Shown in pieces: positions 1 to 64,000 of a stretch of DNA of 64,000 bases. The notes under the pieces were generated by a model, which was given only the letters and a program-made list of their open reading frames with translations, had not been told where the DNA came from and made no database searches. The stretch covers positions 1 through 64,000 of the forward strand of contig NZ_JACJOO010000040.1 of the NCBI RefSeq assembly GCF_014695575.1. The letters run 5' to 3'. The DNA comes from Leptolyngbya sp. FACHB-8. GTDB taxonomy: Bacteria; Cyanobacteriota; Cyanobacteriia; Elainellales; Elainellaceae. A program made the translations under genes and the position numbers. The first letter of the stretch is position 1, and the number at the start of each line of letters is the position of its first letter.

Positions 1-37
1 TCAGATCACGCAGGGGATGTTTTTGGCGACGGGTCAT
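1..37 (-). CDS. N-terminal fragment of a probable IS630-type transposase, runs off the left edge
   Basis: A minus-strand reading frame opens with ATG at 37-35 and runs out of the window after twelve codons (MTRRQKHPLRDL). From memory, this opening resembles the N-terminus of helix-turn-helix transposases of IS630-like elements, which often begin with a basic stretch followed by HPLR. A GGGTG stretch lies about 7 nt upstream as a weak ribosome-binding site. Only twelve residues are visible, so both the family and the reality of the gene are tentative. The hairpin-rich sequence to its right would suit the edge of a mobile element. Confidence 0.3.
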   Translation of the reverse strand, partial: MTRRQKHPLRDL

Positions 38-140
38 AGCAGGGCACCCAAGGGTTCCCTACTATCTTGACAGCCGCCTATAAAAAATGGCGATATTCGA
101 GTCAAATGACCCACTAGTAGGCTGGGTCAGAAGGGTATAA

Positions 141-187
141 CCTATTTTTTGTGGTGGGGTGCTTCGCACCCCACCACAAAAAATAGG
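141..187. repeat. Perfect hairpin, 22-bp arms, loop TTC
   Basis: Arms 141-162 and 166-187 are exact reverse complements, separated by three bases. The tip reads GCTTCGC, a tip shared with the hairpins at 26412-26464 and 35204-35266. There is no adjacent T-run, so it is not a standard terminator. Confidence 0.85.
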
Positions 188-276
188 CAACGAACTTAGG
201 CCGTAGCCTACTAGGTTTATCGGGATCTAAGGGCTGACTACCAGCTTTTCATCTCACAACATCCTGGTGGAGCAGG

Positions 277-339
277 ATTTTTGGAGTGATGTTAGGTGTG
301 ATAAGTGTCATCTGCCACACTTAACCCCACTCCAAAAAT
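277..339. repeat. Imperfect hairpin
   Basis: ATTTTTGGAGTG (from 277) pairs with CACTCCAAAAAT (ending 339), with weaker pairing inside. It is probably a decayed element of the same general kind as its neighbours. Confidence 0.55.
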
Positions 340-373
340 TATGAATCTCTCATCCTAGAAGTAGCGGAAGTGA

Positions 374-405
374 TATTTTTTAGTACGTATGGGTACTAAA
401 AAATA
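374..405. repeat. Hairpin, 13-bp arms
   Basis: TATTTTTTAGTAC (374-386) pairs exactly with GTACTAAAAAATA (393-405) across a six-base loop. It lies downstream of the minus-strand gene at 477-701, within about 70 nt of that stop. It could act as that gene's terminator. Confidence 0.65.
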
Positions 406-476
406 GTCTTACTCCCTGGGCTTCAGGTGCTGGTCGAATGGCCAAGTTTCCCTCAAGTGAAACGCTTAGAAGACTC

Positions 477-701
477 TCAGCTTTGGCTGTTTTGTTCAAT
501 ATCAGCGACAGCTTCCTCAAACTCTTTTGCAAGGATTGGGATGTCATTTACCTGAGGAGATGATGTTGGCTGAACAGGCTTGGTCGAAGCTGGACGAGTA
601 CTTTCCCCGGGCTCACTACTCAGACGGTTTTCCAGGGCATTTAGCGACTCCATAAAGGCGCGTGCTGCTTCCCGCCGTATCTCTCTTGGGGCTTGCTTCA
701 T
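477..701 (-). CDS. Small conserved cyanobacterial protein of unknown function (74 aa)
   Basis: The protein begins with a basic amphipathic helix (about residues 5-28, containing IRREAARAFMESL). A Ser/Thr/Pro-rich linker follows (about 30-52), then an acidic helix. There is no signal peptide or membrane segment. The ATG at 701 has CAGGAG about 9 nt upstream, which supports it as a real gene. Similar short proteins opening with the same helix are, as I recall, common in cyanobacteria, but no function is known to me. The helix-linker-helix build would suit a small adaptor or regulatory protein, which is inference only. Confidence 0.7.
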   Translation of the reverse strand: MKQAPREIRREAARAFMESLNALENRLSSEPGESTRPASTKPVQPTSSPQVNDIPILAKEFEEAVADIEQNSQS

Positions 702-1327
702 AACTGCAACTCCTGGGTTTGCCTGAGGGGATAGAACCTAAAACCTAAAAAGGGAAACGTTCTTGAAACAACTGATTCCAGAGAAAAAGAAATCTTCCGA
801 TCGCTTCCTATTCCTTATTAAAGGGAACTTATTCTCTAATCAAACAGGGCAAAACCCCGGAGATTTTTTAACAGTTTAATAACTCCTCTTCAAAAGCCCA
901 TCTGTAAGAGGTGATAGGCGGCCAAATTGGCCAGATCAATCCCAGTGTTTCTACGCAAAATTCAGGCATTTTGAGTGGTTGCCGTCGCCGCTATCGGGAC
1001 GGTAATTAATTTTCTCGGGCCTTTTTGTATGGAAGATTTACTATTCTAAAAAAAATGAGGAGGGGAATCTGCTACTTCGGCAAGGTAACCCTGCTCCACT
1101 CATAGCGCTTTGCGCTTGAATCAGCCATGGTTGTTTTTGTGAGAGCTGTGTGGAGCGCGGCTCTCGTAAAAACAACCAGATTTTAAGCCCTTGAAAAGTG
1201 CTGTAGGATGCCATCGGCTACCGGCAATTCAACAGTGCAGTTGTCTGAAAGCCCCTCAACACCGAAAATTGTAACTAGACTGAAATTTTGACTGTTTGAG
1301 TGAACGACACGTCGAGGGAGCGGGGAA
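702..1327. other. Gene-free gap upstream of lpdA, holds a family A element
   Basis: The left half (about 720-1060) is AT-rich and probably carries the promoter of the minus-strand small gene. The right half holds the family A palindromic element (1099-1206) and the lpdA leader. No open frame with convincing start signals was seen. Confidence 0.6.
1099..1206. repeat. Family A palindromic element, copy 1
   Basis: This copy shares ends of the type AGCGCTTTGCGCTTGAATC and TTTTAAGC with copies at 52285-52393 and 59426-59534. The central hairpin (1129-1177) has GGTTGTTTTTGTGAGAGC opposite GCTCTCGTAAAAACAACC. The outer ends are more worn than in the other copies. It has the same orientation as the 59426 copy. 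Confidence 0.8.
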
Positions 1328-2761
1328 GTGAGTGAAGGATTTGATTACGATCTGATCATTATCGGGGCCGGAGTGGGAGGCCATGGGGCCGCTCTCCACG
1401 CGGTTAGCTGTGGGCTGAAGACCGCCATCATTGAAGCAGGTGACATGGGTGGTACCTGTGTGAATCGGGGTTGTATCCCCTCGAAGGCACTACTGGCTGC
1501 CTCCGGGCGCGTACGAGAACTGCGGGATGCCCATCATCTGAAAGCGATGGGAATTCAGCTTCAGAACTTGTCCTATGACCGGGAGGCGATCGCGAACCAC
1601 GCTCTCAATTTGGTGAGCAAAATTCGTTCTGACCTAACCAATAGTCTGAAACGCCTGGGGGTCGATACGATTCAGGGGCGGGCGAAACTGGCGGCTCCCC
1701 AAAAGGTCAGCATTACCACTCCTGAGGGTGAGAAGGTTATTACGGGTAGAGACATCATGCTGTCTCCGGGGTCTGTTCCCTTTGTGCCCCCGGGTATTGA
1801 GTTGGATGGACGGACTGTATTTACCAGCGATGATGCTGTACGGCTAGACTGGGTGCCCAACTGGGTGGCTGTCATTGGTAGTGGCTACATCGGCCTGGAG
1901 TTTGCTGATGTCTACACCGCTTTAGGATCCGAAGTCACGATGATCGAGGCTCTCGACCAACTGATGCCCGGATTTGACCCTGACATCGCCAAGATTGCCC
2001 AGCGGGTTCTGATCGCACCACGAGATATGGAAACTCGTGTGGGTGTGTTGGCCAAGAAGGTTATCCCGGGTTCTCCCGTACGGATTGAGCTGGCCGATGC
2101 CAAGACGAAGGAAGTGGTGGACGTTATTGAGGTGGATGCCTGCTTAGTCGCGACTGGGCGCATTCCTGCCACAAAAGACTTGGGCTTGGAGACGGTCGGT
2201 GCAGAACTGGATCGCCGTGGCTTCATTCCTGTGAATGACCAGATGGCCGTGCTGGCTGCTGGAGAACCCGTGCCGCATCTGTGGGCCATTGGGGATGCTA
2301 CCGGCAAGATGATGCTGGCCCATGCCGCATCGGCTCAGGGAATTGTGGCTGTAGAAAACATCTGTGGGCGATCGCGCGAAGTTGATTATCGCAGCATCCC
2401 GGCTGCCGCCTTTACCCATCCCGAGGTGAGCTTTGTAGGGATGACGGAGCCCGCCGCTCAAGAGGTGGGCAAGCAGGAAGGCTTTACCGTAGCCAGCTCC
2501 CGCTCTTACTTCAAGGGTAACTCCAAGGCTCTGGCGGAAGGGGAGACGGAAGGTTTGGCGAAGGTGATCTTCCGGGAGGATACGGGGGAAGTGTTAGGGG
2601 TTCATATCCTGGGCCTGCACGCTTCGGATCTGATTCAGGAAGCGGCGAATGCGATCGCTCAACGCCGCTCTGTTCACGACCTATCCTTTATGGTTCATAC
2701 CCATCCCACTCTCTCTGAAGTGCTGGATGAGGCCTTCAAGAAAGCAGCCGGTGTGCATTAA
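1328..2761 (+). CDS. lpdA: Dihydrolipoyl dehydrogenase (E3)
   Basis: The enzyme is a FAD-dependent oxidoreductase that reoxidises dihydrolipoamide with NAD+ in the pyruvate dehydrogenase and glycine cleavage complexes. The 477 residues carry the FAD dinucleotide motif GAGVGG (13-18), the redox disulfide CVNRGC (Cys44 and Cys49), the NAD-binding GSGYIG (184-189), and the catalytic pair in HPTLSE (His459, Glu464). Length and motif order are normal for the family. The start is GTG at 1328, preceded by a GAGGGAGCGGGGA purine tract. It stands alone, about 160 bp ahead of trpC on the same strand. I am confident of the family. Assignment to a particular complex is not visible from the sequence. Confidence 0.93.
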
Positions 2762-2767
2762 GTAGCA

Positions 2768-2915
2768 GAGTAGGTGGGGGAGTAGATGGATAAATGAGTG
2801 GGGCAGTGGATGAGTGCCGACCAACCGTTGGCATTCTTACCTCTCTCCCCTTCTGTCCAGCTACTCCCTTACGCATCTACCTTGCTACACCCTTATTCAT
2901 CCACCCTTTATCCCC
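2768..2915. repeat. Seven-base-period (STRR-like) tract between lpdA and trpC
   Basis: The left part (about 2768-2818) is purine-rich with repeating GAGTAG/GGATGAG-like words. The right part (about 2865-2912) is pyrimidine-rich with words such as CTACTCC, ATCTACC and TTCATCC. The two halves are loosely complementary. This resembles the short heptameric tandem repeats known from filamentous cyanobacteria. It occupies the trpC leader and leaves no obvious Shine-Dalgarno sequence. Confidence 0.5.
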
Positions 2916-2920
2916 GATCT

Positions 2921-3808
2921 ATGGAAATTCGTCGTCGTCCTCCTAATCCCGCTGTCGCGGTAGAAACGTTGCGATATCAGGTGAAAGTGCCCGATGCTGA
3001 GCCGCGCCACATTCTAGAGAAGATTGTTTGGCACAAGGAAGCGGAAGTCGATCAACTGCGGGAGCGCCAACCTCTACAACAGCTTCAGGGGCAACTGGCG
3101 AGTGCTCCCCCGGTAAGAGATTTTGCCGCTGCCCTGAAGGCAGGTAAAACTCAGCCCGCCTTGATTGCTGAGGTGAAAAAAGCTTCCCCAAGCAAAGGGA
3201 TCATCTGTGAAAACTTTGATCCGGTGGCGATCGCCCAGTCTTACCAGGCTGGTGGTGCGAGCTGTATCTCTGTGCTAACGGACAGCGAGTTTTTCCAGGG
3301 CAGCATGGATTACTTGCTGCAAATCCGTCAGGCCACAGATGTGCCCCTGCTCTGTAAAGATTTCATCATCTATCCTTACCAGCTCTACCGGGCTCGGGTG
3401 CATGGCGCAGATGCCGTGCTGTTGATTGCCGCTATTTTGTCAGACAAAGACCTGCAATATTTCCTCAAAATCACTGCAGCTCTGGGTATGACTGCCTTAA
3501 TCGAGGTGCATACCGCTGCCGAACTGGAGCGGGTATTGCACCTCGATGGGGTTGCTCTATTGGGGATCAACAACCGCAATCTGGAAGACTTTTCGGTGGA
3601 CTTGAAAACGACTGAAGACCTGCTGGACCAGTATGGGGAGACGTTACGCGATCGCCAGATCCTCGCGGTCAGCGAATCAGGACTCCATAGCCCTGCTGAT
3701 CTTCAGCGGGTACAACAGGCTGGGGCCACTGCCGTGTTGATTGGTGAATCTTTGGTGAAGCAGGCCGATCCAGGTGCGGCGATCGCTACGCTTTTCATAG
3801 CTTCCTGA
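2921..3808 (+). CDS. trpC: Indole-3-glycerol-phosphate synthase
   Basis: The enzyme closes the indole ring in tryptophan biosynthesis, converting carboxyphenylaminodeoxyribulose phosphate to indole-glycerol phosphate. The TIM-barrel landmarks are in order: [56 protein letters not shown] and IGESL. I start it at ATG 2921 (MEIRRRPPN, 295 aa). This N-terminal extension before the barrel is usual in cyanobacterial TrpC. The longer upstream frame reads through heptad-repeat sequence and looks non-coding. The gene is monocistronic here and not in a trp operon, which is common in cyanobacteria. Confidence 0.93.
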
Positions 3809-3907
3809 ACAATAATAGAAGGGGCTATTGTCGGACATGCTTTTTTGGGGTTTGTCTTGGTCAATGGCCCCCACTTGCGTCCCCCTATACCGTTGTCACC
3901 TGGTTTA

Positions 3908-4171
3908 ATGGAACCCATCCCTCTTCCGTCCCACATCCATTACGAGTTGTTGCTTCAATTACTCGAACGTCAGACGAGCCAGGCCGTGCGCCAGCATCCC
4001 CGGCAACAAGATCAGTTACACGAACTCATTGTGACGCTACGTAAGGCCCTCAGCCAACAGAAGTACCTAGAACAATCGTGTCAGCAGGCCCACATTCCGA
4101 TTGATTTCCGCTGGTCTATAAACGAGAGTGGTTTGCCTGCTGCCCCAACAGATATGCCTCACTCCGCTTAA
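3908..4171 (+). CDS. DUF5340 family small protein
   Basis: The 87-residue product starts at ATG 3908 (MEPIPLPSHIHYELLLQLLE). A longer frame from 3845 adds a Pro-rich piece with no support. The N-terminal half, with HYELLLQLLERQT, and the following helix match my memory of the cyanobacterial DUF5340 family. No catalytic motif, signal peptide or membrane segment is visible. It lies about 100 bp behind trpC on the same strand, with no strong terminator between. Function is unknown. Confidence 0.7.
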   Translation: MEPIPLPSHIHYELLLQLLERQTSQAVRQHPRQQDQLHELIVTLRKALSQQKYLEQSCQQAHIPIDFRWSINESGLPAAPTDMPHSA

Positions 4172-4595
4172 GGTTTTATCAAGCGCTTTAGGAGGGGTCT
4201 CTGGCCCCTCTCAAGGTTTAAGCGAGGCCCAGAAGCATTCACGATATAAAGCGTTCTTAGCATAATTTCTGAAATAGATTTGAAAGATGCGCTGCGTTCA
4301 TTACATCTCAAAATCTATACAGTAATTTCCGATGAAAAAGGCAATTTCTCAAATACGCCTGACGCCATATTGTTGAGCAAACCGTATGAAACATGGCACA
4401 CTCAACAAGAATGCATTCGATACAGCAAATTTGAGTAAGCCTTACGTAATCTAAATTTTGGCTTCAGCATCCATAATAGGGAGATTAAAACCATTTCCCG
4501 CGAATTTCCTCCGGGAAGCTTCGATTCTAGGGCTTAGCATCCATCAGAGACATCCGATAGACTGAGTAAAAGTTGAAATACGGGAGACCTTGGCG
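4172..4595. other. Gene-free gap with a short GC stem
   Basis: A short stem, GAGGGG...CCCCTC at 4192-4210, may end the DUF5340 transcript, though no T-run follows. The rest is AT-rich leader sequence of the coiled-coil gene. No further genes were seen. Confidence 0.5.
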
Positions 4596-5852
4596 GTGCA
4601 ACCCGATTCATCCCCTCTAACTTCAGCGATCATCCCTGGTTTAGCTGAGGAAACCCATCGTGTCAGTACTTCGGAACTGACGGTAGATGCGGCAGAGTAT
4701 CGTGCGCTTTTGCGGGAAGTGCAGCTGGCTCGGCGGCAACAACGCGATCGCACCACCCGGATCCAGGAATTAGAACAAGCCTTGGACCAAGCTTTGGCCT
4801 CCATTAGCGAGATGCGCCTGAAGCTGGAGGAGCAGACATTTTTGGAGGCCCAGTTAGCCGCCACCGAAAAGTTTGCCTGTGTGCAACAGCAGGCGATCGC
4901 CCGCCTTCGGCTTCGTGTTCAACAACAGCAATGTCTTATTGAGAGTCACCTGGCTGCTGCTCGTGACATCTCCTCACCCCATACGGCTTTACCATCGCCC
5001 TCCTCCCCCATTCCACCTCTGAGTGAAGCTCAGGCCAGTACTCGACGTTTGCGGGAAGACCGGATCTTGGGGATTACGGCCACTGAGCCTGATGATCTTC
5101 CCCGTCGACTGGCCGATGTGCAGCAGCAGGCGGAGCAAAGCCGGGAACTGGCCCATCGATTACAGGAGCAACTGCTGCTGGCTCATGAACGGATTCAAGA
5201 ACTTTCTGTTGCCTTTGACCAGCACGAGGCGGTAATCGTCGACTTGCAGGGGCAGCTCAAGGAAGCTTACAGTATCCAGCCTGAGCGTCCGAACCGTACC
5301 AATTCGCAGCGAGCGTTAATGCGTCAGAATCGGGCGATCGCTACCCTCGGGCAAGACTTAGCCCGCGCCCAAATTAAAGTCGAAGAACTGGAAATTGAAC
5401 TGGCTCGTCAACTACGACAACTGGCTTTGTCGCAACAGCGACATCGGGAGGTGGAACGGGAGAGCGATCGCCATCAACATCGGGTAGCTTCCCTGGAACG
5501 CCAGACTGCCGAGTTGCAGGAACAGGTCTTTTACCAGGCTCGTCAGATCGGGGAATACGAAGCAACCATTCAGCATTGGAAAGACCAATACCTGACCAGC
5601 CAGCATCAAATTCTGCGCCTACAAGAATTGCTCGAAGAATTGCAACTGCAATTTTTAGCCAATGATCGGGATACCCCAACTTTGAGTGCCCTGTTCTCTG
5701 AGTTGTTAGCTGTAGTGGAGTTTGCAGCGCTTCCCGGGGAAGACGGTTCCCAAGCCCTTACGACCTATCCCATGCCCCGGCTGAATGCACTAGAGTTGCC
5801 TGATTTTTTGTTGCGTCGCCGCAGTTACCGTACTCCTCCAAAGGTAGAGTGA
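4596..5852 (+). CDS. Long coiled-coil protein of unknown function
   Basis: The protein (418 aa) is rich in Gln, Glu, Arg and Leu. Heptad-like leucine spacing runs over about residues 25-115 and 155-360, split by a Pro/Ser-rich hinge near 125-150. There are no membrane segments or enzymatic motifs. The C-terminal 40 residues leave the coiled coil and end in a basic stretch (LLRRRSYR). I prefer GTG at 4596, since GGGAG lies about 9 nt upstream. A TTG two codons earlier is also possible but sits too close to that site. HIP1 sites inside the gene show ordinary base use. A cytoskeletal or scaffold role is possible, but this is inference. Confidence 0.75.
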   Translation: MQPDSSPLTSAIIPGLAEETHRVSTSELTVDAAEYRALLREVQLARRQQRDRTTRIQELEQALDQALASISEMRLKLEEQTFLEAQLAATEKFACVQQQAIARLRLRVQQQQCLIESHLAAARDISSPHTALPSPSSPIPPLSEAQASTRRLREDRILGITATEPDDLPRRLADVQQQAEQSRELAHRLQEQLLLAHERIQELSVAFDQHEAVIVDLQGQLKEAYSIQPERPNRTNSQRALMRQNRAIATLGQDLARAQIKVEELEIELARQLRQLALSQQRHREVERESDRHQHRVASLERQTAELQEQVFYQARQIGEYEATIQHWKDQYLTSQHQILRLQELLEELQLQFLANDRDTPTLSALFSELLAVVEFAALPGEDGSQALTTYPMPRLNALELPDFLLRRRSYRTPPKVE

Positions 5853-5955
5853 CGCTATATTCATAGCCCTACTCACATCCTGTACGGCTTCAAAACCAAA
5901 ACTGAGAAGGGTGATTTTTTATGACTAAGTGGCAGAAAAATTTCCCTTCTGGGTT

Positions 5956-6064
5956 TTAGGAGATTTCCAGCAATGAAATTACCCCCCAGGATGTTGGTGT
6001 TTTGCCCGCGAAGCGGGCAAAACACCAACATCCTGGGTAAATTCTTATGCAGAAACCTCCTTAG
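5956..6064 (+). repeat. Family E palindromic element, copy 1
   Basis: The core is a perfect hairpin with 25-bp arms (5985-6009 and 6013-6037) and loop GAA. The flanks, from TTAGGAGATTTCCAG on the left to AAACCTCCTTA on the right, match those of the inverted copy at 26346-26508 almost base for base. The outer terminal repeats seen in the second copy are missing here. Confidence 0.85.
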
Positions 6065-6300
6065 TGCAAGATCTGAGCCTATTCACTCGGGACACGGCTT
6101 GTCAAAGTAATCCGCCCTAATCTAAATGCGTGGAAATCTCATTGTGATGCCTTTTGTCAGGGGATCTTCATCAAAGAATAAAACGATTCTGTTTTGTACG
6201 CACTCCACACCCAATAAAGGGTATGTTCTTGAGTGTGAAACCGATGGTTTTGCGCTGGAAAAAACATACTCATCATGAAAGGAAACTCGGGTCAGACGAG

Positions 6301-6335
6301 TGTGGGGAACTGGCCCACCAGGCTAGTTCCCCACA
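6301..6335. repeat. Hairpin, 14-bp arms, one mismatch
   Basis: TGTGGGGAACTGGC pairs with GCTAGTTCCCCACA. It lies about 170 bp upstream of the aminotransferase start, in its leader region. Confidence 0.6.
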
Positions 6336-6506
6336 TTCGTTCGATTTCGGTTGTATTTGATTTTTGTGATCCGATGACTTTCGGTTCGTCATCCTTCGGC
6401 AATGCCTCCCCTCTTATGGCATTCTGGAGGATGTGTTGCAAGCGCTACAAAATCCCACGGACGAAGCTTACACACCCCTCATTTGACGGAAGGCAGGATA
6501 AAGCGA

Positions 6507-7658
6507 ATGGATAGTAAGTTGATGCTGATGATTCCCGGTCCCACTCCGGTACCGGAACCCGTGCTACTGGCCATGGCAAAGCACCCCATCGGCCATCGCA
6601 GCAAAGATTTTGAAGCGCTAATAGCGGAGGTGCGTGACCAACTCAAGTGGCTGCACCAGACTCAGAACGAGGTTTTGGTGTTGGCTTCCAGTGGTACTGG
6701 CGCGATGGAAGCTGGAATCATCAACTTTCTGAGCGCAGGCGATCGCATTCTCGTTGGTAACAACGGGAAGTTTGGCGATCGCTGGGCCAAAGTTGCCCAA
6801 GCCTACGGTCTGGCCGCAGAGCAAGTGACTGCTGAATGGGGCAAACCTCTGAATCCTGAGGAATTCCGCACCCGTCTGGAAGCGGATACCGACAAGCAGA
6901 TTAAAGCGGTTGTTGTTACTCACAGCGAAACGTCTACTGGAGTATTGAACGACCTGCAAACCATCAGCGGCTATGTCAAAGCTCATGGTGCACTCATGAT
7001 GGTGGACTCTGTCACCAGCCTGGGTGCTACCAGTGTTCCGATGGATGAGTGGGGCTTGGATGTTGTTGCTTCGGGTTCTCAAAAGGGCTATATGCTGCCT
7101 CCTGGCTTAGGCTTTGTTGCGGTGAGTGACAAAGCATGGGAAGCCTACAAAACAGCTACTCTGCCGAAGTTCTACCTGGATCTGGGCAAGTACCACAAAA
7201 ATCAGCTCAAGAATACGACTCCTTTTACTCCTCCGGTGAACCTGTTCTATGGCCTGAAGGTGGCTCTAGACATGATGCAGAAAGAGGGCCTGGAGAATAT
7301 CTTTGCTCGTCACCATCGCCAGAAGGATGCTACCCGTGCGGCTATGCGTGCTATCGGGCTGCCTCTCTTTGCAGCGGATACAGCGGCCAGTCCGGCGATC
7401 ACTGCTGTAGCTCCTGCTGGGGTTGATGCTGAGCAAATTCGCAGCATCATGAAAAAGCGCTATGCCATTCTACTGGCCGGTGGTCAGGACCACTTGAAGG
7501 GACAGATTTTCCGGGTAGGGCATTTGGGTTTTGTGTGCGATCGCGACATTCTCACGGCTGTTAGCGCCCTGGAAGCAACCCTGTTAGAGCTTGGTTACGA
7601 GCAGTTTGAGAAAGGAGCTGGCGTTGCTGCCGCTGCCTCTATTTTGATGACAGCTTAA
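6507..7658 (+). CDS. Class V aminotransferase, alanine/serine-glyoxylate type
   Basis: This is a PLP enzyme of fold type I, 383 aa from ATG 6507 (MDSKLMLMIPGPTPVPE). Visible landmarks are the N-terminal GPTPVP, SGTGAME (62-68) and the PLP lysine in GSQKGYMLPPG (Lys193). In cyanobacteria this family is thought to act in photorespiratory glyoxylate transamination. An old name, soluble hydrogenase 42-kDa subunit, still attaches to it but is misleading, since no hydrogenase motif is present. The longer frame from 6402 was rejected because its N-terminus is not protein-like. A good hairpin terminator follows at 7671-7710. Confidence 0.9.
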   Translation: MDSKLMLMIPGPTPVPEPVLLAMAKHPIGHRSKDFEALIAEVRDQLKWLHQTQNEVLVLASSGTGAMEAGIINFLSAGDRILVGNNGKFGDRWAKVAQAYGLAAEQVTAEWGKPLNPEEFRTRLEADTDKQIKAVVVTHSETSTGVLNDLQTISGYVKAHGALMMVDSVTSLGATSVPMDEWGLDVVASGSQKGYMLPPGLGFVAVSDKAWEAYKTATLPKFYLDLGKYHKNQLKNTTPFTPPVNLFYGLKVALDMMQKEGLENIFARHHRQKDATRAAMRAIGLPLFAADTAASPAITAVAPAGVDAEQIRSIMKKRYAILLAGGQDHLKGQIFRVGHLGFVCDRDILTAVSALEATLLELGYEQFEKGAGVAAAASILMTA

Positions 7659-7670
7659 AACTGCCTTCCA

Positions 7671-7710
7671 TCTAAATAGCCCTCCCTTCAAATGGGAAGG
7701 GCTATTTAGA
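7671..7710 (+). terminator. Hairpin terminator of the class V aminotransferase gene
   Basis: TCTAAATAGCCCTCCC pairs with GGGAAGGGCTATTTAGA just after the stop at 7658. The 3' flank is AT-rich but not a pure T-run. Confidence 0.65.
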
Positions 7711-7773
7711 TATACAGTGCTCCGTTGGGGACAAGACACGCGGCTGAACAACCGTAGCAAGGTTAGATGTCTC

Positions 7774-7846
7774 CCAAACTGGTGAGATACGAGAAATGGA
7801 TGTAGGACTTTGTCCCGCATCCATTTCTCGTATCTCACCAGTTTGG
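7774..7846. repeat. Family C hairpin, copy 1: perfect 29-bp arms
   Basis: Arms 7774-7802 and 7818-7846 are exact reverse complements around a 15-base loop. The arm begins CCAAACTGGTGAGATACGAG. Related copies with the GGTGAGRTACGAGARATG core lie at 32510-32586 and 37905-37990. Confidence 0.85.
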
Positions 7847-7916
7847 AAAGTGCTGTATTAGTGGTATAAGTGGCAACTGAAACGGCCATCCATAACACTA
7901 ATGGGTAAGCCATTTA

Positions 7917-7956
7917 TAACATGGAGTGGCACTTTATGCTGTGCCACTCCATGTTA
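7917..7956. repeat. Perfect hairpin, 16-bp arms
   Basis: TAACATGGAGTGGCAC pairs with GTGCCACTCCATGTTA across eight bases. It is not followed by a T-run. Confidence 0.8.
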
Positions 7957-7992
7957 CGGTTGTTCAACGAGACTCGATATAATTTGGCTGCG

Positions 7993-8080
7993 ATATAGTG
8001 CGTTAGGCACGGAAACAGAGCGAGCGATGCACAGGGCGCTCCTTGTCACCGTACTGAATCAACGTTCACAGCGCTATATA
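7993..8080. repeat. Family B element, degenerate copy
   Basis: The right end, GTACTGAATCAACGTTCACAG then CGCTATA, matches the family B end at 11524-11620 (GTACTTAATCAACCCGCACA then GCGCTATA). The left end begins TATAGTGCGTTAGGCAC. The interior palindrome has largely decayed. Confidence 0.65.
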
Positions 8081-8423
8081 ATGGGCTGAAAATGCAATTC
8101 TTTAAATAGTAAACAGGAAAAAATGACTCAGACGGAAGGTATATCCCTTCTGTAAGGAGTTGAGGTGTTAATTGAGACCTGGAAATAAGTAATCTGTCTG
8201 CTATTGTAGCTTTTTAATATGTTTAGGAAGAATGTTCTGATATTCCCTTCGTCGGGGCTTTTTAAGCATTGAAATTTTAGACTGAGCCCTATTTCTATCA
8301 AATATAGGATTGCCCTTATTGAATAGGTTACTTCGTGGGTAAACTCCTTACTTGGAGATGTAGCTACGTCAGGGTGTTCGAATTCTTTCAATTATGAACT
8401 CTCCTCTATAGGGTCTATCACTA

Positions 8424-9635
8424 ATGCCTAACTCTAAAATTCGTCTCCTTAAAATTTCTTACGCAGGGGATTATCGCGAAGCGGTAGAACGGTTCGCTTT
8501 GGGTGGTGAAGAGACTTATTATGCCCAACGTTACTCCGTCGATACATTTGCTGAGCTAAGCCGTCGTGTAGAATCAATTGCTCATCTTTGTTATATGACT
8601 GATGAGCCCTATAGCGAGTTATTAGACAACGGTGTACGAGCGATCGGAGCTGGATTAAAGCCTGAAAATAAGTTTGATCGAGCTCTGTTGAAGACTCTAA
8701 TTGAGCAACAAAATCCAACACATTTAGTTGTTTGTCTGCCTGACCGATGGTTGTTGAAGTGGGCGATTAAAAATCAGGTTAAAACAATGGCTGTGCTGGC
8801 AGACTCTTTCACAATGAATGGGTTTCGCGATCGCATTCGAAATTTCCGTTTAGCTCGTCTGTTAAATAATCGTTGGGTTGAGTGGGTAGGAAACCATGGC
8901 CTGAATTCTTCGATTATGTTGAAGCAAATAGGCGTCAATCCCCAAAAAGTCATCCCTTGGGACTGGCCTCATCAGACGACTCCAGAAGACTTCTCTCCAA
9001 AAGAATTACCTGATCATAGGAATCCCTACACACTTATCTTTGTTGGGCAAATCTCTGAAGCTAAAGGAGTAGGAGATGTTCTGAACGCACTAAAAAAACT
9101 GAGATTGTCTGGACTACCGGTATCGCTTCAACTTGTAGGAAGTGGCTGTGGTACTGAGCAATTCAAAGATCGGATTAAAGAACTAGAAATCGAGGAATGG
9201 GTGAATTTTTTGGGGACAGTTCCTAACAAGGAGGTACTGAATCTGATGCGGCAAGCCGATCTAGTTTTGGTCCCTAGCCGTCATGATTATCCTGAAGGGT
9301 TACCGATGACCATTTATGAAGGGCTATGTTCCCGTACTCCAATTGTTGCTTCTGATCATCCTATGTTCCAAAGCCGTTTGATTCATGGTGTTAACGCCAC
9401 CATTTTCTCATCCGGTAATTCGGATGATTTAGCTGCAAAGATTAAGCAGACTCTTTCAGATCCACTGCTTTACCAGAAGCTGTCGTTTAACTCAGCCACA
9501 GCTTGGAAAGAGCTTCAAATTCCAGTTAAAGCAGGTGAGTTACTTGAACGGTGGTTATCGGATTCTCCGGAAGACTATACCTGGTTGAGTGACTATTCGC
9601 TTGCCTCAAGCTATTACAGCAAGTTTGGTGTCTAG
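8424..9635 (+). CDS. Glycosyltransferase family 4
   Basis: The 403-residue product has the two Rossmann-like domains of GT-B enzymes. The second domain opens with IFVGQISEAKGVGDVL. It carries the donor-binding region VPSRHDYPEGLPMTIYEGL (about residues 282-301), whose two glutamates form the family EX7E motif. It should transfer a sugar from a nucleotide donor to a cell-surface polysaccharide or glycolipid. Donor and acceptor cannot be read from the sequence. It stands alone between hairpin-filled gaps, and its AT-richer sequence suggests an accessory gene. AGGG lies about 10 nt upstream of the ATG. Confidence 0.85.
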   Translation: MPNSKIRLLKISYAGDYREAVERFALGGEETYYAQRYSVDTFAELSRRVESIAHLCYMTDEPYSELLDNGVRAIGAGLKPENKFDRALLKTLIEQQNPTHLVVCLPDRWLLKWAIKNQVKTMAVLADSFTMNGFRDRIRNFRLARLLNNRWVEWVGNHGLNSSIMLKQIGVNPQKVIPWDWPHQTTPEDFSPKELPDHRNPYTLIFVGQISEAKGVGDVLNALKKLRLSGLPVSLQLVGSGCGTEQFKDRIKELEIEEWVNFLGTVPNKEVLNLMRQADLVLVPSRHDYPEGLPMTIYEGLCSRTPIVASDHPMFQSRLIHGVNATIFSSGNSDDLAAKIKQTLSDPLLYQKLSFNSATAWKELQIPVKAGELLERWLSDSPEDYTWLSDYSLASSYYSKFGV

Positions 9636-9720
9636 AGGTAGAATATCTAATTCCAGCGCAATAGGATTTACGCAAGTTCACTATACCTAGTAGATCTCCT
9701 GCATAAATTAGTTTTTGAGG

Positions 9721-9761
9721 GCGTAAATTGTTGCCCAGCGAAGCCGCGCAACAATTTACGC
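9721..9761. repeat. Perfect hairpin, 14-bp arms
   Basis: GCGTAAATTGTTGC pairs with GCAACAATTTACGC. It lies within 10 bp of the minus-strand stop at 9769. A nearby GGATTTACGCA (about 9664) resembles the terminal repeat of the family E element at 26346. Confidence 0.75.
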
Positions 9762-9768
9762 AGGAAGT

Positions 9769-10725
9769 CTAGTTTACTTCTGTAGCTGCGAGCGCTTTAT
9801 CCAAGTCTTTTACAGATGCTTGCATCATGCAGACAAATCTTTCTAAAGGAAAGCATCCCAAGTTGAGAGCAAAATGACCTCCGGCTGCAAGCAGATAGGA
9901 CTTAGCATCACGAATGTCACAACCTAAGATCTGACAGTGAGCTGCTACATTTTCGCCCAAGCGTTTGGGTTTTACTTTAAAGGATGCAGCCATGCGAATC
10001 AGGTCGAAGATAGCGTAGCCTTGCACCTTTGAACCAGCCCAATCGATTAGAACAAACTTGGGTTCTGGAGGTTGTTTTTGGGTCAACAACACATTTCCTT
10101 TCCAAAAATCCCCATGCATTAGTACATACCGGGGAGCCCATAGACCCCGTTCTAGACGGCACAAGGCTTGTGCCGCTGCCGTACGGATTTCTCCTGGCAC
10201 TTCTTCCATTAAGCTCAGGTGCTGTAATGGCGCTGCAAATTTGGTTTCAATTTCAGAGGTTGGAACAGGTACCTGAGTTACACGGGCAACTTCCTGAAGG
10301 AATTGCAACAGATGAGGCGTGATTTGAGCTCGCTGTACTGGCCAGAAAAACTTATTCTCTGAGAGCGGATATTGATACTGAAAAACTCCGAAACTAGAAC
10401 CTTGTACGTTGCCATGCCCGACGGGACCAAGAATGTGGGGAGCCAGGGATGCTCCGACGGCCTGTTTTGCGGAATTGACACGCGCGATCGCCTCCCGTAC
10501 GGAATGAGGAGCATAGGGCGAAGCCCAGTGGGCAACAGCAACAGGTTTACCTTCCTGATTTCGGAGGAGGAACTTTTGAGAGCCATCAGCCAAAGCAGAT
10601 TTTCGGCGAAAGGGCTCAACATTTTGAAAGGCTAAGGGGGTTTCATGGGCCAAGGCTTCCACGAGCTGCTCAGGTAAGACAGTCTGTGGATTAGTTAATT
10701 GCTTGGAAGGAATGAAACTGACCAT
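9769..10725 (-). CDS. APH/choline-kinase-like phosphotransferase
   Basis: The 318-residue protein has the aminoglycoside phosphotransferase-type catalytic centre. Brenner's loop is HGDFWKGN (204-211, Asp206 as catalytic base) and the metal-binding motif is LIDWAG (226-231). The N-lobe is short and the usual lysine is not obvious. Family members phosphorylate small alcohols such as aminoglycosides, choline, homoserine or sugars. Substrate and pathway cannot be assigned here. It is convergent with the glycosyltransferase and separated from it by a hairpin. No strong Shine-Dalgarno sequence precedes the ATG. Confidence 0.8.
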   Translation of the reverse strand: MVSFIPSKQLTNPQTVLPEQLVEALAHETPLAFQNVEPFRRKSALADGSQKFLLRNQEGKPVAVAHWASPYAPHSVREAIARVNSAKQAVGASLAPHILGPVGHGNVQGSSFGVFQYQYPLSENKFFWPVQRAQITPHLLQFLQEVARVTQVPVPTSEIETKFAAPLQHLSLMEEVPGEIRTAAAQALCRLERGLWAPRYVLMHGDFWKGNVLLTQKQPPEPKFVLIDWAGSKVQGYAIFDLIRMAASFKVKPKRLGENVAAHCQILGCDIRDAKSYLLAAGGHFALNLGCFPLERFVCMMQASVKDLDKALAATEVN

Positions 10726-11169
10726 TTTTTTTAGCTCTCAAAAACAGTGAATGAAAGTCAACTCATATAAACGCCTCGCTACTTTGACAACCGTTTCTGG
10801 TGGGTCTACCAGCTGATGGGAAGTAAGCTTACGAGTCGTCAGGATGGTTAGTACTAACCCTGCCTTAAATTGGATTAATTCCTCTTTAAGGTTCTCTGCC
10901 TTTAAATTAATCGATACTTAATTAGAAGTTAACCTTTCTTTCCAGCATTCATCGAAGCTTTAAGGATGTCCCAAACGGCCGAAATTCAATATCTAGAGTG
11001 TCTAGCACCATGCTCTGGATAGATCTTCTATCTATCTTTAGGCGTATTTTTAGGAGACATCTTCTAATTGTCGGAAAGAGCCTATGTGTCTGTTAACTAC
11101 CTTTTCCATAGGGCGAAAAGACGCAGGTATACCCATACTTACATCCGTATTTCATAAAAAGTAGAAACC

Positions 11170-11216
11170 CAAAAATCTTGGTTTTTGCTGTGAAGTAGCG
11201 AAAACCAAGATTTTTG
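11170..11216. repeat. Perfect hairpin, 16-bp arms
   Basis: CAAAAATCTTGGTTTT pairs with AAAACCAAGATTTTTG around a 15-base loop. Confidence 0.8.
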
Positions 11217-11523
11217 ACTTCCGAGGCACGATATAAGTACAGGGCTGACGCAGCGTATGTGGCGTGGCGGGCTCTGTACACCGCACTATGTAAAACAATG
11301 CACCAAACCTGGTGGACTTGTGTGAGACCTAAAGTATTAGGAAAAATAAAGTTTTATTAGGCAATAATGATGCTTCAAATTTGCAGATGGGGTATGGCAC
11401 AGGCGTACTGTATCGCCTTTCCATCGCACTCTATCCCTCAGGCTTCCTGCATGAATTGTTGCCAGGTTTTGCCGCAAATGATTCATGTTCTTAAAAAACG
11501 ATTCATGTAGAAGTTCTACAAGC

Positions 11524-11620
11524 TTATAGCAATGTGCAAGTGCGTTAAGTACAGCAACGGTGGTGTGGGGCACGAAGTGCCCCACACCACCGTACTTAAT
11601 CAACCCGCACAGCGCTATAA
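11524..11620. repeat. Family B element, best-preserved copy
   Basis: Ends TTATAGC and GCGCTATAA frame inner repeats GTTAAGTAC and GTACTTAA. The central perfect hairpin has 15-bp arms (CGGTGGTGTGGGGCA and its complement) around loop CGAAG. Relatives lie at 7993-8080 and 41447-41545. Confidence 0.8.
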
Positions 11621-11644
11621 AGTCGTATCCTAAATGTTAAGAAA

Positions 11645-11675
11645 AGCCAGTGTAGCGCTTAGCGCTACACTGGCT
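11645..11675. repeat. Near-perfect palindrome, 15-bp arms with one-base centre
   Basis: AGCCAGTGTAGCGCT and AGCGCTACACTGGCT are separated by a single T. It lies about 40 bp downstream of the minus-strand stop at 11717, where it could end that transcript. Confidence 0.8.
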
Positions 11676-11716
11676 CTGTAATGCAGTAGTGTAGTGTACA
11701 TTTAGGTCGATAAAAG

Positions 11717-13264
11717 TTAAGCTGCAACTGTTTCGCGGCTTTCTACATGATCGCGGAGTTGGGTTTCAATTTCATCGCAGACAACTTGACGGTAGGCAAT
11801 GAAATGCTCGCCTAAAGCACAGATTGATAAGTAATGTTGCCACAGACGTGGTTTGGTCTGCATGATGTGAAACAGGTAGCGCCAGAAAGTCCAGCGGGTT
11901 TTACGCTGAATACCTTGTCGCCAGCAGATAGTCAATAGAGCCCGAATAGCTGCCCAACTGGGGGTACGCAATGCTGTTTTATGCTTGGGTTCACCCATCA
12001 GAAGAAACTGATTGTAGACCCGATCTAAATAGTTTTGTGGGTCGTAAAGTACCCAAAATGCTTGCATGTATTCGCGAGCGATCGCCTCAATCGACCGGGT
12101 TGGCACGAAGTTCATCAGGGTCGTCTGGTTAATGTTGGCCCCTTCCTTTAACAGCCGTCCCTCCTTCTGTAGCCGTTCCCATAGAGCGGTGTTGGGCAAC
12201 GCCTGAAGCATGCTGAACATGGCCATCGCAATAGATGTGTTTGTAACAAATTGGATGATGCGATCGCCCGCCCCAGGCTTCTCGCCATCAAACCCAATAA
12301 TGAACCCGGCTGTCACTCGCAGACCGTAGCTCATGATTTTCTGAACCGATTCCGAGAGGGGGTCACGGGTGTTCTGGAATTTTCGAGTGAGAGAGAGACT
12401 GTCTGAGTCGGGGGTTTCAATGCCCAGAAAGACGGCATTAAAGTTGCATTCCTGCATTAACTCCAGCATCTCTTCGTCTTGGGCCAAGTCTACCGAGGCT
12501 TCTGTGTTCAAGTAGAAGGGATACTCGTGCTCCTGCATCCAATCCTTAAGTGCTCGCAACAGCAGCTTTACATTACGCTTGTTGCCGATAAAGTTATCAT
12601 CCACCAGGAAAATGCTGCGCCGCCAGCCCAACTCGTAGAGCCGCTGAAGTTCGGCCAGGAATTGCTCTGGTGTTTTGGTACGGGATTTGCGGCCATACAG
12701 CACAATAATGTCGCAGAATTCGCACTGAAACGGGCATCCCCGCGAGAACTGCACCGACATATTGTCGTAGGCATCCATTTCCAGGAGATCGAAGCGAGGA
12801 ATTGGGGTTGCCGTCACATCGGGTTTCCCGTCTGTACGGAAGGTCCCGCTGGTATCTCCTCGCTCCCATGCTTCTACAAACATGGGTAGGGTGATTTCGC
12901 CTTCATCCAGAATTAAGAAGTCGGCTCCTGTTGCTGCGGCCTCTTCGGGCATGGAGGTGGGGTAGGGGCCACCTACGGCAACGGGTTTTCCACGCCGTTT
13001 GGCTTCTTTAATCTGGGCAGCAAAATCCTCGCGTTGCACAATCATGGCAGAGAGCATGACCAAGTCAGCCCACTCCCATTCAGCCTCGGTGATGTCTCGC
13101 ACATTGCGATCCACCAGCCGAAATTCCCAATCTTGAGGTAAGAGTGCTGCTACTGTAACCAGCCCCAGAGGAGGAAGCAGTGCCTTCCGATCCACCAGGG
13201 ACAGCGCTCGTTCAAAAGACCAGAAGCTGGTCGGGAAAAGCGGATACACCAGGAGAACTCGCAT
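11717..13264 (-). CDS. B12-binding domain radical SAM protein
   Basis: The protein has 515 residues. Residues 1-130 form the cobalamin-binding Rossmann-like domain found in class B radical SAM enzymes. The radical SAM core follows, with the 4Fe-4S motif CPFQCEFC (Cys177, Cys181, Cys184). The C-terminal part resembles the DUF4070 extension of this superfamily. Members include methylases such as the hopanoid C-2 methylase HpnP, which shares the general layout, but I see no basis to call it HpnP. It would methylate or rearrange an unactivated carbon of an unknown substrate. It is separated from mutL by about 190 bp. AGAGGGTAGG precedes the ATG. Confidence 0.85.
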   Translation of the reverse strand: MRVLLVYPLFPTSFWSFERALSLVDRKALLPPLGLVTVAALLPQDWEFRLVDRNVRDITEAEWEWADLVMLSAMIVQREDFAAQIKEAKRRGKPVAVGGPYPTSMPEEAAATGADFLILDEGEITLPMFVEAWERGDTSGTFRTDGKPDVTATPIPRFDLLEMDAYDNMSVQFSRGCPFQCEFCDIIVLYGRKSRTKTPEQFLAELQRLYELGWRRSIFLVDDNFIGNKRNVKLLLRALKDWMQEHEYPFYLNTEASVDLAQDEEMLELMQECNFNAVFLGIETPDSDSLSLTRKFQNTRDPLSESVQKIMSYGLRVTAGFIIGFDGEKPGAGDRIIQFVTNTSIAMAMFSMLQALPNTALWERLQKEGRLLKEGANINQTTLMNFVPTRSIEAIAREYMQAFWVLYDPQNYLDRVYNQFLLMGEPKHKTALRTPSWAAIRALLTICWRQGIQRKTRWTFWRYLFHIMQTKPRLWQHYLSICALGEHFIAYRQVVCDEIETQLRDHVESRETVAA

Positions 13265-13367
13265 GAAAGCCTACCCTCTGCATGGAATTTTTCATTACTT
13301 TACCGCCAATTGATAAAATCCACACTAAGGGATGCCAGTTATGGGCGTTTTGGGAATTGGCTTGGGG

Positions 13368-13453
13368 GCGGTAGAGGGCAGAGGGCAGAAGTTATGGATG
13401 CAGCGAAAATCCAGGAACCGCGAGTAGCTAGATAACTACCTTCTGCCTCCTGC
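13368..13453. repeat. Heptameric repeat tract between mutL and the radical SAM gene
   Basis: GGGCAGAGGGCAGAAG (about 13375-13390) repeats the heptad GGCAGAR. An inverted counterpart, CTTCTGCCTCCTGCC, lies at about 13439-13453, next to the mutL stop. This resembles the short tandem heptamer repeats of filamentous cyanobacteria. Confidence 0.55.
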
Positions 13454-13454
13454 C

Positions 13455-15164
13455 TTAAATACCGTGGCTTTTGCCAATCACCCAGTGGCGGCGGAAGAAG
13501 CGGGAAAGGCTGGATTCTTGAAGTTGAAGGGCGATCGGGCGGCCGTGCGGACAAGTACGGGGATTTTGGGTAGCTTGCCACTGATTGAGCAGAGTTTGCA
13601 TTTCGGGAAGGGTGAGGGGAGCCCCGTTGCGAATAGCAGTGCGGCAGGCGGTTGCGACCAAGGCCGTATCCAGATCGCCTCCTAAACTCAGTTCCAGGAT
13701 GGCGTCGGCGCAGTCCTTCCGCTGATGCAGTGGTTCTGGAATTTGACGCACGGCCCACAGATCCTCGCCAAAGGTATCCACATCCAGTCCAAGGCGTTGA
13801 AGTTGGGCAATCTGTGATGGATTCAGTTGACCCAGGATGAGGGGGGGATCGAGTGGCATGAGATTCCAGCGATCGCACAACCGCTCATACAGCACGCGTT
13901 CATGGGCGATATGCTGCTCCACCAGCCAGATGCCAGTGGGGTGCTCTGCAACGATATACATCTGATGCAACTGGGCGATCGCCCGCAACTCCGATGCTGG
14001 AACCGTATCTTCCCCTTCAACCGGCGGCATAACTTGACGACTGGGGTAGCTACCGGATTCTTCAGATGCATGCACCAGTTGACTAATGCGCCCGGTGTAA
14101 AACGTTTCCTTTAGCTCAGCGGTGCTTTCGCTAAGGGCTTGCTGGATGGCGTTGTGCAGGTGCGATCGCCATTCATCCAGGGCCTTGATGTAAATCTCGG
14201 CCTTGGCGGGGTGACGGTTCCAATCAATTTGATCGGGGGGTAGATGAAGATGGGCAAAGCAAACGGGATGGCGATCGCGCGGTAGAGTGCGGCGAAATGC
14301 AGCCAGAATGGTTTGCTCAAGCTCTGGAATGCGAACCATACGGCCATTGATCGCGACCTTAACCCAGTCGGGCCTGTGGCGGTGGCAGCGATCGGGGAGG
14401 CCGAGGGTGAGGTGGATGGAAGTGGAAGGGGGGCTGATGGGCCGAGGGTTAGAAGAGGCAGTGCGTGGATGGGTGGGTGGAGCGTAGCGGATTTCGTGGA
14501 GGTCTTGGGGAGTGAGGGTGGGGAGAAGTTGAGGGATGAGTTGGCGGGGAGTAGGGGTGCCCCAGAGGGAGAACCAACTGCGATCGCCCTGGTAAACCTG
14601 CCAGGTGACGGTCGGGTGACAGAGGGCCAGGTAGTGCAGGGTGAGCTGAATGGTGCGGAGTTGTTGCGCGGGGCTGGGGAGGCTCTGGCGACGGGGGAGC
14701 CAGTCGGCGAAGAGGTTGCCAACACGGACAATGGTACCGGGAGCGATCGCGGCCACTTCGGTTTCTACAACATCGCCCTGATGGTCATAAGTAACCCACC
14801 ATCCGTCGGGCGAGTCAGCGGCGCGGCTGCCAATTTGTAAGTCTGCGAGTTGGGCGATGCTGTGCAGTGCTTCGCCACGAAAGCCCAGGCTATGGATGTC
14901 CCAGAGATCGCAGTCTTGCGCTAATTTGCTGGTGCGGTGAGATAGGGCAGCTTGCTGCAAGTCTTCGAGGAACATGCCGTTGCCGTTATCGGCGAGCTGA
15001 AGCCGCCATTGCTCCGGCCACAGGGCAATGGTAATGCGAGTGGCTCCGGCATCCAGGGCATTTTCTGCCAGTTCGCGTACCACAGCAGCCAGAGAGTCGA
15101 TGACTTCTCCGGCGGCCATACGTTGCACCAGATCGGGAGGAAGGGGGTAGATGTGGGCCGTCAT
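13455..15164 (-). CDS. mutL: DNA mismatch repair protein MutL
   Basis: The 569-residue protein has the GHKL ATPase head with RELAENALDAGA (Glu31 and Asn35 equivalent to the catalytic and Mg2+ residues), DNGNGM and GFRGEAL. The C-terminal domain carries EQHIAHERVLYE, a variant of the DQHA(X)2E(X)4E nuclease motif, plus CPHGRP. It therefore probably retains the latent nicking endonuclease that is usual in bacteria lacking MutH. MutL couples MutS mismatch recognition to strand removal. mutS is not in the window. The linker near residues 220-260 is Pro/Ser-rich. It overlaps nothing and stands alone. Confidence 0.93.
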   Translation of the reverse strand: MTAHIYPLPPDLVQRMAAGEVIDSLAAVVRELAENALDAGATRITIALWPEQWRLQLADNGNGMFLEDLQQAALSHRTSKLAQDCDLWDIHSLGFRGEALHSIAQLADLQIGSRAADSPDGWWVTYDHQGDVVETEVAAIAPGTIVRVGNLFADWLPRRQSLPSPAQQLRTIQLTLHYLALCHPTVTWQVYQGDRSWFSLWGTPTPRQLIPQLLPTLTPQDLHEIRYAPPTHPRTASSNPRPISPPSTSIHLTLGLPDRCHRHRPDWVKVAINGRMVRIPELEQTILAAFRRTLPRDRHPVCFAHLHLPPDQIDWNRHPAKAEIYIKALDEWRSHLHNAIQQALSESTAELKETFYTGRISQLVHASEESGSYPSRQVMPPVEGEDTVPASELRAIAQLHQMYIVAEHPTGIWLVEQHIAHERVLYERLCDRWNLMPLDPPLILGQLNPSQIAQLQRLGLDVDTFGEDLWAVRQIPEPLHQRKDCADAILELSLGGDLDTALVATACRTAIRNGAPLTLPEMQTLLNQWQATQNPRTCPHGRPIALQLQESSLSRFFRRHWVIGKSHGI

Positions 15165-15374
15165 TGAGGTAGAAAAAAGTTGGAAGTGGTGGAGCGATCG
15201 CCCCCTTCCGATATGCGAAAACAGGTGGAGGAGTCAAACACGACTCCTAATTCTCTCGTGCAATTCAAATTACGAAATCAGCAGCCAGTTCAACATGATG
15301 CTCACCTGACGTTGAAAGCCCTTCAATTCTCGCTCGCACTTTCAACCCACGATGTCATGAGCTCAGTGCCCAAT

Positions 15375-16718
15375 CTAATGGCTCTCCAATCGTCGTCGCC
15401 AATCCTCATCAATTTTGTCTTTTTGGGCCAACTCCTGTTCGGTGAGATCCTCTTCGGTCGTGTAGGCCAGGTCGCGGGCACTAACGATGGTGCGAGTGGC
15501 AAACTCGCTGGCATAGGTGAGTTTGCGTTGCACGGTATTATCGGCTTCATTGAGGGCGATCGCCCGCTCCTGCCGCTCCTCATTCCGGGCCTCAATGCGC
15601 TTGTTGCGCCACTGAATCCAGAAGTAGCGAGCTAAAGGAATTCCCAAAAATGCAACGCCATAGGCCAGCAAAAAGCCAAAGATCCCCGTAGTAAAGCTAA
15701 CGACGCTGCCAGCAAACCCTGCTTCAGCCATAATTTGGGCAAGAATGCTAACGACTTCTCTATCTTGCAAAGCCCGCCACAGGGCTAAAGCCGCCACTAA
15801 ATTAATGCCCCCCAGGCTAATGGCCCACATCTTTTGAGTAGAACTGGCTGCACTAAACTGCCAGGGAGTTTCTTTCAAATAGGCGGGAACTGGAGTGGCC
15901 TGGTGCTCCTCGGCCATGACCTGTAATTCTGGGAAGCGGTAGATTAAATCTCCTTCTGGGCTTACCTCAGGACGGCCGTTGAAGCGGCTTAGCACCGGTA
16001 ACATGTAGTCTTCCAGGTCACGGCTGGAGCCATTGCCGAGGTTATCTAAATACGGAGAAATTTGCTCGGCTACGACGGAGCCCCCGTTATTGCGAATGGT
16101 AGTGGCGATCGCCTGCCAGCGTCGTTCCTCTAAGTTGGTATTGGGGTTTCCGTCCCCAAACAGGAACGAGAAGATGGATTCCAGAAAGCTCATCTGGCCA
16201 TCTCGGCCTCTAAATTGACGGCGTTCGTAACTGCGCCGTCCATAGCCGGGGGAGAATAGATAGAACCAATCTGGGCCAATCCATAGACGCGGTAAGAAAA
16301 CTGGGCCGAAACCCCCTCCCCCTCCTCGGTCATTGTCCCGATTTTGAGAACTGGCGGCTGAGAGGGCGATCGCAATAATAATCAGCGTCAGCACAATCAG
16401 CACCAGGGAGGCAATCAGTACCACCCCAAAGGAGACACGGATCAGGTAAAACAAAACCCGCCAAATTTGGCTCCACCACTTTTGCAGCCGCAGGCGAAAA
16501 TACTTGCCCTGCAGAATTCCCTGCATTCCTCGGGGAAACACATAGGCCAGCTCTCCGGTTTCGGACACCTGCATATGCCCGCCGACTTCGGAGGCCAGGG
16601 TCAGCAATCCCTGCTCGGCCAGTTGCAAATCCATTCCTGCCTGGGCGGCCACGTCGCCTGCGGTGACGCGATAATGAAGCTGTTCCACCGCCCGCATAAT
16701 GTCGCGGTTGGGCACCAT
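15375..16718 (-). CDS. Conserved multi-pass membrane protein of unknown function
   Basis: I start the protein at ATG 16718 (MVPNRDIMRAVEQLHYRV, 447 aa). The 46-codon extension upstream has no protein-like character. A soluble N-terminal part resembling a winged helix (about 1-85) is followed by a strong membrane segment near 105-135. A Gly-rich stretch with FGPVFLP comes next, then a second soluble winged-helix-like repeat (about 215-290). Two more membrane segments lie near 315-385, and the charged C-terminal tail contains DEDWRRRLESH-type sequence. I recall homologues in cyanobacteria and plastids, some loosely annotated as iron-sulfur biogenesis proteins, but no cluster-binding cysteines are visible here. 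Confidence 0.75.
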   Translation of the reverse strand: MVPNRDIMRAVEQLHYRVTAGDVAAQAGMDLQLAEQGLLTLASEVGGHMQVSETGELAYVFPRGMQGILQGKYFRLRLQKWWSQIWRVLFYLIRVSFGVVLIASLVLIVLTLIIIAIALSAASSQNRDNDRGGGGGFGPVFLPRLWIGPDWFYLFSPGYGRRSYERRQFRGRDGQMSFLESIFSFLFGDGNPNTNLEERRWQAIATTIRNNGGSVVAEQISPYLDNLGNGSSRDLEDYMLPVLSRFNGRPEVSPEGDLIYRFPELQVMAEEHQATPVPAYLKETPWQFSAASSTQKMWAISLGGINLVAALALWRALQDREVVSILAQIMAEAGFAGSVVSFTTGIFGFLLAYGVAFLGIPLARYFWIQWRNKRIEARNEERQERAIALNEADNTVQRKLTYASEFATRTIVSARDLAYTTEEDLTEQELAQKDKIDEDWRRRLESH

Positions 16719-16880
16719 TTGTTCTATTCCTAAGTGTAGAGCTACCTTCACTCTAGGAATTTTTTCAGGAATTCGACAACTTGGCTCTGTTAAAGTTTTT
16801 GGGGATTTGATAGAGATCCCCGATCTGGACAGAAATCGATCGCTCCAAAAACACACCCTGATCGCTACTTGGGAGTAAGA

Positions 16881-17300
16881 TTACAGGCCGGGAAGCACTG
16901 CCGGGGTAGGGCTGGTCGAGTACCATTGCATCTCAATCGGCCCCAAAGGTGAGTGATTGGAATCGTCAGCGTTTGCTGTCGATAGGGTCGCCAGGTGGTT
17001 GAGGGTTACTCCAAGGCCAGCGGTGAGAAGGGCGATCGCTCCCCCAACGATGAACCAGCGGGTGCGGGTGTTCATTTCCAATGCTGTTTCCCTTGCGCTT
17101 GTCTGGGGTTGAATGCCTGATAGCTGGTGAGCTTTGAGGGGCGGTAATTCGTATCCAGCATAGGGCAGGGGTAAGGGCTCCACCGCTTCGGGTTCTTCCC
17201 ACACCACGGAACCATCTGGGAACACTACTACATTTGGTTGGAGGGTCTTCACGAACTGGGAACCCGTAGATGCCTGAGACGAACGTAATGTTCTGGTCAT
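16881..17300 (-). CDS. Single-pass membrane protein of unknown function
   Basis: The product is 139 aa from ATG 17300 (MTRTLRSSQASTGSQFVK). A longer frame from GTG 17402 is possible but has no ribosome-binding site, whereas GAGGG precedes the ATG by about 11 nt. A soluble N-terminal half with VVVFPDGSVVWEEPE is followed by one hydrophobic segment (about 82-103). The tail is short and Ser/Thr/Pro-rich. No known domain was recognised. It lies about 160 bp upstream of the membrane protein gene on the same strand and may be cotranscribed. Confidence 0.6.
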   Translation of the reverse strand: MTRTLRSSQASTGSQFVKTLQPNVVVFPDGSVVWEEPEAVEPLPLPYAGYELPPLKAHQLSGIQPQTSARETALEMNTRTRWFIVGGAIALLTAGLGVTLNHLATLSTANADDSNHSPLGPIEMQWYSTSPTPAVLPGL

Positions 17301-17638
17301 AATTTGTTGAGCCCTCAGGGTTAATTCTCTTGATGCTATTAAGTATCTCCCCTCTCCCCGCCTTCTCTGGTGATGCAATTCCTCATAAACCCGTGATCTC
17401 ACGGGCGACGTAGAGGTGATGGCCGTCCATCATCCCTCCTGATCCAGATTGAAGTTCTGTGTGAGGTAAATCACAGTTGCAAGATCTCAGTAGGAGTAGC
17501 CCAGTACAAAACCCAATTCACGTTAAAGTATCCATAGGCTGTATATTGGCTCTCGCTATGGGCTGACGTTGGTTAGCTAACGGCTTCATTCGCTAGTATG
17601 GGCCTATAAAATTCTTGGATGGTAAACCGGGTTAAGCT
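17301..17638. other. Divergent promoter gap upstream of ycf3
   Basis: The gap separates the minus-strand membrane protein gene from ycf3. An AGGAGG at about 17438-17443 (minus strand) precedes a 16-codon frame that stops quickly. This could be a leader peptide or chance. No RNA gene was seen. Confidence 0.45.
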
Positions 17639-18160
17639 ATGCCGCGATCGCAACGCAACGACAACTTCATCGATAAATCCTTTACGGTCATGGCCGACAT
17701 CATCCTCAAGGCCATGCCGACGAAAAGAACTGCTAAGCAAGCCTTTGCTTACTATCGAGATGGCATGTCTGCTCAGGCTGAGGGTGAATACGCCGAAGCC
17801 ATGGCCAACTACGAAGAAGCTCTGACCCTGGAAGAAGACGAGTACGATCGCAGCTTCATCATCTATAACATGGGCCTCATCCACGCCAGCAATGGCGAAC
17901 ACGACAAAGCCCTTGAGCGCTATCACGAAGCGTTGGAACTCAATCCTCGCATGCCCCAAGCCCTTAATAATGTCGCGGTCATCTATCACTACCTTGGCGA
18001 ACAAGCTCAGGAAGCTGGAAACAACGACGATGCTGATGCCTACTTCGACAGAGCGGCGGAGTACTGGCAACGCGCTATTCGCCTCGCTCCCAACAACTAC
18101 ATCGAAGCTCAGAACTGGCTGAAGACAACTGGGCGGTCTAAGGCAGATATTTTCTTTTAA
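17639..18160 (+). CDS. ycf3: Photosystem I assembly protein Ycf3
   Basis: The protein is 173 aa, the normal length, and opens [20 protein letters not shown], the typical Ycf3 start. Three tetratricopeptide repeats follow (about residues 35-68, 72-105 and 120-153, with [27 protein letters not shown] and [13 protein letters not shown]). Ycf3 is a thylakoid-associated chaperone that brings PsaA/PsaB and peripheral subunits together during photosystem I assembly. Its plastid homologue is ycf3. The gene is followed by gatC about 145 bp downstream. Confidence 0.95.
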
Positions 18161-18276
18161 AGGCAATGACAGGAGTAAGGCGGAGGACAGAAGGAGCGAA
18201 CACCCGAGCCTTCTCATTGCTTGAGCCGTTCATCTCGCTCTGTTTGCCCTCTGCCTTGTCCTTCCGGTCTTATCCC

Positions 18277-18304
18277 CATTACCTGTTACCTATTACTCAT
18301 TACG
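18277..18304 (+). repeat. Four tandem heptamers directly in front of gatC
   Basis: Four consecutive heptads (CATTACC, TGTTACC, TATTACT, CATTACG) end one base before the gatC ATG. They fill the place where a Shine-Dalgarno sequence would be. The pattern matches the short tandemly repeated heptamers known in filamentous cyanobacteria. Confidence 0.8.
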
Positions 18305-18305
18305 T

Positions 18306-18599
18306 ATGTCCCTCGATCGCGAACAAGTCCACAAAGTTGCTAACCTTGCCCGACTGGCTTTGACTCCTGAGGAGGAAGCTCAGTTTAGTACTCAGCTCAG
18401 TAGCATTCTGGAATATTTTGAGCAGTTGAGTGAGTTAGATACGAGTCAGGTGGAGCCAACGACTCGGGCGATCGATGTGGCTAATGTTGTTCGTCAAGAT
18501 CAGCTCAAGCCCTATAGCGATCGCGAAACTATCCTTGATAGTGCGCCAGAGCGGGATGGCGAGTACTTCCGCGTGCCCCAGATCATGAACGACCAGTAG
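18306..18599 (+). CDS. gatC: Aspartyl/glutamyl-tRNA amidotransferase subunit C
   Basis: This is the 97-residue GatC subunit of the GatCAB complex, which amidates Glu-tRNA(Gln) to Gln-tRNA(Gln), needed where no glutaminyl-tRNA synthetase exists. Family features are the N-terminal VHKVANLARLALTPEE, the LDTSQVEPTT segment and the C-terminal FRVPQIM. GatA and GatB are not in this window. There is no recognisable Shine-Dalgarno sequence. The leader is four heptamer repeats. A hairpin terminator follows. Confidence 0.93.
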   Translation: MSLDREQVHKVANLARLALTPEEEAQFSTQLSSILEYFEQLSELDTSQVEPTTRAIDVANVVRQDQLKPYSDRETILDSAPERDGEYFRVPQIMNDQ

Positions 18600-18650
18600 C
18601 AGTGGGATGGGCTTTGCACCTGGCGCTTCTTTGATCAGGCGATTTTGAAG

Positions 18651-18679
18651 AGGGGAGCTTCTCTAAGAAGCTTCCCTTT
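18651..18679 (+). terminator. Hairpin terminator after gatC
   Basis: AGGGGAGCTTCT pairs with AGAAGCTTCCCT (one wobble) and ends in TTT, about 50 bp past the gatC stop. Confidence 0.65.
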
Positions 18680-18783
18680 CTGTTGATCCAGGGAAATGGC
18701 GAAAATTAGCTGCTTGATAGCAAGGGCGATCGCCGCTGGGGTAATATTTCCTGGCACCTACGTCGTAAAAATTGAGTTGGGAA

Positions 18784-19704
18784 ATGAAAAAAATTCTGCT
18801 ATCCGCTGCATTAGCGCTACTACTGCCCATTGCCGCTTGTGCACCTACCCAGGATGCTGGTCAGAATACCGGTTCCCAAACTGAAGCAAGCCAACCTCTG
18901 GAAGTGGGGGCCATTCCTGACCAGGATCCCGAAAAACTACAGCGGTTGTATGGTGAGTTGGCGAAGTACCTGGAGTCTGAATTAGGGGTGCCTGTTGAGT
19001 ACAAGCCTGTTACCGACTACGCGGCGGCTGTCACGGCTTTTAAGGTGGAAGATTTGGATCTGGTTTGGTTTGGTGGGCTGACAGGGGTGCAGGCCCGACT
19101 GCAAGTGCCTGGAGCCGAGGCGATCGCCCAGCGGGACATTGATGCCGATTTCCACAGTGTTTTCATTGCAAATAAAAACAGTGGCATTGCTCCCATCAAC
19201 GATGTCAATGGGCTGCAATCCCTGAAAGGGCGCAGTTTTACCTTTGGTAGCGAGTCTTCCACTTCGGGCCGCTTGATGCCGCAGTACTTCCTGGAGCAGG
19301 CCAACGTCAAACTGGAAGATTTCAAAGGTGCGGCCGGGTTCTCCCAATCCCACGATGCGACTCTGAAGCTGGTGGAAGCGGGTACCTACGATGCCGGTGT
19401 GATGAACGAGCAGGTTTGGAAGAGCCGACTTGCAGCCGGTGAGGTTGATGTGGACAAAGTACAGGTCATTTGGCGCACCCCTGCTTACTATGACTACCAT
19501 TGGGTTGTGAACCCCGAAGTTGAGAAGCGTTACGGTGATGATTTCATCGAGCGCTTACAAGCAGCCCTGCTGAAACTTGACCCCAACGTGCCTGAACAGA
19601 AAGAAATTTTGGAGCTGTTTGGGGCAGGTAAGTTCATCTCAACCCAGAACTCCAATTACAGCCAGATCGAGGAAATCGGGCGGCAGATTGGCAAGATTCA
19701 GTAA
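18784..19704 (+). CDS. PhnD-type substrate-binding lipoprotein of an ABC importer
   Basis: The protein is 306 aa from ATG 18784 (MKKILLSAALALLLPIAAC), giving a lipoprotein signal with the lipidated cysteine at residue 19. A TTG four codons earlier is less likely. The mature part is a two-lobed periplasmic binding protein with PhnD features (VGAIPDQDPEKL, DLVWFGGLTGVQA, FTFGSESSTSGRLMPQYF). It fits the subgroup labelled putative selenate-binding (TIGR04553, from memory). The wider family also binds phosphonate and phosphite. Ligand identity cannot be read here. It forms an operon with the ATPase (5 nt downstream) and the fused permease. Confidence 0.88.
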   Translation: MKKILLSAALALLLPIAACAPTQDAGQNTGSQTEASQPLEVGAIPDQDPEKLQRLYGELAKYLESELGVPVEYKPVTDYAAAVTAFKVEDLDLVWFGGLTGVQARLQVPGAEAIAQRDIDADFHSVFIANKNSGIAPINDVNGLQSLKGRSFTFGSESSTSGRLMPQYFLEQANVKLEDFKGAAGFSQSHDATLKLVEAGTYDAGVMNEQVWKSRLAAGEVDVDKVQVIWRTPAYYDYHWVVNPEVEKRYGDDFIERLQAALLKLDPNVPEQKEILELFGAGKFISTQNSNYSQIEEIGRQIGKIQ

Positions 19705-19709
19705 CCCCA

Positions 19710-20459
19710 ATGTCTTTTGTCCAACCCCTGTTCGAACTTCGGCAGGTGAGCCAGCGTTTCGATCGCTTCTCGGCCCTGCATGACGTCACCCTGCAAATTT
19801 ATGAAGGGGAGCGTGTTGCCCTCGTCGGCTCCAGTGGGGCCGGGAAGAGTACACTGATTCGCCTGCTGAATGGCACCCTTCGGCCAACGGAGGGAGAGGT
19901 TTGGGCGCTGGGGCGGAACTTGAGTGGCTTGTCTGCTCGACAACTGCGTCAAGTACAACGGCAAATTGGAACGGTTTATCAACAGTTTCACCTGGTGGAT
20001 AATTTGGCGGTGATCCACAATGTCAACGCAGGCCACTTGGGACGTTGGCCCCTGTTCAAGGCTCTGGTGTCATTGGTGTATCCCTTGGAGGTAAAGACCG
20101 CAGCGGATGCCCTGGAACGAGTGGGTATTCCTGAGAAACTCTATGCTCGCACCGATCGCCTCTCTGGGGGGCAACAGCAGCGGGTTGCCCTGGCACGAGT
20201 ATTGGTACAAAATCCACAGGCGATTTTGGCGGATGAGCCTGTTGCAAGCCTTGACCGTGAGTTGAGCCGTGAGGTGATGGATCTGCTCTGCAAACTGGTG
20301 GAGGCGAACAAGACCCTGGTGGTGAGCCTGCACTCGGTGGAGTTGGCGCAGCGGTATTGCGATCGCATTATTGGTCTTCGTCATGGCACTGTGCAATTTG
20401 ACGTGCCTTCGAGCAACGTCTCCTCTGCCTTGCTCGAAGACCTGTATCGTTTGAGGTAG
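19710..20459 (+). CDS. PhnC-type ABC transporter ATPase
   Basis: The 249-residue ATPase energises the importer. Walker A is GSSGAGKST (40-48), the Q-loop lies in YQQFHLV, the signature is LSGGQQQRV, Walker B is ILADEP, and the H-loop histidine is in SLHSVELA. Sequence and size match phosphonate-type (PhnC) ATPases. It lies 5 nt after the binding-protein gene and 1 nt before the permease gene, so the three are surely cotranscribed and probably translationally coupled. Confidence 0.9.
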   Translation: MSFVQPLFELRQVSQRFDRFSALHDVTLQIYEGERVALVGSSGAGKSTLIRLLNGTLRPTEGEVWALGRNLSGLSARQLRQVQRQIGTVYQQFHLVDNLAVIHNVNAGHLGRWPLFKALVSLVYPLEVKTAADALERVGIPEKLYARTDRLSGGQQQRVALARVLVQNPQAILADEPVASLDRELSREVMDLLCKLVEANKTLVVSLHSVELAQRYCDRIIGLRHGTVQFDVPSSNVSSALLEDLYRLR

Positions 20460-20460
20460 T

Positions 20461-22215
20461 ATGGCCCACCCTTCTGCTGTCAGGTCATGGTGGCCTGCAT
20501 TGGCGAACCCTCGTATTGCCTGGGGGTTGGTAGCATTGGGGGCGATCGCCTTCTCCCTTTACCCCACTGGCCTGTTTCGTCAAGACATCCTCAATCCCGG
20601 TGGGCTGCCGCAACTGGGGCAGTTTTTGGCAGCCAGTCTGCAACCTGACTTCAGCCCAGAATTCCTGGCATTAGCCTTGAATGCGGCGATCATCACACTG
20701 GCCTATGCAGTCTGCGGTACTGTTTTCAGCATCGCTCTGGGGTTGATAGGTGGTGTATGGGTCTCGGAAGTCTGGTGGAAAACGGTGTTTCCTCAACGTG
20801 GGGGGCGTGTCCGGGCCGGTATCCGCTTTCTACTCGCCATTCCCCGCGCTATTCATGAGCTGATTTGGGGATTGTTCTTCATCAATATTTTTGGGCTCGA
20901 CCCGCTGGTGGCGATCTTGGCGATCGCAATTCCCTACGGAGCGATCGTCGCCAAAGTATTCTCCGAAATTCTTGACGAAACACCGCGCCAACCCTTGCTG
21001 GCTTTGCTCAGTAGCGGTGTTGCCCCACTGACCGCTTTTACCTACAGCCTGATTCCACAAGCGGGGCTGAATCTCCTTTCCTATACCTTCTACCGCTTTG
21101 AGTGTTCTATTCGTTCGGCGGCAGTGCTTGGGATTATTGGGGCTGGGGGCCTGGGATATGAAATCCTGCTCAGCCTGCAATCACTTCGGTACAACCAATT
21201 GTGGACGCTGTTTTATGCCCTCTTCCTGCTGAACGGATTGGTAGATTTGAGCAGCGCCTGGGTACGTCGCCGCCTGGGGTCGCCCAGTCGCCTCGATTTG
21301 AATTTTCGCAAGTTATCCCATCGTGCTGAATCCCAAGCTGCGGCTCAAATTACGCCCGCAGCTTTTTCGCTGCATTCAGAGTCCGATCAACGCGTGAAAC
21401 TTGATCCGATTTTGCTATTGGCGGGTGTCGCCATTGTGCTGCTGATTCCGTTTTGCTTCAACTTCGTCCAGGCAGACTTTAGCAAGCTCTGGTCTGCTCG
21501 TACTTTTGAGCTGTTAGTGGACATTGGGCAATCAGCCCTGCCTCCACGGTTTGAGGTGGAGCAGTGGCAGCAACTGCTTGGCCTATCATTGCAGACCCTG
21601 GCCATGTCGATTTTGGCGATCGCCCTGGCAGGTTTTGGTGGCATTCTCCTCTCATTTCCTGCGGCCTATAACTTCTTTCTGCCCGGAGGCTTGCTGGCGA
21701 CAGTCGGGCAAAGTCGGGGTGGCCGCATTCTCGCCTGGGTATCGCTCTTGCTGACCCGTTCCCTTCTGCTGATTGCTCGGGCCATCCCTGCACCGATTTG
21801 GGCACTGGTCGCGCTTTTTGTCTTGTTTCCGGGCATGTTGCCAGGGGCGATCGCCCTCAGCATCCACAATCTTGGAATTTTGGGTCGCTTGATGGCGGAG
21901 GTCAATGAAAACCTGGACCAGCGACCTCTGATAGCACTAAAGTCGTTAGGTGCTCCGGGGCCACTGGTGTTTCTCTATGGCGTATTGCCACTGACGTTTA
22001 CCCGGTTTTTAGCCTACACCCTCTACCGCTGGGAAGTGTGTATGCGAGAAACTGTGATTGTCGGGCTCGTAGGAGCGGGTGGTCTGGGTCGCCTATTGAC
22101 AGAACAGCTCACCAGTTTTGATTACCGTAGTGTGATAGTGACCCTGGGATGCTTTGTGGTGCTGACCTTTGTCGTGGATTGGGTCAGCGGCACGGCACGG
22201 CGATCGCTACGCTAA
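20461..22215 (+). CDS. Double-length PhnE-type ABC permease
   Basis: The 584-residue protein holds two complete PhnE-like permease domains in tandem (about 1-270 and 315-584), joined by a soluble linker. Each half has its own coupling-loop region. The paired motifs are IGAGGLGYEILLSLQSL in the first half and VGAGGLGRLLTEQLTSF in the second. Single-domain PhnE proteins work as homodimers, so this fusion supplies both halves of the channel in one chain. Fused permeases occur in other bacteria in this subgroup. The binding protein and ATPase are immediately upstream. A terminator hairpin shared with the convergent fra operon follows. Confidence 0.88.
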   Translation: MAHPSAVRSWWPALANPRIAWGLVALGAIAFSLYPTGLFRQDILNPGGLPQLGQFLAASLQPDFSPEFLALALNAAIITLAYAVCGTVFSIALGLIGGVWVSEVWWKTVFPQRGGRVRAGIRFLLAIPRAIHELIWGLFFINIFGLDPLVAILAIAIPYGAIVAKVFSEILDETPRQPLLALLSSGVAPLTAFTYSLIPQAGLNLLSYTFYRFECSIRSAAVLGIIGAGGLGYEILLSLQSLRYNQLWTLFYALFLLNGLVDLSSAWVRRRLGSPSRLDLNFRKLSHRAESQAAAQITPAAFSLHSESDQRVKLDPILLLAGVAIVLLIPFCFNFVQADFSKLWSARTFELLVDIGQSALPPRFEVEQWQQLLGLSLQTLAMSILAIALAGFGGILLSFPAAYNFFLPGGLLATVGQSRGGRILAWVSLLLTRSLLLIARAIPAPIWALVALFVLFPGMLPGAIALSIHNLGILGRLMAEVNENLDQRPLIALKSLGAPGPLVFLYGVLPLTFTRFLAYTLYRWEVCMRETVIVGLVGAGGLGRLLTEQLTSFDYRSVIVTLGCFVVLTFVVDWVSGTARRSLR

Positions 22216-22220
22216 TGGGT

Positions 22221-22270
22221 GTAAAAAAGTGACGAGAGAGTAGGCGTTTCATCCCCACTCTCTCGTCACT
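22221..22270 (-). terminator. Terminator of the fraCDE operon (convergent gap)
   Basis: AGTGACGAGAGAGT (22228-22241) pairs exactly with ACTCTCTCGTCACT (22257-22270). Read on the minus strand, the hairpin is followed by TTTTTTAC, a classical intrinsic terminator for fraE. On the plus strand it may also help end the permease transcript. Confidence 0.75.
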
Positions 22271-22291
22271 CCAATGGTTGTAGCGATCAAT

Positions 22292-23071
22292 TTAGAATTG
22301 GCGACGCGAGAAGATCAAAGTGGCGATCGTTAATACCAACCCAATGTAAACCACGGCATAAAATGCACTGCTCAGCAGTTGCAGGGGTTCGGGTATTAAC
22401 TCTAAACCATATACAGCCTGATTTTTTAGATTGAGACGGGCCAGGTCAGGTAGGAGCAAATAAAAAATTTCGGTCGTGCGCTGAAAGCCAGGGTTTTCGC
22501 TAAGAGCACCCAGCTTCAGCAAATCACGGCTGGACTGGCCCATGAGATACACCCCGAAGGTCAGGAGCGTCGCCAGTAGAGGACTGGTAAAAACCCCAAA
22601 TAGAATAGCGACTGCTGTAATCAGCGACAGTTCCAAAAACTGGAAAACGGCTGTAACTAGAATGCTGCTCAAGGGAAAGGGTGTTTGGTAAACCGTGAGT
22701 ACCAGCAGGTAAATTGCAGTCATTGCTGCCACCAGAACGGCCAGTACTGCCGATAACCCAATATGCTTACCAACGATAAATTCCAGTCGGCTGACGGGCT
22801 TGGCAATCAACACATAAACAGTGCGCTTGTCGATCTCCTTGTTCACCAAACCTGTGCCAATAAAGGTGGCAATGATCAGCCCCAGCAGGCTGATAGCTCC
22901 CAGGCCTACATCCAACAAAATCTTACTTTCAGCGCTGGCTGCCACATCTGGCAGTAGGCGACCAATGGCGAAAAGGGCGATCGCATACACCCCAATCAGA
23001 TACAGAATGCGATCGCGAATCACTTCCCGGAACACATTGGTAGCAATGACCAATACACGACCCAAACTCAC
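22292..23071 (-). CDS. fraE: FraE-like ABC-2 type permease
   Basis: I start the protein at GTG 23071 (259 aa). AGGAGG stands 7 nt upstream, and the GTGA overlaps the fraD stop by four bases. A longer frame to 23110 has no such support. Six hydrophobic segments of an ABC-2 exporter permease are visible. The gene order matches the fraC-fraD-fraE operon of Anabaena, in which FraE is a permease needed for filament integrity. No ATPase lies in the operon. A separate ABC ATPase at 31461-32441 is a possible partner, which is inference only. Confidence 0.85.
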   Translation of the reverse strand: MSLGRVLVIATNVFREVIRDRILYLIGVYAIALFAIGRLLPDVAASAESKILLDVGLGAISLLGLIIATFIGTGLVNKEIDKRTVYVLIAKPVSRLEFIVGKHIGLSAVLAVLVAAMTAIYLLVLTVYQTPFPLSSILVTAVFQFLELSLITAVAILFGVFTSPLLATLLTFGVYLMGQSSRDLLKLGALSENPGFQRTTEIFYLLLPDLARLNLKNQAVYGLELIPEPLQLLSSAFYAVVYIGLVLTIATLIFSRRQF

Positions 23072-24069
23072 CCCAAACCTCCTGTTGCTGTCGTTTCGGG
23101 CACTAACCACTTCTTCTCACTGACTCCAGGCGCACACTGTACTTCCGTCACAGGTTCGGAGCCACTCCCTCCTGGTTGAAGCAGGACAGGATTGTTGACT
23201 TGCCGTACCCAACAAGTCTTTTCAAGGTAATATCCCCCCAATCGGGAACTTGGGCCTAACCACCGTGCTCGCAGTAATAAGGTGTACTCATCGGGCCGGG
23301 TTTGCGGAGGCACCAGAGCCTGAAAGTTCCAGAATTGACCTTCGCCTGCGGCTTGTAGTCTGTTAAGCGCCTGTTGTTGCAAGTCAACAATACGTTGATC
23401 TCGCTCAAACAGCCAGCGCTCGGCATCGCGCCAGGGGCGGCCATCCAGTTGTTGCTCCACGGAAGTGGCAACGGTTCCCAGAAGAAGGGTACCCTGTTCG
23501 TCCTCCGCTGGTAACTCATCGGATATGGATACGACAAATCCACTATTGCTGAAGTCATCCGCTAGCAGGCTGGGGTAGGCCGTCAGCCAATCTTGCACCA
23601 GGAAGTGAAAACGAAACCAGCAGCTCATAACCAGACTCACCAGCAGCAGCACCAACATATCCTGCCGGGTAATTGGGTCAGGCAGCGTGAAGGTGAGCCG
23701 GGGGAAAAATCGGGGGACGATGGCGATCGCCGCTGACACGACAGGCCAGAGCGTTACAGCCAGGGGAAACGGGTCTGCGCCCTCCCGCCAAAATAGTAGG
23801 GTACAGGCCAATGCCCCCGTAAACCAGGGGCCAGGCCGAAACATCCAACCAAAAAAGTTCAGTTTGATTCCCCAGGAGGCCCACCCTACTCCAATGGTGA
23901 GGAACAACCAGCCCAACCATGACAGAATTTCCTCGACGACTTCGGTCACGGTGAGGATAGACAACAGCCAGGCAAATACGCTCAGCCAGATGAGCGTTTG
24001 CCAGGAGTAGGCCTGGGGTGGTTTGAGCTGTTTCCAAAGGGCTTCAAAGGCTGCGCGAAGTTCTTTCAC
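23068..24069 (-). CDS. fraD: FraD, septal filament-integrity protein (DUF5357)
   Basis: The protein has five membrane segments in the N-terminal half. A large extramembrane part follows, with a predicted coiled coil around ERDQRIVDLQQQALNRLQ, then a globular C-terminus. This is the layout of Anabaena FraD, a septal-junction component about 340 aa long that joins neighbouring cells. I prefer GTG 24069 (333 aa), since GGTGA lies about 7 nt upstream. A TTG at 24093 would give 341 aa but has no ribosome-binding site. It lies just after fraC and overlaps fraE by four bases, forming a tight operon. Confidence 0.85.
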   Translation of the reverse strand: MKELRAAFEALWKQLKPPQAYSWQTLIWLSVFAWLLSILTVTEVVEEILSWLGWLFLTIGVGWASWGIKLNFFGWMFRPGPWFTGALACTLLFWREGADPFPLAVTLWPVVSAAIAIVPRFFPRLTFTLPDPITRQDMLVLLLVSLVMSCWFRFHFLVQDWLTAYPSLLADDFSNSGFVVSISDELPAEDEQGTLLLGTVATSVEQQLDGRPWRDAERWLFERDQRIVDLQQQALNRLQAAGEGQFWNFQALVPPQTRPDEYTLLLRARWLGPSSRLGGYYLEKTCWVRQVNNPVLLQPGGSGSEPVTEVQCAPGVSEKKWLVPETTATGGLG

Positions 24070-24076
24070 AGGTGGT

Positions 24077-24649
24077 TCACCGGAAATAACCAAAACCGGA
24101 GAATTGAGGATTCAACAGGAGATACCGGGTAAACAAAATAACGGTTATAGCGGAGTAGCTACAGGCATTAGCGGTGAGCATTGCCCGAGCCTGGTTGTTG
24201 CTGTCGACCCAGCCCCCGCTTCCACGTCGAAACCGTCTTCCCAAGCGGCGTTCACTCATTCGTTTTTGCAGTTGCGCTTCCCACTCCTGCTGGGTGAGTA
24301 ACAACTGCTCCAATTGCGTAAAGCCAAAGGTTTTCATGACAAAACTGGCAAAAAAGGTCAAAAATCCTACCAGAATGCCCCAGAAAGCAGTTTCCCGCGT
24401 CCATCGATTAAACAAAATAAACTCGATTAGCTCGTTCCGCAAAAATTGGGGTAGCACCGCCTCCACGGCAAAAAAGATAAACCAACCGACCACCGTCGTG
24501 GTCAAATTTAGAATGGTGGCATACAACATGGCCTTACGGGGAATCATCGCCAACTCCCGCTTCAGTACAACCCCTTCGATGGCGATCGCCAGCAGCAAGA
24601 ACATGAACTGAAAGGCGATCATCCGCAGGGCCAAAACCGGAAAAACCAT
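24077..24649 (-). CDS. fraC: FraC, filament-integrity membrane protein
   Basis: The 190-residue protein has four hydrophobic segments (about 5-28, 42-66, 86-108 and 160-182) with a charged loop between the third and fourth. Length, topology and position directly upstream of fraD match FraC of filamentous cyanobacteria, which is needed for FraD localisation at the septum and for long filaments. GGGGAG lies about 4 nt before the ATG. It is the first gene of the operon. The 450-bp gap upstream should hold its promoter. Confidence 0.85.
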   Translation of the reverse strand: MVFPVLALRMIAFQFMFLLLAIAIEGVVLKRELAMIPRKAMLYATILNLTTTVVGWFIFFAVEAVLPQFLRNELIEFILFNRWTRETAFWGILVGFLTFFASFVMKTFGFTQLEQLLLTQQEWEAQLQKRMSERRLGRRFRRGSGGWVDSNNQARAMLTANACSYSAITVILFTRYLLLNPQFSGFGYFR

Positions 24650-25107
24650 AGCTCCCCAAATTCCGTTCTGACTTCCAACTTATCTCAAATCCAGTGAAAG
24701 AATTTGCAGGCTAGTATTCAGGGGCTTAAGTTTGCCTATATTTGGGTGGTGTAGGATACGAAGCACTTCAACATCACCAGATATAAGTTGGATGTTCATG
24801 GTGCAGTACTAGAGCCACTTGGGTAGGGGCATTCTATGGAAAAGCGCTACCGTAAGGGCTCTAGCCAACCAGGGATTGTTTCTTAGCCTCCAGCTCAAGA
24901 AGTGAGCCTAGCTACTATTTGTGGTGCATTTATAGAGTGAATCTCCACAGATAACCCCACTAATGGTGTTGACCCCTTATCCTCTTGGCGGCATAATGAG
25001 CGGGCAGGCGTTACTTGCTCATGCATCAGGGTCATTGAATTGGGCCTCCCCAGGACCTTTCAAAAATACTCTCAACCCACCGTCGCCTTTGATAGGATCA
25101 ATGCCTC
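24650..25107. other. Divergent promoter gap between fraC and the adenosyltransferase-like gene
   Basis: No gene, tRNA or clear hairpin element was found. Some stem-forming sequence lies around 24810-24865 (AGAGCC...GGCTCT). A cobalamin riboswitch was looked for ahead of the cobalamin-related gene, but its conserved boxes are not present. Confidence 0.5.
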
Positions 25108-26259
25108 ATGAATCATCTTAGAACCATGACCAGAAACGGCATCGGCATTCGCACCGCACAGAATATGTCGGAGCGTTTAGAAGGGCAGATCCATGTTTAT
25201 GATGGGGCCGGGAAGGGGAAGTCTCAGGCGGCTCTGGGTGTCGTTTTGCGTTCCATTGGTCTTGGGATTAAGAGCTCCAGTCAGACACGGGTTCTCCTGT
25301 TGAGGTTTCTCAAAGGACCTGGCCGTACTTATGACGAAGATGCCGCCATTGAAGCGCTTCAGCAGGGGTTTCCCCACCTCATCGATCAGGTACGCACCGG
25401 GCGCGGCGAGTTTTTTGGCCCCGATGATATTACTCGATTCGATCGCCTGGAGGCCCAGCGAGGTTGGGATGTAGCGAAAGGGGCGATCGCCTCTGACCTT
25501 TACTCCGTTGTAGTGCTCGATGAAATTAACCCCGTCCTCGATCTGGGGTTGCTGCCGGTTGATGAAGTCGTTAAGACCCTCAAGAATAAGTCGCCAGAAC
25601 TGGAAGTGATTGCAACCGGTCGGGGTGCCCCAGCCGCTTTACTGGAAATCGCGGATCTGCACTCTGAGATGAAACCTCACTTCCATCCGACCGCTGCCAA
25701 AAACGGTATTGAGGGAATTGAAATTTACACAGGGGCCGGCAAGGGTAAGTCTACCAGTGCCTTGGGGAAAGCACTCCAGGCTATTGGTAAGGGGATTAGC
25801 CAGGACAAGTCGCACCGGGTGCTGATTATGCAATGGCTGAAGGGAGGAAGCGGGTACACCGAGGACGCTGCAATCTCCGCTCTGCAACAAAGCTATCCCA
25901 ATCTGGTCGATCATTTGCGCTGTGGTCGAGATGCTATTGTCTGGCGCGGCCAGCAGCAAGAGCTGGATTACGTAGAAGCCGAGCGGGGCTGGGAAATTGC
26001 GCGAGCTGCGATCGCCTCTGGCCTCTACAAAACCATTATGCTGGACGAGCTCAACCCGACGGTTGATCTAGAACTGCTACCCCAGGAGCCCATCGTACAG
26101 GCGCTCCTACGCAAACCCCGTGACACCGAAATTATTATCACAGGCCGCTGCAAAAACACCCCAGCCTACTTTGACCTAGCCAGTATTCACTCTGAGGTCT
26201 TCTGCCACAAACACTATGCAGAGAAAGGTGTTGATCTAAAGCGTGGTGTCGATTTCTAA
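25108..26259 (+). CDS. Fused tandem CobO/BtuR-like P-loop protein
   Basis: Two copies of a corrinoid adenosyltransferase-like (CobO/BtuR) domain lie head to tail in 383 residues. The first spans about 22-190, with P-loop GAGKGKS at 33-39. The second spans about 201-375, with P-loop GAGKGKS at 209-215. Paired blocks recur in both: EDAAIEALQQGFP with EDAAISALQQSYP, and LDEINPVLDLGLLP with LDELNPTVDLELLP. Single-domain relatives adenosylate cob(I)alamin as dimers. Here the duplicated chain probably supplies both subunits, although regulatory divergence of one half cannot be excluded. Start candidates are ATG 25108, 25126 and 25165. The family start is unclear. Confidence 0.82.
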   Translation: MNHLRTMTRNGIGIRTAQNMSERLEGQIHVYDGAGKGKSQAALGVVLRSIGLGIKSSSQTRVLLLRFLKGPGRTYDEDAAIEALQQGFPHLIDQVRTGRGEFFGPDDITRFDRLEAQRGWDVAKGAIASDLYSVVVLDEINPVLDLGLLPVDEVVKTLKNKSPELEVIATGRGAPAALLEIADLHSEMKPHFHPTAAKNGIEGIEIYTGAGKGKSTSALGKALQAIGKGISQDKSHRVLIMQWLKGGSGYTEDAAISALQQSYPNLVDHLRCGRDAIVWRGQQQELDYVEAERGWEIARAAIASGLYKTIMLDELNPTVDLELLPQEPIVQALLRKPRDTEIIITGRCKNTPAYFDLASIHSEVFCHKHYAEKGVDLKRGVDF

Positions 26260-26273
26260 CGCAGCTCCAATGC

Positions 26274-26340
26274 TCTAAAAGCCAAAACTCTTATTTTGTC
26301 GTTACCTGGTAACAACGGAATAGGAGTTTTGGTTTTTAGA
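26274..26340. repeat. Imperfect hairpin directly after the CobO-like gene
   Basis: CTAAAAGCCAAAACTC pairs with GAGTTTTGGTTTTTAG, and an inner GTTAC pairs with GTAAC. It begins about 15 bp after the stop at 26259 and may act as its terminator. Confidence 0.6.
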
Positions 26341-26345
26341 ATTAG

Positions 26346-26508
26346 GACTTACGCATTCATGTTGTGTGTACTCTGCAACTACACATAAGGAGGTTTATGC
26401 ATAAGAATTTACCCAGAATGTTGGTGCTTTGCCCGCTTCGCGGGCAAAGCACCAACATTCTGGGGGTAATTTCATTACTGGAAATCTCCTAACGTGAATG
26501 TGTAAGTC
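26346..26508 (-). repeat. Family E palindromic element, copy 2, with terminal inverted repeats
   Basis: The outer ends GACTTACGCATTCA (26346-26359) and TGAATGTGTAAGTC (26495-26508) are inverted repeats with one mismatch. The core hairpin has perfect 25-bp arms (26412-26436 and 26440-26464). The core and near flanks match the copy at 5956-6064 in opposite orientation. The two cores differ at two base pairs, both compensated. Confidence 0.85.
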
Positions 26509-26531
26509 TTGAGGATATTGGCATTTGATCC

Positions 26532-26588
26532 GGACAGTTTACTTTTGAAAAGTCGTGTGGATCACGACTTTTCAAAAGTAAACTGTCC
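26532..26588. repeat. Perfect hairpin, 26-bp arms
   Basis: Arms 26532-26557 and 26563-26588 are exact reverse complements around TGGAT. The arm starts GGACAGTTTACTTTTG. The element at 36152-36208 shares the inner TTTTGAAAAG and the outer GGCAGT/GGACAGT look, so the two may be related. Confidence 0.85.
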
Positions 26589-26654
26589 TGCTTCTAATCA
26601 CGCAACGCTATAGGGCACAATCTGAGATTAAAGATAATTAACTGGTGCACAACC

Positions 26655-27050
26655 ATGGGAGAAACAGGGATTCGAGCCGCGATCGCTATTAGCTTGGGGG
26701 CGATCGCGGGTGCTCTGAGCCGCTACTACTTCACTCTATTGTTCAAATCTCTGCTGGATGCGCCGTTTCCCTACGGTACGTTCTTGATTAACCTGACTGG
26801 ATGTGTAGGAATTGGTTTTTTAAGTGTTTGGTTGGGCGATCGCATTCCATCTCTTGCACCAGAGCTCAAGTTATTACTAATTACTGGATTTCTTGGGTCT
26901 TACACGACTTTTTCGACCTATGGTTTAGAGTCTCTTTCTCTATTTCTACAATCCCGCCTTTGGATAGGGCTAGCCTATTGGTTGGGGAGTGCAATATTAG
27001 CGCTTCCTTGTGTGTATTTAGGGACGGTTTTAGCCAAGATGAAACTCTAA
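26655..27050 (+). CDS. crcB: CrcB/Fluc fluoride channel
   Basis: The 131-residue protein has four membrane helices and the family motifs GTFLINLTGCVGIGF and GFLGSYTTFSTYGLE. CrcB proteins form dual-topology dimers that export fluoride. Many bacteria carry two paralogues, but only one is seen here. It is followed by convergent mntP about 65 bp away. No riboswitch was recognised upstream. Confidence 0.92.
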   Translation: MGETGIRAAIAISLGAIAGALSRYYFTLLFKSLLDAPFPYGTFLINLTGCVGIGFLSVWLGDRIPSLAPELKLLLITGFLGSYTTFSTYGLESLSLFLQSRLWIGLAYWLGSAILALPCVYLGTVLAKMKL

Positions 27051-27114
27051 TGTCGGGCCGGCTTGCAGGCCCATAGTTGTACTTTGTATCTCTTTCCAAT
27101 ATTTTTTGAGTAAT

Positions 27115-27684
27115 CTAAATCCCCTGGGTCGTTAGGTGCTCGAAAAGAATTTTGGCACCAATTCCAATCAGGACTAAACCCCCAACAATTTCGATCCTAC
27201 GACCTAGAAAATTACCGAATCGATGCCCAATAAAAACCGCAACCAGGGATAGCAGAAACGTAATGCATCCGATGATGCTGGTAGATTTTGAGATGTCAGT
27301 TTGCAATGCCCCAAAGCTAATGCCCACAGCCAGAGCATCAATGCTTGTAGCAAAGGCCAGTACCATCAATGTGTGATTATTAGTCGGATCAAACCGCTCG
27401 CAACCGTCCTCTTCATTGATCGCCTCATAAATCATCTTGCCGCCGATGCCACTTAACAACGCAAAGACAATCCAGTGATCGATATTCTCGACCAGTGACT
27501 GGACACCCAGCGATATGAACCAACCCAGCAGAGTCATCAGTGCCTGAAATCCACCGAAAAAGAGCGCGATTTTCAGAGCTTTATTGAGCTTGAGATGTTT
27601 GATGAGAAGCCCGCTACAAAGGGCAACGGCGACTGCATCCGCAGAGACGCCTACCGCTATCAATGAATCGGTTGCAATCGTCAT
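27115..27684 (-). CDS. mntP: MntP manganese efflux pump
   Basis: The 189-residue protein has six membrane helices. Two family repeats carry the acidic motifs SADAVAVALCSG (helix 1) and SIDALAVGISFGAL (helix 4), typical of MntP/YebN exporters that protect cells from excess Mn2+. Manganese is central to photosystem II, so control of its pool matters in this organism. The yybP-ykoY manganese riboswitch that often precedes mntP elsewhere was looked for in the 330-bp leader and not found. Confidence 0.9.
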   Translation of the reverse strand: MTIATDSLIAVGVSADAVAVALCSGLLIKHLKLNKALKIALFFGGFQALMTLLGWFISLGVQSLVENIDHWIVFALLSGIGGKMIYEAINEEDGCERFDPTNNHTLMVLAFATSIDALAVGISFGALQTDISKSTSIIGCITFLLSLVAVFIGHRFGNFLGRRIEIVGGLVLIGIGAKILFEHLTTQGI

Positions 27685-28016
27685 AGATACTCGCTAAAAA
27701 TTCGTCAATCAGAGAGTCTGAGCGAAGGACCGTGGCTATAAGTAGCAGAGCCGGTGCATTTTTCAATCCCTCTTTTGTTCTATTATCCCCTGATCATTCT
27801 GGTTATGTTTCAAATCTACAAAACATTAGGCCAAAAAGGCTGTATTGACCGCAGAGTAAGTAATATGGCCTTTCTGATCTGATGGCTAATCATGCCGATC
27901 AATAGATTGTGGCTGGAGGGATTCACAGCGCTCCTCCGACCACAACTACCTTTAGATTGGAATTGTGACCATCCCTTCGCTATACACTAATGTATTGGCG
28001 TTCGAAACATCCATCC
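27685..28016. other. Divergent gap between mntP and dapL with a small hairpin
   Basis: A hairpin at 27907-27945 (TTGTGGCTGGAGG against CCTCCGACCACAA, two mismatches) is the only structure seen. The gap should hold the mntP and dapL promoters. No further gene was found. Confidence 0.5.
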
Positions 28017-29252
28017 ATGGCAACCATCAACGATAACTACCTCAAACTGAAGGCAGGCTACCTGTTCCCCGAAATTGGCCGACGCGTCAATGCATTTTCC
28101 GAAGCGAACCCGAATGCCAGTATTATTCGCCTGGGCATTGGTGACGTGACTGAGCCGCTGCCCCAGGCTTGCCGCGATGCGATGATTCAAGCGGTCGAAG
28201 AGATGGGCGATCGCGCCCAGTTCAAAGGCTATGGTCCCGAGCAGGGATACCTTTGGCTGCGTGAAAAAATTGCTGCCCACGACTTCCAAGCTCGGGGTTG
28301 CGACATCGATGCCTCCGAAATCTTCATCTCCGATGGCTCGAAGTGTGACACGGGCAACATCCTCGATATTTTTGGTGACAACAACACCATTGCTGTAACG
28401 GATCCCGTCTATCCCGTTTATGTGGATACCAACGTCATGGCAGGGCACACGGGCCCAGCCAATGATAAAGGTGAGTATGGCGGTCTGGTTTACCTACCTA
28501 TCTCAGCAGATAACAACTTTACAGCTGAAATTCCTCAGCAAAAGGTTGATTTAATCTACCTCTGCTTCCCGAACAACCCAACCGGAGCGGTAGCAACCCG
28601 TGAACATCTGCAAGCCTGGGTCGAGTATGCCCGTACCCATGGCTCCATCATTTTCTTTGATGCAGCTTACGAAGCTTTCATTTCTGATCCCACCATCCCT
28701 CACTCTATCTATGAGATTGAAGGGGCACGGGAATGCGCGATTGAGTTTCGTTCCTTCTCGAAGAATGCTGGGTTTACTGGAACCCGTTGTGCCCTCACCG
28801 TAGTACCTAAATCCCTAATGGCGAAGGCCTCAGATGGCTCTGATGTGCAGCTTTGGGCTCTGTGGAACCGCCGCCAATCTACCAAGTTCAATGGTGTATC
28901 CTACATTGTTCAGCGTGGTGCCGAAGCGGTCTACTCGGAAGCCGGCCAACGGCAGGTCAACACGCTAATCGGCTTCTACATGGAAAATGCCCGCATCATC
29001 CGTGAAAAGCTGACAGCAGCCGGGTTCTCTGTGTATGGTGGCGTCAACGCTCCCTACATCTGGTTGAAGACCCCCCACGGTTTGGGCAGCTGGGACTTCT
29101 TTGATAAGTTACTTCATACCTGCAACGTGGTCGGCACCCCAGGAGCAGGTTTTGGTGCTGCAGGAGAAGGCTACTTCCGAATTTCTGCCTTCAACAGCCG
29201 AGCCAACGTCGAAGAGGCGATGAACCGTATCACTGAAAAGTTTGCAGTCTAA
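28017..29252 (+). CDS. dapL: LL-diaminopimelate aminotransferase
   Basis: The 411-residue protein (ATG 28017, [20 protein letters not shown]) has exactly the family length. It converts tetrahydrodipicolinate directly to LL-diaminopimelate with glutamate as amino donor. This is the lysine and peptidoglycan precursor route shared by cyanobacteria and plants. The PLP-binding lysine lies in [13 protein letters not shown], near residue 248. The longer frame from 27990 adds nine unsupported codons. An intrinsic terminator follows the stop. Confidence 0.95.
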
Positions 29253-29265
29253 CGGTAATTCAGCG

Positions 29266-29295
29266 AAAAGGTGGGAGCGTAGCTTCCACCTTTTT
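29266..29295 (+). terminator. Intrinsic terminator of dapL
   Basis: AAAAGGTGGGAGC pairs with GCTTCCACCTTTTT and ends in a T-run, about 14 bp after the dapL stop. Confidence 0.8.
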
Positions 29296-29328
29296 CGTAG
29301 GCGATCGCACACATTTTTACAAAGATAT

Positions 29329-29464
29329 TAAATTAACCTCAATTCGGGATAAGCTCAAAAGCCCATTTTGTAGTGCGTGAAGCGCACTACAAAATGGGCT
29401 TTTTCGAGGGGCGCGCTTTGCGCGCCCCTCGAAAAAGCCCTTAACCCAAACTCAGGTTAAATTA
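29329..29464. repeat. Family D element (122 bp) with 7-bp target duplication
   Basis: The element spans 29336-29457, with ends ACCTCAATTCGGG and CCCAAACTCAGGT. Direct repeats TAAATTA flank it (29329-29335 and 29458-29464). Two hairpins lie inside, one with tip TGAAG (29360-29400 area) and one with a CGCGCTTTGCGCG centre (29401-29437 area). It has the same length and layout as the copy at 59201-59322. Confidence 0.85.
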
Positions 29465-29521
29465 CAGTAAATCGCCGCTCACCTATACCCTAAGGTAAAT
29501 GCCGCATGCCAATTTAAAAGA

Positions 29522-29563
29522 AGCCCACGATTGTAGGTACAACCGCACTTACAATCGTGGGCT
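29522..29563 (-). terminator. Hairpin terminator of the 80-aa gene
   Basis: AGCCCACGATTGTA pairs with TACAATCGTGGGCT. On the minus strand it is followed by TCTTTTAAA, 15 bp after the stop at 29578. Confidence 0.7.
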
Positions 29564-29577
29564 CTCTTGATTCACGG

Positions 29578-29820
29578 TCAGTTGTTGTCATGCACAGATG
29601 GGCTGTCCAAATACTGCTCATAGAGATTGTGTACTAAATTTTCCAAATTCTCGTCAGGGCAGCAGTCGAACAGGGCATCGAAAATATCGATCAGGCGAGC
29701 GGCAGTTTCTCCAAGGGTGGGGCTGAGGCCCCAAACATCCTGCACCCAATCCTGAGGGCGATCGCTCTCGAAAATCATCCGTTCCAGTAACTGGCGGGCT
29801 TCTGTTTTAGAAATAGCCAT
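29578..29820 (-). CDS. Small acidic protein of unknown function (80 aa)
   Basis: I start at ATG 29820 (MAISKTEARQLLERMIFE), with AAGGA about 7 nt upstream. A longer frame to 29907 runs through a hairpin arm and is unlikely. The protein is acidic and helical, with WVQDVWGLSPTLGETAARLIDIFDALF in its middle and no signal or membrane segment. I recall similar short proteins in cyanobacteria but know of no function. It lies downstream of gpsA on the same strand, separated by a long hairpin. Confidence 0.7.
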   Translation of the reverse strand: MAISKTEARQLLERMIFESDRPQDWVQDVWGLSPTLGETAARLIDIFDALFDCCPDENLENLVHNLYEQYLDSPSVHDNN

Positions 29821-29849
29821 CACAATTCCTTCAATTCCATGGGGCTCAG

Positions 29850-29908
29850 TTTGTCTATGGTAGGAGGAAGTGGGCACTTCACATCCACTTCTCCCTACCA
29901 TAGACAAA
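29850..29908. repeat. Hairpin, 24-bp arms with two mismatches
   Basis: Arms 29850-29873 and 29885-29908, beginning TTTGTCTATGGTAGG, lie between gpsA and the 80-aa gene. It sits 16 bp after the gpsA stop and may shape the 3' end of that transcript. Confidence 0.75.
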
Positions 29909-29924
29909 TCTGCACTCAGTTTTA

Positions 29925-30863
29925 CTAAGCCTCGGGTTTCAGGTCACGTTCCATTAAGGCTTCTACCGCCTGCTGGGGCGTAATCTGCTGATTCAGTAGC
30001 AGATAGACCTGATGAGAGATGGGCATAGAAATCCCCTCTCGATTGGCAATGGCAAACAGAACATTGGCCGTATTAACTCCTTCGGCGGTTTCGCCAATGG
30101 CCGCAAGAGCTTGCTCTAATGTCGCTCCCTGCGCCATCCGAAAGCCCACTTGATAATTGCGGCTGAGGGGGCTGTTGCAGGTTGCCAGTAAATCTCCCAA
30201 CCCTGAAAGGCCAAAGAAGGTTTCGACCTCACCACCCAGGTAAGTCCCAATGCGAATGATCTCGGCCAGAGCACGGGTGATCAGAGCAGATTTTGCATTC
30301 GTGCCCAGTTGCAGGCCATCACAGACCCCAACGGCGATCGCAATCACATTCTTCAGCGTTCCCCCCAACTCTGTCCCAACTGGGTCCTGATTGGTGTAGA
30401 CCCGAAAGCGATCCGACGCAAACATTTTTTGTACCGTTTGTGCGGCTTCTGGATTTTGGCTGGAGACGACCGTGGCTGCTGGAAGCCCCTGGTAGATTTC
30501 CTTTGAAAGGTTTGGTCCAGAAAACACCACAACCGGGTTATCGGGAAAATGCTCCTGCCAAATTTGTGACGCGGCACAAGTGGTTTCCGCATCCAGTCCT
30601 TTTGTGGCCGTTACGAGAATGACTTCTCGGTCCAGACCCAGTGTCTGTATCTGTTTCGCTACCTGCGGAACTCCTTTGATAGAGACTGCTGACAGGATAA
30701 CGCCTGCATCTTCCAGAGCCATTTCCATAGGTAGGGAACCCCGTCGCGACCAGAGTTTAGGCGAGTTTCCGGCCCGTCTGGCTAGCTCATAAAGGACAGA
30801 ACCCCAGGCTCCGGCTCCTAGAATTGTCAAGGGTTGAGGGGTAGGATGTTGCGAACTCAGCAA
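29925..30863 (-). CDS. gpsA: Glycerol-3-phosphate dehydrogenase (NAD(P)+)
   Basis: The 312-residue enzyme reduces dihydroxyacetone phosphate to sn-glycerol 3-phosphate, the backbone of membrane lipids. The Rossmann motif is ILGAGAWGSVLYELA near the N-terminus. VTATKGLD and the catalytic-domain block GGTLKNVIAIAVGVCDGL with its lysine follow in family order. The frame starts with TTG at 30863 without a clear Shine-Dalgarno sequence. Another TTG at 30830 is possible. A 350-bp hairpin-rich gap lies upstream. Confidence 0.92.
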   Translation of the reverse strand: MLSSQHPTPQPLTILGAGAWGSVLYELARRAGNSPKLWSRRGSLPMEMALEDAGVILSAVSIKGVPQVAKQIQTLGLDREVILVTATKGLDAETTCAASQIWQEHFPDNPVVVFSGPNLSKEIYQGLPAATVVSSQNPEAAQTVQKMFASDRFRVYTNQDPVGTELGGTLKNVIAIAVGVCDGLQLGTNAKSALITRALAEIIRIGTYLGGEVETFFGLSGLGDLLATCNSPLSRNYQVGFRMAQGATLEQALAAIGETAEGVNTANVLFAIANREGISMPISHQVYLLLNQQITPQQAVEALMERDLKPEA

Positions 30864-30920
30864 GAGGGAAAGAATACCAACAGAACGGTTTTCATCTTAA
30901 ACAATAAGGCGCTAGTTTTT

Positions 30921-31113
30921 GTAGAAGGGTGAATTTTGCCAGCAATTCTCATTTTGAAATCAGACCCGAAAATCGCGCGCCAAAGGCGCGCGGTTTCGGG
31001 CATCAAAGCCAAGAGTTCACGCCCGTAGGGCGTGAACTCTTGGCTTTGATGCCCATACTGAGAATTGCTGGAATTTTGCCGGTGCATCGCACCGGCAAAA
31101 TTCACCCTTCTAC
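30921..31113. repeat. Outer hairpin element, split by a second element
   Basis: The left end GTAGAAGGGTGAATTTTGCC (30921-30940) is the exact reverse complement of the right end (31094-31113). Removing 30940-31079 (the inner element plus one copy of the duplicated GAATTTTGC) restores a perfect 20-bp-arm hairpin with tip GGTGCATCGCACC. This shows a later insertion into the left arm. Confidence 0.88.
30940..31070. repeat. Inner element with 12-bp terminal inverted repeats and 9-bp target duplication
   Basis: The ends CAGCAATTCTCA (30940-30951) and TGAGAATTGCTG (31059-31070) are exact inverted repeats. GAATTTTGC stands on both sides (30931-30939 and 31071-31079). Inside lie a short hairpin (30965-31000, CCCGAAA...TTTCGGG) and one with 24-bp perfect arms (about 31001-31051). 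At 131 bp without coding content, this is a MITE by structure. Confidence 0.88.
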
Positions 31114-31116
31114 ATA

Positions 31117-31166
31117 CTGAGGTCCTGAATTCTGCAGCATAAAGCGCACAGAATTCAGGACCTCAG
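31117..31166. repeat. Perfect hairpin, 18-bp arms
   Basis: CTGAGGTCCTGAATTCTG pairs with CAGAATTCAGGACCTCAG around a 14-base loop. It abuts the nested element and lies 46 bp after the stop of the 51-aa minus-strand gene. Confidence 0.85.
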
Positions 31167-31211
31167 CAAGACTGCCCAGACAATTGTCAGAAAACTCGGC
31201 TGAAATTAGCC

Positions 31212-31367
31212 CTAGACTATGAAAAGATTCTGTAAAAGCGATAGATCAATCGGGGCCGGAAGCATTTCGCCCCGGAAGTCGAGCAGTTGTACCAGCAGCA
31301 GATAGCCAAAGCTGAGGAGTAAGGCGATCGCCCCGGTGACAATCGCAACCCATTTCGAACGGTTCAT
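31212..31367 (-). CDS. 51-residue single-pass membrane protein
   Basis: This is a short frame from ATG 31367 to TAG 31212. It opens MNRSKWVAIVTG, continues with a hydrophobic segment (about residues 7-30), then LLDFRGEMLPAPI and a short tail. The composition is that of a real small membrane protein. HIP1 sequence inside it encodes part of the helix. I recall similar short proteins in cyanobacteria but no function. It is divergent from the ABC ATPase gene (about 93 bp between starts). No strong Shine-Dalgarno sequence was seen. Confidence 0.62.
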   Translation of the reverse strand: MNRSKWVAIVTGAIALLLSFGYLLLVQLLDFRGEMLPAPIDLSLLQNLFIV

Positions 31368-31460
31368 AATTGGCTTTTAGATGGGAATCTTGATCTAGAG
31401 TGACATAAAAATTGGCAAGATCGGGAACAAGTAAAGTGTGTTCGCTCCATTTTGATTGGC

Positions 31461-32441
31461 ATGGATACTGAAACCCAAGCGTCAATGACTCCTCTTTTAC
31501 CTGGGCAGTCGGTGGTGATTCACACCCGTGAACTCCGCAAGGTTTACCGTTCTGGCTTCTGGTTCAATCAAAAGAACCAGACCCTTAACAACTGCTCCCT
31601 GGACATTTATGAAGGGGAAACCTTTGGGCTGCTGGGGCAGAATGGGGCAGGAAAGACGACCCTCCTGAAGATCCTGCTGGGTATTGTGCGGCCCTCTAGC
31701 GGTAACGGCATGCTGCTGGGCAGACCGCTGGGCGATCGCACAGTCAAGCACCGGGTCGGCTACTTACCAGAAAACCCTTACTTCTATGACTACCTCACGG
31801 GTTGGGAATTACTGGAGTACGCGGCTGGTCTGTTTCAGTTGCCATCTGCTGTACAACGTCAACGCATCCCTGAACTGCTTGATCTGGTCGGCTTAGCTCG
31901 TTCTGCCGCTCAAAAGAAACAGCTTCGGCAATACTCTAAGGGGATGTTGCAGCGCATTGGGGTTGCCCAGGCCTTAATTAATGATCCGGATGTGGTGTTT
32001 TTGGACGAACCGATGTCAGGGTTGGATCCTTTAGGTCGCTTCCAGATTCGAGAAATTATTCAATCCCTGAAGACCCAGGGTAAGACGATTTTTTTTAATA
32101 GCCATGTGCTGTCCGATGTCGAGGCAATTTGCGATCGCGTCGGTATTCTGGCTCAAGGAGAACTCATTTGCCTCGGTTCAATCCATGAGCTGCTGGGCAC
32201 CACGGATCTGTACCGAGTAAGAGTTCAAAATGCCAATCCTGAGGTGCTGCGACAGTGGATGCCCGATTTGGAATTTAAGGATGGTTTTTGGCAGGGGCAC
32301 CTCAAAGGCCAACCTCAAGACTTTTTCTCTAGTCTGCGGCTGATGAAAGCTCAATTAATCTCAATGAGTTTGGCTCGCCCAAGTTTGGAGGAGTTTTTTA
32401 TCCAACAGCTTCAACAACGGGGCATTTTCAAAAGCCAGTAA
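31461..32441 (+). CDS. ABC transporter ATPase (ABC-2 exporter type)
   Basis: The 326-residue protein (ATG 31461) has Walker A GQNGAGKTT, signature YSKGMLQRIGVAQAL, Walker B VVFLDEPMSGLDP and an H-loop in NSHVLSD. A C-terminal DUF4162-like part follows, as in drug and polysaccharide exporter ATPases (NatA/CcmA group). No permease gene is adjacent. The FraE permease at 22292-23071 is the only ABC-2 permease in the window and a speculative partner. A TTG three codons upstream of the chosen ATG is an alternative start. A perfect 26-bp-arm hairpin follows. Confidence 0.85.
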   Translation: MDTETQASMTPLLPGQSVVIHTRELRKVYRSGFWFNQKNQTLNNCSLDIYEGETFGLLGQNGAGKTTLLKILLGIVRPSSGNGMLLGRPLGDRTVKHRVGYLPENPYFYDYLTGWELLEYAAGLFQLPSAVQRQRIPELLDLVGLARSAAQKKQLRQYSKGMLQRIGVAQALINDPDVVFLDEPMSGLDPLGRFQIREIIQSLKTQGKTIFFNSHVLSDVEAICDRVGILAQGELICLGSIHELLGTTDLYRVRVQNANPEVLRQWMPDLEFKDGFWQGHLKGQPQDFFSSLRLMKAQLISMSLARPSLEEFFIQQLQQRGIFKSQ

Positions 32442-32454
32442 TAGGCTCATAAGT

Positions 32455-32509
32455 GCCTTCATAAAAGAGAGGGGCGACGTATGACGTCGCCCCTCTCTTT
32501 TATGAAGGC
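32455..32509 (+). terminator. Long perfect hairpin after the ABC ATPase gene
   Basis: Arms 32455-32480 and 32484-32509 (26 bp, exact) enclose ATG. It begins 14 bp past the stop. The arms contain AAAAGAGAGG and CCTCTCTTTT, so it may work as a bidirectional terminator. A family C element follows with no gap. Confidence 0.8.
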
Positions 32510-32586
32510 TATGGCAACCCCTTTCCGATCTGATGAGGTATGAGAGATGAATGTGGAGCTTTGCCCCACATTCATTTCATGAAAAG
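32510..32586. repeat. Family C element, degenerate copy 2
   Basis: TATGGC...CCTTTCCGATCTGATGAGG resembles the start of the copy at 37905. ATGAGAGATGAATGTGG pairs loosely with CCCACATTCATTTCAT. It ends at the smpB stop codon. Confidence 0.65.
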
Positions 32587-33054
32587 CTATTGTGACTTCA
32601 TTGCCCGTTCCATTTCGCGCTTATCCTGTTTCTTCTTCAGATCTTCGCGCTTGTCGTAGGTCTTCTTGCCTCGGGCTAGGGCGATCGCTACTTTCACTCG
32701 CCCCTTCTTCATATACAGCCGCAGCGGAATCAACGTCAGTCCCTTTTGCTCCACCTTGCCAATTAAGCGGCGAATTTCATCCTTATGAAGCAGGAGCTTC
32801 CGAGTACGGCGAGGATCATGATTGAACACCTGGCTGGCGGTGTCATGGGGCGAAATGTGAACGTTGTAGAGCCACACCTCTTCATCACGAACCGATGCAA
32901 AGCCATCCTTCAAGTTGGCTTTGCCCTGTCGCACAGACTTCACCTCCGTTCCCCGCAGCTCAATGCCAGCCTCGTAGGTTTCCAAAATTTCGTAGAGGTA
33001 GCGGGCCTGTCGGTTGTCCGCCACGATTTTGATGCCGTCTCCGTTATCTGCCAT
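32587..33054 (-). CDS. smpB: SsrA-binding protein SmpB
   Basis: The 155-residue protein binds tmRNA and delivers it to stalled ribosomes for trans-translation. Family landmarks are [20 protein letters not shown], the [18 protein letters not shown] block, and the basic tail with [13 protein letters not shown]. The tmRNA gene ssrA was not found in the window. The stop codon touches a family C hairpin element. Confidence 0.95.
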
Positions 33055-33140
33055 CGTAGTTCTTCGTTACCTTACTAACAGTTCCCTGGGATTGGGGAAG
33101 TCGGAAAAGCCTTGCGGTGTGCTGGCTTTGTGAGTATGGC

Positions 33141-33407
33141 TTACTCCACTACAACGTGCCACTCATGCAGTTCGTAGGTGACGCAGCCATTACAAATCAG
33201 GGGATCACGTGCCACAATATCCTTCGCTTCTTCGAGAGAATTCGCCCAGAACAATAACATACCGCCGCCCCGTTCCTGCCAGTACCCAGTCTTGGCTTGA
33301 TGCCCCGAGGCAATCAGATCTTTTACAAAGTCCAGATGGGCTGGCACATACTGGTCAAAAGTGGGTTTATCGACGAGGCCTTTTTCAATCTTGACAAACC
33401 AGGGCAT
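33141..33407 (-). CDS. YciI family protein
   Basis: The 88-residue protein fits the YCII domain: MPWFVKIEKG, then PAHLDFVKDLIASG with the conserved histidine, then FWANSLEEAKDIVARDPL. The fold is a ferredoxin-like dimer with a putative active-site His/Asp pair. Reported relatives vary in function and none can be transferred here. It stands alone about 85 bp upstream of smpB on the same strand. A two-gene transcript is possible. Confidence 0.85.
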   Translation of the reverse strand: MPWFVKIEKGLVDKPTFDQYVPAHLDFVKDLIASGHQAKTGYWQERGGGMLLFWANSLEEAKDIVARDPLICNGCVTYELHEWHVVVE

Positions 33408-33668
33408 TGGTTGCGTTCTTTCGTGGAATGGGTATTATCGGATGGCTAAGAGGGTGTTGAAAGATTCATTTCTCTGCACCAGCAGACAACCAAATCAACC
33501 CTTTTCAGGGCTGGCTTCTCAAACATCCTCTAAGGATACCTTAGCCAGAAGTTTTGCTGTCGTCGATCGCTCTTCAGTAAGCTTCATGGAAAGAGCCGTC
33601 AGGTTTGTGCTTCTAACAAGACAGTGCGTTGCTTGCTTCAATCGTATCGATGCCCATCACAGGACTTC

Positions 33669-34238
33669 ATGACCACAAGCCACAACCCAAATCCCCGATT
33701 TTTTATCGCATTCCTGCCTCCTGCGGAGATCGATACCTTTGCAACGACCATTATTCAGGAACTCGGTAGTCGCTATCAAACCCGCACGGCCAAAGCTCCC
33801 CCCCACATTACGCTACAACCGCCCTTCGAGTGGCCCGTGAACGCCCTTCCAGCTTTAGAGAGCAGCCTCCGAGCGTTTGTGCAGACTCAATCCCCAGTTC
33901 CTATCAGCCTGTCTGGGTTTGGCGCATTTTCTCCCCGTGTGCTTTACATTAAGGTGCTCAAAACGCCTGAATTGCTTCAGCTTCAGGCCTCGCTCATGCA
34001 ACATCTGGAAGACACGTTAGGGATTGTTGATCTCAAGAACAAGCGACGTGGTTATTCGCCCCACATGACTTTGGCTTCTCGCAACTTGAACCCACACACG
34101 TTCGAGGAAGCCTGGATGGATTTACAGAAACGGGAAGCGAACTTTGAGTTTACGAGCGATCGCCTCACTCTACTCATTCATCAAGGCCACCGTTGGGAGA
34201 ACCAGCAAGACTTTTCTTTGGCTGAGCACGGTTTTTGA
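33669..34238 (+). CDS. 2H phosphoesterase / 2'-5' RNA ligase family protein
   Basis: The product is 189 aa from ATG 33669, with AGGA about 5 nt upstream. The frame upstream to 33624 is unsupported. Two HxT motifs, HITL (His46) and HMTL (His132), mark the 2H superfamily, whose members cut or join 2'-5' or cyclic phosphodiester bonds in RNA or small nucleotides (ThpR-like). The in vivo substrate is unknown. It stands alone, followed by a family D element. Confidence 0.85.
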   Translation: MTTSHNPNPRFFIAFLPPAEIDTFATTIIQELGSRYQTRTAKAPPHITLQPPFEWPVNALPALESSLRAFVQTQSPVPISLSGFGAFSPRVLYIKVLKTPELLQLQASLMQHLEDTLGIVDLKNKRRGYSPHMTLASRNLNPHTFEEAWMDLQKREANFEFTSDRLTLLIHQGHRWENQQDFSLAEHGF

Positions 34239-34298
34239 GCAACAGTTCGCATTTGGAAATCTAGATTGGGGAGGCTGCACTCCTCAGGTAAAGCCTAA

Positions 34299-34385
34299 AC
34301 TGGATTCAGGTTAAGGGCGTTTTCGAGTGCTGTGCGCAATGCATGGCACTCAAAAGGCCCATTTTTGCTTATCCCGCACTGAAGT
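34299..34385. repeat. Family D element, 87-bp form, degenerate
   Basis: The element contains GGTTAAGGGCGTTTTCGAGT and ends GCTTATCCCGCACTGAAGT, matching the ends of the 59201-59322 copy. Only one worn hairpin lies inside. Its length equals the 55634-55720 copy. Confidence 0.7.
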
Positions 34386-34424
34386 TAGTCCAAAGCGAGA
34401 ACTACTGAGTTTTAAAATTACCCC

Positions 34425-34453
34425 TTGACAAAAAAGAGGCAAAACTGTAACAA
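34425..34453 (+). promoter_or_regulatory. Promoter-like -35/-10 pair upstream of the DUF4278 gene
   Basis: TTGACA (34425-34430, a perfect -35 box) is followed after 17 nt by TAACAA (34448-34453), a modest -10. This predicts a 5' leader of about 115 nt. It is the clearest sigma-70-type promoter in the window. Confidence 0.6.
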
Positions 34454-34575
34454 TAGATACAGAAATAAATCGTTCATCTCTTTGCCAAACAACTTGGCAG
34501 AAGAGACGGAAGTAGGGAAGCCCCGAAGGAACGCGCCTCCAAACTACTCTTCAAGACTGAAGCGAGGCGGACGTT

Positions 34576-35049
34576 ATGCAACTCAATTATCGTGGTATCA
34601 AGTACGAAGCCAATTCTCCTGTCGTTAATCTGAATAACAGCAATCCAGCAGATGCTACTCTGCGATATCGTGGCAACGCTTACGACACGAATTTGCCTGT
34701 TGTTGCTCAAGCTAAAGTAGAAGCAGCAGATGCTACTCTTCAGTATCGTGGCAATACTTACAACGCAGCTCTACCGACCATTGCTCAACCTAGCGCAGAA
34801 TCTGTAGCAAGCTCTGTGGTGGAAGCTGATCCTGCTCCTGTTGCAGCTGTTTCTGGCGATCGCGCCCGCTCACTGATGATGAACCACCACCGTCAGGTCA
34901 AGCAACGTCAGCAAGTTATGCTGTCCCGTCTGGCTACTAGCATTGGGCTAGATGGTAGCGAAACGGCGAAGTACTGGAACCATATTCAAGGCAAGGTTCA
35001 CCCCAGTTTCTGGGCAACCTATGATCGCAGCCACGCAGCAAGCAGCTGA
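34576..35049 (+). CDS. DUF4278 protein with three YRG repeats
   Basis: The 157-residue protein has three copies of a YRGxxY unit: YRGIKY (residues 5-10), YRGNAY (about 32-37) and YRGNTY (about 57-62). The spacers are similar and contain ADATL(R/Q). An Ala/Pro linker and a helical C-terminal part follow. DUF4278 units are widespread in cyanobacteria, and their role is not known to me. A strong promoter lies upstream, GAGG stands about 9 nt before the ATG, and an intrinsic terminator follows. It is therefore probably an abundant monocistronic message. A stress or light response would be plausible but is inference. Confidence 0.8.
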   Translation: MQLNYRGIKYEANSPVVNLNNSNPADATLRYRGNAYDTNLPVVAQAKVEAADATLQYRGNTYNAALPTIAQPSAESVASSVVEADPAPVAAVSGDRARSLMMNHHRQVKQRQQVMLSRLATSIGLDGSETAKYWNHIQGKVHPSFWATYDRSHAASS

Positions 35050-35125
35050 TTCATGCATCCACAGACCAACGCATCTTTGAACCCTAAGTCATAGTCATCT
35101 CTGGACAAAAGGTTCTCTTTAAGAA

Positions 35126-35153
35126 AAAGGCACTCCATTAGGGTGCCTTTTTT
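35126..35153 (+). terminator. Intrinsic terminator of the DUF4278 gene
   Basis: AAAGGCAC pairs with GTGCCTTT and runs into TTTTTT, about 77 bp after the stop. Confidence 0.8.
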
Positions 35154-35203
35154 ATTGCGTCTTGCATGTTCTCAGCTTCTATCGCGCTACGCGTTTAGAC
35201 AAT

Positions 35204-35266
35204 ACCTGTCATTCTTTTTATGGGAGTGGTGGCTTCGCCGCCACTCCCATAAAAAGAATGACAGGT
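35204..35266. repeat. Hairpin, 30-bp arms with one mismatch, loop TTC
   Basis: Arms 35204-35233 and 35237-35266 begin ACCTGTCATTCTTTTTATGG. The tip GGCTTCGCC resembles the hairpins at 141-187 and 26412-26464. Confidence 0.85.
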
Positions 35267-35532
35267 TGCTTATTTGTGATCCTGAGGAATAACAAGAGGG
35301 AGGGGCAAAATTACGGGGTTTCAAAGTTGAGCTTTCGCCCTCAACAATAAAATCTCGTAGTCATACTTATTCCGAAAAGGTTTAGAAAACGGCATAGTGC
35401 TAAAAGCAGGCAAAACGCATCAATAATGCTGCTCCTGACACTATGTTTGGCCGTGACATATGAGTTTCACGGCCAGACATACTGCCTTGATATACCCCTC
35501 TTTGGTGCTTAATTTATTTTTCAGGCTGCATC

Positions 35533-36087
35533 ATGACCCTACAATTAGAGCGACGATATCGCCGGTCTCGGAAGTTTTTCTGTGCGAATTTCAATTCCTA
35601 TGGTTTCTCTCAAGTAGAGCTACTTGTAACGCTGGCAGTAATGACTCTGCTAGTTTCTATACTTGTTCCCTCGTGGTTGGGGTTGATGACGGGGCAGACC
35701 CTAAATCATGCTCAAGATGGTGTATTTCAGACAATGCGAGCTGCTCAGGTACAAGCCAAAACTAACCATGCAGCGTGGCAAGCCAGCTTTCGAGATACTC
35801 CTCAGGGCATCCAAGCAGCAGCTCACCCCGTCAATGCAGAACCGACCCAAATCCCCTGGGAAACTCTCAGTTCCGGTGCCCAAATCGATGCTGCAATGAC
35901 GACCCTTTTGCAAACCGCTGGAACTTACCAGATCCGCTTTACTGCGCAAGGTGGAGTGAGTGGCCAGATGGGCCGGATGACGCTGCGGCGAGGCGATCGC
36001 ACCTCCAGACGCTGTGTATTCTCATCTAGCCTTCTGGGTGCTCTACGTACAGCCCGTAACGAGGAGTGTAATCGAAATTTGCAATAG
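35533..36087 (+). CDS. Orphan type IV pilin-like protein (GspH/FimT type)
   Basis: The 184-residue protein has a class III (prepilin) signal. A basic leader ends in YG, then FSQVELLVTLAVMTLLVS with the conserved Glu at mature position +5 and a hydrophobic helix. Prepilin peptidase should cut between Gly and Phe. The C-terminal part is a GspH/FimT-like domain with two cysteines near the end. No other pilus gene is nearby. It may be a minor pilin of the type IV machinery used for motility or DNA uptake, encoded elsewhere. The start ATG 35533 gives an unusually long 28-residue leader. Confidence 0.8.
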   Translation: MTLQLERRYRRSRKFFCANFNSYGFSQVELLVTLAVMTLLVSILVPSWLGLMTGQTLNHAQDGVFQTMRAAQVQAKTNHAAWQASFRDTPQGIQAAAHPVNAEPTQIPWETLSSGAQIDAAMTTLLQTAGTYQIRFTAQGGVSGQMGRMTLRRGDRTSRRCVFSSSLLGALRTARNEECNRNLQ

Positions 36088-36151
36088 GGCACCTGGCGAT
36101 AGCCTTGCGCATGAAACGCGTTTTCTATGAATTGATACAGCGCTCAGAACC

Positions 36152-36208
36152 GGGCAGTCTGTTTTTGAAAAGCCGCGCTCCGCAAAGCTTTTCAAAAACA
36201 GACTGCCC
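36152..36208. repeat. Perfect hairpin, 22-bp arms
   Basis: Arms 36152-36173 and 36187-36208, beginning GGGCAGTCTGTTTTTG, enclose a 13-base loop. It lies in the convergent gap between the pseudopilin and the methyltransferase. Confidence 0.8.
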
Positions 36209-36252
36209 TAACTAACGTAACACCAGCAATAAGTGCAAGTCTGCGAATGCAT

Positions 36253-37470
36253 TTAAGGGATTTGGAATCCGCGCAGTTTTCGCTGTTCCTCCTGCAGCCC
36301 TTTGCCTTGTAAGAGAACTCCGAAGTTCCCCAATCCCATTGGGTCAATTAATCCGTGGAGTGCTTCTCGCCGTGCCAGAAGGTCAGATAGGGTAAACGAT
36401 TCACTAAAACTGCGGTTGGATAACTCGGCAATGCGATCGCCCATGCCTAATGCCATCAAAAATAGCCCCTGTTGTGTAAACCCAAGAGATTCTAGCCCAC
36501 ACTTCTCTCCTTGCTTTTCCAAAGCTGTGAAGTTGACGTGGGCTGTAATATCCTGGCTACCAACGTGGATGAAGGGATTGTCGTGGTGGTGATGCTGAAA
36601 ATAGCACTGAAGTGTTCCTGCACGACGGCTGGGAAGGTAGAAACGCTGAGCCGGATACCCATAGTCAATAGTGAGCACATAGCCTTGCCGCAGCCTTTGA
36701 GCTACAGTTGTAAGCCAATCTAGTGAAGCTAAGTTAACTTCAGTGCTGTAGCCATCGGGGTAGGGGGGCGTTGTTAAGGAGATGCCACTCAGCTGAAGAT
36801 AAGTTTCTACCTCGGGGGTGGAGAGGGGGGCGATCGCCTCTCCAAAAACACCCTCCTCAGCTTTCTCCGACTTCACGACAAAAATTTCCTGCAACGCTCC
36901 GTCTTTCAGGATGATCCGATGCACCGGAAACGCATCGACCAGCTCGTTGGAGAAGAAACATCCTACGACTGAGTCAAGTGGAATTTCATCCCAAGTACGC
37001 CAGTGCAGGCGGTCAAACTCTAACAGATTGCTCATTTGTTGCTGTTGGAGTTGACGCAGGGCAGGAGAAGCCTCCACCACAATGTACTCCAGCGCATCGA
37101 AGCAGGCATCATGGTGGCGGTGCAGATACCGCAACACATCCCGCACCAGTAATCCTTGTCCGGCTCCCATTTCTACCAGGGTGAAGGGTTGGGGGAAACC
37201 GAGTAACCGCCACATCTCGGCAAACTGTTCGGCTAACAACTCACCAAAGTCGGACCCTAGGTGAGGAGCGGTATAGAAATCTCCTTCTTTGCCAATGTTG
37301 ACCCGGTTGGTAGCGTAGTATCCGTACTCTGGGTCATAGAGGGCCAGATTCATAAACTCTGTAAAGGGAATTCTTCCTTGGGGCTGTGCAGCGATGTGTT
37401 GAGCAATGCGATCGCACAACAATGGATGACTCTGGTCAGCTTCTAACCCCTGCTTATCTTGCATATCCAT
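36253..37470 (-). CDS. MidA/NDUFAF7-family SAM-dependent methyltransferase
   Basis: The product is 405 aa from ATG 37470. A second ATG two codons on (37464) has better spacing from AGGA, so either may be used. Family features are IPFTEFMNLALYDPEYGYY, EGDFYTAPHLGSDFGELLAEQF and the SAM-binding LVEMGAGQGLL. The mitochondrial relative NDUFAF7 methylates an arginine of complex I subunit NDUFS2. A matching role at the cyanobacterial NDH-1 complex is tempting, but nothing here proves it. It stands alone. Confidence 0.85.
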   Translation of the reverse strand: MDMQDKQGLEADQSHPLLCDRIAQHIAAQPQGRIPFTEFMNLALYDPEYGYYATNRVNIGKEGDFYTAPHLGSDFGELLAEQFAEMWRLLGFPQPFTLVEMGAGQGLLVRDVLRYLHRHHDACFDALEYIVVEASPALRQLQQQQMSNLLEFDRLHWRTWDEIPLDSVVGCFFSNELVDAFPVHRIILKDGALQEIFVVKSEKAEEGVFGEAIAPLSTPEVETYLQLSGISLTTPPYPDGYSTEVNLASLDWLTTVAQRLRQGYVLTIDYGYPAQRFYLPSRRAGTLQCYFQHHHHDNPFIHVGSQDITAHVNFTALEKQGEKCGLESLGFTQQGLFLMALGMGDRIAELSNRSFSESFTLSDLLARREALHGLIDPMGLGNFGVLLQGKGLQEEQRKLRGFQIP

Positions 37471-37635
37471 CAATCCTGGTCATTAACTTCATATCTTGCC
37501 CTAAAAGCTAGAACTCGGCAGTGCCAGTACAAAGCGGAAGCAATCCCAGAGTTCTGCTTTTAGGACAGTAAGGTACAGGATGTGAGTAAGCCCTGATGTA
37601 TAGGCCCAAGGCATTGTCACCTTCTCCAAAGTTAT

Positions 37636-37653
37636 GTTAAGTTCTATTACAGA
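37636..37653 (+). promoter_or_regulatory. HLR1-like direct repeat upstream of hli
   Basis: GTTAAGTT (37636-37643) and ATTACAGA (37646-37653) are spaced by two bases. Each matches six of eight positions of the high-light regulatory element (G/T)TTACA(T/A)(T/A), the site of the response regulator RpaB. It is 32 bp before the hli start. The match is imperfect, so RpaB control is a proposal. Confidence 0.4.
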
Positions 37654-37684
37654 ACCGATACCTAAGTACTGAGGTTATTGAGCC

Positions 37685-37828
37685 ATGGAAAATCAAGGAA
37701 CAAAGTTTGGTTTCACTCAGTTCGCTGAAACCTGGAACGGTCGTCTGGCTATGCTTGGCTTTGTAATTGGAATTGCCACCGAATTGCTTACCGGGCAAGG
37801 CATTCTGTCCCAACTGGGTCTCATGTAA
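37685..37828 (+). CDS. High-light-inducible one-helix protein (Hli/Scp)
   Basis: The 47-residue protein has the chlorophyll-binding helix ETWNGRLAMLGFVIGIATE (residues 15-33), carrying the ExxNGRxAMxGF motif of the light-harvesting superfamily. Hli proteins sit in the thylakoid membrane, pair up, bind chlorophyll and carotenoid, and protect photosystem assembly intermediates. The N-terminus is short (MENQGTKFGFTQFA). An HLR1-like site lies upstream and an intrinsic terminator follows about 34 bp after the stop, so it is monocistronic. Confidence 0.92.
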   Translation: MENQGTKFGFTQFAETWNGRLAMLGFVIGIATELLTGQGILSQLGLM

Positions 37829-37861
37829 TTTTGTATCTCTCGAATATCTCATCTAAGTTGT

Positions 37862-37888
37862 AAAAAGCACCCAATCGGGTGCTTTTTT
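37862..37888 (+). terminator. Intrinsic terminator of hli
   Basis: AAAAAGCACCC pairs with GGGTGCTTTTTT, ending in a T-run. Confidence 0.88.
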
Positions 37889-37904
37889 CTGCTGTATGCA
37901 TTGC

Positions 37905-37990
37905 TTATAGCCTTTCCCAATCTGGTGAGGTACGAGAGATGGTTGTGGAAGTTTGTTCCACATCATCTCTCGTACCTCACCAAACCGAGA
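37905..37990. repeat. Family C element, copy 3
   Basis: TGGTGAGGTACGAGAGATGG pairs with the run ending at 37982 (one mismatch) around loop AGTTTGT. The arm sequence matches the 7774 copy in its GGTGAGRTACGAGARATG core. The preceding TATAGCCTTTCCCAATC matches the 32510 copy. Confidence 0.8.
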
Positions 37991-38036
37991 AATCTCGTAA
38001 ATGGCTTTGATAAAGCGTGTTTCCTCTGCGGTAGCT

Positions 38037-38996
38037 TTACTCAGCCGTGCTACTCAGACGATGTTTTAATTGAACCCATGCCTGACGCATAGACCAGAAC
38101 TTGCTGGCTTCCATCTCCGCGATCGTTTTGTGGGCCTGATCCAGTTGTTGACGTACCTGAGCGAGTTCCTGTGCAAGTTCTTGCTTGAGAGCCAGATATT
38201 TGCCGTCCTGTTGACCGATCGCCTTCTCCAAATTCCGCCGCATGGGCTCATAGGTCTTCTCAAGAGCAGGAGCCGCTTCAATGTAACCCATTCGCTCCAG
38301 AGCAGAACCGTGGCGAGCCAGAAAAGTCTCTAGCATCTCATCGGTAAAGCGGTCTTGCCACTGCCCAGAAGTACCTTTGCGGAAGAAGGGATGTAAAGGT
38401 GTTTTTCCCTGTTGCTTGTACCAGGCCTCCTCCCGCTTCTTCAAATTTTGAAAATCACAGGCTTCGATCGTGAAATTCACCCGCTCCATATCGATAGGAA
38501 GCCCTGCAAATTCTAAACAGCGCAGAAATTGTGTCTGCGTATCTGCCTTCATATCTTCGTAGCGTAACAGCAAGAATTTTTCGGGAGCGTTGTCCAGCCA
38601 GGAATGAACATGGTCGCTCCACGTAGAGAACGGATCTAGCTGATCAGCATTAAACGCTTTGACGTAGTCTCTAAAAGACATCCCGTCGGGGATGCGTTTC
38701 CGGCTCTGCATATGAAAGTAGTAGGAAACGGCTACATCCCGACCGTCTCGCACAATATAGATGACGCGGGGGTACTCTGGGCGGTAGGGTTCGTGACTTT
38801 TAATGTATCGGGGGGCCTTCAATGCCGCCAGTTCAGCCGGATTTTTATAAATGTCTGGAATGATCTCGGAAATATTAGGAGTTTCCTCACCAGAGAGGTA
38901 ATGCCCAAAGAGGTATCGGAGCCAGGTGTTTCCTGATTTAGGATAAGACACCAGAAACAGGTCATCTGGCAGCGTGTCGATCCGAACGTTTTCCAT
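38037..38996 (-). CDS. Sulfotransferase-domain protein with C-terminal coiled coil
   Basis: The 319-residue protein carries the PAPS-binding motifs of cytosolic-type sulfotransferases: YPKSGNTW near residue 18 (5'-phosphosulfate loop), IYIVRDGRDVAVSYY (3'-phosphate binding) and KGTSGQWQDRFT. A region near 260-300 looks coiled coil, with many Gln and Glu. It would transfer sulfate from PAPS to a hydroxyl of a small molecule or polysaccharide. The acceptor is unknown. Such genes often serve the sulfated exopolysaccharide or glycolipid of cyanobacteria. It is convergent with hli across a family C hairpin. Confidence 0.85.
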   Translation of the reverse strand: MENVRIDTLPDDLFLVSYPKSGNTWLRYLFGHYLSGEETPNISEIIPDIYKNPAELAALKAPRYIKSHEPYRPEYPRVIYIVRDGRDVAVSYYFHMQSRKRIPDGMSFRDYVKAFNADQLDPFSTWSDHVHSWLDNAPEKFLLLRYEDMKADTQTQFLRCLEFAGLPIDMERVNFTIEACDFQNLKKREEAWYKQQGKTPLHPFFRKGTSGQWQDRFTDEMLETFLARHGSALERMGYIEAAPALEKTYEPMRRNLEKAIGQQDGKYLALKQELAQELAQVRQQLDQAHKTIAEMEASKFWSMRQAWVQLKHRLSSTAE

Positions 38997-39084
38997 AAAC
39001 CGCGTTTAACAAACCTTAAAAGATGTTATCAAGTTCAGGTCACGAGTTACCGACCTGTCATTAAACTGAGGACAATTTCCCGCC

Positions 39085-39588
39085 ATGAGCGACAACCACG
39101 ACCTTAGAGAAGCAAAATCCGCTTCGACGCTTCAACGGGTTCGTACGATCAGCCACCTGCTTGACAATGCCCTTCCTGTCCCTGGTACCCGTTATCGGGT
39201 TGGTCTCGATCCTTTTCTCGGATTGATCCCCGGTGGTGGTGACACCATTGGAGCCGTTCTGTCTGCTTACATCGTCCTGGAGGCATTACAGTTACGGCTG
39301 CCCCGTGAAACTCTCATCCGGATGGTCACAAATTTATTAACAGATAGTGTGCTCGGTGTGATTCCCTTTGTTGGAGATTTGTTTGATTTTGGCTGGAAAG
39401 CCAATAGCCGTAACGTTGCTTTGCTAGAAAAACATCTGGCGAATCCGACAGGTGCTCGCCCTGCCGATCGCTGGTTTATTATCCTTATGACGTTAGTCGT
39501 CATCGGGATTGTTGTGGGGTTTGCGATTCTAGTGGGCCTCGTTTTCAAGTTTCTCCTGGGTCTCCTACTCACCCCATCTGTGGGTTGA
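39085..39588 (+). CDS. DUF4112 membrane protein
   Basis: The 167-residue protein has the conserved block RYRVGLDPFLGLIPGGGDTIGAVLSAY (about 32-58). TDSVLGVIPFVGDLFDFGWKAN (about 91-112) follows, then a strong C-terminal membrane segment (about 130-160). This is the DUF4112 family, found widely in bacteria. The two Pro/Gly-rich blocks look like re-entrant or hairpin membrane pieces. Function is unknown. It is divergent from the sulfotransferase gene. Confidence 0.85.
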   Translation: MSDNHDLREAKSASTLQRVRTISHLLDNALPVPGTRYRVGLDPFLGLIPGGGDTIGAVLSAYIVLEALQLRLPRETLIRMVTNLLTDSVLGVIPFVGDLFDFGWKANSRNVALLEKHLANPTGARPADRWFIILMTLVVIGIVVGFAILVGLVFKFLLGLLLTPSVG

Positions 39589-39684
39589 TAGCTGCCGATC
39601 AGGAAAGAACCAACCTCCTACACAGAAATAAACAGCTCTACTGGTCGTGGGATAATAGTTCGGCTGTTTCCTTGGGTTAGTGGC

Positions 39685-40728
39685 ATGGTAGAAGCGACGC
39701 GGTTCACCACCGATGTGATGAATAGCGGAACACTGGTCGATTTAACGTTTCAGTTGCCCGACCCCGAAGACGAAGATATTTCTCAAGCCGAGTTTGAACG
39801 GTTGATCGAAACGGCCTGGCAAGTGTGCGATCGCTTCGACTTGCAAACTGACATCTGGCGCGGGCGAATTTTGCGGGCCGTGCGCGATCGCGAAAAGCGG
39901 GGCGGTGAAGGCAATGGTCAAGGATTTCTCAAGTGGCTGCAAGAACGAGAAATTAGCAAGAGCCACGCGTACAACTTGATGGATCTGGCAGGAAGTGCCG
40001 ATTTGTTGCTGTCAGAAGGCGTGCTGGAACCGGAGGACGTGAATCAGTTCACCAAACGGGCTTTTGTCGAGACGGCTCAGGCAGCCCCGGAGGTGCAAAA
40101 AATGATCGGGGATGCGGCTCAAAAGGGCGATCGCATCACCCGCCGCGAAGTCCGCCAGCTAGCGGATGAGTGGACTGCCATGACTTCTGAGCTGCTGCCC
40201 GAGGAGGTTCGCGAGAAAGCCGCTAACAACACCATTCCTACCCGCTATCTGGCTCCTCTGGTACGAGAACTCGAAAAGCTGCCCGAAAGCCACCAGGAGC
40301 AACTTAAGGGAGAGGTTGCCGAAAATCCCGATGTAGATACTATTAAGCAAGCCACCGCTGAGGCGAAATTCCTGGCGAAATACATCAATGCTGCCACGGA
40401 GGTACAAGCCCTCAATCGGGAGGGAATGGACCTGGAGCAAGCCCTGGAGGAAGCGCTGCGGGTTGGCTGCTTGAGTGCGACGGCCGATCTTGTAAGTCAG
40501 GCATCGCAGTTGGAGCAGATGATCGCTCGCTTATTCACCACCTGGAAGCGAATCAACAGCCTTTCCGAACGGGTTTATTTAGACAGTGGCTCCAGTACCC
40601 CTCAATTACGATCGCTCCTTGCCTACCTGGAACCGCTGACTGGCGATACCCTGGAGATACAATTGGGCGAACCAGGCAGTAGTTTTTGCCGAACCATTCG
40701 CCTAAAAATCATGGCTGAGGATGAATAA
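39685..40728 (+). CDS. Conserved protein of unknown function coupled to rnc
   Basis: The 347-residue soluble protein is acidic and mainly helical. A central block (about 95-170, with SKSHAYNLMDLAGSADLL and GDRITRREVRQLADEW) looks like helix-turn-helix modules as in ParB/KorB-type DNA-binding proteins. The C-terminal 60 residues may form a small beta domain. It ends only 6 nt before rnc, so the two are almost certainly cotranscribed. A role in nucleic-acid binding or RNA processing is suggested by this coupling, but it is inference. The start ATG at 39685 has no strong Shine-Dalgarno sequence. Confidence 0.72.
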   Translation: MVEATRFTTDVMNSGTLVDLTFQLPDPEDEDISQAEFERLIETAWQVCDRFDLQTDIWRGRILRAVRDREKRGGEGNGQGFLKWLQEREISKSHAYNLMDLAGSADLLLSEGVLEPEDVNQFTKRAFVETAQAAPEVQKMIGDAAQKGDRITRREVRQLADEWTAMTSELLPEEVREKAANNTIPTRYLAPLVRELEKLPESHQEQLKGEVAENPDVDTIKQATAEAKFLAKYINAATEVQALNREGMDLEQALEEALRVGCLSATADLVSQASQLEQMIARLFTTWKRINSLSERVYLDSGSSTPQLRSLLAYLEPLTGDTLEIQLGEPGSSFCRTIRLKIMAEDE

Positions 40729-40734
40729 AGGGGT

Positions 40735-41451
40735 ATGGCGTTCAGTTCGCCCTATCGAGAAGCACAACTTCAACAGTTCATTCGCAAATTGGGCTTTACC
40801 GCCCAACCCAAAATTGACTGGCTTTTGCTGGATCAAGCACTGACTCACCCCAGTGCTGATCCTGCCCGTAATTACGAACGCTTAGAGTTTTTGGGAGATG
40901 CAGCCCTGAAGCTCACAGTCTCCCGCTTTCTATATGACCATCTGCCGACTGCGACCGAGGGAGAGATGTCGGTCTTGCGGGATGTGTTGGTGAGCGATCG
41001 CATGCTTGCTCAGATTGGCGGTCGTTATGGCCTGGATCGCTACCTGCTCCTGGGAAATGCCATTCTCGGTGATGTTAGTGGACGAGATAGCCGCATTGCT
41101 CAAGCGTTAGAGGCTGTTTTAGGGGTTTTATACTTAGCAGAGCCAAAGTTAAGCCTAATTTCAATCTGGCTGGATCCTCATCTCCAAAAAATGGTTTCAG
41201 TCATTCAAAACGATCCAGCTCTGATGAATTACAAGGGGGCACTCCAGGAACTTACCCAGCGAGATTTTCAAGTCCTACCGGACTACCACATTACTGAAGT
41301 TTTTCACTCAGCTACTCAGGCTGAACGTTTCATTGCGGAAGTGTGGATTGCGGGTCAATGCCGAGGACGTGGCACTGGCTCGTCGAAGAAAATGGCTGAA
41401 CAGGCTGCTGCTCAGGAAGCATTCCTGGCACTTCATCGGCAGTCTCTATAG
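40735..41451 (+). CDS. rnc: Ribonuclease III
   Basis: The 238-residue enzyme cuts double-stranded RNA in rRNA processing and mRNA decay. The signature is ERLEFLGDAALKL (about residues 42-54). The second metal-site glutamate lies in QALEAVLGVLYL. The C-terminal double-stranded RNA-binding domain spans about 165-238, ending GSSKKMAEQAAAQEAFLAL. AAGGGGT directly precedes the ATG. The last codons and the stop lie inside the TATAGCGCT end of a family B hairpin element. The 3' end of this mRNA is therefore a long hairpin, itself a possible RNase III substrate. Confidence 0.94.
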   Translation: MAFSSPYREAQLQQFIRKLGFTAQPKIDWLLLDQALTHPSADPARNYERLEFLGDAALKLTVSRFLYDHLPTATEGEMSVLRDVLVSDRMLAQIGGRYGLDRYLLLGNAILGDVSGRDSRIAQALEAVLGVLYLAEPKLSLISIWLDPHLQKMVSVIQNDPALMNYKGALQELTQRDFQVLPDYHITEVFHSATQAERFIAEVWIAGQCRGRGTGSSKKMAEQAAAQEAFLALHRQSL

Positions 41452-41545
41452 CGCTTTGCCCGTTGATTCAATACAGTGGTGTAGGCCGTGAAGCGCCCTA
41501 TACCCCTGTTTTTGTACTTAACGCGGTTGCACGTCACGATATAGC
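41447..41545. repeat. Family B element overlapping the rnc stop codon
   Basis: It starts TATAGCGCTTTGCCCGTTGA inside the last codons of rnc and ends CACGATATAGC. GTTGATTCAATAC and GTACTTAACGCG are the inner repeats also seen at 11524-11620. The central stem is degenerate. Confidence 0.75.
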
Positions 41546-41556
41546 TTGAGTGTGGT

Positions 41557-41609
41557 TTTCCAAGCAAAAGGGATGGTGAGTCTGACTCACCATCCCTTTT
41601 GCTTGGAAA
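41557..41609. terminator. Perfect 25-bp-arm hairpin between rnc and the RNB gene
   Basis: Arms 41557-41581 and 41585-41609 enclose CTG. The stem begins TTTCCAAGCAAAAGG and lies 12 bp from the minus-strand stop at 41622. Placed between convergent genes, it could stop transcription from both sides. Confidence 0.75.
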
Positions 41610-41621
41610 GCCTTTGTGCGA

Positions 41622-43634
41622 TTAAGCGCCTTGAGTAACGGCTGACCGCACTTCGGTCAAGTGAATGATATCCTGCCGAGGATCAACGTAGCTGACTTTG
41701 ACTTCCAGGCGATCGCCTGGATAAATCGCTCGGTCAAACCGCATGGCTAATTCCAGCCCCAAGTCCTCCAGCAAAATTAGCCCTAGCCCTTCGTGTTCCC
41801 GCAGCCAACGGAGCATCAGCGATTGCCATATCTCCTCTTGATGGCGGCGCAGGTATTCCAAGCCCCAATACCGATTGCTCTGGCGCTCGACCATTGTTGC
41901 TTCGTAGGTCACCGCGCTAACCGACTGGAGAGTCTCTTTCAGTTCCTCTTCGGAGAAGGGGAGGCTGTTGCCCTGCAGATGTGCCTTGATCTGGAAGTGG
42001 GCCAGCAAATCTGTATAACGCCGAATGGGAGACGTTACCTGAGTATAGGTATCCAACCCCAAACTGGCATGACGAATGGGGGTGATTCCCATTTCACTAC
42101 GAGGCATGCAGCGGCGAATGGCAGAATCCCGTACAGGACCAGAAGGCAGTGCTAGTAGCTCTTCCTCTGGTGGTAGTTCTGGCTGAGGTTGCCCTCGGAA
42201 CGGTAAGGGGATCTGGTTTTCCTGCCCGTAGCGACCTGCTACTTCTCCGGTCAGAATCATCATTTCTGCCACCAGTTGGCGGGCCGAAGAATCCTCCAGA
42301 ACATCAATCGTAACTTCGTCTTCTAGAACTTTAATGGACGACTCTGGCATCCGGATCGTAATCGCCCCTTGAGTTTGGCGAAACTCATACCGCTTTCGTG
42401 CCCATTGATCCAGCCCCAGTAACTCCTGCTCAGCCATAACACCCAGCTCAATCATCTCATCCACATCGTCGTAGGTCAGGCGATAGGTCGGCTTGACCAG
42501 AGTGGGATAGATTTCATAGCTGTGGATAGCTCCCGTTTCTTCCAGCACCACCGCAAAGCTAAGGGAGCAACAAACTTCTCCCTGAATCAGGCTCATGGGG
42601 CCTGTCGCCAGCTCACTGGGGAACATCGAAATCATACCCGTCGGCAAGTACAGCGTCGTACAGCGGCGGCGGGCTTCTTGATCCAGTACATCCCCAGGGG
42701 TAAGCCATCGAGTTGGGTCAGCAATGTGGATCCAAATCCGTTGCTTACCGTCTTCCAGATACTCCAGGCTAAGCCCGTCATCGATTTCGCGGGTGCTGGC
42801 ATCGTCAATGGTATAGACCTTCAGGTGGGTCAAATCCAGACGATTGGGATAGGAATCAGGGGGAGGCATGGTGAGGTAGCTCTGAGCGGTATCGAGAACC
42901 CGGCTAGGAAATTGAGTGGGTATCTGGCTGCGTCGGAGGAAGAGGTTCTCATGAGGCTTCCACAGTTTCAGGTCTACCAGCAGCTGGAAGGCTGCTGGTG
43001 CCGTATCGCCTCGTCCCAGAGCTGTCAATACTTCAATGGCCGCGGCTCGGTTATTGGCTGCTTCTCCCAGGGTGGCATATTTTTCCAGAGTTTCCAAACG
43101 CGACCGATCGCTATTCTGCCATTCGACAGACTCCCCAGCCAGAGCAGCTTGAGTCCGTTCCAGGAAGCTTTGCCATTCGTGCTGCTTCTGCTGTTGCACC
43201 GCTATTTGGTGCCGTAGTTCTTCAACCTGAGTTACCGGGCGGGGTTCGTAGCGATCGCCCTTCTGCTTAAAAAACAACTTGTCGTCTGACAGCAGACAAT
43301 GCGCCGCATAACATAGAGGCGCACTTTGGTCAGAAAACAGCAACAGTGCCATTCCAGTAGCGTCTGTTGCCTCACCGTCCTCTACTAAGAGCTCCCAAGC
43401 TACTTCCAGGCTCGAGGGGTCTAAGTAGGGCTCAATTTCGGCAAGGAACCCTGGAATATCTTTAGGTTCATAACCCTTGCCCGTAACGGTATAGGTCATC
43501 TCTCGGGGATGAAGCTTGTGAGCCTGGCCCCGCTGGTCAATGGCAATCCAATCGCGCTTGCCTTCAGGCCGATCAATAACCGCGAGGCGGCGATCGCCAT
43601 TGACTCGGAATTCAACCAGCGTCCCTTTCTCCAT
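41622..43634 (-). CDS. RNB-family 3'-5' exoribonuclease (RNase II/R type)
   Basis: The product is 670 aa from ATG 43634 (MEKGTLVEFRVNGDRRLAVI). The 26 codons upstream lack support. The RNB catalytic centre is TIDDASTREIDDGLS with its metal-binding aspartates, followed by WIHIADPTRWL and RYTDLLAHFQ. A degenerate S1-like domain closes the protein. It degrades RNA from the 3' end. Whether it behaves as RNase II or R cannot be told. It lies behind rpmG and rpsR on the same strand, a gene order I recall from other cyanobacteria, and a terminator separates it from rpsR. Confidence 0.9.
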   Translation of the reverse strand: MEKGTLVEFRVNGDRRLAVIDRPEGKRDWIAIDQRGQAHKLHPREMTYTVTGKGYEPKDIPGFLAEIEPYLDPSSLEVAWELLVEDGEATDATGMALLLFSDQSAPLCYAAHCLLSDDKLFFKQKGDRYEPRPVTQVEELRHQIAVQQQKQHEWQSFLERTQAALAGESVEWQNSDRSRLETLEKYATLGEAANNRAAAIEVLTALGRGDTAPAAFQLLVDLKLWKPHENLFLRRSQIPTQFPSRVLDTAQSYLTMPPPDSYPNRLDLTHLKVYTIDDASTREIDDGLSLEYLEDGKQRIWIHIADPTRWLTPGDVLDQEARRRCTTLYLPTGMISMFPSELATGPMSLIQGEVCCSLSFAVVLEETGAIHSYEIYPTLVKPTYRLTYDDVDEMIELGVMAEQELLGLDQWARKRYEFRQTQGAITIRMPESSIKVLEDEVTIDVLEDSSARQLVAEMMILTGEVAGRYGQENQIPLPFRGQPQPELPPEEELLALPSGPVRDSAIRRCMPRSEMGITPIRHASLGLDTYTQVTSPIRRYTDLLAHFQIKAHLQGNSLPFSEEELKETLQSVSAVTYEATMVERQSNRYWGLEYLRRHQEEIWQSLMLRWLREHEGLGLILLEDLGLELAMRFDRAIYPGDRLEVKVSYVDPRQDIIHLTEVRSAVTQGA

Positions 43635-43755
43635 CCCAATTCTTTCAGGTAAGTTGTCAATTTGATGCGTACTGATCCCTTTACAGCCTCTTGCTTGAGG
43701 GGATAAGAGCATGGAAATTTCTAAGTTCTTTGTAGCGATCCCCAGTGGAATGCAA

Positions 43756-43806
43756 CAAAAAAATCAGACCCAGCCAACACATTTCTCTATGGTATCTGGG
43801 TCTGAT
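43756..43806 (-). terminator. Intrinsic terminator of rpmG-rpsR
   Basis: ATCAGACCCAG (43763-43773) pairs with CTGGGTCTGAT (43796-43806). Read on the minus strand the stem is followed by a run of seven T. It lies 19 bp after the rpsR stop. Confidence 0.8.
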
Positions 43807-43824
43807 GAATTCGTCTGTGTTGAA

Positions 43825-44040
43825 TTATCCTTCGCGGTTGACGAAGGGTAGCAACGCAAGAAGGCGTGCCCGCTTGATGGATTGGGTCAAATCACGCTGC
43901 TGCTTAGCAGTTAGCCCAGTGATACGGCGGGGAAGGATCTTGCCACGCTCAGTAATGAACTTCTTCAGCAGATCCACATCCTTGTAATCGATGGGCTCAG
44001 AAGGCTTAATCGGGGAAACTCGACGACGGTAATAGCTCAT
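43825..44040 (-). CDS. rpsR: 30S ribosomal protein S18
   Basis: The 71-residue protein is of standard length, with family blocks [21 protein letters not shown] and [25 protein letters not shown]18 binds S6 and the central domain of 16S rRNA. It follows rpmG by 97 bp on the same strand, the order usual in cyanobacteria and plastids (rpl33-rps18). Confidence 0.97.
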
Positions 44041-44137
44041 GATGCTTTTCTCTGTACGGTCAGGACTTCAAGAATCAATACGGACAAAATGGCCCTTTGA
44101 CGACAAGGCGTCTCAGGACATTGATTCACCAGGAGAT

Positions 44138-44329
44138 TTACTTGATCTCCTTGTGGACCGTGTGCTTGTTGCAGTGGGTGCAGAATTTGTTTAACTCCAG
44201 CCGGTTGGTAGTATTCCGGCGGTTCTTGGTGGTGGTGTAACGCGAAACCCCAGGCGATCGCTTATCGGGGTTTGTGCGACACTCGGTGCATTCCAGCGTA
44301 ATGATGATACGGACGCCCTTGGCTGCCAT
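44138..44329 (-). CDS. rpmG: 50S ribosomal protein L33
   Basis: The 63-residue protein keeps both zinc-binding pairs, CTEC and CTHC, so it is the zinc-ribbon form. It ends KHTVHKEIK as in plastid L33. It is first in the rpmG-rpsR transcript. Confidence 0.96.
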
Positions 44330-44364
44330 AATTAAAGGCTCATCTTGAGATTAAACACAAACTA

Positions 44365-44895
44365 TTATTTTTTCATACGACTGCGCAGATCGGCAACTAA
44401 TTTTTGGACTTTCATATCTAAAGAGTAGCCGCGCCGGCTTTCAACAATAAAAGTGCGGGCGAAGCGGTCATGGAGTGTTAAACCCCACTCGGAACCATTC
44501 AGCGCAAAGATGGCATCACCTCCTAGAGGAATCAGTAATAGCAGGGCCCAAGCGGTTGTCGGGCTCAGGTGTGTTATGCCCCAGAAGGCCCAGAATGTGA
44601 CGATCCCCAATCCTAGCTCCCGTTTTGTCAGATCTTGCAGCGTCGGAGTTCCTCCTCGACCACCATCCAGAATCCGCATATCCATCGCCCATCGTCCCAG
44701 GCTCTGGCCTCGGTTACGTGATACCAGTACCACCCGCATCCCCAGCCAACCCACTCCAAAGACGAATAGCTGAGCCCATCCCACGCCCATAAAGCTGCTG
44801 ATTAAGCCAACTCCCAGGGCATCAATACCCAGGGCTGCGCCCCGGCGCCATAGGGGTACCGGAACAGGGCGTTGGGTAGGAGGAAGTCGGGTCAT
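44365..44895 (-). CDS. RDD-family membrane protein
   Basis: The 176-residue protein has the RDD layout. WRRGAALGIDALGVGLI contains the Arg/Asp signature in the first helix, and NRGQSLGRWAMDMRILD follows the second helix. Two more hydrophobic segments and a basic tail follow. Some RDD proteins have been linked to ion or metabolite transport, and function here is unknown. It lies 35 bp upstream of rpmG on the same strand and may be cotranscribed. Confidence 0.85.
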   Translation of the reverse strand: MTRLPPTQRPVPVPLWRRGAALGIDALGVGLISSFMGVGWAQLFVFGVGWLGMRVVLVSRNRGQSLGRWAMDMRILDGGRGGTPTLQDLTKRELGLGIVTFWAFWGITHLSPTTAWALLLLIPLGGDAIFALNGSEWGLTLHDRFARTFIVESRRGYSLDMKVQKLVADLRSRMKK

Positions 44896-45137
44896 AGCCG
44901 GGCTCCAAAATGTAGCGCTGAAGGGTAAGGCTACGGGCGATCGCCTGCTTCCATGATATAGCGATCGCCCAGTAGGATTTGTTTGCAGATAATTAGAACA
45001 TGGGTCGTCTATCCCGAAAACAGACCCGAGTCACCAACCTTGATGTTGAGGAGAACGCTCCTCCCTTGTTTCCTAACTCAATTGGTTCGACTATAAGAAG
45101 GCATTTGAGACGTTAATGCTGATCTCCTGGCCTGCCT

Positions 45138-46376
45138 ATGCTCCCTGTTGTTGAAGCTGAAGACCTGATTCTGCAGCTCGTTCGTCCCCTCACTGCGACC
45201 CAAGATTCTGAATCGATAGATCTTCTTCAGGGGCTGGGACGAATTCTCAGCCAACCAATCCTCAGCCCCCTTGACTTTCCCCACTGGGATAACTCAGCGA
45301 TGGATGGGTATGCTGTACGTTTTGCTGATGTTGCCGACTGTGGCTCTGAGCAGCCTGCAATTCTCCGTGTTGTCGAGGAGATCCCTGCTGGAGTGGCTCC
45401 CCAGAGAATGGTTCAACCGGGTGAGGCGGCGCGCATTTTGACCGGAGCGATGATGCCTGCTGGGGCTGATACGGTTGTCATGCAAGAAGTTACCCGGCGA
45501 GAAGGGGATGATGTTCATATCTTGTCGGCCCCCAAACCGCAGCAATTTGTCCGCCACAAAGCAGAGTTTCATCGGGCAGGTGAGCTGTTGCTGTCTCCAG
45601 GAACGGTGCTAAATCCACCCGAAATTGCCGTACTGGCAGCTGCTCAATGCCCTCAGCTATCGGTTTATCGGCGATTGCGAGTCGCGATACTCTCCACTGG
45701 AGATGAACTAGTTCTGCCGAACCAACCTCTTCAGCCCGGGCAAATTGTGGATTCTAATCAATATGCATTAGCCGCGGCGATCGCTCAAGCTGGAGCCATC
45801 CCCCTGCCTCTTGGCATTGTGGCTGACGACCCCGAAGCTTTGCGTCAGGCGATTAAAAATGCTTGTATGCAGGCTGATGTCGTCATTTCCTCGGGGGGGG
45901 TCTCCGTGGGGGACTACGACTATGTCGAACAAATTTTGCAAGAACTGGGTGGTACCCTTCACATCCGTCAGGTAGCAATCCGACCGGGTAAACCGTTGAC
46001 TGTCGCCACCTTCGAGGAAGATCGAGCCGCTTCTTTATACTTTGGGCTTCCTGGCAATCCTGTATCGGCTCTGGTAACCTTCTGGCGATTTGTGCGACCA
46101 GCTTTAGCAAAAATGGCTGGACAGGCTGAAGGGTACCGGCCTAGCTTTGTGTGGGGGCGATCGCAGCAAGAACTCAATGGAGACAGCAGACGAGAAGCTT
46201 ATTTATGGGGCCGCCTGACAATAACGGAGGTTGGCTATACCTTTATCCCAGCAGGAGGTAGTCATAGTTCAGGGAATTTAATCAACCTGGCTCAGACGAA
46301 TGCTTTGGCGGTACTTCCTGCAGGGCAAGTTTCTGTGAAAGCCGGAGAATCCATTCAAATTCTGCCGATAAGTTAG
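45138..46376 (+). CDS. moeA: Molybdopterin molybdotransferase MoeA
   Basis: The 412-residue enzyme inserts molybdate into adenylated molybdopterin, the last step of molybdenum cofactor synthesis, used for example by nitrate reductase. Motifs in order are NSAMDGYAVR, ILTGAMMPAGADTVVMQE, STGDEL, SSGGVSVGDYDYV and FGLPGNPVSALVTF. No other moe or moa genes are nearby. A molybdenum-cofactor riboswitch was looked for upstream and not recognised. Confidence 0.95.
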   Translation: MLPVVEAEDLILQLVRPLTATQDSESIDLLQGLGRILSQPILSPLDFPHWDNSAMDGYAVRFADVADCGSEQPAILRVVEEIPAGVAPQRMVQPGEAARILTGAMMPAGADTVVMQEVTRREGDDVHILSAPKPQQFVRHKAEFHRAGELLLSPGTVLNPPEIAVLAAAQCPQLSVYRRLRVAILSTGDELVLPNQPLQPGQIVDSNQYALAAAIAQAGAIPLPLGIVADDPEALRQAIKNACMQADVVISSGGVSVGDYDYVEQILQELGGTLHIRQVAIRPGKPLTVATFEEDRAASLYFGLPGNPVSALVTFWRFVRPALAKMAGQAEGYRPSFVWGRSQQELNGDSRREAYLWGRLTITEVGYTFIPAGGSHSSGNLINLAQTNALAVLPAGQVSVKAGESIQILPIS

Positions 46377-46479
46377 CGATCGCCTTCTTCATGAAGCTTG
46401 GGAAGAAAGGGCAAAGCTTCACTTTAGATAGCCAAGAGTTATATCAACATTCTCTTAGATAAGTAGAAAAGATAAATAT

Positions 46480-46531
46480 GCTTTGCTGGCTAGTGCAAAG
46501 CGCCTCACCCCAGCTGTATTTGGGGTTTTTT
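46480..46531 (+). ncRNA. Possible small RNA ending in an intrinsic terminator
   Basis: GCTTTGC pairs with GCAAAGC (46480-46501). A short single-stranded piece GCCTC comes next, then ACCCCA pairs with TGGGGT followed by TTTTTT (46507-46531). GATAAAT just upstream (46471-46477) could be a -10 box. The two-stem layout recalls the cyanobacterial Yfr1 RNA, but its core sequence is not fully present. It may equally be the moeA terminator, 130 bp downstream of that gene. Confidence 0.35.
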
Positions 46532-46548
46532 ACTCCATTTACGGAGAC

Positions 46549-46591
46549 ATGGATGGCGCATGATGGGTAACACCCATCATGCGCCATCCAT
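46549..46591. repeat. Perfect hairpin, 20-bp arms, loop AAC
   Basis: ATGGATGGCGCATGATGGGT pairs exactly with its complement ending at 46591. It follows the terminator-like unit by 17 bp. Confidence 0.85.
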
Positions 46592-47246
46592 ACTTCATCC
46601 TGAGTAAGCAGAAAATACAGTGTTGCTGGGAGTTCTAGAGCTTTAAGGTAGGGTCAAGGTAACGGAAATTTATAAACAAAATGTTAAGTTCCGCATAATG
46701 GCGGATAGAGTATCAGCCATCCATCGACCCCCCATAATTCCGGAGAGCAGCTACCTTATAGATAGCCAAGGACAAGAAATCCCTAACAAACACAGGTCAG
46801 CCTGGTTGAGTTTCTCACCTAAAGCATCTCAGCGGCGACATTACCTGATTTCAGGAAAAAGATTTAAGGATTTCTCGCAAACCAATTGGCGATTTTGAAA
46901 AAGTATGGCTACAGTATTGATCTGGTTGTAAATACCCAATTGCTTTTTCATTTCTTAACAGTCAGTCAGCTGGGGCAATGAAGATGCAATTCAAAAGGGA
47001 AAAGCTACAATCAGGATTGATCTCAGACTTAACTGAGAACATTTTCATACACAACCCATAAACCTGACCCCTTCCTAAATGGAGACTTTTGTCTCCGAGG
47101 CCACCCGTCTGCACCGGATGTCCCATGCCCACTGGGCTGTGGATCACAATGGCTGGCTTGGTTCTCTAAATTCACCCCAAAGATTCTGTAATTCCACGAA
47201 TTGCTGAATCTTGCACTGTTATTTGAAGGAGCATGAGGAGCACGGC

Positions 47247-48368
47247 ATGACCCAGGCAAACGACGTACTCGAGACCCTTGACCCTGTAGAGGCAGATTTT
47301 GACCTCGCGGATGCAGATGAGGATCGGGACGATGGTTTTGACTTCCAAGCGGATGCAGACGACGACGATAAGCCGGTAAAAGGTCGTACCTCACGGCGGC
47401 GGGCGCAGACCAAGAAAAAGCATTACACCGAAGATTCCATCCGCCTCTATCTCCAGGAGATTGGACGAATTCGCCTTCTGCGAGCCGATGAAGAAATTGA
47501 ACTGGCTCGGAAAATTGCTGACCTGCTGGAATTAGAGCGGGTACGCGAAAAACTGATGGGCAAGCTCGACCGGGAGCCAAACGACACCGAGTGGGCAGAG
47601 GCTGTTGATATGGCGCTGCCGGCCTTCCGTCGTCGCTTGTTTGTAGGTCGCCGTGCAAAAGACAAGATGGTTCAGTCTAACTTGCGACTGGTGGTATCCA
47701 TCGCGAAGAAGTACATGAACCGTGGCTTGTCTTTCCAGGATTTGATTCAGGAGGGGAGTCTGGGCCTGATTCGCGCCGCCGAAAAGTTTGACCACGAGAA
47801 AGGGTACAAGTTTTCAACTTACGCTACCTGGTGGATTCGTCAGGCTATTACTCGGGCGATCGCTGACCAGTCTCGTACCATTCGCCTTCCGGTTCACCTT
47901 TACGAGACCATTTCCCGCATCAAGAAGACGACCAAACTGCTGTCTCAGGAAATGGGCCGGAAGCCGACCGAGGAAGAAATCGCCACTCGTATGGAAATGA
48001 CCATCGAAAAGCTGCGATTCATTGCTAAATCGGCTCAACTTCCCATCTCCCTTGAAACCCCAATTGGTAAAGAAGAAGATTCTCGTTTGGGCGACTTCAT
48101 CGAATCCGATGGTGAAACCCCTGAAGATCAGGTATCGAAGAATCTGTTGCGGGAAGATTTAGAAACCGTACTCAGCACTTTGAGCCCTCGCGAGCGTGAC
48201 GTGCTGCGCCTGCGCTACGGCCTGGATGATGGCCGTATGAAAACGCTCGAAGAGATTGGTCAAATCTTCAATGTAACCCGTGAGCGTATTCGCCAAATCG
48301 AGGCGAAGGCACTTCGGAAACTCCGTCATCCGAACCGGAATAGTGTTCTGAAAGAATACATCCGCTAA
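47247..48368 (+). CDS. sigA: Principal RNA polymerase sigma factor (SigA/RpoD)
   Basis: The product is 373 aa from ATG 47247, with GAGGAG about 6 nt upstream. The frame to 47211 is unsupported. An acidic N-terminus (residues 5-45) is followed by region 1.2 ([16 protein letters not shown]) and region 2 ([18 protein letters not shown] and [15 protein letters not shown]). Region 3 comes next, then region 4.2 with its helix-turn-helix ([27 protein letters not shown]). Full conservation and a well-formed acidic 1.1-like part indicate the group 1 factor rather than a group 2 paralogue, though group 2 factors are close relatives. A strong terminator follows. Confidence 0.92.
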
Positions 48369-48403
48369 TTCTCACAAGCTTGAGTTGTGTGCTTTGCATA
48401 AGT

Positions 48404-48433
48404 AGGAGCCTTTTTCGGAAGGCTCCTTTTTTT
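48404..48433 (+). terminator. Intrinsic terminator of sigA
   Basis: AGGAGCCTT pairs with AAGGCTCCT followed by a long T-run, 36 bp after the stop. Confidence 0.88.
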
Positions 48434-48781
48434 GCTTGATGGATATGGGGGAAACCCGGCGCAAGCCTGGTTGATGCCCTTGTGAAGGGGTATGAGACTA
48501 TACTTTCGGCGATCGCACTGTGGAACTCCATGGAAAGCGAGAAAAGACCGATGCCCGAGTTCGGTAAATTCTCGATAGAGTTTTTTGCCAAGCTAAGGGA
48601 TATAAGGAGATGGCCTAGCAGGTACAGATTTAATTTAGAGTCTGCTACTTTTACGCTTACAAGTATATTTTCTTGCTGGGAAAGCTGTATTCCTGAAGCT
48701 GTTACCCAATCGTTTGAGAGTGAATCTCAGCATATGGGGTAGGGTTAATCGTCGCTCTTTGCCATCTCTACGGACGAGGTC
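48434..48781. other. Gap between sigA and the response regulator
   Basis: An 86-codon frame at 48482-48742 begins with GTG and has no ribosome-binding site or family resemblance, so it was not accepted. No hairpin element was seen. Confidence 0.5.
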
Positions 48782-49174
48782 ATGAATCAGGGGCAAGAGC
48801 AGAGAGTAAATGCAAAAATTTTAATCGTAGATGATACAGCCATTAGCCGTAAGCTCCTGGCTGAAATTCTGCGGCGTGAGAAGTACGACATCTATGAAGC
48901 AATAGATGGCGCTTCGGGTTTGAAAATCGCTCAGCTGGCTTCTCCAGATTTGATTCTGCTGGATATTTGTATGCCAGGGCTGAATGGGTATGTTGTGTGC
49001 CAACACCTTAAGAAGCAACCTGAAACGCGCAACACACCAGTTATTTTTGTGACGGCTTCAACGCAACATGGAGCTCGCATGAAGGCTTTGGGGTGCGGGG
49101 GCAATGATTACATCACGAAACCATTTGCAATCCCAGAACTAAAACAGTGCGTAGCTTACCATTTGCAGAGCTAA
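48782..49174 (+). CDS. Single-domain response regulator (CheY-like)
   Basis: The 130-residue protein is one receiver domain with no output domain. Acidic residues Asp17 and Asp18 (VDD), phospho-acceptor Asp61 (LLDICMPG), Thr91 and Lys113 (ITKPF) are all present, so it should accept phosphate. No histidine kinase gene is next to it. CheY-like proteins of this kind act in phototaxis and pilus control in cyanobacteria, which is only a possibility here. Confidence 0.9.
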   Translation: MNQGQEQRVNAKILIVDDTAISRKLLAEILRREKYDIYEAIDGASGLKIAQLASPDLILLDICMPGLNGYVVCQHLKKQPETRNTPVIFVTASTQHGARMKALGCGGNDYITKPFAIPELKQCVAYHLQS

Positions 49175-49254
49175 GCTACGCATTCTATATACGAGGGGAT
49201 AGGCATACTCTTCTCCATACAGGATAGAGCGTCTATTCCTGCCCCTTTGAAGGG

Positions 49255-49797
49255 CTAGAATTGCAAACCAACGCCTGCCTGGACGGAAGCAGCTGTGTCT
49301 CCTGACTCTTCGTAAGCATCGAAAGCAATGATGGCATTGCCAAAGACAACCAGGTCGCTGTCCGGAAGGGTCCAATCTACACCCGGTTGAAGAACGAAGG
49401 CTGTTTGGTTGCCAACAGGTGAGTAATCGTCATCACCGCTAAACGGCAGGGCTACTCCGGCTCCAAGATAGCCATCGATATCCCAGGTAATAGGAATGTC
49501 ATAGGAAACTGTCGGCACAAATGTCGTGCCGTCACTGATCAATAATTGCCCCCGTACTGAAATAGGGACTTCCAGGAAGCGATAGCGAACAGCAACAACG
49601 CCACCCGATGAACTGTCTTCATTTTCGTTCCCACCGGTCAGGCCGATAGACCCCCCAATTCCAATGTAGCTACCATAGGCGGCCTGAGCTTGGGCCGTAG
49701 GGGTCGCGATATTCCAACTGATGCAGGCGGCCAGGGCACCCAGGGCGATCGCTCCCAAGGAATCGAATCTGATGTCGCTCAGGCGAAGACATTTCAT
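49255..49797 (-). CDS. Exported, probably outer-membrane beta-barrel-like protein
   Basis: The product is 180 aa from ATG 49797, with GAGGAG about 10 nt upstream. The frame to 49839 is unsupported. A signal peptide (about 15-38, ending ATPTAQAQA) is followed by Gly-rich, alternating hydrophobic and polar strands: YGSYIGIGGSIGLTG, GVVAVRYRFLEVPISVRGQLL and others. The C-terminus is VQAGVGLQF. The final aromatic residue and strand pattern suit a small outer-membrane barrel. No specific family was recognised. It is convergent with the response regulator. Confidence 0.7.
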   Translation of the reverse strand: MKCLRLSDIRFDSLGAIALGALAACISWNIATPTAQAQAAYGSYIGIGGSIGLTGGNENEDSSSGGVVAVRYRFLEVPISVRGQLLISDGTTFVPTVSYDIPITWDIDGYLGAGVALPFSGDDDYSPVGNQTAFVLQPGVDWTLPDSDLVVFGNAIIAFDAYEESGDTAASVQAGVGLQF

Positions 49798-50453
49798 GCT
49801 GTTCAAACTCCTCAACTTCTGATCACGCACGATAAACACAAAACATAAGTAGAAAATCTAATGGAAGGCGATTATAGGAGCGTCTTGATCATTCAAAAAA
49901 CGGATAAGATTCTTCGAATTTCTCAAATTTTAGACTGATGTCTCTTGAATGAATCATTTTTCTGCTGAAAATATTGCTTGCGACGCTATGGGTGTGTAGG
50001 TGTGATCGTTCTCGAATGGGTTGGCTTTCACGGTACTGAACTGGTTCCAGGTACCCTTAGGCATGTAGATTGCGCGAGTCTCTAGCAACAGAAGCTAACT
50101 ATCTTTGGTTGGACGCGGCTTTATATGAAAACAGTATGACAAAGAGGGGGTTTTGAGGTAAAAACCGCTCCAAAACACCCTGCTCAGTCCAACCCATCAG
50201 CGTTAAAAAAAGCCAGATTATCCTGGAAAATTAGCTAAAATTCCTGCATTCCAGGGATTAATGGGCTCGATCTTTTAATCTGCCTTCTTCTACCACTTTA
50301 TTGCTCCAAGAAAACTTCTCTCCTGCTTGTCCACTTTCCTCTTCTGGGCACACTAAAGCAGTAGCGGTTTGAGTGACTGAAGACTCATGTAGAGGATGGC
50401 GCACAGCCTTCCCCATCCGCCGAAGCACCTTGAACGCACAGGTAACCTGTTAT
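49798..50453. other. Divergent gap without recognisable elements
   Basis: More than 600 bp, AT-rich at the left, with no hairpin element, RNA gene or accepted frame. It should carry promoters for both flanking exported-protein genes. Confidence 0.5.
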
Positions 50454-51059
50454 ATGTGGAAATTCATTCGCCTTGCTCTTGTCTCCGCAACTGTTCTTTT
50501 GCCCCTTGCATCCGATCGCATTGCACCCGCGATCGCCCAAGAGCGTCAAGGGTGCTTCATGATCAATCAGTCTGGACGTCTCATTGACCTTGGGGAGTTT
50601 TGTCCTACGGCCACGCCGTTTGCTCCCCCTGTTACTGCGGCGTCGACTGAGACAGGACCATCAGGGCAGCCCCTGGGGACGGGCGATATTCAGGTTACGT
50701 TGCGCTGGACAACGGTGGATGATTTAGACCTTGCTGTGACAGATCCGGCTGGTGACGTTGTAGCGTACTACAATCCATCTATTGGGTCGGGTGGCCAACT
50801 AGACGTAGATGCCAATGCTGGATGTGGTGAACAAAACGGGAGCCCGATTGAAAATATTTTCTGGCCGACCGGTGGAGCTCCTCAAGGGCAATACACGGTG
50901 GCAGTTAACCTATTTACCCGGTGTGAATCCTCGACCGAGCCAATCTCATTCTCGTTACGAGTACTGGTGCAAGGTACAACGCGCACCTTTGAAGGCACTG
51001 TGAGTGATGGTGAACCCGTGGCCACATTTCCTTTCTCCCTGCCGGTGGGGCAGCAGTAG
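50454..51059 (+). CDS. Exported YfaP/DUF2135-like protein
   Basis: The product is 201 aa from ATG 50454 (MWKFIRLALVSATVLLPLA), with AGGTAAC about 8 nt upstream. A signal peptide ends near residue 30. The C-terminal domain (about 80-200) has GDIQVTLRWTTVDDLDLAVTDP, then GGQLDVDANAGC and IENIFWP, then a YTVAVNLF strand. This is the pattern of the DUF2135 (YfaP) beta-sandwich family. It is presumably periplasmic. Function is unknown. A proline-rich lipoprotein gene follows 170 bp downstream on the same strand. Confidence 0.78.
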   Translation: MWKFIRLALVSATVLLPLASDRIAPAIAQERQGCFMINQSGRLIDLGEFCPTATPFAPPVTAASTETGPSGQPLGTGDIQVTLRWTTVDDLDLAVTDPAGDVVAYYNPSIGSGGQLDVDANAGCGEQNGSPIENIFWPTGGAPQGQYTVAVNLFTRCESSTEPISFSLRVLVQGTTRTFEGTVSDGEPVATFPFSLPVGQQ

Positions 51060-51228
51060 AGGGCAGGTTTAAAGATTTTTGAGAATTGCCATGACAAAAA
51101 CTGAAACAAGTCGTTGATCAACCGAGTCCAGAGCTAGGATTGAAATCAAGAATCTGAATTATCTTTAAGAGACGACCGATTCTTGGTGAGTGTTGCGTTT
51201 TTTCAACAACTCTTGTGGGAGAGGGGCT

Positions 51229-52155
51229 ATGCGCCGAATTACATGGATTACCTTACTAGCTTTACTGACGTTTGGGACAACGTCTTGTGGAGGAGACTCT
51301 GAGCCTGTTGCCCAAAGCCCATCGCCAGATGTCGCAATTGCACCGGCTAATGTGCCTGCCTCACCAGCCGCGGGCCAAACAACGCCGCCGCCACCCGGAG
51401 GGGCAAGCCCTGCTGCTGCTAACGGGCAGTCGATCCCCGTGCCACCGCCACCTGGTACCCTACCCTCAGAATTGATTGAATCGACCAACCCTAACCAACG
51501 GTTACAGCAGATTCAATCAAACCGAGCCGACCCCTTCCGCTCGGTGACGGTACAAGCTCGGGTGCAGCCTATTGAGCAACCTGGAGGTGGCGGTAGGAGT
51601 GGGGGCGGCAATAGTGCGCCTGCTCCTCTGAGTAGCAATAATGCGCCTGCCCCTCTAACTCGCCAAGCGCCTCAGAGGGCTTCAGGAGGAACTCCAACTC
51701 CAGGACGTGCTGCTCAGCCTGGATCTCGTTCCTTAGACCGTCGCCAGTTGGCTCCTATCCCTGATCTGGTTGGCAGCAATGGATCATCGGGTCGCAACTC
51801 TGCGGGCTCAAGCTCAGGTTCGGGTTCGTTACGAGCCGCCCCTAACTTGCCACCGCCACCCCCTCAGCCGACGTTGGCTCGGGCTGTACAGGTGCTTGGG
51901 GTTGTGCAGGTTGGGAATGTTCCCCACGCTATTGTGCAAGCTCCCAACGAGCCGACCAGCCGCTATGTACGGGTAGGCCAACGCCTTTCTAATGGCGAGG
52001 TTCTGGTGAAACGGATTGAGATGGGGACAGAACCCATTGTTGTATTGGAGCAGGTTGGTGTAGAGGTTCGAACTGCTGTAGGAGGCGGTGCGGCGCCTGC
52101 AGCTGGTGCAAATACAACCGCTTCACTACCATTGCCTTCAGTACCTATCAACTAG
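51229..52155 (+). CDS. Proline/glycine-rich lipoprotein with a C-terminal PilP-like domain
   Basis: The product is 308 aa from ATG 51229, with GAGGGG just upstream. A lipoprotein signal (MRRITWITLLALLTFGTTSC) gives a lipidated Cys20. Residues 25-220 are low-complexity, rich in Pro, Gly, Ser and Ala. The C-terminal 80 residues (ARAVQVLGVVQVGNVPHAIVQ, then SRYVRVGQRLSNGEVLVKRIEM) form a small beta domain resembling those of PilP and related secretin-associated lipoproteins. A link to type IV pili is therefore possible but not shown. Confidence 0.72.
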   Translation: MRRITWITLLALLTFGTTSCGGDSEPVAQSPSPDVAIAPANVPASPAAGQTTPPPPGGASPAAANGQSIPVPPPPGTLPSELIESTNPNQRLQQIQSNRADPFRSVTVQARVQPIEQPGGGGRSGGGNSAPAPLSSNNAPAPLTRQAPQRASGGTPTPGRAAQPGSRSLDRRQLAPIPDLVGSNGSSGRNSAGSSSGSGSLRAAPNLPPPPPQPTLARAVQVLGVVQVGNVPHAIVQAPNEPTSRYVRVGQRLSNGEVLVKRIEMGTEPIVVLEQVGVEVRTAVGGGAAPAAGANTTASLPLPSVPIN

Positions 52156-52284
52156 GGCTTGCTTTAAAGGTTGTTTTGAGTGCGCTTTACGTACGAGAAA
52201 AACCTTCCAGGTAGCCTTAAAACACATCCTCAAATTGTTGATTTGTAAAAGAAGCGGGTGGAGCTGTCTCTGCCTGCTTTTTTT

Positions 52285-52393
52285 ATTACAGCGCTTTTCA
52301 AGCGCTTAAAACTTAGTTGTTTTTGTGAGAGCCGCGCGGAGCGCGGCTCTCACAAAAACAACCGTGGCTGATTCAAGCGCAAAGCGCTGTAAT
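52285..52393. repeat. Family A palindromic element, copy 2 (109 bp, inverted)
   Basis: Perfect 13-bp ends ATTACAGCGCTTT and AAAGCGCTGTAAT frame a hairpin with TTGTTTTTGTGAGAGCCGCG and its complement. It is the reverse orientation of the 59426 copy and exactly the same length. Confidence 0.88.
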
Positions 52394-52442
52394 CGGCTAC
52401 CGATCTGTCAAATCGGTGTAGTGAAATCAGCACTTCTTTTTT

Positions 52443-52497
52443 GGCATGAAGTTCCGAAACAACCCACCAAAGGTGGGCTGTTTCGGAACTTCATGCC
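52443..52497. repeat. Hairpin, 26-bp arms with one mismatch, loop AAA
   Basis: Arms 52443-52468 and 52472-52497 begin GGCATGAAGTTCCGAAAC. It lies 50 bp after the family A element. Confidence 0.85.
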
Positions 52498-52767
52498 TGG
52501 GAGCCTGCACCCGTAGGACTCGAGCTACCAGGCTTGAAACTCAGAGCTGCTGTAATGAAATACTCGTACTCGACGGCTATTCTGTTGCAAAATGCTCATC
52601 TCACAAAGTTGATTTGTGCGAATTCAACCAGACTGGATATTAGGTCGAAGACTCCACAAAGAAATTGACAGATTAGAAGAGTTGAAGCTTTGTGTCAACG
52701 AGAAACACTGTTTGGCTGTTTCTTTTAGATTGAGAGGACATCTCTTTTGTCCCCAGGATGGGCACTT

Positions 52768-53403
52768 ATGACTGCTGCTTCTGAACGCTTGTTTCAACCG
52801 TCTATCCCGTATCCTGCTTTTGTTCCCCATGCGGCTCAAGATACCGAAACTCTACAGCAATTCGGTTTTCTACCTGGATTGAAAGAATTACTGATAGTAC
52901 GTCAGGTTCATGCGCTAGAGCACGCTACAGTCTGGATGCTTGAAGAAATGGCTCAGACGCCTCAATCGAAACGGCGGGTTGAGCAGGTAAGTGGTATGTC
53001 AGGCGATCGCGGTTTCCATCTCTATGGCCCCGTCGATGTGGCTGAACTCCGGCAGGCAGTGCTACGGGCACAACAGCGTCTGGTGAGTGGAGATTGGCAA
53101 CTGGCTGTTCATCCCCGATGTGGGACAAATCTTTCTGTGACAATGCTGCTAACCCTGGGATTGGGAGCTGGCATCAACCTGTTCCTGCCCAAAGACCCAA
53201 TTGGTCAGGTTCTGGGGTTTGGCATGGCGGCGATCGCGGCTTCCAGCCTTGCTCCAGATGCCGGAAAGCTAGCTCAGCAGTTTGTGACCACGGCTATTCC
53301 CTTCAATTTGATGGTGGATGAAATTGTGGCCGAGAGCGATCGCTGGGGCCAACCTGTCCATTTTGTGCGAGTCCATTGGGTTGATGTGGAGCGGGTGCTG
53401 TAG
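52768..53403 (+). CDS. DUF6391 family protein
   Basis: The product is 211 aa from ATG 52768, with AGGATGGG about 5 nt upstream. A TTG at 52747 is less likely. The N-terminal soluble part contains VRQVHALEHATVWML and DRGFHLYGPVDV. Two or more hydrophobic segments follow (about 120-165), then a C-terminal VHFVRVHWVDVERVL. This matches the cyanobacterial DUF6391 family as I know it. The HALEHA histidine cluster could bind metal. Function is unknown. The next gene follows 60 bp downstream. Confidence 0.78.
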   Translation: MTAASERLFQPSIPYPAFVPHAAQDTETLQQFGFLPGLKELLIVRQVHALEHATVWMLEEMAQTPQSKRRVEQVSGMSGDRGFHLYGPVDVAELRQAVLRAQQRLVSGDWQLAVHPRCGTNLSVTMLLTLGLGAGINLFLPKDPIGQVLGFGMAAIAASSLAPDAGKLAQQFVTTAIPFNLMVDEIVAESDRWGQPVHFVRVHWVDVERVL

Positions 53404-53463
53404 TGCTAATCCAATTGTTTTAGCAGACATGCTAGATTGACCTTGCCGTGCCGACATCAAGTC

Positions 53464-54702
53464 ATGACTGCCCCTCTACAACTGGATTTTGTTCGTTCCC
53501 ACTTCCCATCTTTGGCAGGGGATTGGATATTCTTTGACAACGCCGGTGGTTCCCAAACTTTGCAGGGAGTCGTCGATCGCTTAAGTGAATACCTGCTGAC
53601 TTCGAATGTGCAGTTGGGTGCCTCCTATGCTGTCTCGCAACAAGCAACGGAACGGGTTGCTAAGGCCGCTCAGGGGATCGCGACCCTGGTAAATGCTACC
53701 CATCCCAGCGAAGTGGTGATGGGTAGTTCCACTAGCTTGTTGCTGCGAATTCTTTCCCTGAGCTTAGGGCATACCTTTGAGCCGGGGGATGAGGTGGTTG
53801 TCACCAACTGCGACCATGAAGCCAATATTGGTTGTTGGTTGGATTTACAGAAACGGGGTGTCAAAATTAACGTTTGGAAGATTCGCCCGGATACGCTGCA
53901 ATTTGACCTGGCGGATCTAGAAGCCTTAATGACGCCTCGTACCCGTCTGGTCGCGGTTACTCATGCATCGAATATTTTGGGAACGCTGAATCCAGTGCGG
54001 GCGATCGCTGACCTGGTTCATGCCCACGGAGCGCTAATTTGCGTTGATGGTGTGGCCTATGCCCCTCACCGCCTAGTGGATGTACAGGCGCTTGATGTAG
54101 ATTTCTACGTCTTTAGCTTTTACAAAGTCTATGGGCCTCACTATGCCGTGATGTATGGCAAGCGAGAACACCTGGTGAAGATGCCCGGCATCAACCATTT
54201 CTTTATTGATGGTGAACAGACGCCCTACAAGTTTCAACCAGGAAATGTGAATTTTGAGCTGAGCTACAGTATGCTTGGCCTTTGCGATTACCTGAGTGCT
54301 GTGGCCCAGCACCACGAAGGCGATAAAGCAGCTTCTGATTTGCGCACGCAGATGGTGCAGGCGTTTGAGCGAATTGCTCAGTATGAAGAGGTGTTGGGCG
54401 ATCGCCTCCTCAGCTATCTGGCTCAAAAGCCGCATGTTCGTATCATCGGCCATCCTACCGCTAACCGTGAACTGCGCGTTCCCACGATTTCCTTTGTGGT
54501 GGATGGCGTAGACAGCAGCACTATTCCTTCTCAAGTCGATCCCCATCACATTGGCATTCGCTACGGCGATTTTTATGCTCGCCGCCTCATGGATGATTTG
54601 GGATTTACGGCCCAGAATGGCGTGGTGCGGGTCAGCATGGTGCATTACAACACTCTGGAAGAAGTAGATCGGTTGATTGAGGTGTTTGAAACGGTTTTGT
54701 AG
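53464..54702 (+). CDS. Cysteine desulfurase-like class V aminotransferase
   Basis: The product is 412 aa from ATG 53464 (MTAPLQLDFVRSHFPSLAG). FDNAGGSQ near the N-terminus and the PLP lysine in SFYKVYGPHYAVMYGK place it in the cysteine desulfurase-like subgroup (VC1184 type, TIGR01976 from memory). The catalytic cysteine loop of true IscS/SufS proteins is not evident. It may therefore be a desulfurase with a different loop or a lyase on another amino acid. It lies 60 bp after the DUF6391 gene on the same strand. Confidence 0.85.
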   Translation: MTAPLQLDFVRSHFPSLAGDWIFFDNAGGSQTLQGVVDRLSEYLLTSNVQLGASYAVSQQATERVAKAAQGIATLVNATHPSEVVMGSSTSLLLRILSLSLGHTFEPGDEVVVTNCDHEANIGCWLDLQKRGVKINVWKIRPDTLQFDLADLEALMTPRTRLVAVTHASNILGTLNPVRAIADLVHAHGALICVDGVAYAPHRLVDVQALDVDFYVFSFYKVYGPHYAVMYGKREHLVKMPGINHFFIDGEQTPYKFQPGNVNFELSYSMLGLCDYLSAVAQHHEGDKAASDLRTQMVQAFERIAQYEEVLGDRLLSYLAQKPHVRIIGHPTANRELRVPTISFVVDGVDSSTIPSQVDPHHIGIRYGDFYARRLMDDLGFTAQNGVVRVSMVHYNTLEEVDRLIEVFETVL

Positions 54703-54789
54703 AAGATGTGGTGGTAAACGCCTCACCCATTCCTGTTTTAGTCTTTTCCTCCCGGTTACCTCTACTTCTGCTCGCTTGCCTGAATTTCT

Positions 54790-55515
54790 ATGAAACCTTA
54801 TCAATCGATTCCTATTACTGAATGTGGCGAACCCCTGGTGCCCATTCTCCCTGATCGCTTTGTCATACCGGACAAGCATCCCTATGCAGCTGTGGGGGCA
54901 CCCTATGGGGAGCGATCGCCCTATTCCTTACGCCAAGGCGTGCTCACACGACTGTTGCAGGCACAGGAGATGCTGCAAGGAATGAAGCCGGGATGGCGCA
55001 TTCTTATTTTTGATGCCTACCGCCCCATTGCTGTTCAGCAGTACATGGTGGATTACACGTTTGCAGACTTACTCCGCTCCCAGAACCTCACCCCGGATAC
55101 CCTCACCGAAGCTCAGCAGCAGGCGTTCTGGGAGCAAGTACATCAATTTTGGGCAGTTCCTAGTCTGAACCCAGCGACACCACCGCCTCATAGTACCGGG
55201 GCTGCGATCGACGTCACTCTAGCGGACGAGAATGGCACTGAAATAGATATGGGCTCCCCCATTGACGAGATGTCACCGCGTTCTTATCCAGATCACTTTG
55301 CAGGCGTGGCAGATCCAAATAGCCCGGAATACGATGCTCAAGGGGCCCAGTATCATCAATATCGCCAATGGTTGTGCAAGGTGATGGTTGAGGCGGGTTT
55401 CTGCTCCCATCCCCATGAGTGGTGGCATTTTTCCTATGGAGATCAATTCTGGGTTTGGCAGCAACAACAGGCCGGGATAGACATTTCAGCAGCGCTGTAT
55501 GGAGCTGTTACTTGA
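54790..55515 (+). CDS. VanX/DdpX-like D-alanyl-D-alanine dipeptidase (peptidase M15D)
   Basis: The 241-residue zinc peptidase carries the metal and catalytic motifs PHSTGAAIDVTL (SxHxxGxAxD pattern) and EWWHF. VanX-type enzymes cut free D-Ala-D-Ala. Outside vancomycin-resistance clusters they recycle peptidoglycan pieces. No van genes are nearby and no signal peptide is seen, which suggests a cytoplasmic recycling role. It follows the desulfurase-like gene by 87 bp on the same strand. Confidence 0.88.
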   Translation: MKPYQSIPITECGEPLVPILPDRFVIPDKHPYAAVGAPYGERSPYSLRQGVLTRLLQAQEMLQGMKPGWRILIFDAYRPIAVQQYMVDYTFADLLRSQNLTPDTLTEAQQQAFWEQVHQFWAVPSLNPATPPPHSTGAAIDVTLADENGTEIDMGSPIDEMSPRSYPDHFAGVADPNSPEYDAQGAQYHQYRQWLCKVMVEAGFCSHPHEWWHFSYGDQFWVWQQQQAGIDISAALYGAVT

Positions 55516-56007
55516 TCAGCAGGGCTTGCACAGGATACAGATGATAGCTTGTGCCACTGGGCTTCGGGGTTAATCTGGCCTATTAGGCCGCGAAGTACTT
55601 CCGTAAAGATGTTTCGCAACTCAAGATGTTTTAACCTCAGTTCGGGATAATCTGACGTGCCCGTTTTCGAGTGCTGCGCAACGCGCGGTACTCGAAAACG
55701 CCCATAACCCGAACTCAGGTTTTTCACTTCAGTTCGGGTTGTGGATTATCCAAGAAAATACGTGTACAAAATCTTGATGGCTTAAATTCCTATGTAAATG
55801 TATGGTTGCTGCTTTAATAAAAAGGCTCTCAGATGTGCGAAGTTTTTCGGATCAGTGTGTGGTTGACTCGAATGCCTTCGGTGATTTTCAGGAAATTGAT
55901 TTAAGGCATTAGAGAATCAGCGATTACCTCGGTAATCGTTGGGGTGACAGGGGGCGATCGCCTTTCCTTTACTGGAGGCGTAATACTCTTTCACCGGAGG
56001 AACCGCT
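55516..56007. other. Gap with a family D element and a solo end
   Basis: It contains the 87-bp family D copy (55634-55720) and, just after it, ACTTCAGTTCGGGTT (about 55726-55740), which looks like an extra family D end. The rest is the leader of the CAP gene. Confidence 0.6.
55634..55720. repeat. Family D element, 87-bp form
   Basis: The ends ACCTCAGTTCGGGATAA and ATAACCCGAACTCAGGT are near-perfect inverted repeats. One hairpin with CGTTTTCGAGTGCTGCGC arms lies inside. Flanking TTTT on both sides may be what remains of a target duplication. Confidence 0.82.
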
Positions 56008-56775
56008 ATGGCAATCGACACCGTTGGCAACACGATGGCGCAGTCACGCCGTCTAACGGTTGGGCAAACCGCCACCGCTGTGAATGAGTGGGTCGGCTCA
56101 ACAGATACCAACGATTATTACCGGATGAGCTTTAATAGCCGAAGCCGCTTAACGGTTGGCCTCCGGGCATCCGGGGCAGGGGCTTTAGTGCAGGTCATCC
56201 GAGACGGCAATGGCAATGGTCGTCTAGATGCTGGGGAAATCGTGCGGCAGGCGCGATCGCTCAACAACACGGCTACAAATTTCCCAGTGGTTGTGTCAGC
56301 AGGTACCTACTTTCTGCGGGTAGTACGGTCCAACGGTGATTCCAGCTATCGTCTGACCACCCGTGCTATGAGTACTTTTTTGAGCGAAGTGCTGAATTTG
56401 ACGAATCAGTTTCGCCAACAGAATGGCTTACCAGCACTGACCTACAATGCTCGTCTGGGTTCTGCCGCCCAGGGGCACAGCCAAAAAATGGCGCTGCAAG
56501 ACTTTTTTAACCATGTAGGGTTAGACGGTTCAGAACCAGAGGATCGTGTGAGTGCAACAGGTTATCAATGGTCGGCGGTGGCTGAAAATATAGCTGCTGG
56601 ACAACGCACGCCACAAGACGTGGTCCAGGGATGGATTGGTAGCGATGGGCATCGGGCTAATATGCTTGATCCCAATGTCACCGAGATCGGTTTGGGGTAT
56701 TACTTCCTGGCCAACGATACTGGTAGCGTCAACCCCAATACCTACTGGACTCAGGTATTTGCTAGGCCGAGCTAA
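56008..56775 (+). CDS. CAP-domain protein with N-terminal PPC-like domain
   Basis: The product has 255 aa, and GGAGGAACCGCT stands directly before the ATG. Residues about 15-120 resemble a bacterial pre-peptidase C-terminal (PPC) beta-sandwich (NEWVGSTDTNDYYRMSF, then GTYFLRVVRSNGDSSYRLTT). Residues about 128-253 are a CAP/SCP domain (HSQKMALQDFFNHVG, VAENIAAG, GHRANML). The CAP histidines are present. No classical signal peptide is visible, so export may use another route, such as type I secretion. Function is unknown, and binding or hydrolysis of lipids or wall components is typical of relatives. Confidence 0.85.
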   Translation: MAIDTVGNTMAQSRRLTVGQTATAVNEWVGSTDTNDYYRMSFNSRSRLTVGLRASGAGALVQVIRDGNGNGRLDAGEIVRQARSLNNTATNFPVVVSAGTYFLRVVRSNGDSSYRLTTRAMSTFLSEVLNLTNQFRQQNGLPALTYNARLGSAAQGHSQKMALQDFFNHVGLDGSEPEDRVSATGYQWSAVAENIAAGQRTPQDVVQGWIGSDGHRANMLDPNVTEIGLGYYFLANDTGSVNPNTYWTQVFARPS

Positions 56776-56790
56776 AAGCTAATCCTGTCT

Positions 56791-56833
56791 ATCGAGCGGT
56801 CACTGTACTTCCGGAGCATGGCTACCGCTCGAT
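56791..56833. terminator. Hairpin after the CAP gene
   Basis: ATCGAGCGGT pairs with ACCGCTCGAT around a long loop, about 15 bp past the stop. It lacks a T-run. Confidence 0.45.
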
Positions 56834-56852
56834 GAGATTTCTGAGTTTCACA

Positions 56853-56899
56853 GGTATTTTTTGAGAAGCTGCACGGAGCACAGCTTTTCAAGAAATACC
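56853..56899. repeat. Hairpin, 19-bp arms with two mismatches
   Basis: GGTATTTTTTGAGAAGCTG pairs with CAGCTTTTCAAGAAATACC. The inner sequence recalls the hairpin at 36152-36208. Confidence 0.7.
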
Positions 56900-57035
56900 A
56901 TCTGTTTCTGCGCGCATGCGCTCTATCAGTCCGACGTTCAGGGATAGATCTGGCCTCCGGAAATACGTTAATCTGAACGGCAGAAGCTCTTTGAACGGTT
57001 TCTAGACGCTGCTTTCATAACTGTTTTTTGAATCT

Positions 57036-58016
57036 ATGACCGTTTCTACCCCTCCCCTCGATAAATCTGCTAATAGCCTTTCATCTCGACTGGCAACGCG
57101 CCTGGTCAATGGTCTGTTGGCGATCAAACCTCTGGCTAATTTGGCTAAAAATCGGGCTCGCGAGATGATGATTCAGCGAGCTGAAAGTATCGGTGTGTAT
57201 TGGCGGGATGAGGTTGCTCGGCTGCGATCGCGCGACGAAAAAGCCGAGTTTTCTTCTGCCTGGGAGTCAGAACTGGCTCAGGTTACGAACCCCAAGTTGG
57301 TTTACCCCGACTATTACCTCACGTCCTTCCATGCCTACGAAGAGGGCAATATGGGGTGGGAACCGGCGATGGAGGTTGAAGTAGCAGCCCATGCCGTCCA
57401 CGCTCGCATCTGGGAGGATGCGGGAGCTCAGGGCGATCCGCGCTTGCGTCAGAGTTATCACGACGTGCTGAAACAGCAGATCACCACCGTTCCCCAGGAT
57501 ATTTTGGATATAGGTTGCAGTGTGGGGATGAGCAGTTTTGCCCTACAAGACGAGTTTCCGGGGGCGCGGGTAACAGGCTTGGATTTGTCGCCATACTTTT
57601 TGGCGATCGCCAACTACCGCTCTCGCCAACGTACGACTGAGGGGCATGCACCTGTTACCTGGCTTCATGCGGCGGCAGAAGCGACAGGTTTACCTGATGC
57701 CAGTTTTGATCTCGTATCGGCCCATCTCGTGTTCCATGAGTTGCCCCAGTCAGCAGCCCGTGCCATCCTACAGGAAGCCCGTCGGCTGCTGCGGCCCGGT
57801 GGCACCCTGGCCATTATGGACATGAATCCGCACTCAGAGATTTATGCGAAGTTGCCGCCCTATATTCTGACCTTGCTGAAGAGCACCGAACCGTATCTGG
57901 ATGATTACTTTGCGTTGGATCTATCCAAAGCGTTTGCGGAAGCTGGCTTTACAGAACCTACTATTACTCGCAATAGCCCCCGGCATCGGACCGTTGTTGC
58001 TCAGGTGAAAGCCTAA
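57036..58016 (+). CDS. Class I SAM-dependent methyltransferase
   Basis: The 326-residue protein has motif I ILDIGCSVGMSSFALQ (about residues 152-167), GLDLSPYFLAIANYR (motif II region) and a post-motif VSAHLVFHELP. The N-terminal 140 residues are a family-specific helical part. The type of chemistry resembles quinone or sterol C-methyltransferases, but the substrate is unknown. It is monocistronic, followed by a hairpin. Confidence 0.85.
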   Translation: MTVSTPPLDKSANSLSSRLATRLVNGLLAIKPLANLAKNRAREMMIQRAESIGVYWRDEVARLRSRDEKAEFSSAWESELAQVTNPKLVYPDYYLTSFHAYEEGNMGWEPAMEVEVAAHAVHARIWEDAGAQGDPRLRQSYHDVLKQQITTVPQDILDIGCSVGMSSFALQDEFPGARVTGLDLSPYFLAIANYRSRQRTTEGHAPVTWLHAAAEATGLPDASFDLVSAHLVFHELPQSAARAILQEARRLLRPGGTLAIMDMNPHSEIYAKLPPYILTLLKSTEPYLDDYFALDLSKAFAEAGFTEPTITRNSPRHRTVVAQVKA

Positions 58017-58020
58017 TCTT

Positions 58021-58055
58021 TGAAGGAGCGGCTGGCTCAGCCAACCGCTCCTTCA
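58021..58055 (+). terminator. Hairpin terminator after the methyltransferase
   Basis: TGAAGGAGCGGCTGGCT pairs with AGCCAACCGCTCCTTCA (one wobble) and begins 4 bp past the stop. There is no T-run. Confidence 0.65.
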
Positions 58056-58118
58056 TCCTAAGGATCACAAATAAAACAACCTGCAATTTTTGTATTGCGA
58101 TTGGCGGCAGTACCCGAT

Positions 58119-59093
58119 CTAAGGGGTCGCAGTGCCTCGTGACTGTACAGGTTCCACGTTAGGAGCACCCATTTCAGGGCCATATCCAGGCCGAAACAGC
58201 GTACCACCGAGAGCGACTGAAGCGGCTACGAGCAATCCCGCGAGGATGTAGGAACGGGTGCGCAGTTTAGCGATTTCAGTGTCGCGGAATTTTATTTGAG
58301 CGATCGCCCGATTGTACTCTTCCAGCGTAATAGCCGGTAGTGGAAGAGGAGGTGTGGGTTCCACAGACATAAGAGCCTGGCGGCCCGGTGGGGAAATAGC
58401 AGGGAGGCTCTCCGTCAAATCCTGTCTGTCGCTGGGGAGGGACGCAGCGGACATATCCCCGGTTTCCTGCACCTGATGGTTGATAGATCCGGCAATAGCG
58501 GGGATGCTGATAGCTTCCGCCGCTGGACTGTCGATAGGTGGGGCAATAGTAGGGATGTCCCCAGCCTCTAAGCCCTGATGGTCGATAGGTGGGGCAATAG
58601 GAGACCCTTCCCCTGGAATAGTAACGGCTTCAACCGCATCGGGTAGAGGCGGGGGAGACGCGACGGGCGGGGCGATCGCCCCAGCAGGATTGGAATGGTC
58701 AAGGGCTGGTTGAGTATTGGGATCCGGTTCAGGTGCAGGTTGGGGAACTGGCTTGGGTTCGTCCTGAAACAGAACTTTGGAATAGAGCCATTTAGCGAGA
58801 AGTTCTGGACAATTTTTCTTAATCCACCGAAGCGCCAGCATCCGGAAGAGGGGTTTTGAAACTCGGGCTACCCGCACCGTTGCGCCCCGCAAGAACGGTG
58901 GATTGAGCTTTTTGTCAATTAGTCGGACAGAACCAATATCGTACATGCAATCCACAATCAAGCCGAGGGTAGTCTCCTCCTGCCGCAGCATGTTATCGAC
59001 CAACAGCACAACCTCTTGCATCCGTTCAGATTCGAGCTGCAATTGCTGGGTTGTTATGAGAGATGTGGATGGGTTGGAAGACGATTCTGGCAT
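58119..59093 (-). CDS. Membrane-anchored protein with Pro-rich repeats, unknown function
   Basis: The product is 324 aa from ATG 59093, with GGAG 4 nt upstream. A TTG one codon earlier is an alternative. The N-terminal 115 residues are a conserved-looking helical part (LVDNMLRQEETTLGLIVDCMYDIGSVRLIDKK). Residues about 120-250 are Pro/Ala/Asp-rich, with imperfect repeats of the type IAPPIDHQGLEAGDIPT. A charged helix and one membrane segment (near 285-305) follow. No known domain was recognised. The repeats are visible at DNA level and suggest recent tandem expansion. Confidence 0.68.
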   Translation of the reverse strand: MPESSSNPSTSLITTQQLQLESERMQEVVLLVDNMLRQEETTLGLIVDCMYDIGSVRLIDKKLNPPFLRGATVRVARVSKPLFRMLALRWIKKNCPELLAKWLYSKVLFQDEPKPVPQPAPEPDPNTQPALDHSNPAGAIAPPVASPPPLPDAVEAVTIPGEGSPIAPPIDHQGLEAGDIPTIAPPIDSPAAEAISIPAIAGSINHQVQETGDMSAASLPSDRQDLTESLPAISPPGRQALMSVEPTPPLPLPAITLEEYNRAIAQIKFRDTEIAKLRTRSYILAGLLVAASVALGGTLFRPGYGPEMGAPNVEPVQSRGTATP

Positions 59094-59192
59094 CAATCTC
59101 CGGGAAGGCTCATCACTAAACCATCATAGAGCCTAAGTCTAGAGTATCTAATTCATGAAGTTGTGCCCACTTCCGGAAGTCTTGATTCCTCC

Positions 59193-59330
59193 TATGGCTA
59201 ACCTGAGGTCGGGTTAAGGGCGTTTTCGAGTGCCGCGCGTTACGCGGCACTCGAAAACGCTCATTTTGGCGTGCGCAAAGCGCACGCCAAAATGAGCACT
59301 TCAGCTTATCCCGAACTGAGGTTATGGCTA
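59193..59330. repeat. Family D element (122 bp) with 8-bp target duplication
   Basis: The element spans 59201-59322, with ends ACCTGAGGTCGGG and CCCGAACTGAGGT. It lies between direct repeats TATGGCTA (59193-59200 and 59323-59330). Two hairpins lie inside, with arms starting CGTTTTCGAGTGCCGCG and CTCATTTTGGCGTGCG. Confidence 0.9.
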
Positions 59331-59341
59331 GTGTCGAGTTG

Positions 59342-59400
59342 GTTATGGGCATCAGGAGTGAGTGGGAGCAGTACTTCTACTTACTCCTGATACCCATAAC
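59342..59400. repeat. Hairpin, 22-bp arms with two mismatches
   Basis: GTTATGGGCATCAGGAGTGAGT pairs with the segment 59379-59400. The outer word CCCATAAC is repeated again just after it. Confidence 0.75.
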
Positions 59401-59425
59401 GATGCCCATAACAATGTCTGGGAGT

Positions 59426-59534
59426 ATTACAGCGCTTTGCGCTTGAATCAGCCACAGTTATTTTTGTGAGAGCCGCACTCCGCGCGACTCTCACAAAAAT
59501 AACCAGATTTTAAGCGCTTGCAAAGCGTTGTAAT
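59426..59534. repeat. Family A palindromic element, copy 3 (109 bp)
   Basis: ATTACAGCGCTTTGCGCTTG at the left and CAAAGCGTTGTAAT at the right. The hairpin is GTTATTTTTGTGAGAG against CTCTCACAAAAATAAC. One pair differs from the 52285 copy in a compensated way (G-C there, A-T here). Confidence 0.88.
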
Positions 59535-59609
59535 TCGACATAACGAGAGACGTCATCTGCTTGAACGCGCAGTATTCTAGGCGTAAAGCTGAGTTTTAAT
59601 ATCTTCTTT

Positions 59610-59912
59610 ATGCCTTACTCCACTTCATCTGAAACCATTGAAAAACTAGCCGCTGAGATTGGAGACAATGTTTATATTGATGTCGCCAAGTGGCATCTTT
59701 ACTTGCGCGAAGCCCACCTGCATACCATTCTGGCAGAGCAACTTTATCCCATGCTGTCTCAGGGCGTGCCTTCAAGCGATCGCGTCAAATCTCTGCTTCA
59801 AAGCATGACCGTATCCCTGGGGGGCGGCAAGCGAGAACTCCCTCTGGCGGACCTGATTCCTGATGCGGCACAACGACAGCTTCTACAAGTGCTGGAGGAT
59901 TTTCACGAGTAA
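59610..59912 (+). CDS. DUF3181 family protein
   Basis: The 100-residue soluble protein contains IEKLAAEIGDNVYIDVAKWHLYLREAHLH and LAEQLYPML, which I recognise as the cyanobacterial DUF3181 family. A Gly-rich turn (LGGGKRELPLADLIP) and a C-terminal helix follow. No function is known to me. It is monocistronic, followed by a 29-bp-arm hairpin about 140 bp downstream. Confidence 0.85.
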   Translation: MPYSTSSETIEKLAAEIGDNVYIDVAKWHLYLREAHLHTILAEQLYPMLSQGVPSSDRVKSLLQSMTVSLGGGKRELPLADLIPDAAQRQLLQVLEDFHE

Positions 59913-60049
59913 GTCTATCTAGATGTGCGTAGATATCTAGATCTGCCCTCCCATTGAGATGGGGTATGGAGGCCAGGGACGCAGTGCCCTTACCGCCATA
60001 CTCCCTTCAAAACTTTGAACCATAACCCCCGTTGCTAGTATCATGTCGG

Positions 60050-60118
60050 GTTAAATGCTGATGATAAGAAGTGGTGCGACGCAAAGCGCCGCACCACTTC
60101 TTATCATCAGCATTTAAC
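60050..60118. repeat. Perfect hairpin, 29-bp arms
   Basis: Arms 60050-60078 and 60090-60118 begin GTTAAATGCTGATGATAAG. The inner tip holds GCAAAGCG. It lies in the convergent gap 19 bp from the stop of the DUF3531 gene. Confidence 0.87.
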
Positions 60119-60136
60119 TTACTTGTTATAAGTGGG

Positions 60137-60592
60137 TTAATTGCTGTCAGGGTTCTCAGTAAAGGTTGAGCGTCGCTGGGGTATGCGCCAATCCTCGTTT
60201 TCGCCACCAATGACCACCCGTTCGATGGGGACATAGTCTTTGCTGAATTGCTTGAGGCTGTTGATCAGGATGTCGAGGGCGATCGCATCACTCGTGCCCA
60301 AATCAAACCAGCATCGGGCCCAGTAACCCTGATATTCCACCTCAGCCATATTGTGCATGACGGCCATCATGCTGTTGTCCGCAACGCTTTCGTCGTAGTT
60401 CATGTAGCTGATTTCCAGGCCGGTATCTTGTATCTGGAGATTTTCGGCGTTGAAGCCACCCAGCTTGCCCAGAAAGAACCAGGAGTTAAAGATCTCTTCG
60501 ATGTATTGCCGCTCCAGTTCTGACAACGCTGTGTTGAACTCCAACCAGATCCACAGATCGAAAAAGTCACACTCGCGAAATTCAACTTTCAT
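60137..60592 (-). CDS. DUF3531 family protein
   Basis: The product is 151 aa from ATG 60592 (MKVEFRECDFFDLWIWLEF), with AGGATG about 5 nt upstream. A GTG two codons earlier sits too close to that site. The conserved blocks ELERQYIEEIFNSWFFLGKLGGFNAENLQ and YQGYWARCWFDLGTSDAIALD match DUF3531, shared by cyanobacteria and plants. It is soluble and of unknown function. Confidence 0.85.
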   Translation of the reverse strand: MKVEFRECDFFDLWIWLEFNTALSELERQYIEEIFNSWFFLGKLGGFNAENLQIQDTGLEISYMNYDESVADNSMMAVMHNMAEVEYQGYWARCWFDLGTSDAIALDILINSLKQFSKDYVPIERVVIGGENEDWRIPQRRSTFTENPDSN

Positions 60593-60713
60593 CGCCACAT
60601 CCTAAATGCTTTGGCACCTTGCCCGCTCCCCATTATGGGATAGATTTTTGAGCATTGCTTAAAACCTCTGTAGAGAAGGTAGCAACGCGGTCCTCCCTAA
60701 AGCTGAGTATGCT

Positions 60714-61862
60714 TCACTGGCGATGACTCAGGCCGATCGCCTCTTGAATGCTGCTCAGATTATGGTCTTCTAAACGGCGCACCAAACCTTCTAAGATTCG
60801 GCGGAGCATGTAGGGGCCTTCGTAAATCCATCCGGTATAGAGCTGCACCAGGCTGGCCCCAACCGTGATTTTCTCCCAGGCATCCTCAGCCGTAAAGATG
60901 CCGCCTACGCCAATGATAGGAACGCGGCCCTCTGTTTTTTCGTAAATATAGCGAATGATCTCAGTGGAGCGTTGGCGTACAGGAGCCCCACTGATCCCGC
61001 CAGCTTCTTCTGTGACAAGTTGGCCTGTGGCTTCTAAAACCTGGGTCTTCAGCCCTTCCCGGGAGATGGTGGTATTAGTGGCAATAATTCCGGCCAGACG
61101 ATGGGTTTCTACCAGGCTGAGGATGTCTGCGATCGCCCCCCATTCCAGATCCGGCGCGATCTTAACCAGCAAAGGACGGTTCTCCGTATTTTCCTGTTGC
61201 AATGCCCCCAAGATCCGATCCAGTTGGTCGGCATCCTGCAAGGCCCGTAGCCCAGGAGTATTGGGAGATGACACATTCACTACAAAATAATCGCCCAGAG
61301 CTTTCAACAAGTGAAAACTGCTGCGGTAGTCCTCTGCGGCTTCTTCCAGGGGCGTAATTTTAGACTTGCCCAGGTTAATCCCTAAGGGAAAGGGTGCTTG
61401 CTTCTGTCCGAAGTGGTTTTCCGCTTCGACTTTAAGCCGCTGAGCCAGAGCTGCGGCTCCTTCATTGTTAAACCCCATGCGGTTGAGCGCTGCCTGGTCT
61501 TCAATCAGGCGAAACATGCGGGGCCGAGGGTTGCCTGGCTGGGCATGGAAGGTAACGGTGCCCATTTCTGCGAAGCCAAAGCCAAAACAGCTCCAGGTGC
61601 GCCCTGCCTCACCATTTTTGTCAAATCCTGCGGCCAACCCTACCGGGTTAGAAAAGGGAACTCCCCACAGGGTTTGGTGTAGAGCGGGGAAGTCAGGCGC
61701 CAGGGTGTGTTGAAGACGGGTCTGAAGCCAGGAGACAGGGGGGCGATCGCCCGTATCATGCAGCCAGGTTACGGCTCGCATAGCCTGGTGATGTAGATAT
61801 TCTGGATCAGCCTTAAGGGCAGAGAACAAAAAAGGCCGAATACCGAGCTGATAAAAATCCAC
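60714..61862 (-). CDS. pyrD: Dihydroorotate dehydrogenase (quinone), class 2
   Basis: The 382-residue flavoenzyme oxidises dihydroorotate to orotate in pyrimidine synthesis, passing electrons to the quinone pool. The N-terminal helix MDFYQLGIRPFLFSALKADPE anchors it at the membrane, as in class 2 enzymes. NPVGLAAGFDKNGE, NVSSPNTPGLRALQ (catalytic Ser region) and VGGIFTAEDA follow. The start is GTG at 61862 with AGGAG about 8 nt upstream. About 120 bp separate it from the DUF3531 gene. Confidence 0.94.
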   Translation of the reverse strand: MDFYQLGIRPFLFSALKADPEYLHHQAMRAVTWLHDTGDRPPVSWLQTRLQHTLAPDFPALHQTLWGVPFSNPVGLAAGFDKNGEAGRTWSCFGFGFAEMGTVTFHAQPGNPRPRMFRLIEDQAALNRMGFNNEGAAALAQRLKVEAENHFGQKQAPFPLGINLGKSKITPLEEAAEDYRSSFHLLKALGDYFVVNVSSPNTPGLRALQDADQLDRILGALQQENTENRPLLVKIAPDLEWGAIADILSLVETHRLAGIIATNTTISREGLKTQVLEATGQLVTEEAGGISGAPVRQRSTEIIRYIYEKTEGRVPIIGVGGIFTAEDAWEKITVGASLVQLYTGWIYEGPYMLRRILEGLVRRLEDHNLSSIQEAIGLSHRQ

Positions 61863-62448
61863 TGCCTGTCTCCTGATGGCACCTTGTCGATTATGTATGA
61901 ACAGGTGTTTCTATGGGTACTCTAAGCCTAAACGTTGAGATCTATAGGCACTGTGAATTGATTGTGCCAGATCGATAGACCTGACCTATCCTGTGGGCAT
62001 CCTATTGGATAGCTCGGATACGATTGTCTCCGGGAAGACTAGACACTATGTTCTTCATGCCGTCTATGTTGGAGTCTGCTGTATTTTCGGATAGGCTCGA
62101 AACAACTCATTTACTTGATTCAGTCTAAGGCCTCATCCCCTCGTCATTCTGCGAGGCTAGATGAGCCACTATCGCATCCCGCGTTTCAACACCAGAGGAT
62201 GCTTTCCCCAGGATGCATCGCGCCACCCAACCGTTTCTTTTGTACTCACCCCGATCCGGACTAGCATTAATGGACACGATCCTGGAGGATGCTGCCCAAC
62301 TGCGCTCTCCCAATAGAAAGCAACGCTTTGGTCTAGGAGATTGCCTCCCCCTGTCCTTTGCGGCTGACGGGGTAGTGCTTTATAGCCCGGCTCGACCTCA
62401 CCCACTGGCTACTGGCAGCCACTCATCAGGGGAAGCAGGAGTAAGTTA
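61863..62448. other. Divergent gap between pyrD and the GAF gene
   Basis: No palindromic element was recognised. A 78-codon frame at 62213-62449 abuts the GAF gene start and might be translated, but its sequence shows no family features and it has no clear Shine-Dalgarno sequence. Promoters of both genes should lie here. Confidence 0.5.
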
Positions 62449-64000
62449 ATGGGGTCTCCCAAACAACCGCCAAACCACGAAAAACATCTGGCTGCTTTGA
62501 AGCAAACCCTCCAATCTCTGCGGGAAGCAGAGAAAGAGGAGGATCTGCTGAATTTGGTGCTGGAGTATTTGCGGGCCGAGCTGGACTATGCGCTGGTTTG
62601 GATTGGTCGCTATGACCGGGTGCGCCACAGTTTACAGGGCAAAGGGGGAAGCACGACCGCTGGAGAGATCGCGGCTCTAAAGCAGCAGATGATGCTGTCA
62701 CCGGGCGATCTGATGGAGCAGGTGGTGATCCAGCAGCGCCCCATGGGGGTGCCTGACCTGCGGGAAGAACCCCGTGCTGGCGATTGGCGCAAAATCGCCA
62801 AGAAATTAGGCATTCAAGGCACGGTTATTTTTCCGGTGCGCCACCGCGATCGCTGTCTTGGCGTCATTCTTCTGGGTTCAACTCTATGGGGCGTTTCTCC
62901 CCACGCCGATGAAAAAGCCCGGTTAGCCATCCTGCTTGGTACCCTGGCGGCTGCCCTATTTCAGTTGGAGGAGGAAGAAAGCCGTCGGGCGGTGAAGCGT
63001 CCGGTTGAGCCGCTGATGACGTTGTTGGGGAAATTGCGATCACTCCCCAATCTAGAGGCGAGGCTCTCTGCTGTAGTGGACGAGACCCATAAGTTTCTGG
63101 CTCCGGATCGCACCAATATCTACTGGTTTGAGCGGGAGCGGCGCTACTTCTGGCGGCGGGTGGGCAGCCGTAAAGAGAAAACGGACGATGCCATGGCCAA
63201 TGGCTTCACGGCCCAAGAGGTCAACAGTTTTTATCAGGCTATGGCCGCTGACCAGATCGTGTCGATTGGAGAAGCCCATAGTTCCCTGAAGGCCGAGATG
63301 ACAGGCCGCTTGATGAAGCAGATTCAGGCGCGATCGCTCCTGGCTGCTCCGATCCTGTTGCAGAACGAGCTATACGGCTTTTTGGCGGTTGAGGGAAATG
63401 AACCCCGCATCTGGTCTGACGAAGAGAAAACCTACGTCCAGGGGGTAGCCCAACTGCTTGCCCTGACAGCACCCCTGGAGGGTATGGAGGAAACCGTTCA
63501 GCAAGCCAAAACGGATCAGGCTCTAACCGCTGAGATTGCTCAGGCCGTTTTTAGCGATACCGATTGGGAAGCCACTCTGAAGCGAGCAGCTCAGGTGGTA
63601 TGCCAACGATTGCGGGCTAGCTATTTTCTGCTGCTGCTTTACGACCCGGACCAGGAGATGTTTGACATCAAGTTTCAGCATCTCCCTTCGACTCGCCACA
63701 CGCTGCCATCGCAGCTCAATAGCCTCAATCCAGTGGACTGGCAAATGCTGGAGCGCAGTATGGAGGCCGTGGGCATCGAAAACCTGGAGGATGACCTGAA
63801 GCTGATGGCCTGGCGCACGCCTTTGCTGAATGTGGGCATGCAGTCTCTCCTTGTATGCAGCACAGCTCCCGGTCGCCCTATCGAAGCCCTCATTCTGGTG
63901 GGCCAGGAGAACGCCCGTACCTGGAACCGTTCAGAGCGAGAGGTGTTGCGAGTGGTGAGCCAGCAGTTAGGCATTACCCTGCACCAGTGGCAGTTACAAC
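62449..64000 (+). CDS. Multi-GAF-domain signalling protein, C-terminus beyond the window
   Basis: The visible 517 residues start at ATG 62449 (MGSPKQPPNHEKHLAALK), with AGGAG about 9 nt upstream. The frame stays open to the right edge. Three GAF-like domains can be traced: about 20-170 (RAELDYALVWIGRYDRV), about 190-345 (VDETHKFLAPDRTNIYWF, LLAAPILLQNELYGFLAVEG) and about 365-517 (AQVVCQRLRASYFLLLLYDP). No bilin-binding cysteine was evident. The output domain, perhaps a histidine kinase, cyclase or phosphatase, is not visible. It is probably a soluble sensor. Confidence 0.82.
   Translation, partial: MGSPKQPPNHEKHLAALKQTLQSLREAEKEEDLLNLVLEYLRAELDYALVWIGRYDRVRHSLQGKGGSTTAGEIAALKQQMMLSPGDLMEQVVIQQRPMGVPDLREEPRAGDWRKIAKKLGIQGTVIFPVRHRDRCLGVILLGSTLWGVSPHADEKARLAILLGTLAAALFQLEEEESRRAVKRPVEPLMTLLGKLRSLPNLEARLSAVVDETHKFLAPDRTNIYWFERERRYFWRRVGSRKEKTDDAMANGFTAQEVNSFYQAMAADQIVSIGEAHSSLKAEMTGRLMKQIQARSLLAAPILLQNELYGFLAVEGNEPRIWSDEEKTYVQGVAQLLALTAPLEGMEETVQQAKTDQALTAEIAQAVFSDTDWEATLKRAAQVVCQRLRASYFLLLLYDPDQEMFDIKFQHLPSTRHTLPSQLNSLNPVDWQMLERSMEAVGIENLEDDLKLMAWRTPLLNVGMQSLLVCSTAPGRPIEALILVGQENARTWNRSEREVLRVVSQQLGITLHQWQLQ

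Follow-up and report, generated by a model that had tools for sequence, protein, structure and literature searches.

The 131-bp element that lies upstream of gpsA in Leptolyngbya sp. FACHB-8 (hereafter the home genome) is a MITE: it is short, contains no transposase gene, has 12-bp inverted ends and a 9-bp target-site duplication, and is present in many copies. It interrupts an older hairpin, and this nested insertion, found in a window of 64 kb (the whole stretch of DNA analyzed, 64,000 nucleotides of contig NZ_JACJOO010000040.1), puts two elements in time order and opens the way to a mobile family and to the transposase that probably serves it. Furthermore, the hairpins of this family, with more than 100 copies in one genome that can be oriented by their own asymmetric ends, displayed paired arm changes together with loop inversion at a ratio of about 1:1. 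We regard the transposon part of the explanation as practically certain, and the whole of it, in which the MITE would have been moved in trans and its hairpins renewed by template switching, as probable.

The ends of the MITE, CAGCAATTCTCA and TGAGAATTGCTG, are exact reverse complements, and in the window exact matches to this 12-mer were found only at the two ends of the element (Table 1). The initial annotation described an element with exact ends and GAATTTTGC on both sides, whose removal with one copy of the duplication gives back a perfect outer hairpin, and our re-reading of the sequence agreed on each of these points. The restored hairpin also bears out the proposed order of events, with the hairpin first and the element, which sits in its left arm, second. 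The outer hairpin had been placed at 30921-31113, one base too narrow on each side, and the hairpin noted within the inner element is present, with perfect arms longer than the 24 bp originally given. The other internal hairpin (H1) is slightly decayed in this copy, being one base shorter than the consensus and carrying substitutions. A single ORF of at least 80 aa (82 aa) overlaps the MITE and extends out of it. A further hairpin with 18-bp arms (31117-31166) directly adjoins the outer hairpin. In a genome of the same genus (G001), the gene order around gpsA is kept (GpsA 71% identical), and the gpsA intergenic region contained no inverted repeat with perfect arms of at least 8 bp, that is, neither a filled nor an empty outer hairpin. 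Searching genome contigs for GpsA gave three distant relatives (42-46% identity), blastn found no match to the gpsA-upstream locus on plasmids, and the exact-end pattern had no match in viral contigs.

Table 1. Features of the nested insertion upstream of gpsA (positions in the 64-kb window)
Feature	Position	Strand	Remarks
Outer hairpin	30920..31114	.	Interrupted in the left arm; without insert and one copy of the duplication, 55 bp long with perfect arms of 26 bp and loop ATC; probably a worn member of a diverged family of hairpins (core AGAAGGGTGATTTTT)
Target-site duplication, left copy GAATTTTGC	30931..30939	+	
Inner MITE	30940..31070	+	131 bp
Terminal inverted repeat, left end	30940..30951	+	Adjoined by TTTTG, which also follows one end of the 1420-bp insertion sequence
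First internal hairpin (H1)	30964..31000 (about)	+	Consensus with 18-bp arms and 3-nt loop
Second internal hairpin (H2)	30998..31054	+	27-bp perfect arms, loop GTA
Terminal inverted repeat, right end	31059..31070	-	
Target-site duplication, right copy GAATTTTGC	31071..31079	+	

The home genome contains the exact 12-bp end 263 times, and the same pattern read backwards 0 times. A BLAST search with the inner element yielded at least 40 near full-length matches with 93-100% identity (best 40 of 191 candidates), and a covariance model of the MITE, built from 50 copies, matched at least 150 places (best 150 of 3261 candidates), so the further copies sought by the initial annotation do exist. Since all 150 of the candidates scored are matches, the true copy number is probably higher; at four of these places a contig start truncates the match, and a single copy may be counted twice there. 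Many near-identical copies were found, in both orientations. In the fetched loci, 131 distinct copies had both ends (copies with less than 40 flanking bases, an end with more than three mismatches or a length outside 100-150 bp were left out), and 108 of them are 132 bp long. The 9-bp duplication is exact in 87 copies and has one mismatch in 28 (115/131 with at most one), two mismatches in 5 and four or more in 11, whereas duplications of 4-8 and 11-13 bp were found in no copy and one of 10 bp in a single copy. The number of ends, the places matched by the model and the exact duplications together exclude a chance origin. The mobility of the inner unit as a discrete element, as initially proposed, is supported by these many solo copies with duplications and by the presence, in related genomes, of an autonomous element that shares its ends (see below). 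Shorter versions of 83-96 bp, with MITE ends, one hairpin and exact 9-bp duplications, were also observed in the home genome (L198, L201 and L202). The home assembly is a draft of 95 contigs, and the MITE family breaks it, since four contigs (C14, C32, C48 and C51) start inside MITE copies.

Only 20 of 117 reconstructed insertion sites lay inside an ORF of at least 80 aa, compared with 40% of nearby positions. Targeted insertion into hairpins was not supported, as the sites showed no enrichment over nearby positions: 11/118 sites against 9.05 expected at an arm score of at least 10 (P 0.28), and 7/118 against 7.4 at a score of at least 14 (P 0.61), in a test that left out copies whose flanks were short or whose duplication had more than two mismatches.

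In the two adjacent hairpins of the MITE, changes on both sides of a pair were found in 26 of 53 pairs (47 distinct rows), with 116 cells changed on both sides, compared with 20.3 in shuffles and at most 13 with slid partners. The covariation score was reached by none of 500 shuffles and the number of further pair types by 3/500, and the terminal repeat had no both-side changes in its 47 distinct rows. Over all 131 copies, 487 cells changed on both sides, as against 66 G-T, 86 A-C and 27 other unpaired cells, the split between H1 and H2 being 199/288 for both-side, 41/25 for G-T, 66/20 for A-C and 18/9 for other cells. Parsimony gave 40 (H1) and 42 (H2) changes from one standard pair to another, with 125 and 54 unpaired cells in the present copies. 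The arms do not evolve more slowly than the rest of the element, with 3.7 changes per column, compared with 3.3 in unpaired inner columns and 2.8 in the ends.

Most copies have 3-nt loops that belong to pairs of reverse complements (111/131 for H1 and 117/131 for H2), and each pair is near 1:1. The H1 loops are AAA in 30 copies and TTT in 29, and GAA in 21 and TTC in 31; the H2 loops are GTA in 39 and TAC in 31, GTC in 14 and GAC in 10, and GAA in 11 and TTC in 12. The loops of each pair are three bases apart, except GTC and GAC, which differ by a single base and could therefore be related by plain substitution. The orientations of H1 and H2 are independent of each other (103 copies, Fisher p 1.0). 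On a FastTree phylogeny of the copies, midpoint rooted, inferred with the loops excluded and used without branch support, loop orientation required a minimum of 33 and 37 changes, close to the 36.7 and 38.8 obtained with shuffled labels. Loop identity, by contrast, required only 6 and 8 (37.0 and 42.4 with shuffled labels) and is thus strongly inherited. Comparisons of copies with at most four differences outside the loops, which are non-independent, gave the same loop in 340, the reverse complement in 314 and another loop in 210 cases for H1, and 352, 362 and 161 cases, respectively, for H2. Groups identical outside one loop differed by its reverse complement in 4/4 (H1) and 2/4 (H2) cases.

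This pattern points to repeated inversion of the hairpins, and we lean towards template switching during replication as the simplest mechanism. An arm would be copied from its partner and the tip turned over, such that the arms would change in step and the 3-nt loop could be present in either orientation; the hairpins of the MITE would thereby be kept perfect by renewal at the DNA level rather than by conservation of their sequence. In yeast, template switching between perfect arms homogenizes the arms and inverts 3-nt spacers (PMC8604942). According to a study of rRNA hairpins, loop inversions are rare there (PMC8794818), and hairpin-associated inversions are described as common in the non-coding regions of chloroplasts (PMC2903610). 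The hairpins described here share with these cases, as they are presented in the text accessed, the perfect arms, the inversion of a short loop and the one-step homogenization of arms. However, they are located within a bacterial mobile element, with more than 100 copies in one genome, and the inversion is saturated, with no tree signal in the orientation.

Selection on RNA structure could also have kept the hairpins, as terminators, mRNA stabilizers or processing signals, with the paired changes as compensatory mutations. It would fit with the persistence of pairing as the sequence changes, with the mostly intergenic location of the MITEs, where such signals act, and with the stable stem-loops formed by MITE transcripts according to a review of prokaryotic MITEs (PMC10969869). 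However, reverse-complement loops at about 1:1 without tree signal are not predicted by RNA structure alone, and G-T cells are no commoner than A-C cells, a comparison that is blunt if the elements are transcribed from both sides; we consider selection on RNA unlikely. Gene conversion or recombination between MITE copies in opposite orientations, rather than inversion within a copy, might have produced both loop orientations, and the many near-identical copies in both orientations would provide the substrate, but such exchange should mix loop identity too, and loop identity follows the tree. This origin therefore appears quite improbable.

It is also conceivable that loop orientation reflects no property of the genome and was randomized at hairpins while the library was prepared or the reads were assembled. 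The assembly is indeed a draft in which contigs start within MITE copies. However, the hairpins reach at most 57 bp, which is less than the approximately 112 bases shared at contig starts, so the flanks should fix their orientation, and the loops TGC and GCA were both found in an independent genome, G022, albeit in only two elements, which have the same left end and hairpins that are related but not identical. We judge an artefact of this kind to be very unlikely. Returning to template switching, it is possible, and we suggest it tentatively, that long hairpins are renewed and turned over so fast in this genome that loop orientation sits at equilibrium, with the MITE hairpins inverting many times per change in loop sequence, perhaps whenever the element transposes or is replicated, and that mobile elements thereby keep perfect hairpins of drifting sequence. 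The saturation of loop orientation is the new part of this suggestion, and the draft assembly is its main weakness. In a non-exhaustive literature search, none of the titles and openings of abstracts among the matches listed described MITE hairpins that invert freely, and the end sequences occurred in three papers with unrelated titles.

The solo copies expected for both elements were found for the inner one, whereas the outer hairpin had no second copy in the home genome at BLAST level, although its arm resembles a diverged hairpin family. Compared with 248 other hairpin arms from loci of the same genome, the outer arm reached a best score of 13, a value attained by shuffled arms in 1 of 30628 pairs. 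A model of this family (the AGAAGG family), made from six hairpins including the outer one, gave at least 139 strand matches at E values up to 0.1 (best 150 of 3394 candidates), corresponding to fewer places, since a palindrome usually matches on both strands. On inspection of 24 of the loci, 14 were taken as AGAAGG members, nine (L301-L309) belonged to another palindrome family and one was left out. Against the 14 members, the best score of the outer arm was 14 (reached by 2/20000 shuffles) and its mean score was reached by 0/20000, but this test is biased, as the outer hairpin was part of the model used to find the members. Several AGAAGG members have recurrent flanks, as judged by eye, starting near ATCTTGCACC and ending near GGTGCAAGAT; these are not evident at the outer hairpin. 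A general duplication test around the 248 non-MITE hairpins revealed no clear fixed length, and the AGAAGG family has no established duplication.

The outer hairpin might instead be an ordinary gene-end or regulatory hairpin with no tie to a mobile family. Its lack of another BLAST-level copy and of the recurrent flanks would be expected in this case, and hairpins are common, with 24 in the window reaching an arm score of at least 15. However, the scores of its arm against the other arms and, with the bias mentioned, against the family members exceed those of shuffles, and we find an ordinary hairpin somewhat unlikely. The outer hairpin is likely to be an element in its own right, and the arm comparisons suggest, with moderate confidence, that it is probably a worn member of the second, diverged hairpin family.

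The nine L301-L309 places in the home genome, two of them at contig starts, have a 55-bp palindrome core that is identical except for loop direction and sits in a longer common stretch (CTGGACAG...CTGTCCGA); some appear, by eye, to lie between short direct repeats (about 5-7 bp). Two members of yet another hairpin family (CCCAGAATGTTGG...) were observed in the window, at 5985-6037 and 26412-26464, within a longer shared repeat. Both loop directions were found in these two non-MITE families when copies were oriented by their flanks, with GAA in 4 and TTC in 3 of the seven L301-L309 copies with full flanks, and GAA in 4 and TTC in 2 of six CCCAGAATGTTGG copies. The loop counts of the 248 non-MITE hairpins were not used as evidence of flipping, since a palindrome has an orientation only if a flank provides one. 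Hairpins with an arm score of at least 15 numbered 3.8 per 10 kb in the window and 2.5 in five further regions of the same genome, compared with 4.1 in G001 (91 kb), 0 in G039 (60 kb), 0.3 in G008 (60 kb) and 1.8 in G022 (40 kb).

A candidate partner of the MITE was found in other genomes of the family. A decayed transposase remnant between MITE-type ends in G020, which lacked a matching duplication, pointed the way to an element of 1420 bp in G039, which has an intact transposase frame of 435 aa and the ends CAGCAATTCTCAGTATGG and CAGCAATTCTCATTTTGG; the common form of the MITE differs from these by one variant at each end. Nine copies of this element are present in G039, with exact 9-bp duplications at two loci. 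These two were the only exact duplications among eight distinct insertion sequence-sized intervals with both ends; of the others, one from G012 (1317 bp, imperfect ends) has one mismatch in the duplication, and the remaining five have six to nine. The transposase had matches at 1e-10 in 17 of the family's 36 genomes, a set that includes the home genome, and none in G001, G022 or the home genome itself. In the latter, a profile search identified no intact transposase, but only two fragments of 25 and 32 residues (E 0.012 and 0.032), around which there are only end-like sequences with two or three mismatches. By eye, the second fragment resembles a worn piece of the C-terminal part of the transposase and could perhaps be a fossil.

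The transposase scored below the cut-offs of both Pfam profiles matched (DDE_Tnp_1, 21.6 bits with a cut-off of 23, in one of the two proteins scanned; DDE_Tnp_1_assoc, 17.4 with a cut-off of 32.3) and far below those of NCBIfam (IS4_2, 20.5 against 152; IS701_3, 20.6 against 170). Assignment of the partner to an IS4 or ISAs1-like DDE transposase class was not supported, as none of these family profiles scored above its curated cut-off. A sequence search of solved structures found no relative of the transposase (three haemoglobin chains at E >1), and the structure model was poor (mean pLDDT 46.2). Plasmid records with a transposase match are cyanobacterial in 11 of 16 cases. A relative of 1865 bp on a plasmid of Calothrix sp. 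PCC 7716 is identical at all 16 end bases compared and is bordered by an exact 9-bp duplication. The designation ISNCY stands for 'not classified yet'. A transposase on a Gloeothece verrucosa PCC 7822 plasmid, 48.3% identical to the G039 enzyme, is labelled 'ISNCY family transposase' in its record; this one annotated copy resembles the G039 element in its transposase and shared ends, with CAGCAATTCTCATTTTG on both sides of the gene, but its flanks lack a matching 9-bp duplication. Another transposase relative, with GGCAATTCTCATTTTGG on one side, was observed on a plasmid of the gammaproteobacterium Methylomagnum ishizawai (L319). Judging from the common ends, the 1.42-kb insertion sequence of other genera is the likely source of the MITE, which would have been moved in trans by the transposase of such an element. 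The MITE inserted into the left arm of the older hairpin upstream of gpsA; the transposase may have been lost from the home genome, or may be missing from its assembly.

The 12-bp end was detected in 34 of the 36 genomes (home genome included), mostly a few times, with the highest counts in G022 (80), G007 (32), G039 (29) and G010 (19). G022 resembles the home genome in having many exact ends and yet no transposase match. Element-sized pairs of exact ends were found in six of the 36 genomes, namely the home genome (75), G020, G022, G012, G028 and G039. Thirteen shorter elements were obtained outside the home genome, with a 9-bp duplication that was exact in five, had one mismatch in two and three or more in six. 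One inner hairpin scoring at least 14 is present in six of them (five of the six from G022, and the one from G012), with a sequence other than that of the home-genome hairpins, and second hairpins in these elements were, by eye, imperfect or overlapped the first. The other seven have no inner hairpin above a score of 8, including all six from G028, G020 and G039. The two-hairpin plan was thus not firmly seen in other genera. A 224-bp MITE copy in G022 (L209, 1116-1339), with an exact 9-bp duplication, seems by eye to hold an insert of another mobile element.

The element has the features of prokaryotic MITEs as given in the review text accessed (PMC10969869), which names Correia and ERIC and has Nezha of cyanobacteria in its references: small size, absence of a transposase gene, inverted ends, duplication of the target, a high copy number, a mostly intergenic location and ends in common with an insertion sequence. 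It differs from them in its two hairpins, which keep pairing rather than sequence and have 3-nt loops both ways, and in the lack of a detectable partner transposase in the home genome. The 187-bp MITE of Microcystis aeruginosa PCC 7806, which its authors match to ISL3-type transposases (PMC11448079), is likewise cyanobacterial and non-autonomous, with a stem-loop and tens of copies, but has imperfect 9-nt ends, and paired hairpin changes are not mentioned in the portion of that report available to us. REP and BIME sequences are also intergenic palindromes with many copies, and REPs have been described as possibly moved by TnpA-REP. Unlike these, the MITE has a 9-bp target duplication and inverted ends in common with a DDE-type insertion sequence; identity with REP or BIME palindromes, which spread without target duplication, was rejected, given the 9-bp duplications. 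TnpA-REP is of the Y1 type.

Paired changes in hairpins are usually taken as a sign of RNA function. This MITE family offers a way to tell replication-driven renewal of hairpins from selection on RNA, and to measure its speed. If loop orientation is indeed at equilibrium, such an element would preserve its shape rather than its sequence.
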